Below, piece after piece: positions 1 through 64,000 of a stretch of 64,000 nucleotides of DNA. The DNA lies in the NCBI GenBank assembly GCA_030737835.1, contig CM060852.1:4827813-4891812 (forward strand), in the 5' to 3' direction. The stretch is from Acorus gramineus. Lineage: Eukaryota > Streptophyta > Magnoliopsida > Acorales > Acoraceae. The notes under the pieces are model-generated. The model searched no databases and was not told the origin of the DNA. It saw only the letters and a program-made list of their open reading frames with translations. The number at the start of each line of letters is the position of its first letter. Positions within the stretch are counted from its first letter, which is position 1. The translations under genes were made by a program, and so were the position numbers.

Positions 1-97
1 GATTATTCTCAATTCATCATGATATTACTATCCTTTCTATTCCTTAATTGTTTTTTTGCCTCATTTTTTTCTTCTGAACACTACCTTGCAAAAGCAG

Positions 98-3000
98 GAT
101 TAGGGATCTAATGCAGTCTTCATCTTCATTAACACTGGAAGACATAGTCAAGAGGCATGACGTGCCATCTACACATGCATGTTTTTCAAGACCTGTTGAC
201 AAAACCATCACCATGGGAAAAGTGGACGGTTCTATTGAGGTATTTATCCTGTAATATTATGATAGTTAACTGCAAAGATTACCTATGAATATCCTGGTCG
301 TTCCACTGTTCATTTGACATTAGTTATACACAGGCTGTTCGAACAGCTTTGCAGAAGTTGGACGATGGTTGCAGCATTGAAGATGCCAAGGCTGTTTGTG
401 AACCTGAGATTGTGAACCAGATAATCAAGTGGAGGGTGATGACATTTATTCTTCTATTCATTTTTATTAATGAATTGGATGTTAATTTATCTAATGATTT
501 AAAGGAACTTATTTATTACTGTGTTCTCTTGACTGCAACCTGCTGGATATTATAATTGATTTGTGGATGACTGACATAACAATTTAAAAAAAAGAATTCT
601 GTTTTATCTATGGAATTTTCAATTGTTTAAGGATTACCTGGTACCTTAAACAATTGAATTGAAGTTGCCAAGGCTGTTTGTGAACCTGAGATTGTGAACC
701 AGATAATCAAGTGGAGGGTGATGACATTTATTCTTCTATTCATTTTTATTAATGAATTGGGTGTTAATTTATCTAATGATTTAAAGGAACTTATTTATTA
801 CTGTGTTCTCTTGACTGCAACCTGCTGGATATTATAATTGATTTGTGGATGACTGACATACCAATTTGAAAAAAAAATTCTGTTTTATCTATGGAATTTT
901 CAATTGTTTAAGGATTACCTGGTACCTTCTCATTCCTCTCTTTGTCTATCTTCTTATCTCCGCCCAGGTATAAAAAATGCTTAATTATTTGTGGTACCAT
1001 AATAATTTTTTTTCATAAGTTTTGTGGGGCAAGATGGGTGCATTTACTCAACTTCTAGGGTTGGATGTCCATAAAGATATTACCTTAACAAGGAAACTGT
1101 TTACAATTCATAAAATCCTAATATGTCTTAAAATTATTCTAATGATATTCCAAACCCCAGCATTTTCTTGTTTTATACAGTTTACTATTGAGTATACAAA
1201 TGTTCTAAAATTTTAACTATTTATGAGCCTTATTGCTATGGAACTTCCGGGTATCATGAAATAATCACCATAGATCTTGATAATTTTGACTTGAGCTAAA
1301 GAATTGTTCTGGGATATTGATGCCGAGTTCCCTTAGAAGTTCATGGCATTGATTCTTGTAAAGGAAGATTCATCTTGTCTATCAATCAATCCTTTCCAGA
1401 TGATGTACTATATTCCCCCAGACTGCCTAATAGGAAATTCTGATCAGTATTACAATTAATCTGCGTCTGCTGATACATTATTTAATTCTCTCTGTTGCAA
1501 CTAGCAGAAATACTTGGACTCCATTGAAATGTGCAATCTTTAATACCAATGACTTTATGACACTCCAATCTTTACAATGTTCAGACTCACGAGAGACCTG
1601 GAATACCAGTTTTATCTTTTTATGGGATTGTTTGTGTTGGATTTTAGATATCATGGTTTTTACTTTTGAAAAATTATTGTGAGACTTGCTTGGCCAAGTT
1701 TAATTCCTAGGTTATTATTTTCACTTTCTTGTGATACTTGTAATACCTTTTTACATGCCTGATTTTTGTTTGGTTATTTACACTTCCGCATCATTAAGAA
1801 TAAAACATAGCCCTATTTTAATTATTTATTTTGAGAAGACGATTGGAGCATTGATATTATGGAATGATACCCCTTGAATAAAAAATGGTGGCAAGGGATC
1901 TGCTACAAGGAAAATTAAAAAGTGAGAAAGGAAGCAATGTAAAAGCATAGAAAGGAAGAACCAACCCTAATTCGAGAGTGGCTTTGCTTTTTTACATTGA
2001 TATCTCATGGCCCACTCCTATTGGATATGTAATAGTGGAAGACCCCTCCTCCGCTAGAAGTGTAGAAACCCAGGATCTTAGGAGAGCCGTGATTGCCATT
2101 TATGTATTTTCCACATAAATTCTTTTCCTTTCCTTTGGAAGAAGTATTCATTGTGAGATAGCTACCATGCCACATTGATGCTTATGCAAACGAATTCCCG
2201 CTCTCAAAGATTGAAGTGAATGGCTAGCAATCCATCCCTTCACCAGGATGAAACGTGAATGCAGTGAAGCAAGGACTGTGAGCTGAAGGCAACTCATATT
2301 AAGGAATAATTAAATATTGTTTGAGAAAGATTGGACTGACTTTCATGTTTTTGATTTTATTTTTTATACTTTTGGGGGGTTATCTAATACCGTTTCTACC
2401 TTTTGATGTTGCAGAATAGGCTCAAAGTTTACCTTGCACCATTCCTTCATGGCATGCGCTATACATCTTTTGGTCGCCACTTTACAAAAAAAGAGAAGCT
2501 TCAAGAGGTATGAAAATTTCACCTTGGTTTTGTAGTAAAGATTGTGTCATGTTCTGTTGGGTAAAAGTAGTGTCAATTGTCCTTTGGGTTTTCTTTCAGT
2601 GTTTCTTAGTAGTGCCATTTATGTTCTCCCTTTTTTATTGGCTATTCAAATAAAATTAGTCAGCCTACTTTAATATGTTATTTGTTGATCAACTTTTTGA
2701 CATGGTGAGTTATAATTCTTTTTGAAGAAGAATTTGAGTCTGTCTCCTTGGTCATTTCTTTCAGATTTTCAATCACTACGTAGATGTATGGGGCTTTGAA
2801 CGGCACTGAGGATTTGGTGACCACTCTTATAGACTAAAGGACAAATGAAAAAACTTGAAAATAAAAAGTGGAAGACTAAATACTAAAAAGGAGATTTCTG
2901 CTAACAATGTAAACTTAAATTAAAGAGTACTGGTGTTACTCAAGTACTCAAGAAGTTTTACAAATTCTGAGATGATGAAAACACTAAATTTAGGGGTTTA

Positions 3001-6000
3001 TACAGTGTTTAAGGTGGGTTCTACACTTCTACTGTCATATAGAAGGCTCTAGGAAGTTATGTGAATGTTGTAGAGATGAGAGTGCCAAGTCAGTATGGAC
3101 ACAATAGCTTAGAGAAGGACACACCAGAGATAATAAATCCAAACAAATAGAAGAGTACATGCTTAAGGTTTTATAGTCTAGTTATATGCAGATTAGTGGA
3201 TGGTTCAATATGAAAGAACCACAAGTTCAAGTGGAGGGGCCAAAAAGATTGGGGAAACATGGAAGGACTTAGATAAAAGTGTTGAGAAGGAACATAAAGA
3301 ATTTATGCATGCCCAAGGAGATGTCATAAAATAGGTATGAGTGATTCAATGTGATTTATATTTCTCAATCAAGTAGATAGAATCGGATAGTTATATTATT
3401 GCTGGGTTTATTCCCCTGCTTTGGATGACCAAGACTTGTTTGTTGTTTTATCATGAAGTTGGAAAATTTAAGTAGGGAAGCACATATTTTTATCTGGATG
3501 TCTATGCATGTTGATTCTTTGTTTGGTTTTACTTTTTGGCTGACATACCTAGATAAGTGTTTGTTTGTCTAAAATTCTAGTCAGTACAATAATGTTAAAA
3601 TTGGAACAAACTCTTGGGTAGGTAGTTGAGGAGGATACTCACCATTTATGAGGATTTAGGTTTAGATATTATTTTGCATGCTGACATGTGTATACCTGGT
3701 ACATACATGTCCACATGTCCATCCTTCTATAACTGCAGAGAACAGTAGTTAGCAGTCCTAATCTCATATAGTCCATTTCTCAAAAATAGATTTATGCACC
3801 TTTGTTTTTTGAAGAGTGAAAAGGACTACCTTTAAATGCGATTAATCCTATTAGCCTATGACTAGTATGCTATTCTTTTCTTTTGTTTTTTTCTTTGCCT
3901 TGCTTAAGTTCTACGCATCTCGTTTTACTGACTACTTTGGAATTTTGGAAGCAGCATGATTATTATTATTATTGGTACTGTTGTCTAGTAGTTTGAACCT
4001 CTCTTTATATTTACGTGAATAAAATATTTATTCCTCAAAATATTGATGAGAAAATTTCTCATTTGCAGATTGTTGAAAAACTCCATTGGTATGTTCGCGA
4101 GGGTGACATGGTAAGGATTATAAAAGAAAAGAATAAACTAGAATGGAGTTTTATAAATAATGATGAATAATAGTTGAATTACACATATTGGAGAGGGTGC
4201 TGTTAGTGTTTGTGCTTATGGATGGCAAGAATGTTGCCTAGTGATATGCATTTTCATATTTATTGGATAATCAAATTCGCTCCTCAATTTGAATGCACTA
4301 TTTTTGAGAGAAGATAATTGAATGGACCATTTGAAGTGAACTAGCTTTTAAGAAGAGCATGATATTTCCTCAAAAAAGAAAAAGAAAAAAGAAGAGCATG
4401 ATATTACAACGGTTTTTTTAGCATGATTTTGGTGTCTAATAATTCTGCAACTTGTTTTTCATGATTTGATGCTACAATGTGGGAGGTGAAGAATGGAGCA
4501 GTGATAAATAATTATAGTAATAAATGGAGGCTCAGAGCAGCAGCCCTAAGCAATACGTGTTGGGATTCATCCCTAAGCATTTCATCTTTCTTTACAAACA
4601 AGTCCACCTCTCCTGCAGCAACTGAAATACAAGGAACCTCATCTTTTTGGAAGTTACAGCTGCCCTTGACAATGCATTTCACAACCAACTAGGAATCGTA
4701 TTGAATCTGATGTTCAACTCCTAGTTGTTTGGCATGATAAAATCATATTAAACTTTAGTTTCTTTTGTTGAGGTATACACTTCCTACTTTGGTGATGCAC
4801 TGCATATTTAATTGCATACATTTTTTCTTGTTGTTTTACTTCCGTTTCAAGGCTTATGAATACCTTTTCTTTCTGCCAGATAGTGGATTTCTGCTGTGGT
4901 GCAAATGATTTCAGTTGCTTCATGAAACAAAAGCTTGATGAAACTGGGAAGAAGTGCTTATTCAGGAACTATGATCTTATACAACCCAAGGTAAGTCTTT
5001 TTCCTTTGCTAAGGTATTTTGCCCATTTCTGAAGTACCATGTGAAAATGTTCTTCAGTATCATGATGTGTTCTGTGGAAACAAATATGAAATTCATTGCT
5101 ATTTTCTTTGGAGAATTTTCACCTTTTAAAATTGTTGAAGCACTGAACTCTTGAATAAAGTGATCTATGTATCCACCCCTTGATCTTAGTAGATCTTACA
5201 ATAGTTGCAAAAATAGTCATAGAAGTGGATAAATTTCTTTTTTTTAATTTCTACTCATTTAGTTGCCAATTAATAAATTCTATGGGTGAAGATTGCAATT
5301 TTCCCAGAAGCAAGATTTATGGAATGTTCTTGAGATTTAATGGGCCACATTTAGAAATGGGCAGTTAGGCCCAGAAAAAATTGTAACGGGTTGCGTGCCT
5401 AAATTGCCTTTGTAGCCTGTTAGGGCCCCGTCGTATTGAAGCAGGAAATTCTTTTTGGAATGTTGTTTCATGATATACAGTTCAATTGATCTGGAGTTCA
5501 ATTCACCTGATAATGTTGGTTGCAAAGGTAATGGATGAAGCAGTGTGAAACTAGAATGCTGATTCTAATCCATATATATGCATATAATTGGCATATCATC
5601 TTGGGAACTACCAGTAATGTACATAAAAATGTGAGATCATGCTTTGATTCCAATCCATAGATATATTTGAGTTGTGGAGTGTTGTCTTAAAGTTGTTGAA
5701 AATCAGTGATGGTGGGTGTAGGTGAGGGGTGGGTTTGTCTCCTCACCAGAGTTACGATCTCATCGTGAGGGGAAGTGAAGCAGAATGGGGGAATTCCAAA
5801 ATTTTCTGATATTCTTCTCTCTATCTTTCATCCATCCATGTATCTAACTGTCTGTTGGCTGGCTAGCGCCTAAGATGAGATTGAAGAAGGCTGGATGAGA
5901 GGCAGTAACAGTCTTTGCTGTCTTAGCCTCTGCTTTGATTTGAGTTAATGAGATTCCAAATCAACAAGACCATGGACAGTATACATTCATTCATAATTGA

Positions 6001-8695
6001 TACTTACATCAAGGTTAATCCTTGCACCTTTAGTTTGTACAATCTGGTATCGAAGTGTAGAGCACCAATGAAGAGGTGAGCTTACAGGGTCTGACCAATG
6101 AATGCTCCTTTTATCTCTGAGCTTTCTAAAATATATAGATTTCGGCAACCATCAAGGCAAAGGTAGGAGCAAGCAAACAGGATTAGAGTAGAGCTTAGTC
6201 AAAATATACTATTAAACTTGACTTATAATCTATATATGACCACAGTGACTGGGGAGCGAAGGTGATCATTGAGAGAGAAGAAAGCTCTAATCTGCAAAGT
6301 GAGCTTACTAATTAATATTATGAATAAGCTAAAGTGATTGACTCCTAGCCACCCTCAACCGGAGTGAGGTGAGCGAAGCGAGCCTGTTATGAACAGCAAC
6401 AAACAGATGCGAAAGGTTGGAATGGGGTTCCCCATTCCAAAGTGTTGTTTTTCTTTTTCTTTACTCTTCCTTTTTCTTTTAGTACTTTGTTCAAAGATCC
6501 CTCGTTTCCTTTGTTCGGGGCATTTCATATCCCTTTTTTTGTTTTAAAGAAAAAGCAAAACGATTATTATCTTTCTGTTATGGAGGGAACCAAAGGGTAA
6601 ATGACATGGAAGAGCTGACATCGTATAGGTATCGTAAGCCGCAATTTGTCACGATGTTCAAATAGTCTCTATGCTCAAATTTCACTTCCGTGGAACAAAG
6701 TACCATGGATTATATTCCATACCTAAATTATATGATAATTGCTTATCCTCTTAGGTTTGATTTCTATTGGATGCACTTAGCATTCAATAATAATTAATAA
6801 AACATTCATGGGCGTCTATACAAAGAAAAATATTGAATCTAATTGGAATGTAAATTTTAAAAATAATTAACACAGAACCATATTGTGTGGCCCCAGTTGA
6901 ATTATGTTCAAAATAAGTTACGATCTGTTTGATTATCTATAACTTGTTGTAGGGACAGTTGAATTGTATGTGGTCAAGTTGATATATCCTTAACTTGTTT
7001 TATATTTTACTGTTGAACAGAAATATTTAGATGGTCCTTTTTTTTTATTTTCCTACAGAATGATTTTAATTTTGTAAAGAAGGATTGGATGAAAGTGAAG
7101 AGAAATGAATTACCTAGAGGGGCCGGATTGGTAAGAGCTGGATATTCCATTTTGATATGCCGATTTTTTTTTTATTAAACATAGCAAGATATCTAGATCC
7201 TGTATGTTATTTCTTTTTCTTATTTACTGCTATCATGGATATAGATCATGGGGCTCAATCCTCCATTTGGGGTAAAAGCTTGTCTAGCGAACAAGTTCAT
7301 TGATAAAGCTCTTCAGTTCAAACCAAAACTTCTAATTCTTATTGTACCAGAGGAAACTGAAAGGTGAGGCACTCACTCTTATCTCTATCACACATACACA
7401 CTCACGCATGCACGAACTCACATTTGGTTGGCCATTCATCAGGCTGGACAAGAAAAATCGACCAGAGTACGATCTGATCTGGGAAGACTGCACAAGCCTC
7501 TCTGGAAAGGTGTGGGTTGTAAACATTATACAATTTCTAAAATATTTGCATCTTTTAACCTTTCATTAGATTAGATATTTGGAAGATTTGACCTTATGAA
7601 CACCTTGGCCAGTCCTTTTACTTGCCGGGCTCCGTCGACGTGAAGGACAAACAAATGGAGCAATGGAATGTGAAGCCTCCCGTACTCTATCTCTGGAGCC
7701 ACAAAAACTGGACTCAGAGGCACTGGACCATAGCTGAGCGGCACGGCCATACATCAAGACAGATAAAGGAGTCATGTCCGGCCATCGAAGAAAAAACTCG
7801 CCCGCAAAACCTTGATCAACACAAGGAGGAAGACCAGGATGTTTTCGGTGATCTCCCAAGTATCTTAGATGATATTCCTGGTGCTGAAGAACAAACGATA
7901 CCTGCTAAGCCTATCAGCCACTCTGATCAAAACGTGCGTGTTGAGAGTGGTAGTAGTAAACAGAAGAAGAGACCTGCAGAGGATCTCAAGGAGCGGCATC
8001 CGGCGAGAAGCAAGAAGTCCAAGAAACCTAAGGTGGTACGAAGGCCAGATGACAGCAGGCGAGAGCCACCTCCAGCAGCTCTGGCATCAACGGACATGAG
8101 CATCTCTCCATTGAAGAGAGCAACAGACAACGAAGAACAACCCTCCAGCCACTTGACCCATAATGGTTTCACAGGTCCTTCGCACTTCACCAAGGACCCT
8201 TATTCGAGCGGGCTGAGAAATGACCGTCATAACTGGTCGTCATCCGGTGGTGGTCCCTTAGGAGATATGAGGTCGATGAGCCCGATCGCCATGGATGAGT
8301 GGTTCCCTCGCTATGGAGGCAGTGGTGGTGGTGGCATCGACGGGATGAGCAGGGCCGGTTTTGGAGGGATGAACGACTTGGGCCACATGGGTTTCAACCG
8401 GATGGCCCCACCGCAGTCATTACCTCTGTATTCCTTTCCCACCTCGGTGTCACGGGCCCCTCCATCATACGGGATGTCTGCAACACAGCGATATGCGCCA
8501 CGACTCGAGGAGACGAATTTTGCGCCGTTGGGTATGGCGGGCCGGACTGATATGTATGACCTGGCTGGACGTTCGGCTGGTGATGGCAGCAGCGGTGGCG
8601 GCTACCCTCCGCCGGATGTGATGGGTGGCTACATGCATGGTCAGAACCGGTACCCGGGGCCTGGGTCTGGCACGGGGGGTTGGCTGAATGATTAG
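98..8695 (+). CDS. EDM2: EDM2-like chromatin regulator, 3' part (9 exons seen)
   Basis: Exons read at 98-239, 334-435, 2415-2507, 4069-4110, 4880-4990, 7059-7130, 7245-7363, 7443-7509 and 7613-8695 (stop TAG). All junctions are GT-AG and frames join, giving about 609 C-terminal residues. EDM2 (ENHANCED DOWNY MILDEW 2) is a nuclear plant protein with N-terminal PHD-type fingers (outside this window) and a C-terminal methyltransferase-like domain; in Arabidopsis it controls heterochromatin-linked intronic polyadenylation, for example at RPP7 and IBM1. Seen here: EDIVKRHDVPSTHA, the segment VYLAPFLHGMRYTSFGRHFT, a SAM-motif-I-like IVDFCCGANDFSC (exon 5), and LNPPFG, like the NPPF/DPPY catalytic motif of N6-adenine methyltransferases (exon 7). 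The last exon carries a Lys/Arg-rich stretch and then a Gly/Met-rich low-complexity tail ending GGWLND. Family call is strong; the 5' start is outside the window. Confidence 0.93.
379..928 (+). repeat. Tandem duplication of the 3' half of an EDM2 exon plus intron
   Basis: Copy 1 (about 379-647) and copy 2 (about 661-928) are nearly identical direct repeats, offset 281-282 bp. Copy 2 repeats the last ~57 bp of exon 334-435, including the GT donor, and ~210 bp of the following intron. It lacks the splice acceptor and first half of the exon, so it should be intronic. The near-identity of intronic sequence implies a recent event, or an assembly artefact. Confidence 0.9.
620..656. repeat. 13-bp perfect inverted repeat at the duplication junction
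   Basis: CAATTGTTTAAGG (620-632) and CCTTAAACAATTG (644-656) are exact reverse complements with an 11-nt loop. The pair sits exactly where copy 1 of the duplication ends and copy 2 begins. In copy 2 (from 901) the left arm is present but the right arm is not, so the right arm is specific to the junction. Confidence 0.85.
2508..4068 (+). other. EDM2 intron (1.56 kb), no gene
   Basis: Between exons 2415-2507 and 4069-4110. It is AT-rich with a moderately purine-rich stretch at about 2830-3330 that may be old transposon sequence. I see no protein-coding signal and no clear terminal repeats. Confidence 0.5.
5690..6062 (+). mobile_element. Probable LTR fragment with primer-binding-like site (fossil)
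   Basis: Inside the 2-kb EDM2 intron 4991-7058. The sequence ends with a TACA-type terminus followed at about 6043 by ATCTGGTATCGAAG, resembling the TGGTATCAGAGC primer-binding site that follows Copia-type LTRs in plants. No partner LTR or internal domains are seen, so this is a broken relic. The upstream boundary is uncertain. Confidence 0.35.
6335..6640. other. Possible organelle-derived (NUMT-like) segment in EDM2 intron
   Basis: This stretch differs in texture from the AT-rich intron around it. It has the motif GTGAGCGAAGCGAGC, a GGAATGGGGTTCCCCATTCC palindrome and polypyrimidine runs, a style common in plant mitochondrial intergenic DNA. I cannot match it to a specific mitochondrial locus from memory, so the call is tentative. 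Confidence 0.3.
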
Positions 8696-8960
8696 TGTCA
8701 TCAACAGCTCTCATTTGATGATTCTTTAAAGAATTGTCTTTGTGGGGTTATAGATGGGAACTGCTGTCTCTATGGAAGGTAGAAATTCAAGATTACATTG
8801 TCTTTAGATTTTTATTGTCTCCTCTTTTGCTGCCATTTTAAATAATTCAAAGCTGAAACAATTATCCTTCTTTTTTTGCAGGGCTGTTGGGGCATAGGGG
8901 CTAAGGTGAGGCGCTTCACATTTCATTTATATGGGTTTGCACAGAAAATATATGCTATGG
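8696..8960 (+). other. EDM2 3' UTR, possibly with a short intron
   Basis: Directly downstream of the stop. A GT (GAAGGTAGAA near 8777) and a strong polypyrimidine-TTTTTTTGCAG acceptor ending at 8881 could form a ~105-bp 3' UTR intron. No canonical AATAAA was found nearby, so the end of the transcript is not fixed. Confidence 0.35.
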
Positions 8961-9159
8961 TTTTGAAGTTTGCTTGAAAGGAAGCAATGCAAAAAATAAC
9001 CATAATTGCCTTTGGAGGTGCTTCTTTGCATGTTAAAAAGTCCCTGTTTTTGTGGTCCTAAAAGCTCCATTTGCTTTTATAAATACAAGTGTAACTGTAC
9101 ACGCAATGCACGCGATTGTGAAGAATTGATCATTTAACGTAATGCTTCTAGTTGCATTA

Positions 9160-9530
9160 AATTTTTTGTTTTGAGAAAAGGTAGATTATATATATAATTG
9201 ACTAAAGTGATGTTATACAAGTCTGAATTTGTCTCAAAAAGCAAGGTCCAAGGGGAGAGGAAAAGTGGGGAGATGATAGCATGGAAAAAGAAATGAGAAA
9301 TTAACCACACAAGTAGTGTGAATTAACCGACTCCCGAAATACATAAAAAGAAAAGGAGACCATGAAGAACCCTCCAGAAAACCCGGCTGGCCGCAAACCA
9401 CTCCCTAGCCCGAATCGATGTGAAACACGCCGTCAATGATACCAACGCTCCTAGCTCCTGCTAAGCTGCATCTCCAAGAAGAAATGAAATGGAGAGTGTT
9501 GTCCTGAACATTCTCAATGTAGAGTCGCTG
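9160..9530 (-). mobile_element. LINE 3' end fragment, 5' truncated
   Basis: Read on the - strand, this stretch has the style of plant LINE 3' ends: a decayed coding tail (WFAASRVFWRVLHG-like), a T-rich 3' UTR, then TCTACCTTTTCTCAAAA and an A-rich end near 9160. A very similar tail (TCTACATTTTCTCAAAA on the - strand) occurs near 12515. No target-site duplication could be fixed. Confidence 0.4.
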
Positions 9531-9555
9531 ACTTAAAAATAATTTTTTCTTTAAG

Positions 9556-10960
9556 TGAATTGTTCAAATACCTTTACAGCCAACCCCCAACCCCTAATAT
9601 TTCCTGTACCCCTACTTTTTGAAAAAAAAAAATTTTGTACCTATGTACCAAACACCTAATTTTTTTTCTACCCTCATCCTTTTAATTGACCTAGCCCTCC
9701 AAAATCGCAGTTTTTCCATTGTAAATGCATATATGTTTTCTTTAATTTGAAGAACATAAAATGTGATTTTTGTACATATTATTTGTAAATGTATTATTAT
9801 GTCATGTAAAAATAATAACTTGTAAAACATTAAAGAAACATACATTAATGCATAAGATTAATATATATGTGGTTCTTATATTGTCATGAAAACATTAGAG
9901 AAACATACATTAATGCATAACATTAATATATATGTGGTTCTTATATTGTCATGAAGTACATACTTGTTGGTGTTTGATTTATTTGAGTGTTGGACTAATT
10001 GTTACATATCTAATATAGCTTGAACTACGTTTTCTTCCTAATGATGTACGCTTGCTAACTCGAATGTGTAATAGCGGTTTCGATTTCAACTAAAATGACA
10101 TGAAGATGATCAGAGAAAATATAAGATCTTAGTTCATTAGGGTATGAAAAGAACATCGGAATGTAAACATTTGATGAATTCAAGTGCTTTGATGTATTTA
10201 TTGTGATAAAATATTTTTAGGTGTTATGCATTAATGTATGTTTCTTTAATGTTTTATAAGTTAGCATTTTTACATGACATGCATAATAATGCACTTACAA
10301 ATAATATTTACAGAAATTACATTTTGTGTTTCCCAAGTTACAGAAAACATATATGCACTTACAGGGGGGAAACTGTGAAAAACTGCGATTTTGTGGGGCT
10401 GGGGAAATTAAAGGGCTGGGTCGACCCGTGACCCGTTGACAGGCTTACTAATGACCTAAGCTGTTGTCTTCCCCGGATCCTCTTCATGTCCTTTTGGTTG
10501 AAATCGAATCCACTGTTACATCTTCGAGTCAGTAAGCATACGTCACTAGGAAGAAAGTGTAGTCCAAACTATATTGGAGATGCAATAGTCAATCAAACAC
10601 CCAAATAAATCAAACACTAACAAGTGTGTACTTCATGACATTATAAGAATTACACATACATTAATGTTATGCATTAATGTATGTTTATCTAGTGTTTTGC
10701 AAGTTACCATTTTAACATGATATAATAATGCACTTATAGATAATATTTACAGAAATTACATTTTGTGTTTTTCAAGTTACAGAAAACATATATGCACATG
10801 CATGGGGAAAACTGCGATTTTGAGGGCTGGGAGAATTAAAGGGAGGAGGGTAAAAAAAAATTGGGTGTTTTATGTTGAGGTACATAATTTTTTTTTTTGA
10901 AAAAGTGGGGGGCGCATGAATAATGGGGGGTTTGGCTACAGGGGTATCTTGGGCAATTCA
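9556..10960. mobile_element. Fold-back / long-TIR DNA element 1
   Basis: The two ends are inverted copies: left TGAATTGTTCAAATACC and right, read on the - strand, TGAATTGCCCAAGATACC. Homology continues inward for about 400 bp (matching CCTCCAAAATCGCAGTTTTT-type blocks near 9690 and 10815) and into the centre (9960-10140 against 10440-10640 inverted). An extra inverted copy of the subterminal block lies at about 10215-10420. No transposase ORF is visible. Long inverted arms fit MULE-like or Foldback non-autonomous elements. Confidence 0.7.
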
Positions 10961-10974
10961 TCCAACATTTTTTA

Positions 10975-11564
10975 GGGTTATTTAGTTTCCACCCCTCCTC
11001 AAACAAGTCAATTATTAAAAACCCCCTCTAAAATACAATATTATTATAAACCCTCTTAAAATGATAATTAGATTTGTAAAAAACCCAAATACGTTATTTT
11101 TTGACGGAATAAGTTATTAAATGATTGATTGACAATAATACCCTTACTAAAAAATATCCTAACTTGATGGAAAAAAACCCTTTCATTAATTTAAACCCCT
11201 TTCCGTCAAATTTTTTTTTAGAGTACTAATTTCTTTTTGTTTTGTTGACTGTTGGGTTTTACAAATCCAATTAATATTTAAAGGGGGTTTATAATGATAT
11301 GGTGTTTTATAGTGTTTTTTTTAATAATTTTCCTGTTTTAGGAGGGGTAGAAACTAAATAACATTTTTTTTTTATCAAGTTAGGATTTTTAGTAAGGGTA
11401 TTATTGTCAATCCATCATTTAATAACATATTCCGTCAAAAAATAACTCATTTGGATTTTTTACAAATCCAGTTAACATTTAAAGGAGGTTTATAATAATA
11501 TTGTGTTTTAGAAGGGGTTTTTAATAATGTGACTGTCTTAAGAGAGGTGGAAACTAAATTACCC
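10975..11564. mobile_element. Fold-back TIR element 2, abutting element 1
   Basis: Left end GGGTTATTTAGTTTCCACC and right end (on - strand) GGGGTAATTTAGTTTCCACC match as terminal inverted repeats; about 200 bp of each arm pairs, sharing the TTTTGACGGAATAAGTTATT and AATACCCTTACTAAAAA blocks. The right half carries an extra partial copy of the terminus at about 11270-11360. Non-autonomous, with no coding signal. It starts only 14 bp after element 1 ends. Confidence 0.7.
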
Positions 11565-11753
11565 CAAGTCAGGTTTGAGTTGAAAGATCCGAGTTATCCA
11601 CATATAATCCAACCCGATGAGATGAGCAGCGATTTAAAGGTTCAAGTCAAATCCAGACTGTGACTACGGTTTTAGGAGAGGTGGAAACTAAATAAACTTT
11701 TTTTTTTATAAGACCTTAGTCACAATCTTGATTTGACTTGAACCTTTAAATCC

Positions 11754-12255
11754 TGTTATTTCAACCCCGGCAAATCTTCAGCCCACCCCTTAGCAAAAAA
11801 TAAAAAATAAAAAAAAATCATGTTTTTATTAAAAGAAATTCACCCCGTCGTCTTCTCCGTCCACATGGCCTCCGACTACGTCCGCTCTCTCCGCCTCTAC
11901 GTCGCTCTCTGCCGCCTCTCCTCGGTCGACCTCCGATCTAGCTCCGCCTCTTCCTCCTCCATCCCCAACCTTCTCCACGGTCACCACATCTTCTCTTCGT
12001 CACCGTCTGTGGCGGAACCGTCTGACGAACCGCTCCGCCGCCTCCCTTGAAAGCGAAGCTGCGCCCACAATAATCCTTCGAAGCGACTCCAACCCACCAA
12101 CAATCCCCTCCGCCACCGCCCTCTCTAACGCCACCAAAACTAGCGGCGGGGGAGGAGAGGGCACGAGATGCAGGGGTGGGTTTCGGTTGAAATAAAAAAA
12201 ATTAGTTTTTGTTTTCTAAGGGGTGGATTGAATATTCAGTGGGGTTGAAATAACG
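11754..12255 (+). mobile_element. Pack-MULE-like element with GC-rich interior
   Basis: Terminal inverted repeats of about 40 bp: GTTATTTCAACCCC at the left with CCACCCCTTAG near 11795, matched inversely by CTAAGGGGTGG (12217) and GGGGTTGAAATAAC (ends 12254). The flanks carry a decayed 9-bp target-site duplication, TTTAAATCC (11745-11753) and GTTAAATCA (12256-12264). The uninterrupted sister arm reads TTTAAATCG at 11636-11644 on the - strand and serves as an empty site. The interior (about 11850-12170) is markedly GC-rich and coding-like, as in Pack-MULEs that capture host gene fragments. A 9-bp duplication favours the Mutator superfamily. Confidence 0.6.
11820..12050 (+). CDS. Captured-gene-like ORF inside Pack-MULE-like element
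   Basis: The ORF is 76 codons long. The likelier start is the internal methionine at 11865, giving MASDYVRSLRLYVALCRLSS and a Ser/Pro-rich tail ending EPLRRLP. Its base composition is very different from the flanking AT-rich DNA. I do not recognise the donor gene. It could be a captured first exon or simply non-functional sequence; nothing shows expression. Confidence 0.3.
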   Translation: MFLLKEIHPVVFSVHMASDYVRSLRLYVALCRLSSVDLRSSSASSSSIPNLLHGHHIFSSSPSVAEPSDEPLRRLP

Positions 12256-12344
12256 GTTAAATCACTGCTCATCTCATCGGGTTGGATTATATGTGGGTAA
12301 CTCAGATCCTTCAACTCAAACCTGACGTGGGGTCAAGTTCAACA

Positions 12345-13056
12345 AGCTTGGGTTCAGGTTGAATGCAATTGCTAAATTTTAACAAATGCAATTGTTAGAA
12401 TTATATATTTGAGTTTAAAAAAACTTGTACCTTCTTTTGACTTGAAAAAGGATGGATTTAAACAACAAATTTTCCCATGCCTTGTTAAATTTGCAAGAGA
12501 AAATTAAATATAAATTATTTTTTGAGAAAATGTAGATCTCGTTGAACTATCCCGCCCTCCCACACGGTGGGAGATTATGGCAGAAGTGTGTAAATATGAT
12601 ACCTACCTCTTCTCCCGAGCCACAAGGACAATAAAAACATTTCTCACATTCTCCGCATAAACCTTGAAAATTAAATATGGTTGGGTTAAGAAAAAATTCC
12701 ATTAATATTGATTGTCCTATGCAAGAAAGCAAGAATTTTGACAAACAAATAACACTCATCTGCATAAATTTGAACAATTTAATTATAAGAAGATCAACAC
12801 ATTTTACATGAAAAAGTGAAACACAAAAGAATGAATAAAATTATAAGATGAACACAAGTACAATCCACACTATCATATGTTTACTTTCTTTACGTAACAC
12901 AACAAACTTTGATGGGGCGGCTTCCGCTCATCGGGATGAAAATCTAATGCATTCCATCTCTCCAAAAACGTCAGAAGACCTGGTCACTTGTTGGCCCAGA
13001 CAGAGAACTGTGACTTTCAGATACTGTCTGATCTAGTTGAGATGGTCTGGTTCTCA
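12345..13056. other. TBC 3' flank / UTR; short LINE-tail-like sequence
   Basis: No gene. On the - strand, about 12510-12560 ends in TCTACATTTTCTCAAAA, resembling the LINE tail near 9165. On the - strand, 12600-12665 would encode a Cys-rich run (CGECEKCFYCPCG) that I could not tie to any gene. The portion nearest 13056 should be the TBC 3' UTR. Confidence 0.4.
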
Positions 13057-16000
13057 TCAACCTTTCAATGAGTTGAGCCGCCTCAGTCTCTGGTCGATCT
13101 CAGCCATAACCGCTGGCTCCTGCTTCTTTCTTTGCTTCGTGATCGTGTTGGTTGTCATTGATCCAATCTTATCAAAGGCTACCTGCATTAAATAAAGCAA
13201 AAAGTTAAATCATTCCTACAGTCATTGCAGACTAACACGTTTTGAAATTTTCTAAAGCACATACTTATCTAATGAAATACATGCTTTCATATTCTTGTAA
13301 TAAAGTATATGCAAATATAGAAGAGTATGATAGTCAAGAAAAATCAGCAGTGAATCAAATAAGATCCAGAATAGAAAACTAGAGTCATACTCTCTATTTG
13401 AACTTGGGTTTAATAATGAATCATTCAAATCCTAATCTCAATTGCTTCTCATCAAACTTAGTGAAATATAGTCGACCTTCTTATTCACATGCATTTGTTT
13501 CATTTAGGAATTCAGAAATTCAATGTTCTGAGGACCATATGAAGATTTTTGTTCTGCCTGGTATGGAAAGAAGTGGAAACAATAGAAGTAATGTTAAAAA
13601 AATTCGATTGAACCATCAACTGATCTAGTTTTTGGTATGGTGAGCCCTCAAATCCTGATAATAAACAAGAACCAACTTGAAATTTTGAAAACCTGTCAAC
13701 CCACCAGTTGAATCAGTGGTTCTTGAGAACTATTACGGGTTGCTTTGAACTAGCCCATTCTTGCACATTAAAAAAAAAATCAATTACCATTTTGTTAAAA
13801 AGAAGATTTAGGGTGATGTAATATACAGACTTCAAGATTTTTCAAAGTATTCTAGATTTTACAAAATTTTGGTATTTTGTTTAATTAATGTTAATTAATT
13901 TTTTATCACATCATGATCACGATGATGTAATGGTTCAATTCTGGTTACCCAGCTGTTAAACCAGTGGTAGTTGGGCTATTTTTCTGGTTCAATGAACTGT
14001 TCGGTTTTCAAAACATTAAAACATTATCATAGAAGAAATCAATGTATTGAAATTAGTTACCGTCAGCAATTCATCAGGATCATAGAGATGATGGGTGGTT
14101 TGTTGCAAGATATTAATTACATCACCGATCTGATGGGCTCTTAGCAATTCCTCTTCTTTCATCTGAAATGTACTATCATGCAATTGATAAGAAATTTGGT
14201 TTCTAAACAAAATTTAATAACAAAAGAGAATATAAATGGAAATTGTGCGCCCACTTGCCTTGAAGATTGCCAGCGCCACACGAAAGAGAACCTTCGCACC
14301 TTCATTGAAGAGGACGTCCCAAACGCGCATAGTGGTCTGATAGGAGTTTCCATTGACAAGTATCAGTTGCAGAAAAAGAGTGACTATGACATGTTTATGT
14401 CAATTGAGGAAGCAAATTGTTTGGTGATATGATATACAACACATCATCAGAATTTCCATGTACATGGTATATAAGGATACGAGGGACTTAGATTAGAACC
14501 TTCGCATATGAAAAACAATGATATCATCATTGGTAGTACTGAGTGGGAGATTTTTTTCGATAGTTATGTTTTTTCTTTTCTGGTTAAATCTTCTCCAATC
14601 TACAGGAATAAGACCCAAACCCAATGCCCCTCAGTGGAAAGAGGATACATCTACCAACATATCAAGAGGTTGTTCGATCTTTCAAGTTAGGTCATTGTTA
14701 ACTCATTATTGTTCAACATAGGATTTTGATACTCCTCATTTTCCCTTCTTATTTTTTGACTACTCAACTGAGATGAGACGACACAAATATCAATATAAGG
14801 CCGTGAAGGTGCCCCAAGAGGACTTCTCTCATGTAAATGAAATGAATGGCCAATTGGCTACATATTGAAGAACTTGTTTAGTTCCACAACTTAAGAGGGC
14901 ATAATAGAAGAACAGATTTGCAGTGCAATTCATACTACCTCTGAAGGCAAGCTCTTGGAGAAGAGGCAGAGGAACCACTCTGTGGTGATAAGGGACACAT
15001 CGAATGCCATGGCTTCAAGGTGAGCGGCGATTCTACATCATTTTGTTATGAAGTAAGATTCAGGTAGAATGTTTAAGAATAATAGGTGTATAAAAGTGTG
15101 AACAAAAGAGATAAGTATAACAATATATACAGCTTTAAAAAACATAGCAAAGAGGTGGGAGCCTCGTCACCAGTATGGAATTCGAAATAATTCGATAAGG
15201 ATAAAAATTTGCAATTCAGTATAATTCAGGTTAAGTTTGGAGAATATTCAGGAAAGTTTTGGATTTCAAAAATAGAAAAATTAATATGAAATTAAATAAA
15301 TTAAATTAAATTAAATCACTAATATTAAATTAAATCATGATCCCCTAACATCAGAACATTACAAAGACTTCCAAGTTCAAGTTATAATATTTAAATTTAA
15401 GGAACGTCATCAATAATTGACATTCAAATTTATAGTCTAGCATTTTTTTCCTTTTTAAGTTTAGTTTCTGTTGCATAAGTAAAACAAGTATTATGCATTT
15501 AATATAATTCAGTTTCTAATATCTGAATTATTGCATAATCTGTGTATTGTTAATGTGATATTATTTAAATGGGAATTCAACTTATAACGAAATGTGCCAA
15601 TACATGAAGGATCAATAATTCGGAGCATTAAGTAAGAAAGGGTGGGAAAAAGGACACCTTGGGCACTTCTTTGCAAGTAAATCTCTGAAGACCCTTTGCT
15701 CAACATGGCAGCCAGACAAGTTATCGGTGTAACAATCATTGACCAACACATTTTCCAAAAGCACCGCAAGCATCCAAAATGCATCTTCCTCTGTTTTCAT
15801 GACCAGCAACAACAATGCAGCCACATAGTTTAAACCCTGCAACATAATAGACTCGATTATAAGTGTCACGGGTAGCTATATTAGAAAAAATGAGGTTTCA
15901 GTGGATTATCGTATCTTACTTGACAATACCCAACATCAGAATCCCGAAAAGAATACCCAACAAGGACACGCCTCAGTGATGCCTGACCTTCGGGAGTATC

Positions 16001-18209
16001 CAACCAAGGATGGCAAGGAAAGGTGCGTGGGAGATCCTGCAAGTAATCCAAACACATTAGAGAAATGAAACAGCCAGTTCTTTAGCCAGATTAGAAGAGT
16101 GAAGAACCACGGCAGCAAAAGGACTGCTTCTACATAGAGAGTTTATTATATTCTAGATAACAATCATTGTGACATTTGAAAAATCACTAGCCAGCACTTC
16201 TCATGATGTAAATTATACTGAACTCAGTCATTTCCCATGTTTCATGTTTCACACGCATCTTTCTTGGGGTTTTTATATATGGAAAGGGACACCAATAACA
16301 TATATACAGAAATCAAAGATTTATTTTATACATAAAATAATTATGCATTTAAAGCCTTAGTGTGAATAGGCCTAGGTTTACACTACACTGCTTATGGAAA
16401 CTATGGAGATGTATGTTATAGTCAGTCATGGTGTTTGAACGAGATAGCTTATTCGGCTCTACAATAAAAAGATAATTCCCTTGTGGTTGTGGCTCAAGAG
16501 CAAAGCTGCTATGGATTAAAAGAGACCATGAATACAAGGTTGCTGTTAGCATGTTTGAGAGCAACCGGTTCATGTTTAAGAAAATTCATCATCATTGTTT
16601 AAATCAAGTCACAATAAGAAATATAGCATCCAACTTATGTAGAAGACTAGAAAGAGGCATTTATCTATCACTTTGATTATTCAATGCTAACTGAAAATAA
16701 AAATGGGGTTTCACTGTAAGCCTGTTATCTCAGAACTTTAAATCTTTGAACTCCTCTGGTTCATATTGCATCTGAACTTTTAAAAAAGAAGAAGAAGGAA
16801 TTGTCTGATCAAAATGGCATTGTTTACAAAGCATATCTCACATAATTTAAAAGGGTTCCATATAAGATCAACTTCATATTGAAACCAATTGTCAACCTGA
16901 CATCGATCCTCTCAAAATGGTTTATATGAACCTCTCAAATTTAGATAATACTTCAAAATGATATTTACCTTTTCAAGATATATATAAAAATTAACTCATT
17001 ATAGTGTCAATATATGATATATCTTTTGTCCATTTATTATTATATCATGATCTCTAGTCTTCATTAACAAGCACATGACCATATAATAAAAAAGCCAATC
17101 CCTCACAATTAATTTTTGTTTTAATCCATCTGAAGAAGATATTGCTACCTGAATAAGCACCAAAAATAACATCCAGAATAAAATCACAACATAATCAATT
17201 GCCAACATTATAACTATGAATAGATAGATTCATGACAAATATTATTGTGAGATGTCTTGCATTCTACCAGAGAAGGGTTTGTTAATGCAGACCTGAATGT
17301 TGACTCGTGGGGGTTTGATCACACCCCCCCGCCCGGACCTGAATTTTTGAGTATTTTGGTCATTTCCCCTATACATGAGTCTCTTTCCTATTATAATTAA
17401 GATTAATCAATTTTTCTGCTAGAGGCGGCTGTACAAGGTTGCGTTGAGAGAAAAGGGGCGCTAATGAGAGGCTGAGAGATTTTTTTGTAATCCAATTTAG
17501 TAATTTTGTTGAACCGCGTAAATCTTGGTGTTCTCTTTAATTGATTTATTTTTGTTATTGTTCTATACAAATTAAGATCGAATCCTAAAGCCGTCAATGA
17601 GAAACAAATATAAATCCCAAATACATTCAAGCAACCAAAACTAAATCAACTCACATGATCAATCTGCCTCGTCGCGGGCGTATCCTTCCCATCAATGGCA
17701 CCAATCAAATCATCATAGTAGCTCTCCGGCACCGTGGACCTCTTCTTCACTGCACCCGAAGCCGATAACCAAACCTTGGGCCTTAGAACAGGTGGAATTC
17801 CCTTCCTCACGAGGCGCTTGAGTGCAATCGTGTCCGCGAGCACCGATGGCTTCAACGAAGCCACCGTGATCCCCTCTGTGATCGACGAGATCTGCGGCCG
17901 GAGGTACCAATTGGCGCCTTTGCTCGCCTCAAGCGCCCACCACACCTTCCCTTGCTCGCGCACCCTCTCGCGCACCTCGTTCAACACATTCACATCATCA
18001 ATGTTGCCTTCAACAGCGAACCCATACAAGTCTTGGAACTTGACAGAGAGAAAAGCTGTGACTTTTGTGGAGGAAAGGCTGCTCCTTTTGTTGTTGTTGT
18101 TATTGGTGGTGGTGGTGTGTCTTGGGCTGCTGATGAGGTTGGTCACCCAATGGAGGCTCCTTGGGGAGAAGCCATTGGAGATCTCTCTCTGAGCTTGTGT
18201 TCCAAACAT
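13057..18209 (-). CDS. TBC-domain Rab GTPase-activating protein
   Basis: Coding exons on the - strand: 17655-18209, 15920-16036, 15658-15836, 14939-15032, 14259-14336, 14061-14162, 13057-13182; frames join to 416 aa, starting [10 protein letters not shown] and ending [13 protein letters not shown] proteins speed GTP hydrolysis by Rab GTPases in membrane traffic using an Arg finger and a Gln finger. Both are intact: IDHDLPR (the IxxDxxR motif, split across exons 1-2) and YCQG (end of exon 2). The domain begins around residue 150 ([15 protein letters not shown]) and continues through [42 protein letters not shown] and [19 protein letters not shown] Thr/Asn run (residues ~32-40) lies in a low-complexity N-terminus. 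The length is normal for plant proteins of this class. The target Rab cannot be predicted. Exon 5 has a GC donor. Confidence 0.93.
14163..14258 (-). other. GC-AG intron in the TBC gene
   Basis: Reading the - strand, exon 14259-14336 ends AIFKAAG-type as ...ATC TTC AAG followed by GCAAGT, and the next exon begins after TTTCAG at 14162. The conserved protein continues AIFK-MKEEELL across the junction, so the donor must be GC rather than GT. GCAAGT is the usual form of this minor donor class. Confidence 0.8.
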
Positions 18210-18640
18210 GGCTTTTGCTCTTATGGGTGTTGTAGGTTGATGGGTTTCTTGTGATGGGTTGGATTCAAAATCTCATTTTGAAAGCCATGGAAGGATTTTT
18301 TTTTAATAGGATTTTTTTAAGGATTAAAAAAAGCTTTGAATCTCAATATGAATCATGAAAAGACACCATTTTTAAGCACAATATGGATGGAGAAGTGGAT
18401 TTCTTGAAATGGGTTTGCATATACAAAGGTGGGATTTGAATCCTTTGAAGATTCATATGAATCCACCAAAGACACCATCTTTAGATCATCAGAAGAAATT
18501 AAACAAAAAAAATGCAAATGGGTGGCTTTGAATTGGGTTTCTATAGAGGAATAGAAGAACAGATTCTCAAAGCAAGAAAAACTAAAAAAAATCTAAGAAT
18601 GAAAGAGCACTAACAAAATGGGAAAATTTTCTTTTTTATT
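18210..18640 (-). promoter_or_regulatory. TBC 5' UTR / promoter region
   Basis: This is the upstream side of the TBC start codon. It contains imperfect repeats of a block with GACACCAT (18363, 18471) and GAATC-rich sequence. No clear TATA box was fixed, so the transcription start is unknown. Confidence 0.35.
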
Positions 18641-19569
18641 TTTGGTGCCCCATCACATTTTCAATCAATGATTTTATTTATTTTTAAAAAAATTTTGAGT
18701 GGAAGGAAGGGCCATAGAACCAATCAATGGTTTTCATTAATTTTAATAAATTAAGTTAAAAAAAAAAGTTGTTTTTAGACTTTTTGGTGTTCTCTATTAT
18801 GAGATTTTTTTTGGTATGATTGAAACTCTGCGGAAAGAAAACTGAGCGTTGGATTCGGTGGTGTAAGAATTTCGGCAGCCGGATTTTTTTGCAAAATTTC
18901 GGGGTGTAATACCCGTTATGCCCGTGCCTGTTTTTAGTTAGGAAGCGATTGTCATTGACCGGGTTATTAGATTTCCGAAAATACCCTTCGTGTCAATATG
19001 ACATTTTTTTTTTTTTTTTTGGTTTATGATATCTGATTCCTTGTAAACATGCGTTATCCCATAAAAATCGAAAGTCCTTCTTAAAGTTGGGACAGACGTA
19101 TAAATCATTGAAAACTCATAAAAACCCACATATACCCTTGTTTTAATAAAAATTAATCATAACCCAACCTACCATGCTTAACTTTAATCTATAACTATAA
19201 AATTATTCAATTATCATCAAATTTTTCACCATTTTCAAACAGTACCTCAATAAAAATGAAGAAACATAAAAAAATCTTATAATGATAATTTGTTTTTATA
19301 ATTATTTATGGAGATTATAATGTCTATACAGTTACATAATAATAAAATATTTTATTAAATTTGAATAAAATTTTAATCCAATGATGATAATTAAATATTT
19401 GTGAGTTTCTAAGGACTCATGTGCCTGTCTCAATTTTCATATAGATTTATATGAGATTACCCAAATTTGTAAAGATATATATGTTTTATCCCATTTTTTT
19501 TTTTTTTGTTAAGTACATTCGTATGTGAAAAAAAACAATGTTCGTGATAGAAGTCGTGTTTATGCTTAT

Positions 19570-19872
19570 GCCCTGTTTGGTTAGAAGAGCATAAAAGTGG
19601 AATAGACATAAAAAAGTGAATAAACATAAAAATCTATTTGAATGAAAGGAATAAGTGGATATAATAATAGTAGAATAAATAAAAATAAATTGATATTTGT
19701 ATATTAAATCTCTTTAAAAATTGTATTATTCTTTTCATTTTATTTTGTTTAGTATAACAGTAAAAGAGGATCACATATTATATTAAATTATTTTATTCAC
19801 ATTTTATAAATATTTATCTACATCTTATTCATGTTTTATCTATAATTTATTAATGGTTAACTAAGCAATAAA
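19570..19872. mobile_element. MITE-like element, family M1 copy 1
   Basis: Begins CCCTGTTTGGTTAG and ends GGTTAACTAAGCAA, an inverted-repeat pair typical of small hAT or Harbinger-type MITEs. The right half resembles 27780-27930 (shared TTTATAAATTTAT and CTTATTC-type blocks ending in AACTAA-CAA). Very AT-rich and non-coding. Confidence 0.45.
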
Positions 19873-20164
19873 AACTTCAATATTAATTTTAAAAAACTAA
19901 AAATACAACCATAAAAAAAAAGTGTATTATTTTTTTATATATTAAAATAGTTATTTATCTTAAAATAATTTATGTAGCCAAAGAGAGGAGAGAAGACTGG
20001 CTCGCACGTGCTCGATCAAAATTCAGACATCCAAAAATAAAGATTAATTAATTATTAATGAAATAAAGAACAGCTTCTTATTTACACGATAAAAATAAAT
20101 TATATAAAAATTGAATATGGGCTCAGATTTCCCCATATTGATCAATTCAATTTTTTTATTTTTA

Positions 20165-20280
20165 TTTTTTTGAGATGGATTACGTCCCGCTCATGTATTT
20201 TTTTTTAAAAAATAAATTCTATAACTTGAACTCATAATTTTTTAGTTACAATGTTTTTATCAACCACTAGTTAGAAAATA
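20165..20280 (-). repeat. Degenerate SINE-like sequence
   Basis: On the - strand it reads CTAACTAGTGGTTGAT...TTATGAGTTCAAGTT, parallel in order and spacing to the tRNA-derived SINE-like sequence at 44046-44110 (TAGCTCAGTGGTTGAC...CATGGGTTTGAGTCT). A decayed relative of that sequence is the best reading, but similarity is low. Confidence 0.3.
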
Positions 20281-20949
20281 TTATGTTACTAAAATTTAAA
20301 ATCCCCATTAAAAATGTACAAAAAGTCCAATATAAAAGTCGAAGTATTTTAAAATATATTCTTAATTTTGAAGAATAATTTTTTTGGTAAGATTAAATTA
20401 ATAATAATAATTTTTTTGAAAATATGTATATATCTTTGTAAATATACAAGGTTATTGTTATTCTAAATGAGATATTTTTTTGGAAAAAATCCATATAAAC
20501 CCTGTAAACTGACCAAAATTCATATAGTCCCCTGACTATTCTTTTCATTCATATAACCCTTGAAATCACTTATGTATATCTAAATAGCCCATTGAGTTAA
20601 ATATTTGTTGACAAATGAGGACTATTATACCAATATTCTGCGTGGTTTGGTTGAAAACACAATATACTAAAAACCACATACGATGTGTTAAAAATGCGAA
20701 AAATCATATGTAAATAATGATTTATAGGGTTTTATAATTTATTTAGAAGGGTAAAACCATTGTTTATAGAGTTTCTCACATTTTGAACACATTGTTATGG
20801 GATTTTCGTATACTGTATGTTGAGTCGAAGATAATCAAACAGAATATTCGCACAATATTCGTTATCTCTCATTGAAAATTTAATTTAAAGGATTATTTAG
20901 ATTTATATAAGTGATTTCATGAGGTTATAGAAACTTTAGGAAAAGGTGA

Positions 20950-21700
20950 GTGACTAGAGCATCTCCAACCATGCTCCATCAATGACTCCTTCATTTGGTG
21001 GAGCATGGCACGTTTATCTGGACAAGGAGTATTGATCATAGTGTCCACTCCAACCATACTCCTTTAATGACTCATACAATAATATTTTATTAATATTTTT
21101 TTCAAATTAATTATATTTAAATTTTAAAGTCACATAAAATAACTTAAGGATAATATTTTATTTTCTATATCGTAACGGTAATATTTTAACGGTTTTTTTA
21201 ATGGTCATTTTTTTTTAATGGTCATATTTAAATGGATATTTTGTAACGATCATATTGTAACGGCTATATTGTAACGGTCTTATTTTGATGACTATATCGA
21301 ATGAATCAATCTTTTTTTTATCGAATAAATTAAAATGATAACAAATGAGAAATTCAGATCAAATGTAAAATTTAGAGAGAAAAAAACCTTCATTTTGAAC
21401 AAAATTTGTAGATTGAGAGTGTAAAAATTGTATGAATAAGGATGGGGTTAAATAGATAAAGTTATAGCAGTTGAGATATACCCGTTAAAAATATTCACAT
21501 AAAATATATTTTTTTAATTTTTTGTGGGATTCACCAAAATTTAAATGAAAAAATTTTAGTTTTTATTTTTATTTATTGTGGGGCCACGTCTGGGAGCTCC
21601 TCGTTGCCTCCCCCGTTTGTTGAGTGTCTATGCTCGTCTGCCCGAATTGTTGAGTGAGGAGGAGTCAGTTAGAGTCAGATTTTTGGTGTATGCTCGTTGA
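20950..21700. mobile_element. Decayed DNA transposon fragment (GAGCATCTCCAACC terminus)
   Basis: The left end GAGCATCTCCAACCATGCTCC is a common plant DNA-transposon terminus, and CACTCCAACCATACTCC recurs at 21045. The right end has CGTTTGTTGAGTG and TATGCTCG repeats (near 21615-21700) but no clean inverted partner. No transposase is visible, and the right boundary is uncertain. Confidence 0.35.
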
Positions 21701-22012
21701 AATCACCGAAGGAGCCCAACAAGACCGCATGCCCACACGTGTGAAAAGCACGACTTGTTTTTATAGGTTTTGAATACACCGTCGGATTGGGATCGGACGT
21801 CACTAGGTGAGCCTTTTTTTTCTTGGGGTCTACTGGTTGTCTCTAATGGTCCTCGTTGGTTGTCGGACGAGTGACACGTGGTCATTTCTCATGAGTCTCT
21901 CTGGATCTGATTATGATGGCCCGGTCTGGATCATTTATTTCTTATTAAAATAATAGTATATTATATGTTTTTGGTCCGTATTTATTTTTATTTTAAAAAA
22001 GTAATATATTAA

Positions 22013-22675
22013 GGTCATGTTTGTTGTTGCTTAAATTTACGGATTATAGATTATGATTTATGGATTATAAATTATAACTATTCTGATAAACAGTTGACAT
22101 GTTTATTGTAGCTGTTGAAAAACAGATAATAAACAATTGTGGATGTTTATTAGAATAAACTGTAAAATAGTTTTTGCTGTGTAATTGTCAAAAATATCTC
22201 TTCTAAAATACATGTAAAAAAATTAATGAAATCTTAGATTCCACATTAATTAAAAAAATAGAACTTGAAATATAAAAATATAGAACTTGATCTCTATTAA
22301 TAAAAAACACAACTAAAACATTCTAGCTATAATATAAATTTTATCTAAGAAAAAAAAAATTACAATCTAAAATATTAATCTTACATGTGTTTTTTTCAAA
22401 TTTTTAGAAGATGAAAGAAATATTTAAAAGAGATGAAAAGACTTGTCCTTAGTAACTATAGTGAAGGGTACGTAGTAATGTCCAACATAATTTTTTTAAC
22501 AAAAATAATCCATAAGTTAAAATCTGAAATGCACTCATAACCCAGCTTAGAGATTATGATTTTTAAGCTGTTTTAAGCTTAAATAAGTTTCAATAAGTTT
22601 AAACAAACATGCAACAACTACTTATTTTAAGCTAAAAGCTATAATCTGCAGCTTATAAGTTTTAACAAACATGTA
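22013..22675. mobile_element. hAT-like MITE candidate
   Basis: The left end GTCATGTTTGTTGTTGCTTA pairs loosely with the right end read on the - strand, AGTACATGTTTGTTAAAACTT. Sub-terminal AAGCTTAAA/TTTAAGC blocks are mirrored near both ends. AT-rich interior without an ORF of interest. Target-site duplication not clear. Confidence 0.4.
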
Positions 22676-22904
22676 CTATATGTTTTTCTAAGATGTGAAT
22701 TAGATATTTCAACAAATCAGATTAATTTTTTTCTATTAATAATTTTAACAAGATATATATACCTCATTAATGTATGTACAAGCAGGATAGAAAAAGGACT
22801 GTATGTAACAACACTCTTCTTAAATGAAAATGTCAGACAACCATTTTTGTATGCACTTTTTATGGGGTTACAATGTTTTGAATTTTCTAATAGCATACAT
22901 TTGT

Positions 22905-24125
22905 GGATCAATTTCAGAAACTTTGCAAGCTAGTTAGTTCACAAGCATACATTTTGGATGCCCTCATTCCAAAAACTTCGCAAGCTAGTTCTTTGGATAA
23001 ATTTAGACTTATTTCCCTATGTGGAACGGTCTACAAGCTAATTACGAAGATCCTGGCTTGGAGTGCAAAAAGTTTGATCTTTAATAAGCCCCAATCAAAC
23101 TGCTTTTATCAAAGGAAAGAAAATTTTGCATTAAATCCTTTTTGCTCATGAGATGGTCAGATACTTGTCCAATAAAAATGGCAAATGACGTGTTGCGATG
23201 AAGATAAACCTGAGAAAAGCATTTAATTCAATAAGGTGGCCATACATAAGAATGGTGTTGAAAGCGGTGAATTTCCATCAAACTTGGATTGACTGGAGAA
23301 TGTCTTGCGTCCAATCTCCTTGTTTCTCAGTCTTAATCAATGGCTCACCATTTGTTTTTTTTTTGAAAGCTTCTCAGGTTATGGCAAGGGGATCCAATTT
23401 CTCCTCTCCTTTTTGTTTTGAGCATGGACAATTTGTCACAATAGTTGGATCAAGTGCTGAATAACAAAAAGATTGGAACATATACTAAGAAAGCCACCTC
23501 AGTTAGTCATCTTTTTTTTGCTGATGACTTGATCATTTTCTAAGCAAAAACAACAAATTCTAGACGGGGCTTAAAGGATCTTCTTGACCAATTTCTAGTA
23601 ATGTCTGACCTAGAGCTCAACAGAGGAAAATCATAGGTCTTTTGTGGGGGGCGTAATGAACATAATTGGCAATTGGTTGAGGCTCTCGGTATTTCTGAGG
23701 GGAAGCTGCCAGTCATCTATTTGGGGGTTGCCACTTTTCACAGGGGCACTCATTCCTCGTCTTTGTCTACCATTAGTTGATAAGTTGTGGAAACAGCTTC
23801 AACATTGGCACGGGCACATGCTATCATTGGCTGGCTGATTAGAGCTTGCAAACACAGTTTTTCTCATATTTTAAATTTATTGGACATCATCCTTCGCACT
23901 TCCTCAGTGAACAATGATGGAAATGGAAAAAATAATTTGATGCTTTATTTGGGGAGGTCCCTCGTTGAAGCGGTCTGTCCACCATGTTAGTTGGGATACA
24001 GTGTGAGCTCCGAATGAAGAAGTGGGTCTCAATTTGGAACGCATTGCAGATGGATGAAAGTGGCATTGGGTACCAGACTTTGGGAAGTGGCTACAGGGTC
24101 AAACTCTCTCTGGATTCGATGGTGA
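22905..24125 (+). mobile_element. Decayed LINE (L1-type) ORF2 fragment
   Basis: Conceptual translation in shifting frames gives landmarks of a plant L1-type reverse transcriptase in the right order: RLISLCGTVYKLITKILA (about 23007-23060), KAFNSIRWPYIRMVL (23215-23260), CFSVLINGSP (about 23325), the catalytic FADDL motif (23517-23531), YLGVA (about 23717), then WDTV-APNEE...GLNLERIADG (from about 23990). Several in-frame stops and frameshifts interrupt it. The endonuclease region, 5' UTR and poly(A) tail are absent, so this is an internal fossil and not a gene. Confidence 0.85.
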
Positions 24126-24133
24126 CAACAAGA

Positions 24134-24815
24134 TGTAGATACCCCAATTTTGATCATCCATAGAAAAGAAAATACTTCAAATAATATTTAGAAATGACCA
24201 CATTTGGAACCTAAAAGAAAACACATCTAGAATGAAACCGGAAGGAGAAACCCTGGCCCCAACACTACCCTGGCCCCAACACTTAGAAAAATTCAAGGGG
24301 CAGGAACATGGCGACTACTAGAAATTAGCCGCCCCTCCTTGGGCGGCTAGGTTGTATTAGCCGCCCCCCAACTGCTTCTCAAAGATGGGACATAAAGTTA
24401 GCATTAAATGCTGATGATTGCGGTGATTTCTTCTATTTGACTGCCCCTTCTTTGACGACTTACTCCTAGTAACCACCCCAAGCCACCACTTGTCAGAGAT
24501 TGAAAGTTTGACAGTTCATCATAGGGGTGACATCTTAAAAGTAGCCGCCCCTCACTGGGTGGCTAGTTACAACTAGCCGCCCCTAACCTGTATATTGTTA
24601 GAAACACGAAGATCTAATGGGAGGTCAAATTAACCACCCTATTATTCAATTTGATCTATTGTCCAGTGGATACTCCATGCCTCTCTTTTACTATAAATAG
24701 GAGGTCTCCAACACTTCTTCTAATCATCAACAATCACTCGTTCAAATCAAACACATTTTCATACACTACACCAAAATCTAGATCTTAGTCCAATTTCTAA
24801 TAAGGTATATGAACA
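24134..24815 (+). mobile_element. Probable LTR fragment (Ty3-type style), fossil
   Basis: Starts TGTAGATACCCCAATTTT, a start common in plant Ty3-type LTRs, directly after the LINE fragment. It has a good TATA box (CTATAAATAG, 24691-24700) and a promoter-like downstream leader. Four copies of TAGCCGCCC, in part paired with GGGCGGCTA, form hairpins (24327-24350, and 24541-24580 region). No partner LTR or coding region follows, so it is broken. The right end is uncertain. Confidence 0.4.
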
Positions 24816-24904
24816 TGTAATTTTTTTTTATATATAATGATATATAAAATTCATTGAGATAAATATTTTTTTATAAAGATATATGCTTCACTGTACACAC
24901 ACAC

Positions 24905-24950
24905 ACTTATGTATGTATGTATGTATGTTTTTATGTATGTATGTACGTAT
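24905..24950 (+). repeat. (TATG)n microsatellite
   Basis: Imperfect run of TATG/TACG tetramers, preceded by an (AC)n run at 24895-24905. Confidence 0.85.
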
Positions 24951-25105
24951 GAGAAATTCAATGTATGATGTGAGGACAAAAAAAGTGTAGTATAATATAA
25001 CCGTCTCCACATTTTGTTCGGCTTTGATTCAATTAGTATGGGCTCATGGGCCACTTCAAAGGATGGATCTTGAACAACCATCGTTTCATGCAAAGCAAAA
25101 TGCTA

Positions 25106-25388
25106 AGAGTGCTGTTACACTCAGTTTTTTTCTCAGTCCAAAACACAGATTTATATATCTCGTTATAGATTTAATGAATCATATACCTCTTTAGATGATG
25201 TATATGCTTTACTAAATTTTTTCTTACACTCACTAAAAATGGATTCATTCAACTTGAAATGGAGCGATATGCACTTTTTATTAAAGCGTATATCTCATTA
25301 GATGATGTTTAGTATTTTAAAAAAAATGAAAACATGTGAGGTCTGAGTTTTGGTTGGTGAATGTGAATGAGTGTATCATTTTCCAAAT
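25106..25388 (+). repeat. AT-rich dispersed repeat family R1, copy 1
   Basis: Begins GAGTGCTGTTACACT, contains CTCAGTCCAAAA, repeated ATATAC(C/T)TC(A/G)TTAGA blocks and TTTAAAAAAA(A)TGAAAACATG, and ends CATTTTCC. The same sequence order recurs at 37753-38025 and, inverted, at about 41820-42050. No ORF; probably a non-autonomous DNA element. Its ends are defined only by comparison between copies. Confidence 0.6.
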
Positions 25389-26164
25389 GCTAATGATTAC
25401 CCAGCAAAATAAAAATGGCTAATAGATTGCTGATATACTCAGTTTGTTTTATAGCCCTGTATGCAGCTCAAAAATGGTCCCTCAGCTGACTATACAATGC
25501 AATAGCGCAATGTATACTGCACTATGTAATTTAATGTGTGAGTGTATATTTTTTCAAAAAAAGAAAATTGATGACGACTGCGGATGAGGCTGCACAGGGT
25601 TGGACATATTATTATTATTTTTGTAAAATTGAATTTTGGGCAATTACATGTAATGTTATATAGTCTTGGATGTAATCTCATTTTATTAACGAGGTATATG
25701 CTTCTTCATATGAATCATTAAATGTAGATAATTTCATTGTAGTATATTTCATCTTTTCCGAATGAGATATACAGTTTCAAAAATACCAAAGCATGAGAAG
25801 ACACATGGAAGACTGTTAGATTCAATTTATACAATTGTTGAACAAATCTATGAATGTAAAGTGATGATATAGGGTTCAGGTCAATTCTTTTGCTGGGTTT
25901 GAGAGCCCTCTTTCATTTGCACCCTACCCTACTTTGCAAAAGGCATGCAAAGCCAATGACTTGTCATGGAAAAAGTAACATAGAGCATGAAAATGAATAG
26001 TTCAACCTATAGTGATGCTACACCTATTTTTGGAATTGGATTAAAAAACCTACTTCATTGATCTAACAAAATTGTTCCTTTAAGTAGATGGTATGGTGGT
26101 AAATATGCATCCCTCACACAGTAAAAATGTGACATGTTTCATGACTGCTACAGTTCAAGTTTTT

Positions 26165-26345
26165 TTTTTTTTTTTGAAAAAAATAAATGCATTCCACCAT
26201 CACATTCAATGATGAAAGTGGGATGAAAGGATAGAGAATGAGAAAAGAAAAACAAAAAGAAAATGAACACAGGGAGCTGGGGCTTAAGTTGTCGTAGATG
26301 GGGTATCTGATCTATCATTGAGTGTAAGTTGGTAAGATAGGGCAC
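26165..26345 (-). mobile_element. Short retroposon 3' end with poly(A)
   Basis: On the - strand a T/C-rich 3' UTR-like stretch ends in a poly(A) run (the T run at 26160-26174 on + strand). It could be the tail of a LINE. There is no diagnostic coding sequence and no clear target-site duplication. Confidence 0.3.
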
Positions 26346-26867
26346 TAGAAGAACTCCTCAACGTGGTTTTCATAGATATTCATACACATAAATAAATACA
26401 TTCGCACATTGATTATTTTATATTATAAATACCTTTCCTTGGACGGGGACCCTACCCTATTGTTGAGATCTATTTCATGAATATCTATATCATATACAGT
26501 TTTGTTCTTAATGTCCTTAGAAGGCTAGAAATGTTTTATGGGGCATTTGACAAAAAAACAAATGTTAATTATCTAGTACAGCAATCACATTGAAATATTA
26601 TTGGATAATAAAATATGACACAAAAAGTGAAAAAATGACCTATGTCATATCAATGATATATCAATTATATATACGATATCTCAATTATATTCTAAATAAT
26701 AAGACAAATTTATAAGGATGACGAACCATAACATAAGTTAGAAAAAAAAAAACCAAGACGGATATTACACAAATCATGCTCACTGCTCAACGTACAGTCT
26801 CATATATATTTTGTTAAATGTTGCATCTCATCAATTAACATGATATTAATAGCGTGATTATTTTTTT

Positions 26868-26958
26868 TTGTGAAGAATTGTGCACTCTTTAGGATTTGAT
26901 CTCTTAACCTCTTATAAAGAGTTGGGAGACGCTTGCATGTTCAAAAAAAAAAAAAAAA
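26868..26958 (-). repeat. SINE-like family S2, copy 1
   Basis: On the - strand it reads GCGTCTCCCAACTCTTTATAAGAGGTTAAGAGATCAAATCC style sequence (in pieces: CTCCCAACTCTTTATAAGAG, then GATCAAATCC), preceded on the + strand by an A run at 26942-26957. Similar order appears at about 40850-40930 and 63095-63180. A B-box-like block is present, but the A box is not convincing. Confidence 0.3.
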
Positions 26959-27224
26959 TGTACCACATATTACTGTACTTATTTTGAGAATTGATGAAAC
27001 TCAATAGTGACTGGACACCAACAACCCCCAATAATATGAAAGGCTCAAGCTATATTGACAGATTGGGAGACAAAACCTAACCCACTATCAATGTATACAT
27101 GAATGGGAAAAAGGCAAAAAAAAAAAAAGGTTGAAGAAACCCAAAATGAGGGAGGACAGGATTACTAAAGAGGAGGCGGGAGTGTTGGGGAATCCACCAA
27201 CAAAAACCTTCCTTTCAAAGCCAT

Positions 27225-27365
27225 GGAAAGTGTGGAAAATTTGTTGGGTGGTGGCGCGCGCACGTTTGGAGTCCACGTGTGGTGGGCCCCCAGGCCCATG
27301 AAAACCGGCTTGGACCGGCCGATGTTGTCGCTCCTCCTTTTCCCCTCTTTTCGAGTTGGGGGAAA
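27225..27365 (+). promoter_or_regulatory. GC-rich island with G-box and TGGGCC motifs
   Basis: A 140-bp GC-rich island in AT-rich DNA holds CCACGTGTGG (G-box, near 27276) and GGGCCCCC / AGGCCCATG site-II-like elements, as seen in plant core promoters. No credible coding region follows within 1 kb. It may be an orphan promoter or captured fragment. Confidence 0.3.
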
Positions 27366-27667
27366 TGTTACTGTCATTTTTTTTTTTTTTTTTGAATATG
27401 ATATGTCAATCTCATCCCCAGTATACATTACATTGAAGTAGCTATATATTATATTTTTTTTAATTTGAAAATAATGAAAAAAAAGTATACTATGTGATTA
27501 TGTATTTTATGCTGCACTATCACAATTTATAGGCGGTTGGTGGATCTTTTTTGAGTTGCAAAACAGATTGCGTGTATCAATGTTTTTTTATATTTGTTAA
27601 ATGAAATATACACTAGATGAATTTATCTTTTATTTGGAGAGGTGAATTAGCAGTTGATAAGATGGAA

Positions 27668-27930
27668 TAATGAAAAAAACCGTTTGTTTTGGGAGAATAA
27701 TATGATATTTATTGGTATTATCATAATAGGGGGAATAGGTAGTGTTGGTATTCCAAACTCCATATATTTGGGTTATTTTACTTAACTTATGTCATTGGTA
27801 TAAGGGGGGCACATATCACCTTTTAAAATCTTATCAAATCAATTTTTCATTTTTTTATAAATTTATATCCATATTTTATTTATCTTTATTCACAACTTAT
27901 TCGTGATCAACTAAACAAGAAAAATTTTAT
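27668..27930. mobile_element. MITE-like element, family M1 copy 2
   Basis: Begins near CCGTTTGTTTTGGG and ends GATCAACTAAACAAG. The right half parallels 19750-19872. Non-coding and AT-rich, with loosely inverted ends. Confidence 0.4.
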
Positions 27931-28028
27931 TATTGATTTTTCAACGAGAATAACTAAAATTACATAAAAGAAAGGCTTAGTCCATTGATATATTTATATA
28001 TACTGATAATTATCTCTTATGTATAACC

Positions 28029-28055
28029 TATATATATATATATATATATATATAA
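28029..28055 (+). repeat. (TA)n microsatellite
   Basis: Uninterrupted TA dinucleotide run. Confidence 0.9.
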
Positions 28056-28718
28056 TTCCTCTGTCCAAGGGGGAGGGTTTTAATGCATAAATTATTATGT
28101 TTTTCATAATATATTATATACTAACATTGTAGAACATATATTATGGTGTGACATAAGTGTGTTCAAGAATGCTTTATCATGTTCATGAGTTACGTTATTC
28201 AGTTTGATTAACGATTTGTTAAACTCAAGACCTATGTGAACTGAACTCAATTCCATGCAAATGTTCCTTGCAGCCCCGCAAAAATGTTTCTAGATCAAAT
28301 TCAATTCAATTCTACAGAAAATACGCCTTGTTTAGTTTGATTAATGAGTTGCTTGTTTCATATGCTTATTTTCAGTCTTATAAACTGTGTTCAATTTGAT
28401 TAACACAAAGCTATTTTTAGTCCAATAAATGCAAAAGTTTTCCATTTTCCACAAGACTAGCACTTTGAGGTGCATGTTCATGTGTAAGTTTCCAATAATG
28501 GTCTGGATTGTGTCTTCTTATTTGGGATTATAATTACTTAATAAAGAGCATCTATCCATGTATTTTCTCTCTCTTTCATCTTTCTAGCTCTCTTTGACTA
28601 TTGACTATAATATTTTTAATGTTATTATTAAACAGATGTCAGTTTTAGATCTTGTGATTAAACTGACTATAATCCTTGTATATTTGTATTATTTCTATAG
28701 TAAAAAATTTCTATTTGC

Positions 28719-28741
28719 AGAGAGAGAGAGAGAGAGAGAGA
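28719..28741 (+). repeat. (GA)n microsatellite
   Basis: Pure AG/GA run. It lies about 300 bp upstream of the small ORF at 29044, in a purine-rich stretch that resembles a plant 5' leader. Confidence 0.9.
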
Positions 28742-29043
28742 ACCATAGAATATGAGATTTCAACAACAACAAATGACAACAAAGAAACACACGACGTGGG
28801 AAACAAAAAAGGCCTGCATGACCCCACGTGAATAAGAAAAAAAAAAGAAAAAAGGAGATCCCAATATTGCAAACATTTAAAAAATTAAACAATAACAAAT
28901 CACAAATTACAACCAACTCTTCTCCTCCTCCAAACAAACTCCAAAAACAATAACTCTTTCTCCTCCAAATACAAACCAAAAAAACAAAAAACCTCCCCCA
29001 TTGAAGAAGAAGAAGAGGAAGAAGAAGAAAAGCAACAACAAAC

Positions 29044-29163
29044 ATGAAGGAGAAGAAGAACATGGAGGTCCAACTCCATTGTTACAAGAGATCCTCCATT
29101 GAAGCCTCTCGATCTTCGTCGCTATGCGCGAAGATCGTATCGACATCTCTTTATATGTTGTGA
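29044..29163 (+). CDS. Possible small peptide ORF, 39 aa, unrecognised
   Basis: ATG at 29044, stop TGA at 29161-29163. The peptide starts MKEKKNMEVQLHCYKRSSIE and ends SSSLCAKIVSTSLYML. The ATG sits after a purine-rich GAAGAAGAAG leader typical of plant 5' UTRs, and local GC content rises over the ORF and the 80 bp after it. The peptide is basic at its start with two Cys and a Ser-rich middle; there is no signal peptide. I do not recognise a family; it is not a DVL/RTFL peptide by sequence. It may be a real micro-gene, an upstream ORF, or chance. Confidence 0.3.
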   Translation: MKEKKNMEVQLHCYKRSSIEASRSSSLCAKIVSTSLYML

Positions 29164-29339
29164 CATTTTCTATACAAATGTGGTCTCCACCGGATACGTG
29201 GAGCGGTGGCGTACATGGGGAAAGCCAGGCATCTCTTCTTCTTGATCTTCTTTTTTTTTTTGTTGTTGTTTTAGTTTTGATTTTGTTGAGTGATGGTCTC
29301 TCATATTGTAATTTTGATTCCTTTTTACTGAAATTTTAG

Positions 29340-30540
29340 TGAGACATGTTATGACATAGATCTATATGCCTGCCCATGACAAATTTTTTTTTGAGGCAGA
29401 TGGAAAAAAATGTGTATTAATGCAATAAGAGCTATTGTTTCTTATTTTTAATTTTTTTTAAATAGTATTATTTGTTAATAGACTAGATTAAGTTCCAAGT
29501 GAGTATATATGTGATTTACATGATATATATGCTATTTTTTCTGAGGTATAGAAACAAATCATCACCACGCCATCTAACTTGTTAACATTCGCTCTCTATT
29601 TATAAATTAAATGGGATTTACTGGTCATGAATTAATAGATTTTTCCATTGCTTTTCATTTATTTTAAATGACACATTGATGTTATAATTCGAAATCTAAA
29701 TAACAGGTAAAATGGGGATTTAGTTCGTTGGTGTTTCTTTTTCTTCTAGTTACTAAGAATTGATAATGTTGCTCATTTTTATTTATTTTTCTCTTCACAT
29801 TATTGTTCTTGTAATTGTCACCTTATAATAAGACCTTTATTTTATGCTTTTTTTTATATATAAAATGATGACAATGGCTTCTTAACGACCAGAGTATCTC
29901 ACAATTAATTTTTCTTTATAAAAGAACTTAGATAGAACATAATCATAATCTGCAAAAATATAATTCTTCTACGCATCGAGAGTTACTTTTTTCCAACTAA
30001 TTAGTAATTAATGCTGGATTCTTGTCTCACCGAAGAAAAATATAATCTCAATAGAATAGCTGAATGACAAACGACCTTTCAACTAATGAAGATCACTGAT
30101 ATTTTGGGAGCATTAATAATGAATATTATGATTAAATTAAAAACCCAAATATAGTTTCTTTTCATGTATGTTTTTTTGTTCCCATCAAGATTACACTGCG
30201 CTGTTCTTATAAGGGTTTTGAAAAAAAAAGAAAAAAAAGTGAAATCTGTGTGTTCAAACTTTTAAGGCTTTGTCTTTCAAACACTTTATTTTTATTTTTA
30301 TTGAATACTGTGTTGTTTAATCAACACTTCATGGAGTCTCAATTTACAACACATAATATAAATACGTTGTTTCAAAACTATGCGGCTTGCATTTCGCCCG
30401 AGAGAAATGCCGAGGAAAACAAGTTCTCCCTTTTGACTTTTGACTCCCTAATTTTTTTTCTCTTTCACATAGCTCCTGTTTTTTTAATCTCGGATCCCCA
30501 AAAACGTTTAATATTATAACAACACCCTCCATCTATCAAG
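29340..30540. other. AT-rich intergenic, nothing recognised
   Basis: No ORF with coding character on either strand, no tandem repeats and no clear transposon ends. The longer open frames here are low-complexity Phe/Leu-rich artefacts of T-rich DNA. Confidence 0.5.
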
Positions 30541-30547
30541 AAAGAGA

Positions 30548-30822
30548 TCATACCACTATTTTGAGATAGTGTTTGAAAACTAATTTGAGCTCAATTTAGA
30601 TCCATCATCGTATAGGCGGATTCCACATTTGAAAAGTTTAAGATTCTTAAATTCTAATCCAAAAATAAATTGCATTTGACTTTTGGTCAAACTCTTCATC
30701 TAGCTTTTTAAAGCTAAAAAAATTGATAATTAATCAACGTTGTTCAAAAGTTAGGTCTGAAATAGGTGAATTTAAGAATCTCAGTGTTTCAATCGCGCAT
30801 CCAAACACAACCTTAGACCCTA
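30548..30822. mobile_element. MITE-like element
   Basis: Ends near GATAGTGTTTGAAAAC and GCGCATCCAAACACAAC face each other as inverted repeats, and GATTCTTAAATT appears directly near 30648 and inverted near 30767. No ORF. Superfamily not determined. Confidence 0.35.
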
Positions 30823-31786
30823 TTTGGAGCCAACTGTCAAATTAATTTTACAATTATTGGATCTAAATCTATATGTTTAAATTTTGAATTTTGGTTGTTA
30901 TGTTTTAAAAATCAATAAAAGAAATTTTATGAAAAAGGTTAGTGAGAGTAGCTTTTCCCAAGTTGATTAGTTTACTCAATATAAGCTGCTTTTGAAATTT
31001 GGGGGCCTTAAATAAGAATTTTTTTTAAACTTTAGGGGCCGTTTGGTTCAGCGGAAAGCTGATTTTAAGTCCTGATTGATAAGTGCAGATTGTATAAGTT
31101 CTGATAAGTTTTAATCAGTTCAGAAACAAAACTGTTTGGTTCAGCGGAAATTATAAGCACTTATTGCAATAAGTGTGTTTGGTTCAGTACTGAAGAGTAG
31201 AGCTTATGACAAGGGTGTTTTGGTCCATTTTATAAGTGCTGAATGTAATTTGATGTTTGGTTGAAAACTTGATTATTTGCTTATTTTTTCTATTTATTAA
31301 AAATTATATGTTTATTATTAGTCTATTTAATAAATTATTAGATACTACAGTTTCATTACTTATTATAACCTGATACAAGCTTTATATAGATTTTTCAAAA
31401 AAATAACTCGGATCATAATGACTTCTCATGATGTGGTAAATATGCAGACATCTATTTACCAATTTTGAAATATCATAACAATGACATACCTGTCAAATTT
31501 TTTTTACAACTGTCACGTAGAACCTGATACAAAGTGGCATATCCTGTCATGCTACACATTATAAATACAAGAGAATAATAATAAAACACTTTATGATTCA
31601 AAATTAAAAACCTGTAGATCATCAAATTCATCGAAACCAAGAAAAGGTAATACACAAGCTACATATGTTTTTCATGCTACAATAGATAGCCACATGAGTA
31701 TGTTACAACATTCTCAAATAAAAGACAAAGTCCAAGATCAGTAAATATTTCATTACAGTGCTGGTTTCATAATCCAACTTCTACAG

Positions 31787-31925
31787 TCATTTGATGGCCA
31801 AGAGTACAAGCAAAAAAAAGATCACAAACACCATCAATATGATACATATGCATGAACAACATCCAAAGATGAGTATCCCAAAGGGGCGTTGAACTGCGAC
31901 GGCCTTCTCAACCTTCTCCTGAACT
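31787..31925 (-). CDS. Exon-like segment ending in a hydrophobic tail
   Basis: On the - strand an open frame reads VQEKVEKAVAVQRPFG, then a ~28-residue very hydrophobic segment (ILIFGCCSCICIILMVF...), and stops after LLAIK at 31787. It looks like the C-terminus of a tail-anchored membrane protein. A possible CAG acceptor precedes GAGAAGG. It lies inside the 31.0-34.4 kb TIR element, so it may be captured sequence. Function unknown. Confidence 0.25.
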
Positions 31926-31954
31926 GCATGAACAACATCCAAAGATGAGTATCC
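31850..31954 (+). repeat. 29-bp direct repeat, two copies
   Basis: GCATGAACAACATCCAAAGA plus nine further bases occurs at 31850-31878 and 31926-31954, offset 76 bp. Confidence 0.85.
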
Positions 31955-33880
31955 AACATACATATGTTAGACGCTTGTCCATTTTATAGTTTACATCACA
32001 GACAAATAACTATCCCATCACATACAAAATCATCAACCAGATCTATAAAAAGAACAAATATCATCAAACCAAAGCAAATGAATAAAACATAACATATCCC
32101 ATACTTCCAAAGCATGTAATACATCACACTGTATAGACTATAAAAACATTTTGAAAATTATTTTGTATATAGAGAACCAAATATGCTCATTAACCAAGAC
32201 CATAACTATTTATATAACACTGCAGACAAGAGATTGTGTAAATTGTAAAAAGTTGGATTGATTAATTACATCCCAACATCCAGACTAAACAGTGTTAACT
32301 TGATAATAGAAGACTTCGACAAATAATTTTTTTTATTTTTCAGACAAGAGAAGGGAAAGAAGACTTCAACATATATACTAAAGTGTGATGATCTATAAGG
32401 AAATGAAATTACATTTGATGGATGAAGGAGATAATCTTAGGTCTACATTTTATCTTTGGTTGGCTTCTATCAAACTGAGATTACATTTTATGGAGTTCAA
32501 ATGAAAAATATTTCCCCCAGGTGAATAACAAACACATGAATATAAGGTGCGTCTATAACTGGACAACCTGTGTGTTCGGTGGAGTAAACATGAGAAGGCT
32601 GAATTCTAATCTTTTACATCTAAAATTCTGAATGGCTTCTCTTTCAATAAATAATATATTAATAATAATGATAATAATAAAATACAAACACTTCCAAGTG
32701 ACCAATCTAACAACATTACCAAGACTAAAAGATGTAGGGTGTCTAGGACTTCTACTGACTTATTAGTCCGTCCTTCAATAGTTAGAGACCTCTTAAGAGG
32801 GTGCCGCCACAGCACACCATCCATTGGTGCTCCTATTACTCTAACCATTGCCATCACAAATACCATATTCTAATAGGAATTATCATCTTGATTATGAACA
32901 AAGCATTGACTGATATGAGCATTCTTTGAGTATCAAAATTTTATGTTCTTCAACTTTTAGTACATAATCTTTTCTGCCCAAAATTCAGGAGTTGATATAG
33001 AAAAGACCCTCACTCAATGAGAGGACATCTTCATATCGAACCACAACAATCTGCATTCATTTGTTGTATCAAATAAACCACATTACAGAACAATGCAATT
33101 TTTTATTAACCAACATCATTGAATAGAGATTACTAATCACTGTCCTCCCTTTGGTTTATCTTTGGTTTGTCTTTAAACATGTTAGATAATCCATATATCC
33201 TGAGCAAAACTAGATCACTCCATGGGTCACTCACCAAAAACACAAAGTCCAATATGACACTACCAATTACACTAATCCGAGTCCACATTCTATTAAATTC
33301 TAGTAATGTTTCCAAAAAAGGAAGAAAAGGAAAGCTATCTGATCTTTTTTTTTTGTTATTCTGGAAGTGCATCATAATGCAACCACAACTTCTAAAAGAG
33401 AATTTTCTTTACAAAAAGAGGCCCCTTATAATTGACAATTACAAGTAAATACAAGACATTGTGGTCCTCTCCAAAACTACCAATCCACTAATCAAACAAT
33501 GTTGGTAAACTTTGATTACTTGTAACATTCTTGGATCTCATTCTCACTAGCAAGTTCAATGATTCATGAGGGGCATTCTGCATTATAGCCTCAAAAACTA
33601 GAAACTATTAAAGAAAACTGTTTAAATTAACAAACCACACCAACATTTCTTACAGTCCATCCTTATCTAAAAGGGGTCATCAGTGGGCAAAATTTGACAA
33701 ACATGAACAACATATATGTACAGCATTGGAATGATGGCCACAGGCCAAAACTGCACAGATTAAACACAATCCTACACAGCATGGACACCACTAATAAGTA
33801 AAACCTGTAAATTAATTCACTGGAATGAGGACTAGAACCCCTAAAAATCAGTTCAGAATGTTTTTTTTCGAATGTAGGGT

Positions 33881-34288
33881 TCAGAGTACAAAAAGTATAC
33901 CTCGGATCGGTCTCTGAACCGATGTGTATGGCCTGATGCGGCGAGGGGTGGTTCCTGAAGGGACGAGGATGGACTGACGCGGCGGATCCCGGGTAACAAG
34001 AACTTGATCTGTCGTGGAGAATGGAAGAGGAGAGCTGATCGACTTGCTGTGCTGCTCGATCTGCCGAAGATGAGAGGTCGATGATGGTCGAAGGAGCAGA
34101 TGAGCACGAAAGGACGGGGCGGAGCAGATTCTCGGACCTCCGTGACGGGTCGGAGCAGATTCTCGGACGGAGCTGATGGGGCGGAGCAGATTCACGGACG
34201 GAGGCGACGGGGCGGAGCAGAATCTCGGACGAAGGTGCCGGGGCGGAGCAGAATATTCAGTATTTTTTTTATCCCCAACCAAACACAC
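33881..34288 (-). CDS. GC-rich open frame over minisatellite (possible first exon)
   Basis: A 135-codon - strand frame, MCLVGDKKNTEYSAPP at its start, rich in Arg, Pro and Ser. Much of it is the translated 31-bp minisatellite. A GAG|GTATAC donor-like site lies near 33896. It sits just inside the right end of the 3.3-kb TIR element, where such elements often carry captured or leader sequence. I doubt that it is a functional protein. Confidence 0.2.
   Translation of the reverse strand: MCLVGDKKNTEYSAPPRHLRPRFCSAPSPPSVNLLRPISSVRESAPTRHGGPRICSAPSFRAHLLLRPSSTSHLRQIEQHSKSISSPLPFSTTDQVLVTRDPPRQSILVPSGTTPRRIRPYTSVQRPIRGILFVL
34110..34262 (+). repeat. 31-bp GC-rich minisatellite, about 5 units
   Basis: The core GGGGCGGAGCAGA(T/A)TCTCGG recurs about every 31 bp (near 34114, 34146, 34177, 34208 and 34239) with GACGGAGxxGA linkers. 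It is the most GC-rich run of the region. Confidence 0.85.
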
Positions 34289-34369
34289 TTAACCTCAAAA
34301 AATACTTATTTTCAGCTTTCAGCTGAATAAGCACTGAAAACAATTTGAACCAAACAGATTTCAAGCAAA

Positions 34370-35480
34370 TATACTTTTATCTGATTATTGTACTTTTTTT
34401 TTTTACTATTTATAACTAAAATTTTTTTTCCTAAAAAATGTGACAGGGTGGTCCTGTAAATATAAAATCCTTTATACTTATCTTCGAATACTGTACATTA
34501 ATCTTGATTAATTACTCATGAATATCTTAATATATAGCCAATTGTGTAGGCTTTAAATACAACCACATTAGTTTGATTTTTCAAATATCACCAATTAAGA
34601 TCTTCAACTCTAAAACTTAATTGCTCAACAGAATGGCCATAATATAATATTTGAGTTGTAAACTGTGCTAGTATAGAAGAATTAGACAATTTAATAGGTA
34701 AATGTATAACATCAAATATATACAGTAGGTAAGGATAATTCCATAGAGTACAGTACCACTTGTAGCCTCTCGGGTAACCTAGTCCTCACATGTTTTTATA
34801 ATTCTTTGAAAATATATACTTTATGTAACAAATCATGTTCTTTCATGAAAAAATGAATTGTTATTACCTATTTATTTTTTAAAAAATGCCTCCTCTAATG
34901 AAAGATATATCTCATTAATGAAATGAAATTTTATGCAGAGTTGCATATAAGAACTGCATGGAACATCACCTTTTCAATATTATTCAATCTAATCAGCAAG
35001 CTTCTTTTAAAAAAATATTCAGATAACATGGCCTGTATTCTACATGCATTTCAGGTTGTGATGCTTGTTTCTGTATATCTGAAGTCATCAAAATTATATT
35101 TTGTGCAATACAAGTGTAACACTGTATAAACTATAGTCACCATGATTATTATAATAATATCATTTTGTTTTTGGCTAAACAATGGAATCAAACAGTTTGT
35201 GGACCTAGCTAGGAAGTGGCTCTCTGAATCACTCATTTTTAAAAAGGGTTAGTTCTAATCATTTATTTGAGGAGCAGCTAAAAGACATAAATGAGATTTG
35301 ATTAATCCAAATTAAGAAATGGAGGTAGGTACTGTGTTTTAAGGTTATAAAATAGCATTTTGTCTTCTTTTTTTTTAAAAAAAAATTCAGTGGCCCTTGA
35401 GTGACGGTATGCAAATGAAGATCAAAATAAAAAACTAGGGCTGTGACATGCATATGAAGATTTTTCCCGAGGGAAAATTT
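34370..35480. other. AT-rich intergenic, nothing recognised
   Basis: No coding or transposon landmarks. A T-run/A-run pair at 35369-35387 is low complexity. Confidence 0.5.
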
Positions 35481-35482
35481 AT

Positions 35483-35582
35483 ACATATGAAAATTTTGTC
35501 TAAAGGATAATCTTAAATGTGCAGTTTTCAAGTGCTTTGATTTTTTAAAATATCAAAGATCATATGTTTTCAGATAAGATAA

Positions 35583-35617
<35 letters not shown>

Positions 35618-35728
35618 CATGTGAAAATTTTGTCTAAAGGATAATTTTAAATGTGCAGTTTTTAAGTGCTTTGATTTTTTAAAATGTCAAAGATCATATG
35701 TTTTCAGACAAGATAATATATATATATA
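35483..35728 (+). repeat. ~107-bp direct repeat flanked by (TA)n
   Basis: Unit containing GTCTAAAGGATAAT, AAGTGCTTTGATTTTTTAAA and CAAAGATCATATGTTTTCAG occurs twice, offset 134 bp, each followed by a (TA)n tract (35593-35618 and 35716-35731). The TA tracts suggest slippage-mediated duplication. Confidence 0.85.
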
Positions 35729-35734
35729 TAATGC

Positions 35735-37200
35735 GAATTGCATATATATACTCCATTACTAAAAAAAGGACATGTTTCTTTAAATAAACACATATTTTGT
35801 TAGCGTAACGAGATTTCACATATAAGAAATATGTATAATATTATTATTTAATTATCTGATTTGGAAAAAAGATATATCAAGTATTATTTTTTGTCCACTT
35901 TTAACTTGGTATATCCACTTGTATGAAAGACATATAGTAATGAAAGTAATTTTATATGAACATGTGTGTGTGTTCATATAAAGCTATGAAGATATATAAA
36001 AATAAAATGAAAAATGAGGCAGGGTTGGGTGTGCCAAAGCATGTATGTTTCAGAAAATCACCACCCTTTATTTTGTATTATAAAAAATAAGATACCATGC
36101 ATGTGACAATGCAAATCCATTATTGGGGATTTGATGCTTGGCCAAGTTAGGCCCAAGGGATGATGTTGTGTTGTAGTTGATGATATTTATATTGTAACAA
36201 TTGCTTCATGTTTACTCACTCTTTATACCACATCATTCCCTTCTTTGATCCAAGGCTTCCTCCATCCCTATCTCCTCCCCCCAACACCCCCCCTCCCAAC
36301 TCAATAATTGATTGATTAATACCTCGCTACAACACCTACCTCACCAATTTGATAGACTTCTAATCAAACAAAAATCTAATAAAGGTTGCCAAGTGTTTTT
36401 TGAAGTCATTTTTTTAATTTTTTTTTAGATATGAATACATTTAATTAATTGGAGCATATATTTTATTAATTTATTTTATAAATTTAATATCGTCATTAGA
36501 TGAATATAAATATATAATACCTTCCAAAAAAAATGAAGGCATCAAAGACCTAAAAATTATTAGCAACATGAGTGAAAGTTGCATTTATGATGATGTCACT
36601 ACATGTGGAAACAATATCCTAATAAATTAAAAAAAGTGGATTCCAAAAAAAAAAAAGAGAAAAAAGAGAGAACCATTTTTTCATAGATTTATTAAAAAAA
36701 CTACTTTACGTACTCTGTGATATTTATTAAAAAATTACTTTACATACTTTTTCGTCTAGCATGTTATATATATATATAAAAGAGTGCAGTGAGAGTTTTT
36801 TCAAGCCATGAAATATTTTGAATCTACAAGTTTAGAATAAATATGTCTAAACATTACTACACATCAATATGCAAATTAAATTTCATGTGATTCAAGAAGT
36901 TTTATGCTGTTACCATGGAACCATCATATCGATGGGACAAAATTTTCTAGATCATTATAATTTAATATGCGCATCTTCATTAATTGATTTTTATTTTATG
37001 TAAATGAATGCTTATGATTTTTACTTGGATTTATCTCATTGAATCAAATCACCCAGCCCTTAATAATTTTAATGTTTAGAAATATTTGTACAGCAAGATG
37101 TAATTTTAACTTATTTGACTTCGACTCTCAAATGGATTGGGCTGGCATTACATCCTGACACCACAAGCCCATACATAGATGTTAGTCAGACATTAAATAA
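35735..37200. other. AT-rich intergenic, nothing recognised
   Basis: Long A/T runs and short TA tracts (for example 36766-36780). No coding signal on either strand. Confidence 0.5.
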
Positions 37201-37202
37201 AG

Positions 37203-37465
37203 GATAATGTTACACCTGTTCTTTTTCCAGCGTTATATGCGTCCATCCAAATTCATCGAAGCATATGCTCACATTAATAGAATATATATTTCTATATAAA
37301 TTTTTTAGAATTTTAATAAATACATTCATGCAATTCATTGGAGTATATGCTTCACTTTTTATAAAAACATTACCCTATTAGATATACGTTTTTTCAAAAA
37401 TTTAAAGCACATGTAAACTGGAATTATGGCTGAAAACAGGGCTCCACATAACATTATCCCTTCAT
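37203..37465 (+). repeat. AT-rich dispersed repeat family R2, copy 1
   Basis: Starts GATAATGTTACACCTGTTC and ends near ACATAACATTATCC. It shares blocks CATGCAATTCATT, CATGTAAACTGGAATTATGG and GGCTGAAAACAGG-type sequence with 53390-54380, where the same repeat is split by another element. Terminal GATAATGTTAC / GTAACATTATC blocks are inverted. Confidence 0.55.
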
Positions 37466-37752
37466 TTTAAGAGCGCTGATATGCACATAGTCCATTTTAC
37501 AGCCCGTTTTGCAGCCCTATACGCTATGATAACGTAGTTTATACTGCACTATTATAGTGTATAGAGTTCAATCATAGTGTATGACCTATTTTTTTTTTTA
37601 TTTTTCAATATGAAAAAAAATATACTACTGTATCTCAGTATATACTTCATTTCATATAACAGCATGCACTTCAAAGGGTGAGAGTGATTTTTTTTTAAAA
37701 AAAAAAGAAAAATGGGACGGATTGCAATGGGGCTGCCTGTATCTTTTTATTT

Positions 37753-38025
37753 AGAGTGCTGTTACACTTATTTTTTTCTCAGTCCAAAATATAGTCCTAT
37801 ATATCTATCCATGAAACATATACCTCGTTAGACATTGTATCTACCTCGTTAGACATTTTCTTATACTTATTAAAAATGGGTTTATTCAATTCGAAACGGA
37901 GAGATATACATTTTTTTATCAAAGCATATACTTCATTAAATAATGTTTACTATTTTAAAAAAATAAAAACATGTTTGGTTTGAGTTATGATTGGTAAAAA
38001 AAAACCGAGTCTTAACATTTTCCTT
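37753..38025 (+). repeat. AT-rich dispersed repeat family R1, copy 2
   Basis: Same order of blocks as 25106-25388: GAGTGCTGTTACACT, CTCAGTCCAAAA, ATATACCTCGTTAGAC (here locally repeated), then TTTAAAAAAATAAAAACATG and CATTTTCC. No ORF. Confidence 0.6.
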
Positions 38026-38439
38026 AAATTAATGGGCATTGATACTTGATACAATCAATTGCACGTGCATGAGAAACTCAGTCTAACATTTTCCTTAAAT
38101 TAACATGTTTGGTTTAGCCCCGATTATAGTTGTCACGTCACTAATGTAGTGCATGAAATAATATTAAATCACTATATGTTCTACTATCGACACACACACA
38201 CACACGGTGCAAACACCGTACCTCCTTTTGATACATTGCTACCTTGTAATCACTGTATAATTGGAGTGCATTTAATCATGTGCAGAAAAAAGAAGGATCA
38301 TAATTCACGGGAAATATGTGATTTCATAGGATGATTATTTTAACTGTCTGATTAACATCTATTAATCAGATGATAATAAGAAGGTGACCGCATCTAATGG
38401 AAGGGGGGTATGGTAACTGCATCTTATCATATACATGTA

Positions 38440-39430
38440 CATAACCGATTAGGTGTGGCAGTGTCCTAGTTGTGCTAGTTGTGCGACAGGGTTTTTCAAC
38501 TGTCAGATCTATGGACTCCGGATCTGATGGTCAGTTCTGTTTTGATAAAGAAACATAGAAACTTGTCAACCAGGTCAACAAGTGACTCCAATTTAAACCA
38601 CTTTTCAACCCCAAAATTTCTCTCATCTCATATTTTTTCACCCAAAAAATGAAAAGACCAAAAGTCTTCATGTGATCTCATATTGTCTAAGGTGAAGAAG
38701 CAACCCCAACCCGCGCCGGCCCCTCCCGCCGCTGGTCAGCCCCCCCTCCCCTGCCAGTTAGCCAACCCCTTTCCCGCGACGATCTGCCCCACCTCCTCGG
38801 TCGGTCAGCCCCACCCGCTAGTATTTTCAAATCTGAGTTGCTTGAAATACATGGTTTTTTCAGATCTAAGACTTGTTTTAAAGATTTATGTTCAAATCTA
38901 GCTTTCTTTTCTCTTTCGTTTGCAAATCTAGAGTTTATTCAGATCTAGGGTTTGTTTTTTTCACACTTGTTTTAAAATCTGGGTTTGTGGGACATTCTTT
39001 CTATTTTAGATTTGTTTTACAAATCTGAGTTTTTCAAACATACTTTTACGTTTTATAACAGAGCCAAACTTGTTTATGTACAAATGGATAGAGCTTTGCT
39101 TCTTCTCTGTTTCACAGTCCTCACTTTTGTTTTATGCTTTTTTGTTCATTTTTTTGATGTATATGTATGTAATCCTTTATTTCATGTCTTCACATAACAA
39201 TGAAGATGCCCCGCAACATTTTGATGTAGGTATAATAATGCAACTTCTTCTCTGTTTTCACTCTTCTTTTTTTTTGCTTCACTCTGATGGATGTAATAGT
39301 TGATGTAGAACTTTATGAATGTAATCAGATATTTTGGATGTAGTACTCGATGGATGTAATGGTTGATGTAGAACTTGATGGATGCAAAATTTGATCCCAG
39401 TGATCTTATTTGTTATAAGTTTAAAGATTT
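38440..39430 (+). other. GC-rich Pro-coding patch and TCAGATCTAGGG-type leader; possible TE
   Basis: 38695-38820 is very C-rich and would encode a Pro-rich stretch, but has no ATG and runs into an AT-rich tract with repeated (T)CAGATCTA(A/G) motifs. 39285-39395 carries an imperfect tandem repeat of GATGGATGTAATxGTTGATGTAGAAC. The mix suggests the 5' part of a transposon or a captured gene fragment. No family assigned. Confidence 0.3.
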
Positions 39431-39686
39431 TTCTACACACACACACAATGGGGCTCTAAAACAGGCGCCCACTTTTCAAACAATGCGGTCGAGTGGAAGT
39501 ACACCCAATGAAGGGCTGTGATTCAAATCAAATGAAATCATTTCTCTACTGAGAAAGTGAGATCACTTAAACCAAACCAAACCACCAACCCAAGTTAAAC
39601 AACCTAAACTAAGTTAACACAACCCAACCCCTCTCTCTCAACCCATTCTCTGTCTCTCCCCCCTGAAACAACCATGAAAGATGAAA

Positions 39687-40440
39687 CCCTTGAATCTCAT
39701 AAAAATTCATTGACATCATTTAAATGTCATTTATAAGTTATTCTTAGATTTTATTGTATCATATCTTTTATATATCAATCACATGTCAATCTATTCACAC
39801 ATCTTTATTCCTACATTACTAATATCCTTAACTAATTGATATTGGATACACTCACCTACTTATAATATTAAAAAAATTTAAAAAATATATTTATTTTTAA
39901 AAACAATTAGTCATTCACTAGATCAACCTAACCCAATAAATAATAAAACAAAATAAACGAACATATCAAATACTCATACAAAAAAAATCTATATTATTAT
40001 TATTATTATTATTATTACTATTACTGTATAAAAGTCTCTTAACTCAAAAATTTGTTAAATAACCATTTTATCTCTAACAATCCATCCAATCCCATTACCA
40101 TCTATTCACACCACTTTAATCACAATCATTTCACCATTTTACCCCTTGAATCCCATAAAAATTCATTCACATCATTTAAATTTCATTTATAATCTATTCT
40201 AATACATAGATTTTATCATATCATATCTTTTATATATCAATCCCATGCCAATCCATTCACACATCTTTATTCCTACACTTCTAATATCCTCAACGAATTG
40301 ATATTGGATACACTCACCTACTTATAATATTAAAAAAATTAAAAAAATATATTCATTTTTAAGACAATTAGTCATTCACTATATCAACCTAACCCAATAC
40401 ATCATAAAACAAAATAAACAAACGGATCAAATACTCATAC
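39687..40440 (+). repeat. ~300-bp direct duplication, offset ~457 bp
   Basis: Copy 1 (39687-39979) and copy 2 (40142-40440) share CATAAAAATTCATT, ATCTTTTATATATCAATC, ACACATCTTTATTCCTAC, GATATTGGATACACTCACCT and AAATACTCATAC in the same order with moderate divergence. An (ATT)n run (39989-40017) and unique sequence lie between. No coding signal. They could be the ends of a decayed element or a plain segmental duplication. Confidence 0.85.
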
Positions 40441-40639
40441 AAAAAAAAAAGGATTTAATTTTTTTTTTCAGATACCCCTCTTTACGCCTAATAGATAAAA
40501 ATATATAACGATTATTAATGACAATCAGTAATTCATAGTAACAATGCAACCCAATAAAAAAAAAACATGTAAAATACTCATACACCAAAAAAAAAAATTG
40601 ATTGTAAAAAAAAGAAGAAAGGACTACATGAATGTTCAA

Positions 40640-40768
40640 TGAGCGTCGCAACCCCTTTTATAACATCATTTATGGTCCCACCTTGTTATCCACCCGCACA
40701 AAGGACTACAAAGGGCATCACAACCCTTTTTATAGCCTCATTTATGGTACCAGCTCGTTAGCCACCAA
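40640..40768 (+). repeat. ~70-bp tandem duplication
   Basis: CGCAACCCCTTTTATAACATC and CATCACAACCCTTTTTATAGC, each followed by TCATTTATGGT, a CTCGTTA/CTTGTTA block and CCACC, repeat at an offset of about 70 bp. Open in one frame but with no other coding evidence. Confidence 0.7.
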
Positions 40769-40844
40769 TATTTACTATGACGAGACATATCTTTTTTTTT
40801 TTTTTATGAATAAATATTTTTTTTCTTAATTAAATTTTTTTCTA

Positions 40845-40935
40845 TTAATAGACGACAAGACTCTAATCTAAATCTCCTTATTAAAGAGAGAGTAACTCTC
40901 CCATCCTACCAAGAAGAGTCTCGTTACATATATCT
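40845..40935 (-). repeat. SINE-like family S2, copy 2
   Basis: On the - strand GGTAGGATGGGAGAGTTAC, CTCTTTAATAAGGAG and TAGAGTCTTGTCG follow the order of the copies at 26868-26958 and 63095-63180. TAGAGTCTTG is B-box-like. Low divergence from the 63-kb copy over the TCTTGT end. Confidence 0.3.
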
Positions 40936-41519
40936 TATTGCAGGGTCTTTGGTTTGCGAAAAATCACCTAGTCTTTCGATGGATGATGGTTAAAAACATT
41001 TTCTATATTGGGAGAAAATTCACTGTTGAGGAGTAGGGAGGCTTCATTTAGGGAAAAGGTGGGTGTCCTATGGAAGATCCCCCTTCTACAATGTCTAACT
41101 CCTAAGCCCAGTTAGGATTGAGAATTAAGTTATTATGAGTTTATGACTATTCTAATATAAATAAGGATAAAACGATTTTTAGTTTGGTTGTGTTTTGAAT
41201 TATTCTCGTTAGGAAACGTAATAATAAAATTTGTGTTGTTTGGATAAAATTTGAATAATGTGTGGATAAGAATTTATAAAAGCTAAAAAAATAATGGCAG
41301 TTGATTCATAAGAAGTGATTACAGTTGATTTGACAGTGGACCCACATATTTTTTTGGGTTGAATAACCTGTAATAGTTTAATTTCAGGGGTTGACTGGAA
41401 TCTATATATCACTTTATATTAGTTAATTTTGATATACAAATTCTCATTTATTCTGGCATTTCAAACACTCATTTGAGGTTGTTCCATCTTATCCTCATTT
41501 ATCCCAACCCCTATTCTGT

Positions 41520-41670
41520 ATCCAAATATGGGCGTAATGGTTCTCCCTATTGTCCTATTGGCCGTTATTTTGTTACTATGCTAGTGCTTTGAACATTTCC
41601 TATATCTTGAATAAATTTATAGGACAATGCCTACCTTTTCATTTGAAAAAAACAAAACAAAAGTCTTGTT
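41520..41670 (+). mobile_element. Retroposon (LINE) 3' tail
   Basis: TTGTTACTATGCTAGTGCTTTG-style T-rich 3' UTR, an AATAAATTTATAGG block, CTACCTTTTCATTTG and then an A-rich tail (41647-41662). This is typical of a severely 5'-truncated LINE, but has no coding portion. Confidence 0.3.
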
Positions 41671-41819
41671 AGAAAACCTTTTACGTATCTTAAAAAAAAG
41701 TTCATATAATTTATTGAAGTATATATTTTATCTTTTATAAAAGAACATACCGGTATATTGTTTTGAAAAAAAAAGGGTGGGGACTGTGTTAAACGGGGAT
41801 GTGTCTAATATTTTTGAAA

Positions 41820-42050
41820 AATATTACACTAAGTCATTTTTACACTCTAAAACGCAGACCACACATGTTTTTAATTTTTTAAATAGTAAACATTATCTAA
41901 TAAAATATATGTTGGATGAAAAAGTAGATATTGATTTATTTAGAATTGAATGAACGTATTTTTAACAAGTGTAAGAAAATAATTTAAAGAGATACTTCAC
42001 TGGATGGTAAACGATGTAGATGAGACTGTATTTGAGACGCCCATCATTTT
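41820..42050 (-). repeat. AT-rich dispersed repeat family R1, copy 3 (inverted)
   Basis: Reading the - strand: CACTTGTTAAAAATACGTTC, then ATCTAC-type blocks, AATAGTAAACATTATC on the + strand and ACATGTTTTTAATTTTTT match the order of copies 1 and 2. It ends within about 100 bp of the NBP35 transcript start, so it may overlap that promoter. Confidence 0.45.
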
Positions 42051-42069
42051 TACGTCCAATTAAGCAGTC

Positions 42070-42180
42070 CATGAGACTAAACTGATCCGGCCCATCAACA
42101 CTGACCGCCAATTTCTAGGGTTTCTTTTCTTGTTCTCTCTCTTCAATACAGACACACAGAAACACAGAGAGGATCTTCTA
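42070..42180 (+). promoter_or_regulatory. NBP35 5' leader / proximal promoter
   Basis: CT-rich sequence (TTCTCTCTCTTCAATAC) leads into the ATG. CCGGCCCATCAAC near 42090 contains a GGCCCA site-II-type element common in promoters of plant housekeeping genes. No TATA box was found, in keeping with such promoters. Confidence 0.4.
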
Positions 42181-45100
42181 ATGGCGAACGGACACAAAGG
42201 AGAGATCCCCGACAACGCAAACGAGCGTAAGCTCTCTTCATCCATCGCTGCTCCTTCAATTTTAGACAACCCTTGTTTGATTTGCTTTAATTTCCGTGTG
42301 TGTGCAAACCCTAGATTGCCCGGGCACCGAATCAGAGTCGGCAGGGAAGTCCGATGCGTGCAAAGGATGCCCTAACCAAGACGTCTGCGCTACTGCGCCG
42401 AAGGGCCCCGACCCAGGTTTCCCCTTCTTTTGCTATATGTGTTTTCATTTCTTCTTCATTTTTGTGATCCTATGTTGGTGCACTGGTTGGTTGGGTTGTT
42501 TTTTTTGGTCTGTATTGGGTGTCGGAGAAAAAAAAAATTAGTGCTTTTGTACTGAATTTATTTGATTTGAGTGCGTTTAGGGTTTTGTGTGGTCAATCGC
42601 CATTGGACTGAACTATTATGGTGGAAATAAATGAATTGATGGTGTTTTTGTTGTTGGAATAATCTGTATTGTTGTCAATTTTGTTTCACATGCAATTAAA
42701 TTTATTGGAATTATTTAGTTTTATAATAGTTTAATATATACACATCTTGGAACTACCTTTTTCTCCCCCATCTCCTTAGGGTTAGCAGTGGGGACCTGTT
42801 TGAAATGCAGCTTTCCACTTAGTGCTGTTTTTAGAATTAGATTTTCAAGAAGCATACATTTATATTCTTGAAAAGTTCCATATTTTTACTGTTTATCATT
42901 AAACGTTGTGGTTTAACTGCAATCATTTGGGGCGTTGGAAATACGTTTGGGCTAATTTGATTATTCAACCAAAACATGTTTCCAAACGCTATCTGCTTAT
43001 TTTCAATTTTTACGTGTTGTCTTCGATTTTTGTGTGTGTGTGGGGGGGGGGGGGGGGGGTGGTCGTGCGTGATCTACTTGGGACTGTGGGAGTTCACAGG
43101 CGTTGTTGGTGACTTTGTCCTGGGACATACTGAGCTTCATGCATAAGAAAATGAGGAGGTAGTATCATGAACTTTAAGGAACATAGACAGTGTTGACCTT
43201 TCTAATAGTTCATGTCCTAATCAGGCCTAGAGTTGAATTATAGTGGTTTGAGTTGAATTGTTTTTAAATGACTACAGCCCTATATAGCATAGGTTCAGTG
43301 TTGCACACGGCAAATAGAAATCTGGGTAGTAGCGTGTAATATTACAAATGTCTGAATTTGTAGCGTGCAATGCATCCTCCCACATCTGATTAGCAATGTC
43401 ATCGTGCCATGCAATAACTTACTCATGTTGTGTAACTTGGGATTTGAGTTCCTCATAAGAATCAGAACCTGCATCCTCCCGTTTTGGCATTGTGGGGGTG
43501 CCTCATCCTTTTTTGGATTCGCAATGTTGAACTCTTCTGCAGAGGTAGCAATACAATCAAAATCTAGCTTCTTTGTGATTTGTATGGTTGGGAAGGATGC
43601 ACTTCGAAGATAGTAAAAGAAGCTGTCAAGATGCCTATGCACTCAATTACATTCCGAATTATGAATTGAGATGTCTAAAACCCTATTTTTCATTTCTTGA
43701 CCAATTTGTGGTTCATGTTCCTTCAAATGATTGCACAATCTCTGTTGGGAGGGGGGGAGTGTTGGGAATTGCAGGTCTGTTTGGACAACCAGCTCAGGCA
43801 AAGAAGGGATCTGGAAAAAACTTTCCTTGCAATATATTCTTCAAAAAATGATAAAGCCAGGTGATAGTGACCTAAGCAACTGTACCCCATGAGAAGAAAT
43901 ATTTCTTAGAAATTTCATAAATTCATTTTTTTAGTGTTTGAATTTCTCCCTCATCATCAGGCACAGAAAATAAAATGAATCTAAAATGAATCATTCTGCT
44001 TAGTCGCAAAGAATGAGGAATGTTACATGAACGGATTAACCCGTAGCTCAGTGGTTGACAAGAGAAGTTACAATCAAAAGGTCATGGGTTTGAGTCTCAA
44101 CGTCTACAAAAAAAAATGCTTATCCTACAGTTGGTACATAACAATCCATAAATTGAAATATTGGACGAACATTGTCATGTCTCCTTCAATATGAAAGAAA
44201 GGAGATTGTTTTAAAAGAAGCACCTCATATTCAGGCAAGTAATTATAACTAGACCCATTTAACACAATAGAAGTAGATGTAATATGTATAATCTACCTAT
44301 ATACACCCATTCGGATACGTAATATTTGGAGGCAGCAAAAAGTATGATCCCGTGCACAGTCCATGGTTATATTGTGAAATGAGTGGAGCAATATTCCACT
44401 ATCTTTTGGGAGCGATATTCCAATATCGAATGACCTTTGGATCGGGGAAACGGCATTAAAGGAATGATTTCTGGCTATATTTCAGATTGCTCAGGATAGA
44501 GATGGAGGGGGTGATCAATTCTGGTCTCCACGCGGAGAAACTGGCTTTTGGGAGGTTGGGTTCGTCATAACCTGAACGATGATGAGGTAGAGAGTTATCT
44601 CGAGCTACTCGAACTTCTGTAGGGGCGTTCGGTAGTTCCATCAAGGAGGGACGAAATAGTTTGGAGGCCAAAGCCAGTCGAGGGGTTCTCTGTAAGGAGC
44701 AGCTATCATTGGTTGCGTAGGGATCCTGATCAATGTTGCCACAGCTATGAAGTACAATGAGATTTGGAGGTGCCATATTCCACTGAAGGTTAAGTCATTT
44801 ATGTGGATGATGTTCCTTGATAGAATCCTTACAAGAGATTGAATTGCTCAATGGGCTCCAGTGGTAGACAAAAGATGCGTCTTGTGCAGGGAGGAGGATA
44901 AGTCAGTTGCGCATCTATTCGTATTATGCCTGATTACGCGAGGAGTTTGGTCTTGGCTCCACTCGGCTATAGGCATGGAGTGCAACTTCTCGTCGATTGA
45001 GGAGTTGTGGGTGGCAGGCCGGGCGCTAAGGACTGCAGGTGACAAGAGTATGCGGGCAAAGGTTTCTGAATGCTTTGTTCCGGCAATGGTTTGGTCCCTT

Positions 45101-47604
45101 TGGCTTACAAGAAATGGGGTCTCCTTTCGTGGGGATTCACTGTATGCGGAGAATGTTTGGGAGTCCACCATCAGGTTTATCCGGGATTGGGGGAGGTATT
45201 GCACGGGAGTGGCGACCATTGTTTTGCAGGGGAGTATGTTAATCATTCAGGAGTGAGGGTGAGGCTCTTTGGTAGATCTCTCTTCTACCGGAGCACTTCT
45301 TTTCGTTGTCTTGATTGTATTTCCCAATTTTGGATCATATTCCTATTTTGAATAGAAGATGAAGGCCTACCGTTTATTTAAAAAAAAAAAAAATATTCCA
45401 CTATCACTATACATGGCCACTCGTATCAAAATTTCAACATCTTAGATAAAGCATATATATGCAGAATTGCTCGCATTTCTTTTTAAATTCTCATTCAGTT
45501 TCATAGCGTATTCTAATTGGTATAAACAATGTAATAAGAAGTTCCAATTTTTCTGTTAGTTATTAGAATTCTAGAACATATTCTTCTGACAGATGGGACT
45601 ACCACTCTTTTTTGGTTAACTAAATAAAGAAACACTAGTTATAAAGTATTACTATCCTATTTTTCTTTGGACACTTAGCAAATAAATTGGCTTTCACATT
45701 CTGCTCCTTCTCTAGGAGATTCTTGAGGTATCTATGCTCTAAAGAACCACGTAATATCTAAGGTCAGTTTTGTGGTAGCTCTGAAATCCAGATAAATTGT
45801 TGTTGCCTTGTTCATCTTGAATTCTAATGATGAATCTTGCAATTACAATACTAATTGCTTTCGTTTCTCCAAGTACATTGCATTTTGGGAAAGCTAACAA
45901 TAGCTGCAGTAGATATTTGGTGTCCTATCCTCTCCTGATATTTTAGAACTTGCTCCTACACCTTTTCCCCAAGTTTTTTTTTTTTTTTCAATATTCCTGA
46001 TTGTTGTTTCTTGAAATAAACATTTGCTCTTGCTCTCTTCCATGCCTCTGCTACCCCTTGCATTTTGTGCTAGTAATTGCAAGAAACTTGTACAGAGGTT
46101 AAATGCTGTCAATTGATGGATTGCATCACCTTTACCCTCAGTTTTCCTTTATGATAATGATCATTCATTTGAAGGTGGAGCCAGTGGAGTGTCACACCCT
46201 CTCAACCACTTTCCTGTTGAGCTAGCAAATGACTTGTACTTGGTTGGATATGGTGTATTATTGAGAAATTTATGGAGGTTGATGGTGCTATAACATTAAA
46301 GAAGAGTAGCATAATTGTAAAGCTGGCCCCGTATTAGTAGTGTTTAGAGCCTTCATAATGCTGCTGATGATATCATTATGGTCATTTTCTGATTCTCCGG
46401 CTGCATACTGGTTCTACTCCAGTTTACAATTGGGAATTTCCTTTATGCAATGCGAAGCCCCTTGGCTTTCTTCCACATTTATGATGATTCTTTAATAATT
46501 CCGATTTGTTATTTTGTTATGTATTAGTCGAATGTAAATTTTTTTGTAACTCTCACTCTTGCTCGCTGATCCAAAACTCTAAATCTAGATCTTCAGGTCC
46601 TAAATCTTAAAACTCTTACAAGCTCACTTTTCTACACCCCACTGCATCACAACTTTTAAAACACACAATGTATTTATTGATCCGTCAACTTCACATTGGC
46701 AGATTTAGTTGCCATAGCCGAACGGATGGCCAATGTGAAGCACAAGATACTTATACTCTCAGGGAAAGGAGGGGTCGGCAAAAGCACGTTCTCGGCCCAG
46801 CTGTCCTTTGCGCTTTCAGGTCAAGACCATCAAGTAGGGCTCCTCGATGTCGACATATGTGGACCAAGCATCCCAAAAATGCTTGGCCTTGAAGGACAGG
46901 ACCTTCACCAGAGCAACCTTGGTTGGTCCCCCATCTATGTAGAGTCCAACCTTGGTGTCATGTCTATAGGCTTCATGCTTCCCCACCCTGATGAGGCAGT
47001 CATCTGGAGGGGACCTCGAAAGAATGGATTGATAAAACAATTCTTGAAAGACGTCGATTGGGGTGAGCTTGACTATCTGATTGTGGACGCTCCCCCTGGT
47101 ACATCCGATGAGCACATCTCAATCGTGCAGTTCCTCAAGGCCACTGGAATAGATGGTGCAGTGATTGTCACAACCCCACAACAGGTCTCTTTGATTGATG
47201 TCCGCAAAGAGATCAGTTTCTGCAAGAAAGTAGGAATCAGAGTTTTGGGTGTTGTCGAGAACATGAGCGAGTTGAGGCAGTCGATTGCAGACCTTAAATT
47301 CATGAGCACAAGTGAAAGTGGAGGTGAAGTTGATGCGACAGAGTTGGCGATGAAGATCATACGAGAGAGAGCTCCGGAACTGTTGAATTTGGTTGCTTGT
47401 AGTGAAGTTTTTGATCGAAGTAGAGGTGGAGCGAGTGGTATGTGTTTAGAGATGGGGGTGCCTTTCTTGGGGAAGGTCCCGTTGGATCCACAGCTTTGCA
47501 GGGCAGCAGAGGAAGGCGTTTCGTGCTTCTCAGATGAACAAAAATGCAGAGCGAGCGCACCTGCACTTAAAAGAATCATGGACAAGCTGCTTGCAACGAT
47601 TTAA
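42181..47604 (+). CDS. NBP35: Cytosolic Fe-S cluster assembly P-loop ATPase NBP35
   Basis: Exons 42181-42226, 42315-42416 and 46703-47604 join in frame to 349 aa ([17 protein letters not shown] ... MDKLLATI). NBP35 is the scaffold P-loop NTPase of the cytosolic iron-sulfur assembly (CIA) pathway, building 4Fe-4S clusters for cytosolic and nuclear proteins. Seen: an N-terminal ferredoxin-like Cys motif C-x13-C-x2-C-x5-C (residues 17-39), a deviant Walker [40 protein letters not shown] and [17 protein letters not shown]. The C-terminal CPxC motif of yeast/animal NBP35 is absent: [16 protein letters not shown] replaces the usual VENMSGFxCPxC. That absence is known from plant NBP35. Start chosen at the first ATG of the exon, matching the family N-terminus. 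Length is normal. Confidence 0.96.
43028..43062 (+). repeat. (GT)n followed by a poly(G) tract
   Basis: TGTGTGTGTG runs into about 18-19 consecutive G. Such a run could form a G-quadruplex on the coding (non-template) strand of the NBP35 intron. The exact length is assembly-sensitive. Confidence 0.85.
44040..44118 (+). mobile_element. tRNA-derived SINE-like sequence
   Basis: Has a good RNA polymerase III A box (GTAGCTCAGTGGTTGAC) and B box (GGGTTTGAGTCTC) at tRNA-like spacing, then CTAC and an A run at 44106-44114. There is no acceptor stem pairing or anticodon arm, so it is not a tRNA gene. Family unknown. Confidence 0.55.
44404..45391 (+). mobile_element. 5'-truncated LINE with poly(A) and 14-bp TSD
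   Basis: Flanked by identical AATATTCCACTATC at 44390-44403 and 45392-45405, with an A run just before the second copy: a textbook target-primed insertion. The coding remnant is the C-terminal part of plant L1 ORF2, including the zinc-knuckle-like zf-RVT region ([18 protein letters not shown], from 44879) and [11 protein letters not shown] (about 45101). The 5' two-thirds is missing and frames are interrupted upstream of 44861. The perfect duplication suggests a moderately recent insertion. It is in the same direction as NBP35. Confidence 0.9.
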
Positions 47605-47712
47605 TCGCTCTATAAGGTACTGCATCCACTGGCTTTTGAAATCATACATCTGATAACTTTTTATTAAGTCATGTTGAGTTCTTTATTGCCGCCAGTGGAT
47701 TATATATATATA

Positions 47713-47718
47713 AATAAA
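47713..47718 (+). terminator. NBP35 candidate polyadenylation signal
   Basis: AATAAA 109 bp after the NBP35 stop codon, in a T/A-rich 3' UTR. Confidence 0.5.
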
Positions 47719-47899
47719 ATGCATGTGACATGTTGGAAGGCTGAGTGGGGTATGGATGGGCATTAGATGCTTGAAACCAATGCAGATGGAGCTTTTATTG
47801 AATAGATTATTTTGTTCCACTGTGTATATTATATTTTGTAATTTATTACCAAGATGCTTCATCTTTTATGTTCTTTTGCAACTGTATCTTCCAGATCTA

Positions 47900-49040
47900 G
47901 CCGTATTTTTATAACTCCTGGTAAATAAGGCCGATGTATTTTATTTCTTGTTATGTGTGAAGATTGTCCTGACTTTACATTATTATGATATAAATTTGTC
48001 ATCAGATCATGTGAATATTTTTTTTTTAGTAGAAGAAAACTTTTAAAATAGATGGTGACCATTTAGTTTACATTGAAGTCATCAAGCAGAGAAGTCTGGA
48101 AAAATAATCTTCTCTGTAATTGCAAACCCAAAACCCTTTCATAAGGGTGATTTAAAAAAAATTTAAGGCGACATGTTGTAAATATTTATGTAGAGGTCAA
48201 ATTATTATTATTGTTAGCAAAAAAAATTTAAGTTAATAATGTTTTGCAAAAGTTTGGGTTGTGTTTGAAAATGCCTTTTTTAGAATCTGCATTGAAAAGG
48301 AATATTTTAAAATCATTTCTAAAATTTTTAAGCCAACTTTTCTTTAAAAAGGTGAGAAATAAGCTGTTGTTTTTTTAATATTATTTCATATTGGATGAAA
48401 TAATTGCAGTTTCTTTGCAGTTTCTTAAAGTAATATAAACGTTTTTAGCATTGGATCATCAAACACTTAAATGTGTTTAAAAAGGAAAATTCATTTTTGC
48501 ACTCTCTTTTACACATCTGACATGTTTTAAATTCTGAGATATATACATTAATATAATTTTTTTTATATTTTCTATAAATGAGTTAGTACACAAAGTGGAG
48601 TATACACCATTTGTTTATAAAAATATATCTAACATATCACATCTATCATATCATACACGTACTTCATACATATTCCGAATCATGAAACAAAAAGTTAATT
48701 TAACGTTTTTCAAAATTGTCAATTAAACAAAAAAATTGTTTATTATGTAAAGAACTATCTATCCTAATTGATGTATATTAGTGATATAATGGACAATAGT
48801 AGAATTTTTAATAGAAAAAGAATGGCTCAAATGAATATTGACTATAAATAATCTTGAGTTTAAATTTAATTCAATTTATTTCAATTAATTCCTTTTTTCC
48901 TTTTTGGTGAAGTGAAATCAAATGTAAACCAAATTAAATCGGCTTAATAATATTTTAATCCATATCCAAACCAACGAAAACTAAGGATCCAAACCTAAAA
49001 AAATCAGTTATGATATGTTCGGATTTGCTTTAATTGAAAT
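47900..49040. other. AT-rich intergenic, nothing recognised
   Basis: No coding signal. 48490-48660 has ATATACAT/ATACACC-type blocks loosely like repeat families R1/R2 but too weak to assign. Confidence 0.5.
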
Positions 49041-49044
49041 AATC

Positions 49045-49860
49045 CCTTCAAAAACTGTTACTTGCAATACAAGGAGACACTGCTTTTGATGTGCCATATA
49101 TTCTTAGAACACGTGATTTTATTTTTACAATAATCTCACTGGACTTGATATGTGACACTTCATGTGTATATGTGACACTTCATGTGTCTAGTGCATGAGA
49201 TTTGTAATATTTCTAACCATATATGAGTTCTCCATTGAGGACTAATATTCTGATTAGATTTCATCTCAGCATCCTACCTCAACAGTGGCGTAGATGTCCC
49301 TCATATACAGGATTATTATAGGCTTTGGTGGAGGCCACTAGGGCCAATGTTTTTTTTTTTTTGAGTAAATTGTAGACATATCTATTTCATTAATAAATCA
49401 AATAGACAATGTCTGAATTGGGGATGAGAGAAAATAAAAACAAAAACAATCCAGATTGAACCTGATAAGACGCAAAGCAAAAAACAATAGGCCCGGTAGA
49501 CAAGATATCTACCCGAAAAAACCTACTTGTCACACCACTCGCATGAAGTCCTCGCTTAAGGTAATGCGGGTCGCCCCCGCCAACCCTATACCCCATTCGT
49601 TGATACTTTGGCGCACCATCTCCCACCAGGGCCAGTGTTATTACCATGGTCACCACCATAGTCTTGAGTAGCATGTATTTTCCTCCCTTCACCCTTCTCT
49701 ATATGCATCAGAGAAAAAGAAATATAAAATTTTAGAAAAAAAGAAAACATGCACAATTTGTGTCATTTAAGATGTTCACTTACAAATCCATAATTATCAT
49801 GTCCAAGTATAGCTTATCATCATACAAACAAAACGTGTTTATATTTAAAAAGGAAAATGA
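49045..49860 (-). pseudogene. Cell-wall-type protein paralogue A, LINE-disrupted relic
   Basis: The - strand has an intron-like stretch (above 49698), an acceptor, then exon-2 sequence KGEGRKIHATQDYGGDHGNN, parallel to KDGVMNGYTSQDYGG in the intact gene at 61767-62738. The exon is interrupted by a 273-bp LINE fragment (49350-49622) and resumes at 49291-49349, where it soon hits stops. The 3' flank (49045-49290) matches the flank of copy B. No exon 1 with a signal peptide was found upstream. It is dead as a protein gene. Confidence 0.7.
49350..49622 (-). mobile_element. 5'-truncated LINE inserted in paralogue A exon
   Basis: A 3' LINE tail on the - strand: decayed coding end, T-rich UTR, TTATTAATGAAATAGA, then poly(A) (T run 49350-49362 on + strand). 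Flanking 15-bp duplications CCACTAGGGCCAATG (49335-49349) and CCACCAGGGCCAGTG (49623-49637) differ at two positions, so the insertion is not very young. Confidence 0.8.
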
Positions 49861-50379
49861 CATGTCCAGTTTGTTTGCAGTCATGTATGTCATCCTTATT
49901 TCTTTTTAGGGATAAATCAAAATAACAAACCCCCCCTAGTTAGAATTTTGTTGAGAGATAATGAATATTACATGACTATTCTGCTTGGTTAATCCTAGCA
50001 GAATTTGTTAAAAACAAATTCGTTGAAAACACAATATACCAAAAATCACCTATAATTTGTTAAAATTGCGGAAACCCTTTGTAAATGATGATTTCACATT
50101 TCCAAATAGATTACAAAACCTTTTTCGGAGGGGTAAAATCGTCATTTATAAATTTTTTTTTTAACACATTGTAAAGGGTTTTTGGTATCTTGTATTTTCA
50201 ATGAGGATTAACCAAACTGAGGGGGATATATAAATTTCAGGAAAAGACGGAAAGCGCTCATGAGGAGGAAGCGCGACGGGACTCCAATTCCCTTTCCCTT
50301 CATAGACGTCAAGAGTGAAACTATTCAATTTTCATGTCATGCACTACCAAATATGAACATGAGGTTATAGACATAATCA

Positions 50380-50930
50380 CTTCAAAAACTGTTAGTTGCA
50401 ATACAAGAAGACACAGCTTGGATGCGCCATTTATTCTTTACATCACCCTTTAATTTTATTGTAATCCCATGCCATCAGTATACCTTGTCTTCTATCGGGA
50501 ATCGATGAGTGACACCTCATGAGTCCAGTACATTAGATTATTAGTATTTTTGATTATATATATATGTTAGTTCTTTATATAAAAGACTGACGAGATCTGA
50601 ATTCTATTTTTTCGTACTACGTCAACCCTGGCTTGGAGGAGTTCCGCTAAATCCAGGGATCCCTCCATTGGAAGTGTCGGGGGCAGAGGGCCACAAGGGT
50701 TAGGTGTTGTACTCAATCACCATGGACTTTCTCAATGGTATATCTGTTCCTCTCTTCACCATTCTCTGTAAGCATCAAACAATTTTTTTTTAAGAAAAAA
50801 GATCGACATGCACAATTTTTGTGTCAATTAAGATTTATTTCATTTATAATAAGCTTAAAAATCGATATTTATCATATGCATGTATAGGTTATCATCAAAT
50901 ACAAAACGTTTATTAATTTAAAAATGAAAA
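50380..50930 (-). pseudogene. Cell-wall-type protein paralogue B, decayed relic
   Basis: The intron end CTTACAG and the exon-2 start KNGEERNRYTIEKVHGD followed by a stop are recognisable from 50765 downward. The 3' flank 50380-50620 aligns with 49045-49290 (shared CAAAAACTGTTA, TTGCAATACAAG, GTGACAC). Exon 1 is missing. A solo LTR lies just upstream at 50951-51420. Confidence 0.6.
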
Positions 50931-50950
50931 ATGTTAGCTAACTTTCTTTG

Positions 50951-51420
50951 TGTTGGGATTATGTCTCAATCCGGTGTATTAACATTGGATGGTCACAATA
51001 AAATCAAATTAGGGTGGGCACCTAATTGATACAATAATTAAGATTTAATTTTAATTAAAATATAAAGTGAATCTTTTCAAATCAGGGAAATAGATTTGTT
51101 TGTTAGAAGATTACTTAGAGAGAAAGTTATTTATTTTATAAATATCTTCTAGGGTTCCAATGTAAAACTTGGCTTGGCACGTACATATAAAATGTAGATC
51201 CATATGAAAGAGGTTGAGAGGGTTCAAGAGATGATAACTCACGAGAGAGTTTATAAGGCTTTTTTTGTATCTCAACTATCATAGTGGATTCTTTGTTTTC
51301 GCCCCGTGGATGTAGGCCTAAGCCGAACCACAAATTTTTGTGTTCTTCGTGTAATGGTGTTCCGTTTTTATGTTCGATCTCGTCTTTTATTGAATGCTTT
51401 CTGGGATACGTTTCCCAACA
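50951..51420 (+). mobile_element. Solo LTR, Copia-type (fossil)
   Basis: 470 bp, starting TGTTGGGATT and ending TTTCCCAACA, so the TGTTGGGA...TCCCAACA ends are inverted. The 3' part GTGGATGTAGGCC...CCGAACCAC is typical of plant Copia LTRs. The flanks are CTTTG and GTTTG, a 5-bp target duplication with one difference. No internal region is present, so the element was lost by LTR-LTR recombination. Confidence 0.85.
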
Positions 51421-51539
51421 GTTTGCAGCCCAGCCCGCCTTTCATCTCCAACCATTATGATTTTTTATAAGTATATTCTTGCTTAATGAAATACATATAG
51501 TATTATGAAAAGTATAAACCTAGATAAATCAATAATTTT

Positions 51540-52310
51540 TTCATACCCCATTATTTGAAATGGGGATGAGTGTGATGGGGCATGGGGACCCGCCGCTAGT
51601 GCAGGGGCATATAGGTCATGAGGATGTGAGATGGGGTAGAGAGGTTAGGTTTTCAAAGAGGGCCTTTGACAAGGGATAAACATGATGGCAGGTAGCCGTG
51701 AGGGGAGGTGGGGTATGTAGGTTACAGAGCAATAGGGGAATAGGTGGTGGGTGGGACCCGTCACCAGAGCGGGGCGTGTATGTCACGGGGTGACAGGGAG
51801 ACTTGCAAAGGTAACATGTGCAAATTGGGGTGGAGTGTGCTAATTAATTAAGAGGCATGTGCAAACGGAGTTGGTTTACATGTATTTTAAATTCTTAATT
51901 ATTTTATTATAAGGACGTGCAAAATGACATGAGATGTGTAAATAAAGGCACCCTTTTCCATATCATACACCAAACATGAGAGGTTTCAATCATCACAAAT
52001 CTTTTTTGCGCAAACATAATCACTTCAAATGCTTTTAGTTAACTGCAATATAATACAATGAGAGATTTTTTGGATGTGGCCTTTAATTATTACAATATCA
52101 CGCATATGATAGATGAGATTTCAAGTTTGACATGTGTATATGTTTGCATACTTGAAACCTTATTTATGGCGAATATGCGGAGTGATCACGCGCAATTAAT
52201 GAAGATTATAAAAAATAGTTGGAGAGATGATATTATGTTGTATAAGATGGAATACTTGAGTCGTGCATTTGAAGTCAAGCAGAGCTGATTCTGCATGTGA
52301 TGGGGAAAGG
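51540..52310 (-). pseudogene. Paralogue C: flanks without a gene body
   Basis: 51540-52105 matches the 3' flank of the intact gene (61025-61645: AATGGGGATGAGTG, GGGCGGGGCATGTA-type blocks, GAGAGGTTTCAA, CATCACAAATC). 52128-52290 then matches the promoter side of that gene (62775-62945: CATATGTTTGCATAC, CTTATTTAT, GAAGTCAAGCAGAGCT). The whole transcribed gene is missing between, a deletion of more than 1 kb relative to the intact copy. Confidence 0.7.
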
Positions 52311-52604
52311 GAGGGGTTGGTGGTGGTGGGGAGGGTAAAAGCGACATTTGAAGGGACATATATGTTTACATTTTTCATTGAATATAGAGATTTAATTGGA
52401 TGATGTTTTTAAAACCTGAATAACATAGCATAATATTTATAAAATATTTAATTTTATTAACAGATTTTTAACTGAGAGTTTTATTTAAATTTATCTATAT
52501 ATTTACATGGGGTTATATGATAGTCTCTCTCAGATATTAAAAAGGAACTATCATTTAAATCTAAAAATTAAAACCTAAATACGAAAAAAAAAGAGGGATC
52601 GATT

Positions 52605-52712
52605 ACTATTCGAAGTCACCGTCTGTCTTATCTTTCACTAATAGATTCGTGACAGATTTTTCCATGGAAAATGTTAGTACCGACCGTCGTCTCTGACCCA
52701 TACCATAATCAA
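52605..52712 (-). repeat. Dispersed repeat, inverted mate of 63885-63985
   Basis: On the - strand GGTATGGGTCAGAGACG, CATTTTCCATGGAAAA and GTCACGAATCT match 63885-63985 on the + strand in order and spacing. Confidence 0.7.
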
Positions 52713-53389
52713 CCCGACCAACTTCTACTCAAATAGGCCAACTTATGATCCCCAAAATCAACCCATCCCCATCAATTCCAAAAAAACAAAAAAATAGTAA
52801 TATAATAATAATAATAATAAAAAGAAAAAGGTCCACACATGCGTGGCGTGGGCTATAGGACGCATGATTAGGCGCATTTTACACATATAAATGTGCAAGT
52901 AATTAATAATAAAAAATAACATTTTTTTTTTTACCGCATTTAATTCTTTGGAAATTTGAATAATAAGGTTGGCCAACTGTCTCTTCACAAAGACTGCCGC
53001 TCTTTATAATTCGCCAACAGTCATTCTTCGCATAGAAAAACTAAATTTATGAACAGTTGCAAATCTGAATTGGAATGGATGCAATCATTCAATCAGGCAA
53101 CCTTTCAAGCCCTAAATAACTTTATATTACACATATTTGGATCATCAATTTTTACATCCTTCACATAGAGAGCTACTACATGCATATCTCCATTAGAGTT
53201 TTATTGTATTTTGAAAGTGCATCGTTTGCCTAGACCCTTTAGAATAACTATGTAAGGAAATGCCTCAAAACTCTGATTCGATCTTCTTATACATTATCAA
53301 CTTCCTCAACAGTGTGTGTGTGGTCCACACGCCTTTTTGTTAGCAATTGTGAGCAAAAGAACTAAACAAAGGTGAAACATCTAATGAGT

Positions 53390-54385
53390 GCCGTTACATA
53401 GTTTTTTTTTTCTAACTACATTTCCAATCTCATATCCGTCGATATAAAATTAACGGAGTATATACTCACATTATCAAGGTATATATTAAAATAGAATTTA
53501 TTTATATTTTATATAAATGCATTTATATAATTCATTAGTGCAGGGGCGGAGCCATGGGGGGGGACCCCTCAAAAAAGTTTATTGTTAATATATCCCTTTT
53601 GGAATGCTATTTCCCCCAACAAAATGGTTTAAATTTTGTATGCATGCCCTTTGAAGAGGTATTTTACACAATATTACTTTTTAAAATTTTATAGGAAAAT
53701 CATACAAAAGGACATTTATGCACAATTTAAACCCTTTTGATGGTTATATATGCAAAATCCCTAACCGAAAGAGTGTGTTTAAAATTCAAAAAATGTTACG
53801 TGCAGTCCCATTTGCATCCAGTTGATATGCGTACATTTGATTATTTCTGAAGTATATGCCTATATAATAAAATATATTCATCTTTTACAGAAATGAAATA
53901 CATACTCAAATATAATGAAATAAATGTGTATATTTTATTTATGTTTTTTATAATAGTGTAACATGTATTGCATTATCTGATTATATATATATATATATAT
54001 ATATATTACGTTAGACATGACAAATGCATATTGGGTTACCAAAAAGATTATAAATTATTCCAGATCACTCAATAAAGGAAAAGAAGTATAAAAAGTACAA
54101 AAACAATTTTTGATCTAAATCGTCGTTATTTCAAGGACTCGGTCATTATTCAATTGTCTTAATTTTATTTTAACTTATCATCTTCCTCTGTCTCTTGACC
54201 CTTCGCCCCCCCTGTTCTAATTCTTGGCTCCGCCCCTGTATTGGATAATATGTTTCATCATATTATATTCTCATAAAAGCATGCACCTCATTAAATGAGG
54301 CATACTATTTTTAAATAACTCAAAACACACGTAGACTGGAATTGAGGCTAAAAATGAAGATGTACGTAACATTATCCATAACGAG
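53390..54385 (+). repeat. AT-rich dispersed repeat R2, copy 2, split by an insertion
   Basis: 53390-53540 and 54239-54385 together match 37203-37465: GCCGTTACAT, ATATACTCACATTA, AATTCATT before the insertion; GTAGACTGGAATTGAGGC and GTAACATTATCC after. The intervening 698 bp is the CAGGGGCGGAGCC element. Confidence 0.6.
53541..54238. mobile_element. Non-autonomous TIR element CAGGGGCGGAGCCA
   Basis: 698 bp with exact 14-bp terminal inverted repeats, CAGGGGCGGAGCCA at the left and its reverse complement at the right. The C-A-G-G-G-G start is common in plant hAT elements; the flanking 8-mers (CATTAGTG and TATTGGAT) would be a badly decayed duplication. The interior is AT-rich with a (TA)n run (53982-54005), and no transposase. 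Confidence 0.75.
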
Positions 54386-54389
54386 TCTA

Positions 54390-55060
54390 TTGTTTAGGAC
54401 TTTGATAAAAATTAATTGGATTTATGTGATACGTTTTGAACGTGTATATATATACTGTGAGAGTCAATATGGAAGATTGAGAAGTCAACCTGAGGTTGTT
54501 TAGAGTTGTTTCTAACATTCTAATAAGTGATTGCCACTCGCTATCTTGACAGTTTCTTCACACGATTTCGTGCAATGTGCGTGAAATAAAATTAAATAAT
54601 GAACGGTTCCGTGTAATGTGCGTGAAATAAAATTAATGAATCTTTTAAAAAAATACACCAACAAAAAATAGAGTAAAATAATTCGATCAAACCCCTATAA
54701 TCTCAATGATTTCTTTCTATAATAAAAAAAATAAAATAGAACAAAATAGATGGACCCCAAACCACATGGCCACATCCCTATAACCCTACAAATAATATGA
54801 TATGTTAATAAATTCTCAAAAACAGTCCACCAATAAAATCATAAAATTAAATTAAATTAAAATGAAAATATACTCAATCGTTGATAACAATAGCTATTTA
54901 AGAATTATTTTATGAAAGATAATAAAATTTATGAAAGATAATAAAATTTAGTGAATATGTAACAAAGATTATTTTTCAATTAATTTTAATTACTTTGTTT
55001 GATAATATGATTTTATAGAAAATCTATCATCTATCTTGATATAGTCTTATGCAAGTGCAA
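54390..55060. other. AT-rich intergenic, nothing recognised
   Basis: Short local duplications only (GTGCGTGAAATAAAATTAA at 54579 and 54611; TTATGAAAGATAATAAAATT near 54910 and 54931). No coding signal. Confidence 0.5.
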
Positions 55061-55064
55061 CATT

Positions 55065-58000
55065 CTATTATATAAGGATAAAATAATCTCAATGATATAA
55101 ATATATATTTAAATGTGGAATTAAGAAAACGTATCACAATTAAATCATAGAGTGTTCACAACACAACGGTTCAGGGTGTTAGATGATATCTAATCTAATC
55201 TCGGTTGTTGCACAATTTTTTTTTTTGACGAGAATCTCATTTTTAAGATAATTGATCCAAAGGGATGAATGAACCCAAACAATACAAAAAATATAAAAAG
55301 AGCAATAAACACAAGAATTTATGTGCATGGTTTCCTCAACATGTGGTACATCCATGGACTCTGCACACGACCATTTATTATCGAAAAATGTGGTGTATAA
55401 AGCTCTTACAAATTCATCTCTCTTTCTCAAACCACTCGTTCTTCACTTTTGAAGATGCCTAGCTACAAACTTATTTATATAACATTCAAAGGGGAAGACA
55501 GACAGTCCAAGTTTTTAAAACATATTTATCAAATTAATTATAATTTTAAAATACATTAAAAAGAAAATCGGGAATTTAAACTAACATTAGAGGTGAAAAT
55601 CGTAACCGTCTCTTTAATTATGGAGATCAGTTATTGAAAAAGAAAGAAAAGAGTATAATAGGTATTAAGCCCATGCCACCATATGGGGCTTCCGATGGGG
55701 CCTAAAAATCATTATTGTTTTACTATATAAGGATAAAATAATCTCAATGATATAAATATACATTTAAATGTGGAGTTAAGAAAAAGTATCACAATTAAAT
55801 CATGGAGTGCTCATAACACAACAGTTCAGGGTTTTAGATGATATCTACTCTGATCCCGTTGTTGCAGGGAATTTTTTTTGACGAGAATCTCATTTTTAAG
55901 ATAATTGATCCAAAGGGATGAATGAACACAAACAATATAAAAGATATAAAAAGAGCAATAAACATAAGAATTTTTGTGCATGGTTTGGTACATCCATGGA
56001 CTCTGCACACGACCATTTATTATCGAAAAATGTGGTGTATAAAGCTCTTACAAATTCATCTCTCTGCTTTCTCAAACCACTCGTTCTTCACTTTTGAAGA
56101 TGCCTAGCTACAAACTTATTTATATAACATTCAAAGGGGAAGACAGACAGTCCAAGTTTTTAAAACATATTTATCAAATTAATTATAATTTTAAAATACA
56201 TTAAAAAAAAATCGGGAATTTAAACTAACATTAGAGGTGAAAATCGTAACCGTCTCTTTAATTATGGAGATCAGTTATTGAAAAAGAAAGAAAAGAGTAT
56301 AATAGGTATTAAGCCCATGCCACTTTATGGGGCTTCCGATGAGGCCTAAAAATCATTATTGTTCCACTATATAAGGATAAAATAATCTCAATGATATAAA
56401 TATACATTTAAATGTGGAGTTAAGAAAAAGTATCACAATTAAATCATGGAGTGCTCATAACACAACAGTTCAGGGTTTTAGATGATATCTACTCTGATCC
56501 CGTTGTTGCAGGGAATTTTTTTTGACGAGAATCTCATTTTTAAGATAATTGATCCAAAGGGATGAATGAACACAAACAATATAAAAGATATAAAAAGAGC
56601 AATAAACATAAGAATTTTTGTGCATGGTTTGGTACATCCATGGACTCTGCACACGACCATTTATTATAGAAAAATGTGGTGTATAAAGCTCTTACAAATT
56701 CATCTCTCTCTTTCTCAAACCACTCTTTCTCCACTTTTGAAGATGCCTAGCTACAAACTTATTTATATAACATTCAAAGGGATAGACAGATAGTCCAAGT
56801 TTTTAAAACATATTTATCAAATTAATTATAATTTTAAAATACATTAAAAAGAAAATCGGGAATTAAAACTAACATTAGAGGTGAAAATCGTAACCGTCTC
56901 TTTAATTATGGAGATCAGTTATTGAAAAAGAAAGAAAAGAGTATAATAGGTATTAAGCCCATGCCACCATATGGGGCTTCCGATGGGGCCTAAAAATCAT
57001 TATTGTTCTACTATATAAGGATAAAATAATCTCAATGATATAAATATACATTTAAATGTGGAGTTAAGAAAAAATATCACAATTAAATCAGGGAGTGCTC
57101 ATAACACAACAGTTCAGGGTTTTAGATGATATCTACTCTGATCCCGTTGTTGCAGGGAATTTTTTTTGACGAGAATCTCATTTTTAAGATAATTGATCCA
57201 AAGGGATGAATGAACACAAACAATATAAAAGATATAAAAAGAGCAATAAACATAAGAATTTATGTGCATGGTTTGGTACATCCATGGACTCTGCACACGA
57301 CCATTTATTATCGAAAAATGTGGTGTATAAAGCTCTTACAAATTCATCTCTCTTTCTCAAACCACTCTTTCTCCACTTTTGAAGATGCCTAGCTACAAAC
57401 TTATTTATATAACATTCAAAGGGATAGACAGATAGTCCAAGTTTTTAAAACATATTTATCAAATTAATTATAATTTTAAAATACATTAAAAAGAAAATCG
57501 AGAATTAAAACTAACATTAGAGGTGAAAATCGTAACCGTCTCTTTAATTATGGAGATCAGTTATTGAAAAAGAAAGAAAAGAGTATAATAGGTATTAAGC
57601 CCATGCCACCTTATGGGGCTTCCGATGGGGCCTAAAAATCATTATTGTTCTACTATATAAAGATAAAATAATCTCAATGATATAAATATACATTTAAATG
57701 TGGAGTTAAGAAAAAGTATCACAATTAAATCATGGAGTGCTCATAACACAACAGTTCAGGGTTTTAGATGATATCTACTCTGATCCCGTTGTTGCAGGGA
57801 ATTTTTTTTGACGAGAATCTCATTTTTAAGATAATTGATCCAAAGGGATGAATGAACACAAACAATATAAAAGATATAAAAAGAGCAATAAACATAAGAA
57901 TTTATGTGCATGGTTTGGTACATCCATGGACTCTGCACACGACCATTTATTATCGAAGAATGTGGTGTATAAAGCTCTTACAAATTCATCTCTCTCTTTC

Positions 58001-59360
58001 TCAAACCACTCGTTCTTCATTTTTGAAGATGCCTAGCTACAAACTTATTTATATAACATTCAAAGGGATAGACAGACAGTCCAAGTTTTTAAAATATATT
58101 TATCAAATTAATTATAATTTTAAAATACATTAAAAAAAAATCGGGAATTTAAACTAACATTAGAGGTGAAAATCGTAACCGTCTCTTTAATTATGGAGAT
58201 CAGTTATTGAAAAAGAAAGAAAAGAGTATAATAGGTATTAAGCCCATGCCACCTTATGGGGCTTCCGATGGGGCCTAAAAATCATTATTGTTTTACTATA
58301 TAAGGATAAAATAATCTCAATGATATAAATATACATTTAAATGTGGAGTTAAGAAAAAGTATCACAATTAAATCAGGGAGTGCTCATAACACAACAGTTC
58401 AGGGTTTTAAATGATATCTACTCTGATCCCGTTGTTGCAGGGAATTTTTTTTGACGAGAATCTCATTTTTAAGATAATTGATCCAAAGGGATGAATGAAC
58501 ACAAACAATATAAAAGATATAAAAAGAGCAATAAACATAAGAATTTATGTGCATGGTTTGGTACATCCATGGACTCTGCACACGACCATTTATTATCGAA
58601 AAATGTGGTGTATAAAGCTCTTACAAATTCATCTCTCTCTTTCTCAAACCACTCTTTCTCCACTTTTGAAGATGCCTAGCTACAAACTTATTTATATAAC
58701 ATTCAAAGGGATAGACAGACAGTCCAAGTTTTTAAAATATATTTATCAAATTAATTATAATTTTAAAATACATTAAAAAGAAAATCGGGAATTAAAACTA
58801 ACATTAGAGGTGAAAATAGTAACCGTCTCTTTAATTATGAAGATCAGTTATTGAAAAAGGAAGAAAAGAGTATAATAGGTATTAAGCCCATGCCACCATA
58901 TGGGGCTTCCGATGGGGCCTAAAAATCATTATTGTTTTACTATATAAGGATAAAATAATCTCAATGATATAAATATACATTTAAATGTGGAGTTAAGAAA
59001 AAGTATCACAATTAAATCATGGAGTGCTCATAACACAACAGTTCAGGGTTTTAGATGATATCTACTCTGATCCCGTTGTTGCAGGGAATTTTTTTTGACG
59101 AGAATCTCATTTTTAAGATAATTGATCCAAAGGGATGAATGAACACAAACAATATAAAAGATATAAAAAGAGCAATAAACATAAGAATTTATGTGCATGC
59201 TTTGGTACATCCATGGACTCTGCACACGACCATTTATTATAGAAAAATGTGGTGTATAAAGCTCTTACAAATTCATCTCTCTCTTTCTCAAACCACTCTT
59301 TCTCCACTTTTGAAGATGCCTAGCTACACACCTATTTATAACTTTGAAAGGGATATAAGA
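55065..59360 (-). mobile_element. Head-to-tail array of LTR-like units with 36-bp spacers (fossil)
   Basis: Complete units lie at 55206-55823, 55860-56467, 56504-57111, 57148-57753, 57790-58396 and 58433-59040, with partial units at 55065-55168 and 59077-59360. On the - strand each unit begins TGTTGTG and ends GCAACA, has a TATA box (TTATATAAATAAG) and LTR-like 3' sequence. Each 36-bp spacer holds ACGGGATCAGAGTAG, resembling the Copia primer-binding site TGGTATCAGAGC. Period is about 643 bp. No coding domains are present anywhere, so it is broken. Inner units are near-identical by eye; the left edge is more diverged. Confidence 0.8.
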
Positions 59361-60955
59361 TGTAAGCCTAAAAGATAGGGTGAATACAAGTGACCATTAT
59401 AACTCATTAAACAACAAAATGTACATGCTAGATCTTTCGGATTGTTTCGCACATTCAGACCTCTGAGATAATGTCTGGATCATACAGTACATGAGATGAA
59501 ATCCGATCTCTTGGGGTTGTGGTGTAACGGCTATGGTTTTTCTTAGTCATTTCATATTTTCAAGTTAAATTTTTTGTGCTTTGGACCAATTAGTGTAAGA
59601 TTTTGGAGAATTTATATTCTTCTATTTTCAAAAGTCATGTGATTGGAATCATTATTCTATTAGCTTTCCAACCATCGATTGGAGTTGTATCAGTTAAGTT
59701 ATGGGCCAATCTTATCAGCGGGGTGTTAGGTTGTAGGTTTTAGATGGCCGGGTTGCAGCCATCGGGTTTGGATGACCCTAACGAGAGCTGTCGATTTCTT
59801 GACCGCCCAAATATGAGCCATCAGTCTGTCTGGCCAATCTGCTTCATCTTCTACCATTTCTGCTTTGGGTCTGTTTTGGATGGGAAGAGGTGAAAAACTC
59901 ACCCCTAAACCTATGAGTTTTTTTATTTAGGTTTCTCCTCTCTCTCTTTTTCCTTCAAATCCTTAAAGTGAAGTCTCTCTCTCTTGTTTTTTTTTGTTTG
60001 GTGTGTGTGAGTGAAAAATCAGTGAAAGGATTTTCAAAGAGGGAATTGGTGAGTAATTTCTGATTCTATAGTATGTTTTTGGATGATGGTATTAGATCTT
60101 ACAAGTTTATTTTCAGAATTGTTTATTTCTTGAGTTCTTCTTCTTGGGTTTTTCATGAATTTTGATGTAGTTTAAATGATTTTTGAATCCTTATGTTATA
60201 GCTACAAAATTATGAAGTTTTCAAGATGTCTTACAAATTTTTCATGTCAAAAGAATATGATTAATTATGTATATATCATGCCTAGATTTGTTTATTAAAG
60301 GTAAAAACCATGTTTAAGATTGTTTAATGTCTTGTCTTGACCCATATATGCATGGATCCAAAATTCCACATGTTTTTTTGTTATTGTTTACTCGACTTTT
60401 AATATAAATCCATGTTAGTTGTTTTTGTATATGATAGATCTAAAATTTTCAAGAATTTTTTAATAGAATTTAATGGTTTTATATGATTCCTTTTAGATCT
60501 ATGGTTAATGAATAAAAGGATATCATCCCAGGTATAATAACATGTTGATCCTTACTATTTTCAAAGGGTTTTCATCGAGCATGTTCATGTCTTCGTATTT
60601 ACCAATTATATTTATCATTTTATCGAGTATGTGCATGGGATCATATCTACTGAGATCCCAGTTGTTGCAAAAAATTTTTTTGACGAGAATATGATCTATA
60701 CGATAATTAATCTCCGGGTGAATACAAGTGATGATTGTAACACATTAAACAAGTGATGGGGTGAATACAAGTGATGATAGGGTGAATACTATAAGATGTA
60801 GGCCTAGAAGATAGGGTGAATACAAGTGATGATTGTAACACATTAAACAACAAAATGTACGTGCTAGATCTTCCCTTTGTAATAACATCTGGATCATATA
60901 GCACATGAGATGGAAATCCAATCTCTCCGGGTTGTGGCGCATCTGGACTATATTT
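59345..60955 (+). repeat. Duplicated ~170-bp segment plus stray LTR-like end
   Basis: 59365-59530 and 60783-60955 share AAGATAGGGTGAATACAAGTG, AAACAACAAAATGTAC (two short motifs), CTGGATCAT and GGGTTGTGG in order. At 60650-60700 the sequence GATCCCAGT followed by TGTTGCA and TTTTTTGACGAGAAT repeats the spacer/unit junction of the array at 55065-59360, so a decayed relative lies just beyond the array. Confidence 0.65.
59640..60000 (+). other. Moderate-GC segment, possible LTR or leader
   Basis: TCCAACCATCGATTGGAGTTG and a CT-rich stretch (TCTCTCTCTTTTTCC) recall LTR or 5'-leader sequence, but no ends or coding region can be set. Left unassigned. Confidence 0.25.
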
Positions 60956-61024
60956 GGGACTGAAAACAGGTTGAATATAAAAGTTTTCTTATTTACACCC
61001 CTTTACACACCCTGTATATTTTTC

Positions 61025-61645
61025 AGATCCATTTTATATATCCCACATTATTTGGAATGGGGATGAGTGCGATGGGGCGTAGGAACCCATCATTGGGGCA
61101 TCACATACAGGTCATGAGGCGGTGGGAGGGCTAAGGTTTCGCAGAGGGCCTATATATGTTGAAGGATGAGTGTGATGGGACATGGCCGGGGCGGGGTGTA
61201 TAGGTTATAGAGGCGATATATGGGGGAAGAGGCAGTCGGAGGAGCCTCGATTAGGATTTTGGAGAGGGAGTGGAACTCGTCCTCAGGGCGGGGCATGTAT
61301 TCATGTGGCAGTTGGGGTGGATATGTGCGTGTGCAAAGATAGGGTGTGCATATAGGGTGGAATGTGCTAGAGGGTGATGTGCAAAATGATTTGGTTTAAA
61401 TGTATTTTGAGTTCTCAATTATTTTATCAAAAGGGTGCAGTGTGTAAAATAAAATGAAATTTGCAAATAATGACACCCTTTTTCATGACATCCACTAATA
61501 TATATACACGAGAGGTTTCAACCATCACAAATCCTTTTTTTCCCCCAAACACAATCACTTCAAATATTTTTATTTAGTTGTAATACAACGAGGGATTGTT
61601 TAGATGAACCCTTTAATTTTAATATCACACATACCACATATGAAT
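61025..61645 (-). repeat. 3' flank of the intact gene, shared with paralogue C
   Basis: GC-richer, G-rich on the + strand (GGGGATGAGTG, GGGCGGGG), matching 51540-52105. It marks the segmental duplication that carried the cell-wall-type gene. Confidence 0.65.
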
Positions 61646-61647
61646 CC

Positions 61648-61653
61648 TTTATT
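61648..61653 (-). terminator. Candidate polyadenylation signal for the 61.8-62.7 kb gene
   Basis: AATAAA on the - strand, 114 bp after the stop codon. Confidence 0.4.
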
Positions 61654-61766
61654 TATCATTAACATGTGATAACCATACCAATAAAAAAAAAACACGTGAC
61701 AACTCACATGTTCAATATAATTTATCGTATTTCTAGTCGCATCACAATCCCTCGTCGAAAATTGGG

Positions 61767-62738
61767 TTAACCGTGGCCTGGGGGATTTGGATATCCCCCA
61801 TTTCCAGGAGGATAGTCCCCGTAATTGGGAGAATATCCCCCGTAACCGATTGGGTGAACAGGAGGATCAGTACTAGGGTAACCGCCGTAGTCCTGAGAAG
61901 TATATCCATTCATCACCCCATCCTTCTCTGCATGCATTAGAGGAAAAAAAATTAAAAAAACATATAATTATTGCATCAATCAAGATGTTCTTCACTTATA
62001 AGAAACCTATCATATACAATTAATAAATGGAAAATGTTACTCAACCTCTTTTTCATCCCTAAATGATGTTTGCCCTCTTTTTATTTATTTATTTAAAAAT
62101 AGTATATATCATTTAATGAGTTATACACTTTTATAAAAAAAAATGAAACATATATTCCAATGAATTACATGAATTCATTTAAAGAATGTGTAAAAAAAAC
62201 TTTATAATGACACATATACGTGAGAGCAGGTTGCTTGAGAGGTATATACCATTTTATATCAAATTGACTGATTGTAATAGCGCTATTAATAGATAATAGT
62301 TTCTTATCAAACACATTTATAAAAGAAAATGATGTATCCAGCTTCATGTGCAAACCCATCCGTGGCCTAGACTAGTTTTCCTTATTTAAGAAATACGCAC
62401 TTGCATATTCAAGTACATATTGTCATATAAATTGAAGTAGTGTACACTGAGATACATTATTGTATTTTTTCTTTAAAAAATAAAATAAAATATAGTCACA
62501 TACACTCTGATAGAACCAATATATTGTGTATACACTCCCTATAACAATATATGTGGGCTACAGACAAGAATGCAAAACGAACTAAGTGTATCAACACTCT
62601 ATATGTATAACATGTAAAATACTTACTTGCGTGGGCTGGTACGGAAATCTCCAAGAGCTCACGCGCGGCAGCTTTAGAAGAGAAGAGAAGAGATGATGCA
62701 AAAAGGATGGACAAAACAAGGAAAGCCTTTGAAGCCAT
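61767..62738 (-). CDS. Small secreted Gly/Tyr/Pro-rich protein (cell-wall type)
   Basis: Exon 1 is 62627-62738 and exon 2 is 61767-61927, joined across a GTAAGT...GCAG intron of 699 bp; 90 aa. The N-terminus MASKAFLVLSILFASSLLFS is a clear signal peptide, with cleavage probably after the Ala run (residues 23-25). It is followed by RELLEISVPAHA, then KKDGVMNGYTSQDYGG and repeats of the form GGY-x-P / YPPGNGGYPNPPGHG. The MASK... start and two-exon layout resemble plant glycine-rich cell-wall proteins (nodulin-24/GRP3 style), which are thought to act in the apoplast. It is short and has Pro-Tyr as well as Gly, so subfamily and function are uncertain. It is the only intact member of a local group with relics at 49.0-52.3 kb. 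Confidence 0.8.
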
Positions 62739-62812
62739 TATTTTGTTTTAAAGCTTCACTCAAATAAGATATGAAGTTTGTTTGAGATGCATATGTTTGC
62801 ATACTCGAACCC

Positions 62813-62820
62813 TATTTATA
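62813..62820 (-). promoter_or_regulatory. TATA box of the 61.8-62.7 kb gene
   Basis: TATAAATA on the - strand, within CTATAAATAGGG, about 75 bp upstream of the ATG and spaced for a short leader. The equivalent position in relic C (near 52165) has lost the TATAAATA match. Confidence 0.75.
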
Positions 62821-63094
62821 GCCAATATTTTCAGAGGTCATAAATAAATATTGAGATGATGTAATTAATATGTGTATAAGTTGGAAGACTTTGATTTTCT
62901 CAGAAAGACAAGGAAATATCCGAAGTCAAGCAGAGCTATCTAATTCATTTCACCGTTTCATCAAACATGTAAAGACTAGCTCGTCACTATGCCGTTTGGT
63001 AAATAAACATGTAACACCTTGCCCCTATCAAAGATGAAATATTTTTTTTTAGTGTTTTTCTTATAGATAAATATTTTTCTTGATAAAATTTGTT

Positions 63095-63180
63095 CATGTC
63101 AACAGCAACAAGACTCGACACAGGACCCTCATTGAAAAAGAGATACACCTCTACCTTCCTATCAAGATTAGTTTTGATGT
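63095..63180 (-). repeat. SINE-like family S2, copy 3
   Basis: On the - strand CTTGATAGGAAGGTAGAGG, CTCTTTTTCAATGAGGG and TCGAGTCTTGTTG follow the order of copies at 26.9 and 40.9 kb; TCGAGTCTTG is B-box-like. No A box seen. Confidence 0.3.
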
Positions 63181-63189
63181 TTTTTTTTT

Positions 63190-63880
63190 AATGTTAATAT
63201 ACCCAGTCAATTTTATAATCTAAAAACGATCTAGGATGTGAGATTTGTAGGCTCTAAATAAGAGAATTTCAAAACTAGGATCTCAATAAATCTATAAAAC
63301 TCTTGAATCACCTAAATCTTAGCTGAATCCTAATTCAAATTCAAATCCTAACAAGAAAAATTCTAACTACCCTCAATATTCGTCTAGCAAAAAGGACGAA
63401 ACTAAAGAATGTAAAAATAATTTTCAACAACTAATTTGACCTCCAAGAAGATCTCACATTCCAGAAACCATTCGATCATGTTTTTTTTCCTTTCTCCTGG
63501 TTTGTCTAATTTTTATAATGTAGTGTGTGAAAATTTATGACTATGATATCTTTTTCACCCAACCGCCTATTTGATATTGCAGAATATATATACTTGAGTG
63601 AAAATTTAAATTTTTGCATTTTTTTAAGAAAAATATGCTAATTTATATCCTTTAATTTTTATAAGCTTTAATTGATAATGCAAATCTATCTCTGACTACA
63701 CCTAGCATCCCTCATCATAATTTAATTTTAGGAGCACATAATGCGGATCAAGTCAGAAAAATATTATAGGGGATGTACTTTATTTCTATTTAATAAAAAG
63801 AAGTGACAGACTCATTCATTTTCTAAAAAAGAAATCAGAAAAATATTAATGGGCTATATAATCCCTACTGCTTGTATTGT
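63190..63880. other. AT-rich intergenic, nothing recognised
   Basis: No coding signal or defined repeat ends. Confidence 0.5.
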
Positions 63881-63884
63881 TAAG

Positions 63885-63985
63885 GCATGGTATGGGTCAG
63901 AGATGGCTGCTTGGTACTCACATTTTCCATGGAAAATTCTGTCATGAATCTCTATCAGTGAAAGTGAAAGATCTGACTCTTGACT
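63885..63985 (+). repeat. Dispersed repeat, inverted mate of 52605-52712
   Basis: GGTATGGGTCAGAGATGG, CATTTTCCATGGAAAA and GTCATGAATCTCTATCAG match the - strand of 52605-52712. The two copies face each other across 11 kb and enclose the whole LTR array and the intact cell-wall-type gene. Confidence 0.7.
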
Positions 63986-64000
63986 CTGAATTTTTATAAA

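Follow-up and report, generated by a model that had tools for sequence, protein, structure and literature searches.

Plants are described as commonly carrying LTR elements in tandem as well as tandemly arrayed TRIMs (TA-TRIMs) (PMC4717578, PMC11899658). TA-TRIMs are reported from 35 of 43 genomes (PMC4717578), and 266 tandems of LTR-retrotransposons from a 76-accession rice pangenome (PMC11899658). Published accounts also give up to seven LTRs for Wukong (PMC4528315) and at least 12 LTR copies in tandem for Cassandra (PMC7215508). According to a review on satellites made from transposon parts, short tandem arrays can arise from nearly every part of an element, with unequal exchange a named route (PMC12628747).

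The 64-kb stretch of DNA analysed here (hereafter, the window; G+C content 33.7%), probably plant nuclear sequence, contains a head-to-tail array. Self-comparison of the window places the block at 55063 to ~59356 in a single, plus-strand orientation. It consists of six units of 642–655 bp and one 422-bp partial copy, all on the same strand, in which a block A (alignment columns 1 to ~436, ~430 bp, seven copies) alternates with a block B (~222 bp, six copies):

55063 to 59356, plus strand: whole tandem array, A-B-A-B-A-B-A-B-A-B-A-B-A (7 A, 6 B), from self-comparison, unit alignment and unit profile
55063 to 55717, plus strand: unit U1, 655 bp; over its first ~281 columns it represents a distinct lineage of A (21 substitutions in 268 sites relative to the inner majority)
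55718 to 56361, plus strand: unit U2, 644 bp, from the unit alignment
56362 to 57005, plus strand: unit U3, 644 bp, from the unit alignment
57006 to 57647, plus strand: unit U4, 642 bp, from the unit alignment
57648 to 58290, plus strand: unit U5, 643 bp, from the unit alignment
58291 to 58934, plus strand: unit U6, 644 bp, from the unit alignment
58935 to 59356, plus strand: partial unit U7p, A only, 422 bp; its last ~28 columns are diverged, after which the right flank joins

The array is real, chance being excluded by kilobase-long matches of 94–97% identity. A preliminary description of the locus had divided it into LTR-like segments joined by a constant 36-bp spacer, and under that segmentation we likewise count seven spacers, six complete segments of ~608 bp and two partial ones, head to tail in one orientation. 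The near-identity that it noted among inner units also holds: over A, pairwise identity is 98.1–99.3% within U2–U6, 92.1–94.5% between U1 and the others and 96.9–97.9% between U7p and U2–U6, and over B it is 96.3–99.1% across U1–U6. The spacer, however, is near-constant in six of the seven copies (one substitution, in U6), whereas that of U1 is 37 bp long and carries four substitutions and one insertion. Near the spacer, columns 87–258 are equally constant among U2–U6, column 120 being the sole variable one. Searches of other collections, where absence says little, returned no distant blastn match to the array among plasmids, no occurrence of a 21-base pattern in viral contigs (a non-plant collection) and none of a conserved core pattern in bacterial or archaeal genome contigs or in viral contigs.

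In their published descriptions, TA-TRIMs (PMC4717578) and Wukong (PMC4528315) resemble the array in the alternation of repeat and spacer, the single orientation and the (LI)nL layout, and Wukong also in its proposed origin, recombination between elements. TRIMs, however, are described as having terminal direct repeats, target-site duplications of 4–6 bp and a total length below 1,000 bp, whereas A-B-A measures ~1.08 kb, A lacks TG/CA ends and no such duplication is seen: the segments 55031–55075 and 59336–59380 share only A+T-rich words (for example, GATATA), none of them at element ends. Cassandra arrays, in which an LTR forms the unit, an internal domain forms the spacer and TGGTATCAGAGC is the primer-binding site, would be comparable if the unit were an LTR, but Cassandra LTRs carry 5S rRNA sequence (PMC7215508), and we rejected this assignment as the window has no Rfam family at gathering score. 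Tandem LTR-retrotransposons, described as widespread in plants, likewise form tandem copies with shared LTRs; unlike the array, they show LTRs and internal regions in alternation, with target-site duplications on either side (PMC11899658). The satellites of the review derive from transposon parts (PMC12628747), whereas the unit of our array has no assigned parent element.

Only the first and the last copy, U1 and U7p, have an outer edge, and they differ from each other at 49 alignment columns. Across columns 6–281, all five inner units (U2–U6) agree with U7p at 34 of 35 such differences, 11 of the 34 belonging to a single 11-bp indel; the exception is column 268, private to U7p. At six columns further on (409, 412, 417, 418, 425 and 428; four substitutions and a 2-bp indel), all five inner units instead agree with U1. 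They are mixed at columns 3, 320, 355, 356, 379 and 384, and columns 435–436 run against the pattern, with four of the five matching U7p. When the alignment is divided at columns 281 and 409, boundaries picked after inspection of the data, U1 differs from the inner majority by 21 substitutions in 268 sites over columns 1–281 and by 6 in 374 thereafter (Fisher P = 1.8e-4), and U7p by 4 in 26 over columns 409–436 and by 3 in 394 before (P = 3.6e-4; this test omits the last two columns, one of which differs). The U1–U7p distance is 0.091 over columns 1–281, 0.025 over 282–408 and 0.276 over 409–436, and the mean distance among inner units is 0.018. In this alignment, the inner copies have the appearance of recombinants between one type found at the left edge and another found at the right.

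Exchange between units was probably repeated, with the inner units reshuffled among themselves, because they often fail the four-gamete test. Among U2–U6, 23 of 45 informative-site pairs do not fit a recombination-free tree (minimum of 4 recombinations), nor do 42 of 78 among U1–U6 (minimum of 6); the sites are few, 10 and 13, respectively, with singletons and multi-state sites left out, and repeated mutation can also cause four-gamete failure.

The array is probably a local tandem repeat that expanded through successive rounds of unequal exchange, accompanied by gene conversion among its units. This would be ordinary local tandem amplification, an everyday type of event that requires no function. 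Its precursor would have been A_left-B-A_right, two direct ~430-bp copies that differed by ~8–9% and were separated by ~222 bp. If A_right paired out of register with A_left, an exchange within or beside the stretch in which the two are most alike (columns ~282–408) would have produced A_left-B-A(chimera)-B-A_right, and further rounds could then have given seven A and six B while parental sequence was kept at the outer edges. An inner A is predicted to take its first part from the right parent and its last part from the left parent, which matches the data except at columns 435–436. Recombinant and homogenized inner copies between divergent edges are what such growth should leave and are what we find, those two columns again being against it; the repeat itself is observed directly, as are the chimeric pattern and the shuffling among units. 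Decay of the edges of a homogenized array predicts nearly the same pattern, but it likewise needs exchange between units. The locus offers a clean, small case of tandem-repeat growth in which both edge copies can be read and the inner ones look like recombinants of them; survival of both edges is the mildly useful point here.

Of the two routes suggested in the preliminary description, repeated unequal exchange is thus supported by the chimeric inner copies and the reshuffling among units. Integration of a ready-made concatemer from a rolling circle or eccDNA is disfavoured: insertion in one step would not leave the left part of U1 alone diverged, at 21 of 268 sites from the inner majority compared with 6 of 374 in the remainder. 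Near-identical tandem units are also difficult to assemble, and the copy number depends on the assembly. That the count was inflated or units misjoined is nevertheless very unlikely, as each of U2–U6 has private substitutions or indels, which argue against a simple copy-paste error, and the differences between edge and inside are orderly.

A profile of the unit, run across the window, recovers the seven copies and one more significant relative, the three remaining matches listed having E values of 0.95 or worse. The relative lies to the right of the array and, like the last A, is followed by a copy of the flanking sequence R:

59354 to 59543, plus strand: flank R, right of the last A; it recurs at 60787–60958 (E = 2.7e-57), behind the relative of A
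60638 to 60737, plus strand: old, degenerate relative of A, covering unit-profile positions 119–207 (E = 8.8e-11), with the second R copy behind it

Because R recurs behind this relative, the A-R arrangement had probably already been duplicated earlier, with a period of ~1.6 kb. Within the stretch that the relative covers, at ten substitution columns that separate U1 from the inner type (represented by U2), it is inner-like at six, U1-like at two and neither at two, which weakly suggests that both A lineages carry changes of their own. Short internal repeats of R occur at 60716–60752 (E = 2.7e-8) and perhaps at 60755–60778 (E = 0.11). The window has further short direct duplications at 376–928 (98% identical), 35477–35727 (93%) and 39687–40448 (90%). 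Duplications of this kind, the old A relative and R ~1.6 kb further on as well as those elsewhere in the window, fit local amplification.

The preliminary description took the unit for a Copia-type LTR with the start of its leader and primer-binding site. On this reading the minus strand would hold an array of tandem LTRs, or a TRIM-like one, whose two outer LTRs are truncated; we consider this unlikely. Ends of the form TGTTG...CAACA can be placed, and 1 nt past CAACA stands CGGGATCAGAGT, which matches the initiator-methionine primer-binding site TGGTATCAGAGC, that of Cassandra (PMC7215508), at 9 of 12 positions; the tRNA-iMet site was the one used for comparison.

55847 to 55858, minus strand: primer-site-like 12-mer of the preliminary description, an example between the U1 and U2 segments; 3 of 12 positions mismatch TGGTATCAGAGC, and there are six such copies

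The window has 202 CAACA sites when both strands are counted, and of these only the six array copies have a 12-mer with three or fewer mismatches within 0–4 nt, and the relative at 60.6 kb has TGGGATCTCAGT after CAACAAC, with four mismatches. However, 12-mers with three or fewer mismatches occur at 41 sites window-wide, 35 of them outside the array, and U1 has six primer-site mismatches, has lost its TG end and has ACAACG in place of ACAACA at the proposed LTR end. No polypurine tract precedes the proposed LTR, the 15 bases before its start containing 6–7 purines in all seven copies, and six-frame scans of 52–62 kb contain no retrotransposon domain, the six families listed all scoring below curated cut-offs. 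Nor do the array edges coincide with the proposed LTR ends. The array is bounded by A on either side, the proposed joints between LTR and spacer fall within A with the spacer in mid-A, and the array starts and ends inside the proposed outer LTRs, 106 and ~280 bp from their ends. No target-site duplication is seen, although truncated ends would have lost one. With the terminal motifs and the primer-site match as the only points in favour, the case for the unit as a retrotransposon end is weak, and the array gives no support for a new route of retrotransposon amplification; even if the LTR identification were true, the phenomenon is already known.

Truncated Helitron arrays, with many 5′ ends and one 3′ end, are reported for plants in the review (PMC12628747). 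It is highly improbable that our array is one of them. U1, U4 and U5 do start with TTCTA(C/T)TATATAA, and B has a weak hairpin ahead of CTAA. The other four of the seven units, U2, U3, U6 and U7p, start with TTTTAC or TTCCAC and so lack a TC start, and the hairpin pairs at five of six positions; a scan of the window gives 135 sites of this type, of which six are those of the array. The CTAA is followed by A and then 12 nt more sequence, not by the T expected after a Helitron end (5′ TC, 3′ hairpin with CTRR, insertion between A and T). What we take to be the maize Helitron 5′ consensus has no match in the array at one mismatch or fewer. We rejected the assignment on the starts and on the lack of a convincing hairpin and CTRR-T end.

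Each of the seven units carries TATAAAG 59–62 bp before an ATG, with a CT-rich stretch between them. The unit might be a gene start (promoter, leader and initial codons), perhaps from a gene for a TIR-type immune receptor, that was truncated before it was amplified; this we judge improbable.

55455 to 55556, plus strand: 34-codon frame in U1, 59 bp past TATAAAG, with a weakly TIR-domain-like start

The sole PDB match of this frame at E ≤ 10 is to the start of the flax L6 TIR domain, but at E = 1.5. With a profile of four TIR sequences the frame is the best in the window (13.1 bits), a score that 2 of 60 Markov windows from one chain reach. Under a five-sequence profile it keeps its top rank in the window, and shuffling the peptide 20,000 times gives an equally good score twice, but its score falls to 9.6, which 67 of 300 block-wise Markov windows equal. 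The fifth reference sequence and the block-wise null thus faded the 2-in-60 lead, and we dropped a TIR-gene start as a firm claim. The frame has no Pfam match, and six-frame scans of 52–62 kb find no TIR domain. It also stops early, after 34 codons in U1, U2, U5 and U6 and after 16 in U3 and U4, and the U7p version departs from the others after four codons, with a stop after 20. The TIR-like frame is at present an unproven lead. That unequal exchange made about seven promoter-and-start copies without a gene body, a satellite of TIR-like gene starts, is somewhat less probable still; if true, such a satellite could yield many short transcripts.

The same TATAAAG motifs bear on the proposal that about seven TATA-bearing promoters had been brought close to an intact gene at 62 kb. 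The motif count stands, at seven of seven units, but the gene, a predicted 90-amino-acid glycine-rich protein, is read on the minus strand, with 62738 and 61767 as its limits, and the argument from proximity is weak. The array lies ~2.4 kb past its 3′ end, with the gene start facing away; because the array is beyond the 3′ end, its TATA boxes are not upstream of the gene. A long transcript from them would reach the gene in antisense, 3′ end first. The protein is small and looks secreted, and its match to GRP (E = 0.0022) is under the cut-off.

Direct repeats of ~73–76% identity, ~9.5 kb apart, link 51543–52176 with 61040–61633 and 62756–62828. The right copies flank the glycine-rich gene on both sides, and the left one may be a decayed duplicate minus the gene. 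Elsewhere in the window, a NUBPL-type P-loop NTPase frame occupies 46681–47601 (Pfam E = 1.5e-88). Weak fragments of LINE-type reverse transcriptase lie at 23189–23461 and 44843–45253, with scores of E = 1.1e-5 for zf-RVT, just under the cut-off, and E = 0.0066 for RVT_1, also under it. At 24321–24583, GC-rich hairpins (GGGCGGCTA / TAGCCGCCC) stand beside CTRR words and possibly mark a transposon end.
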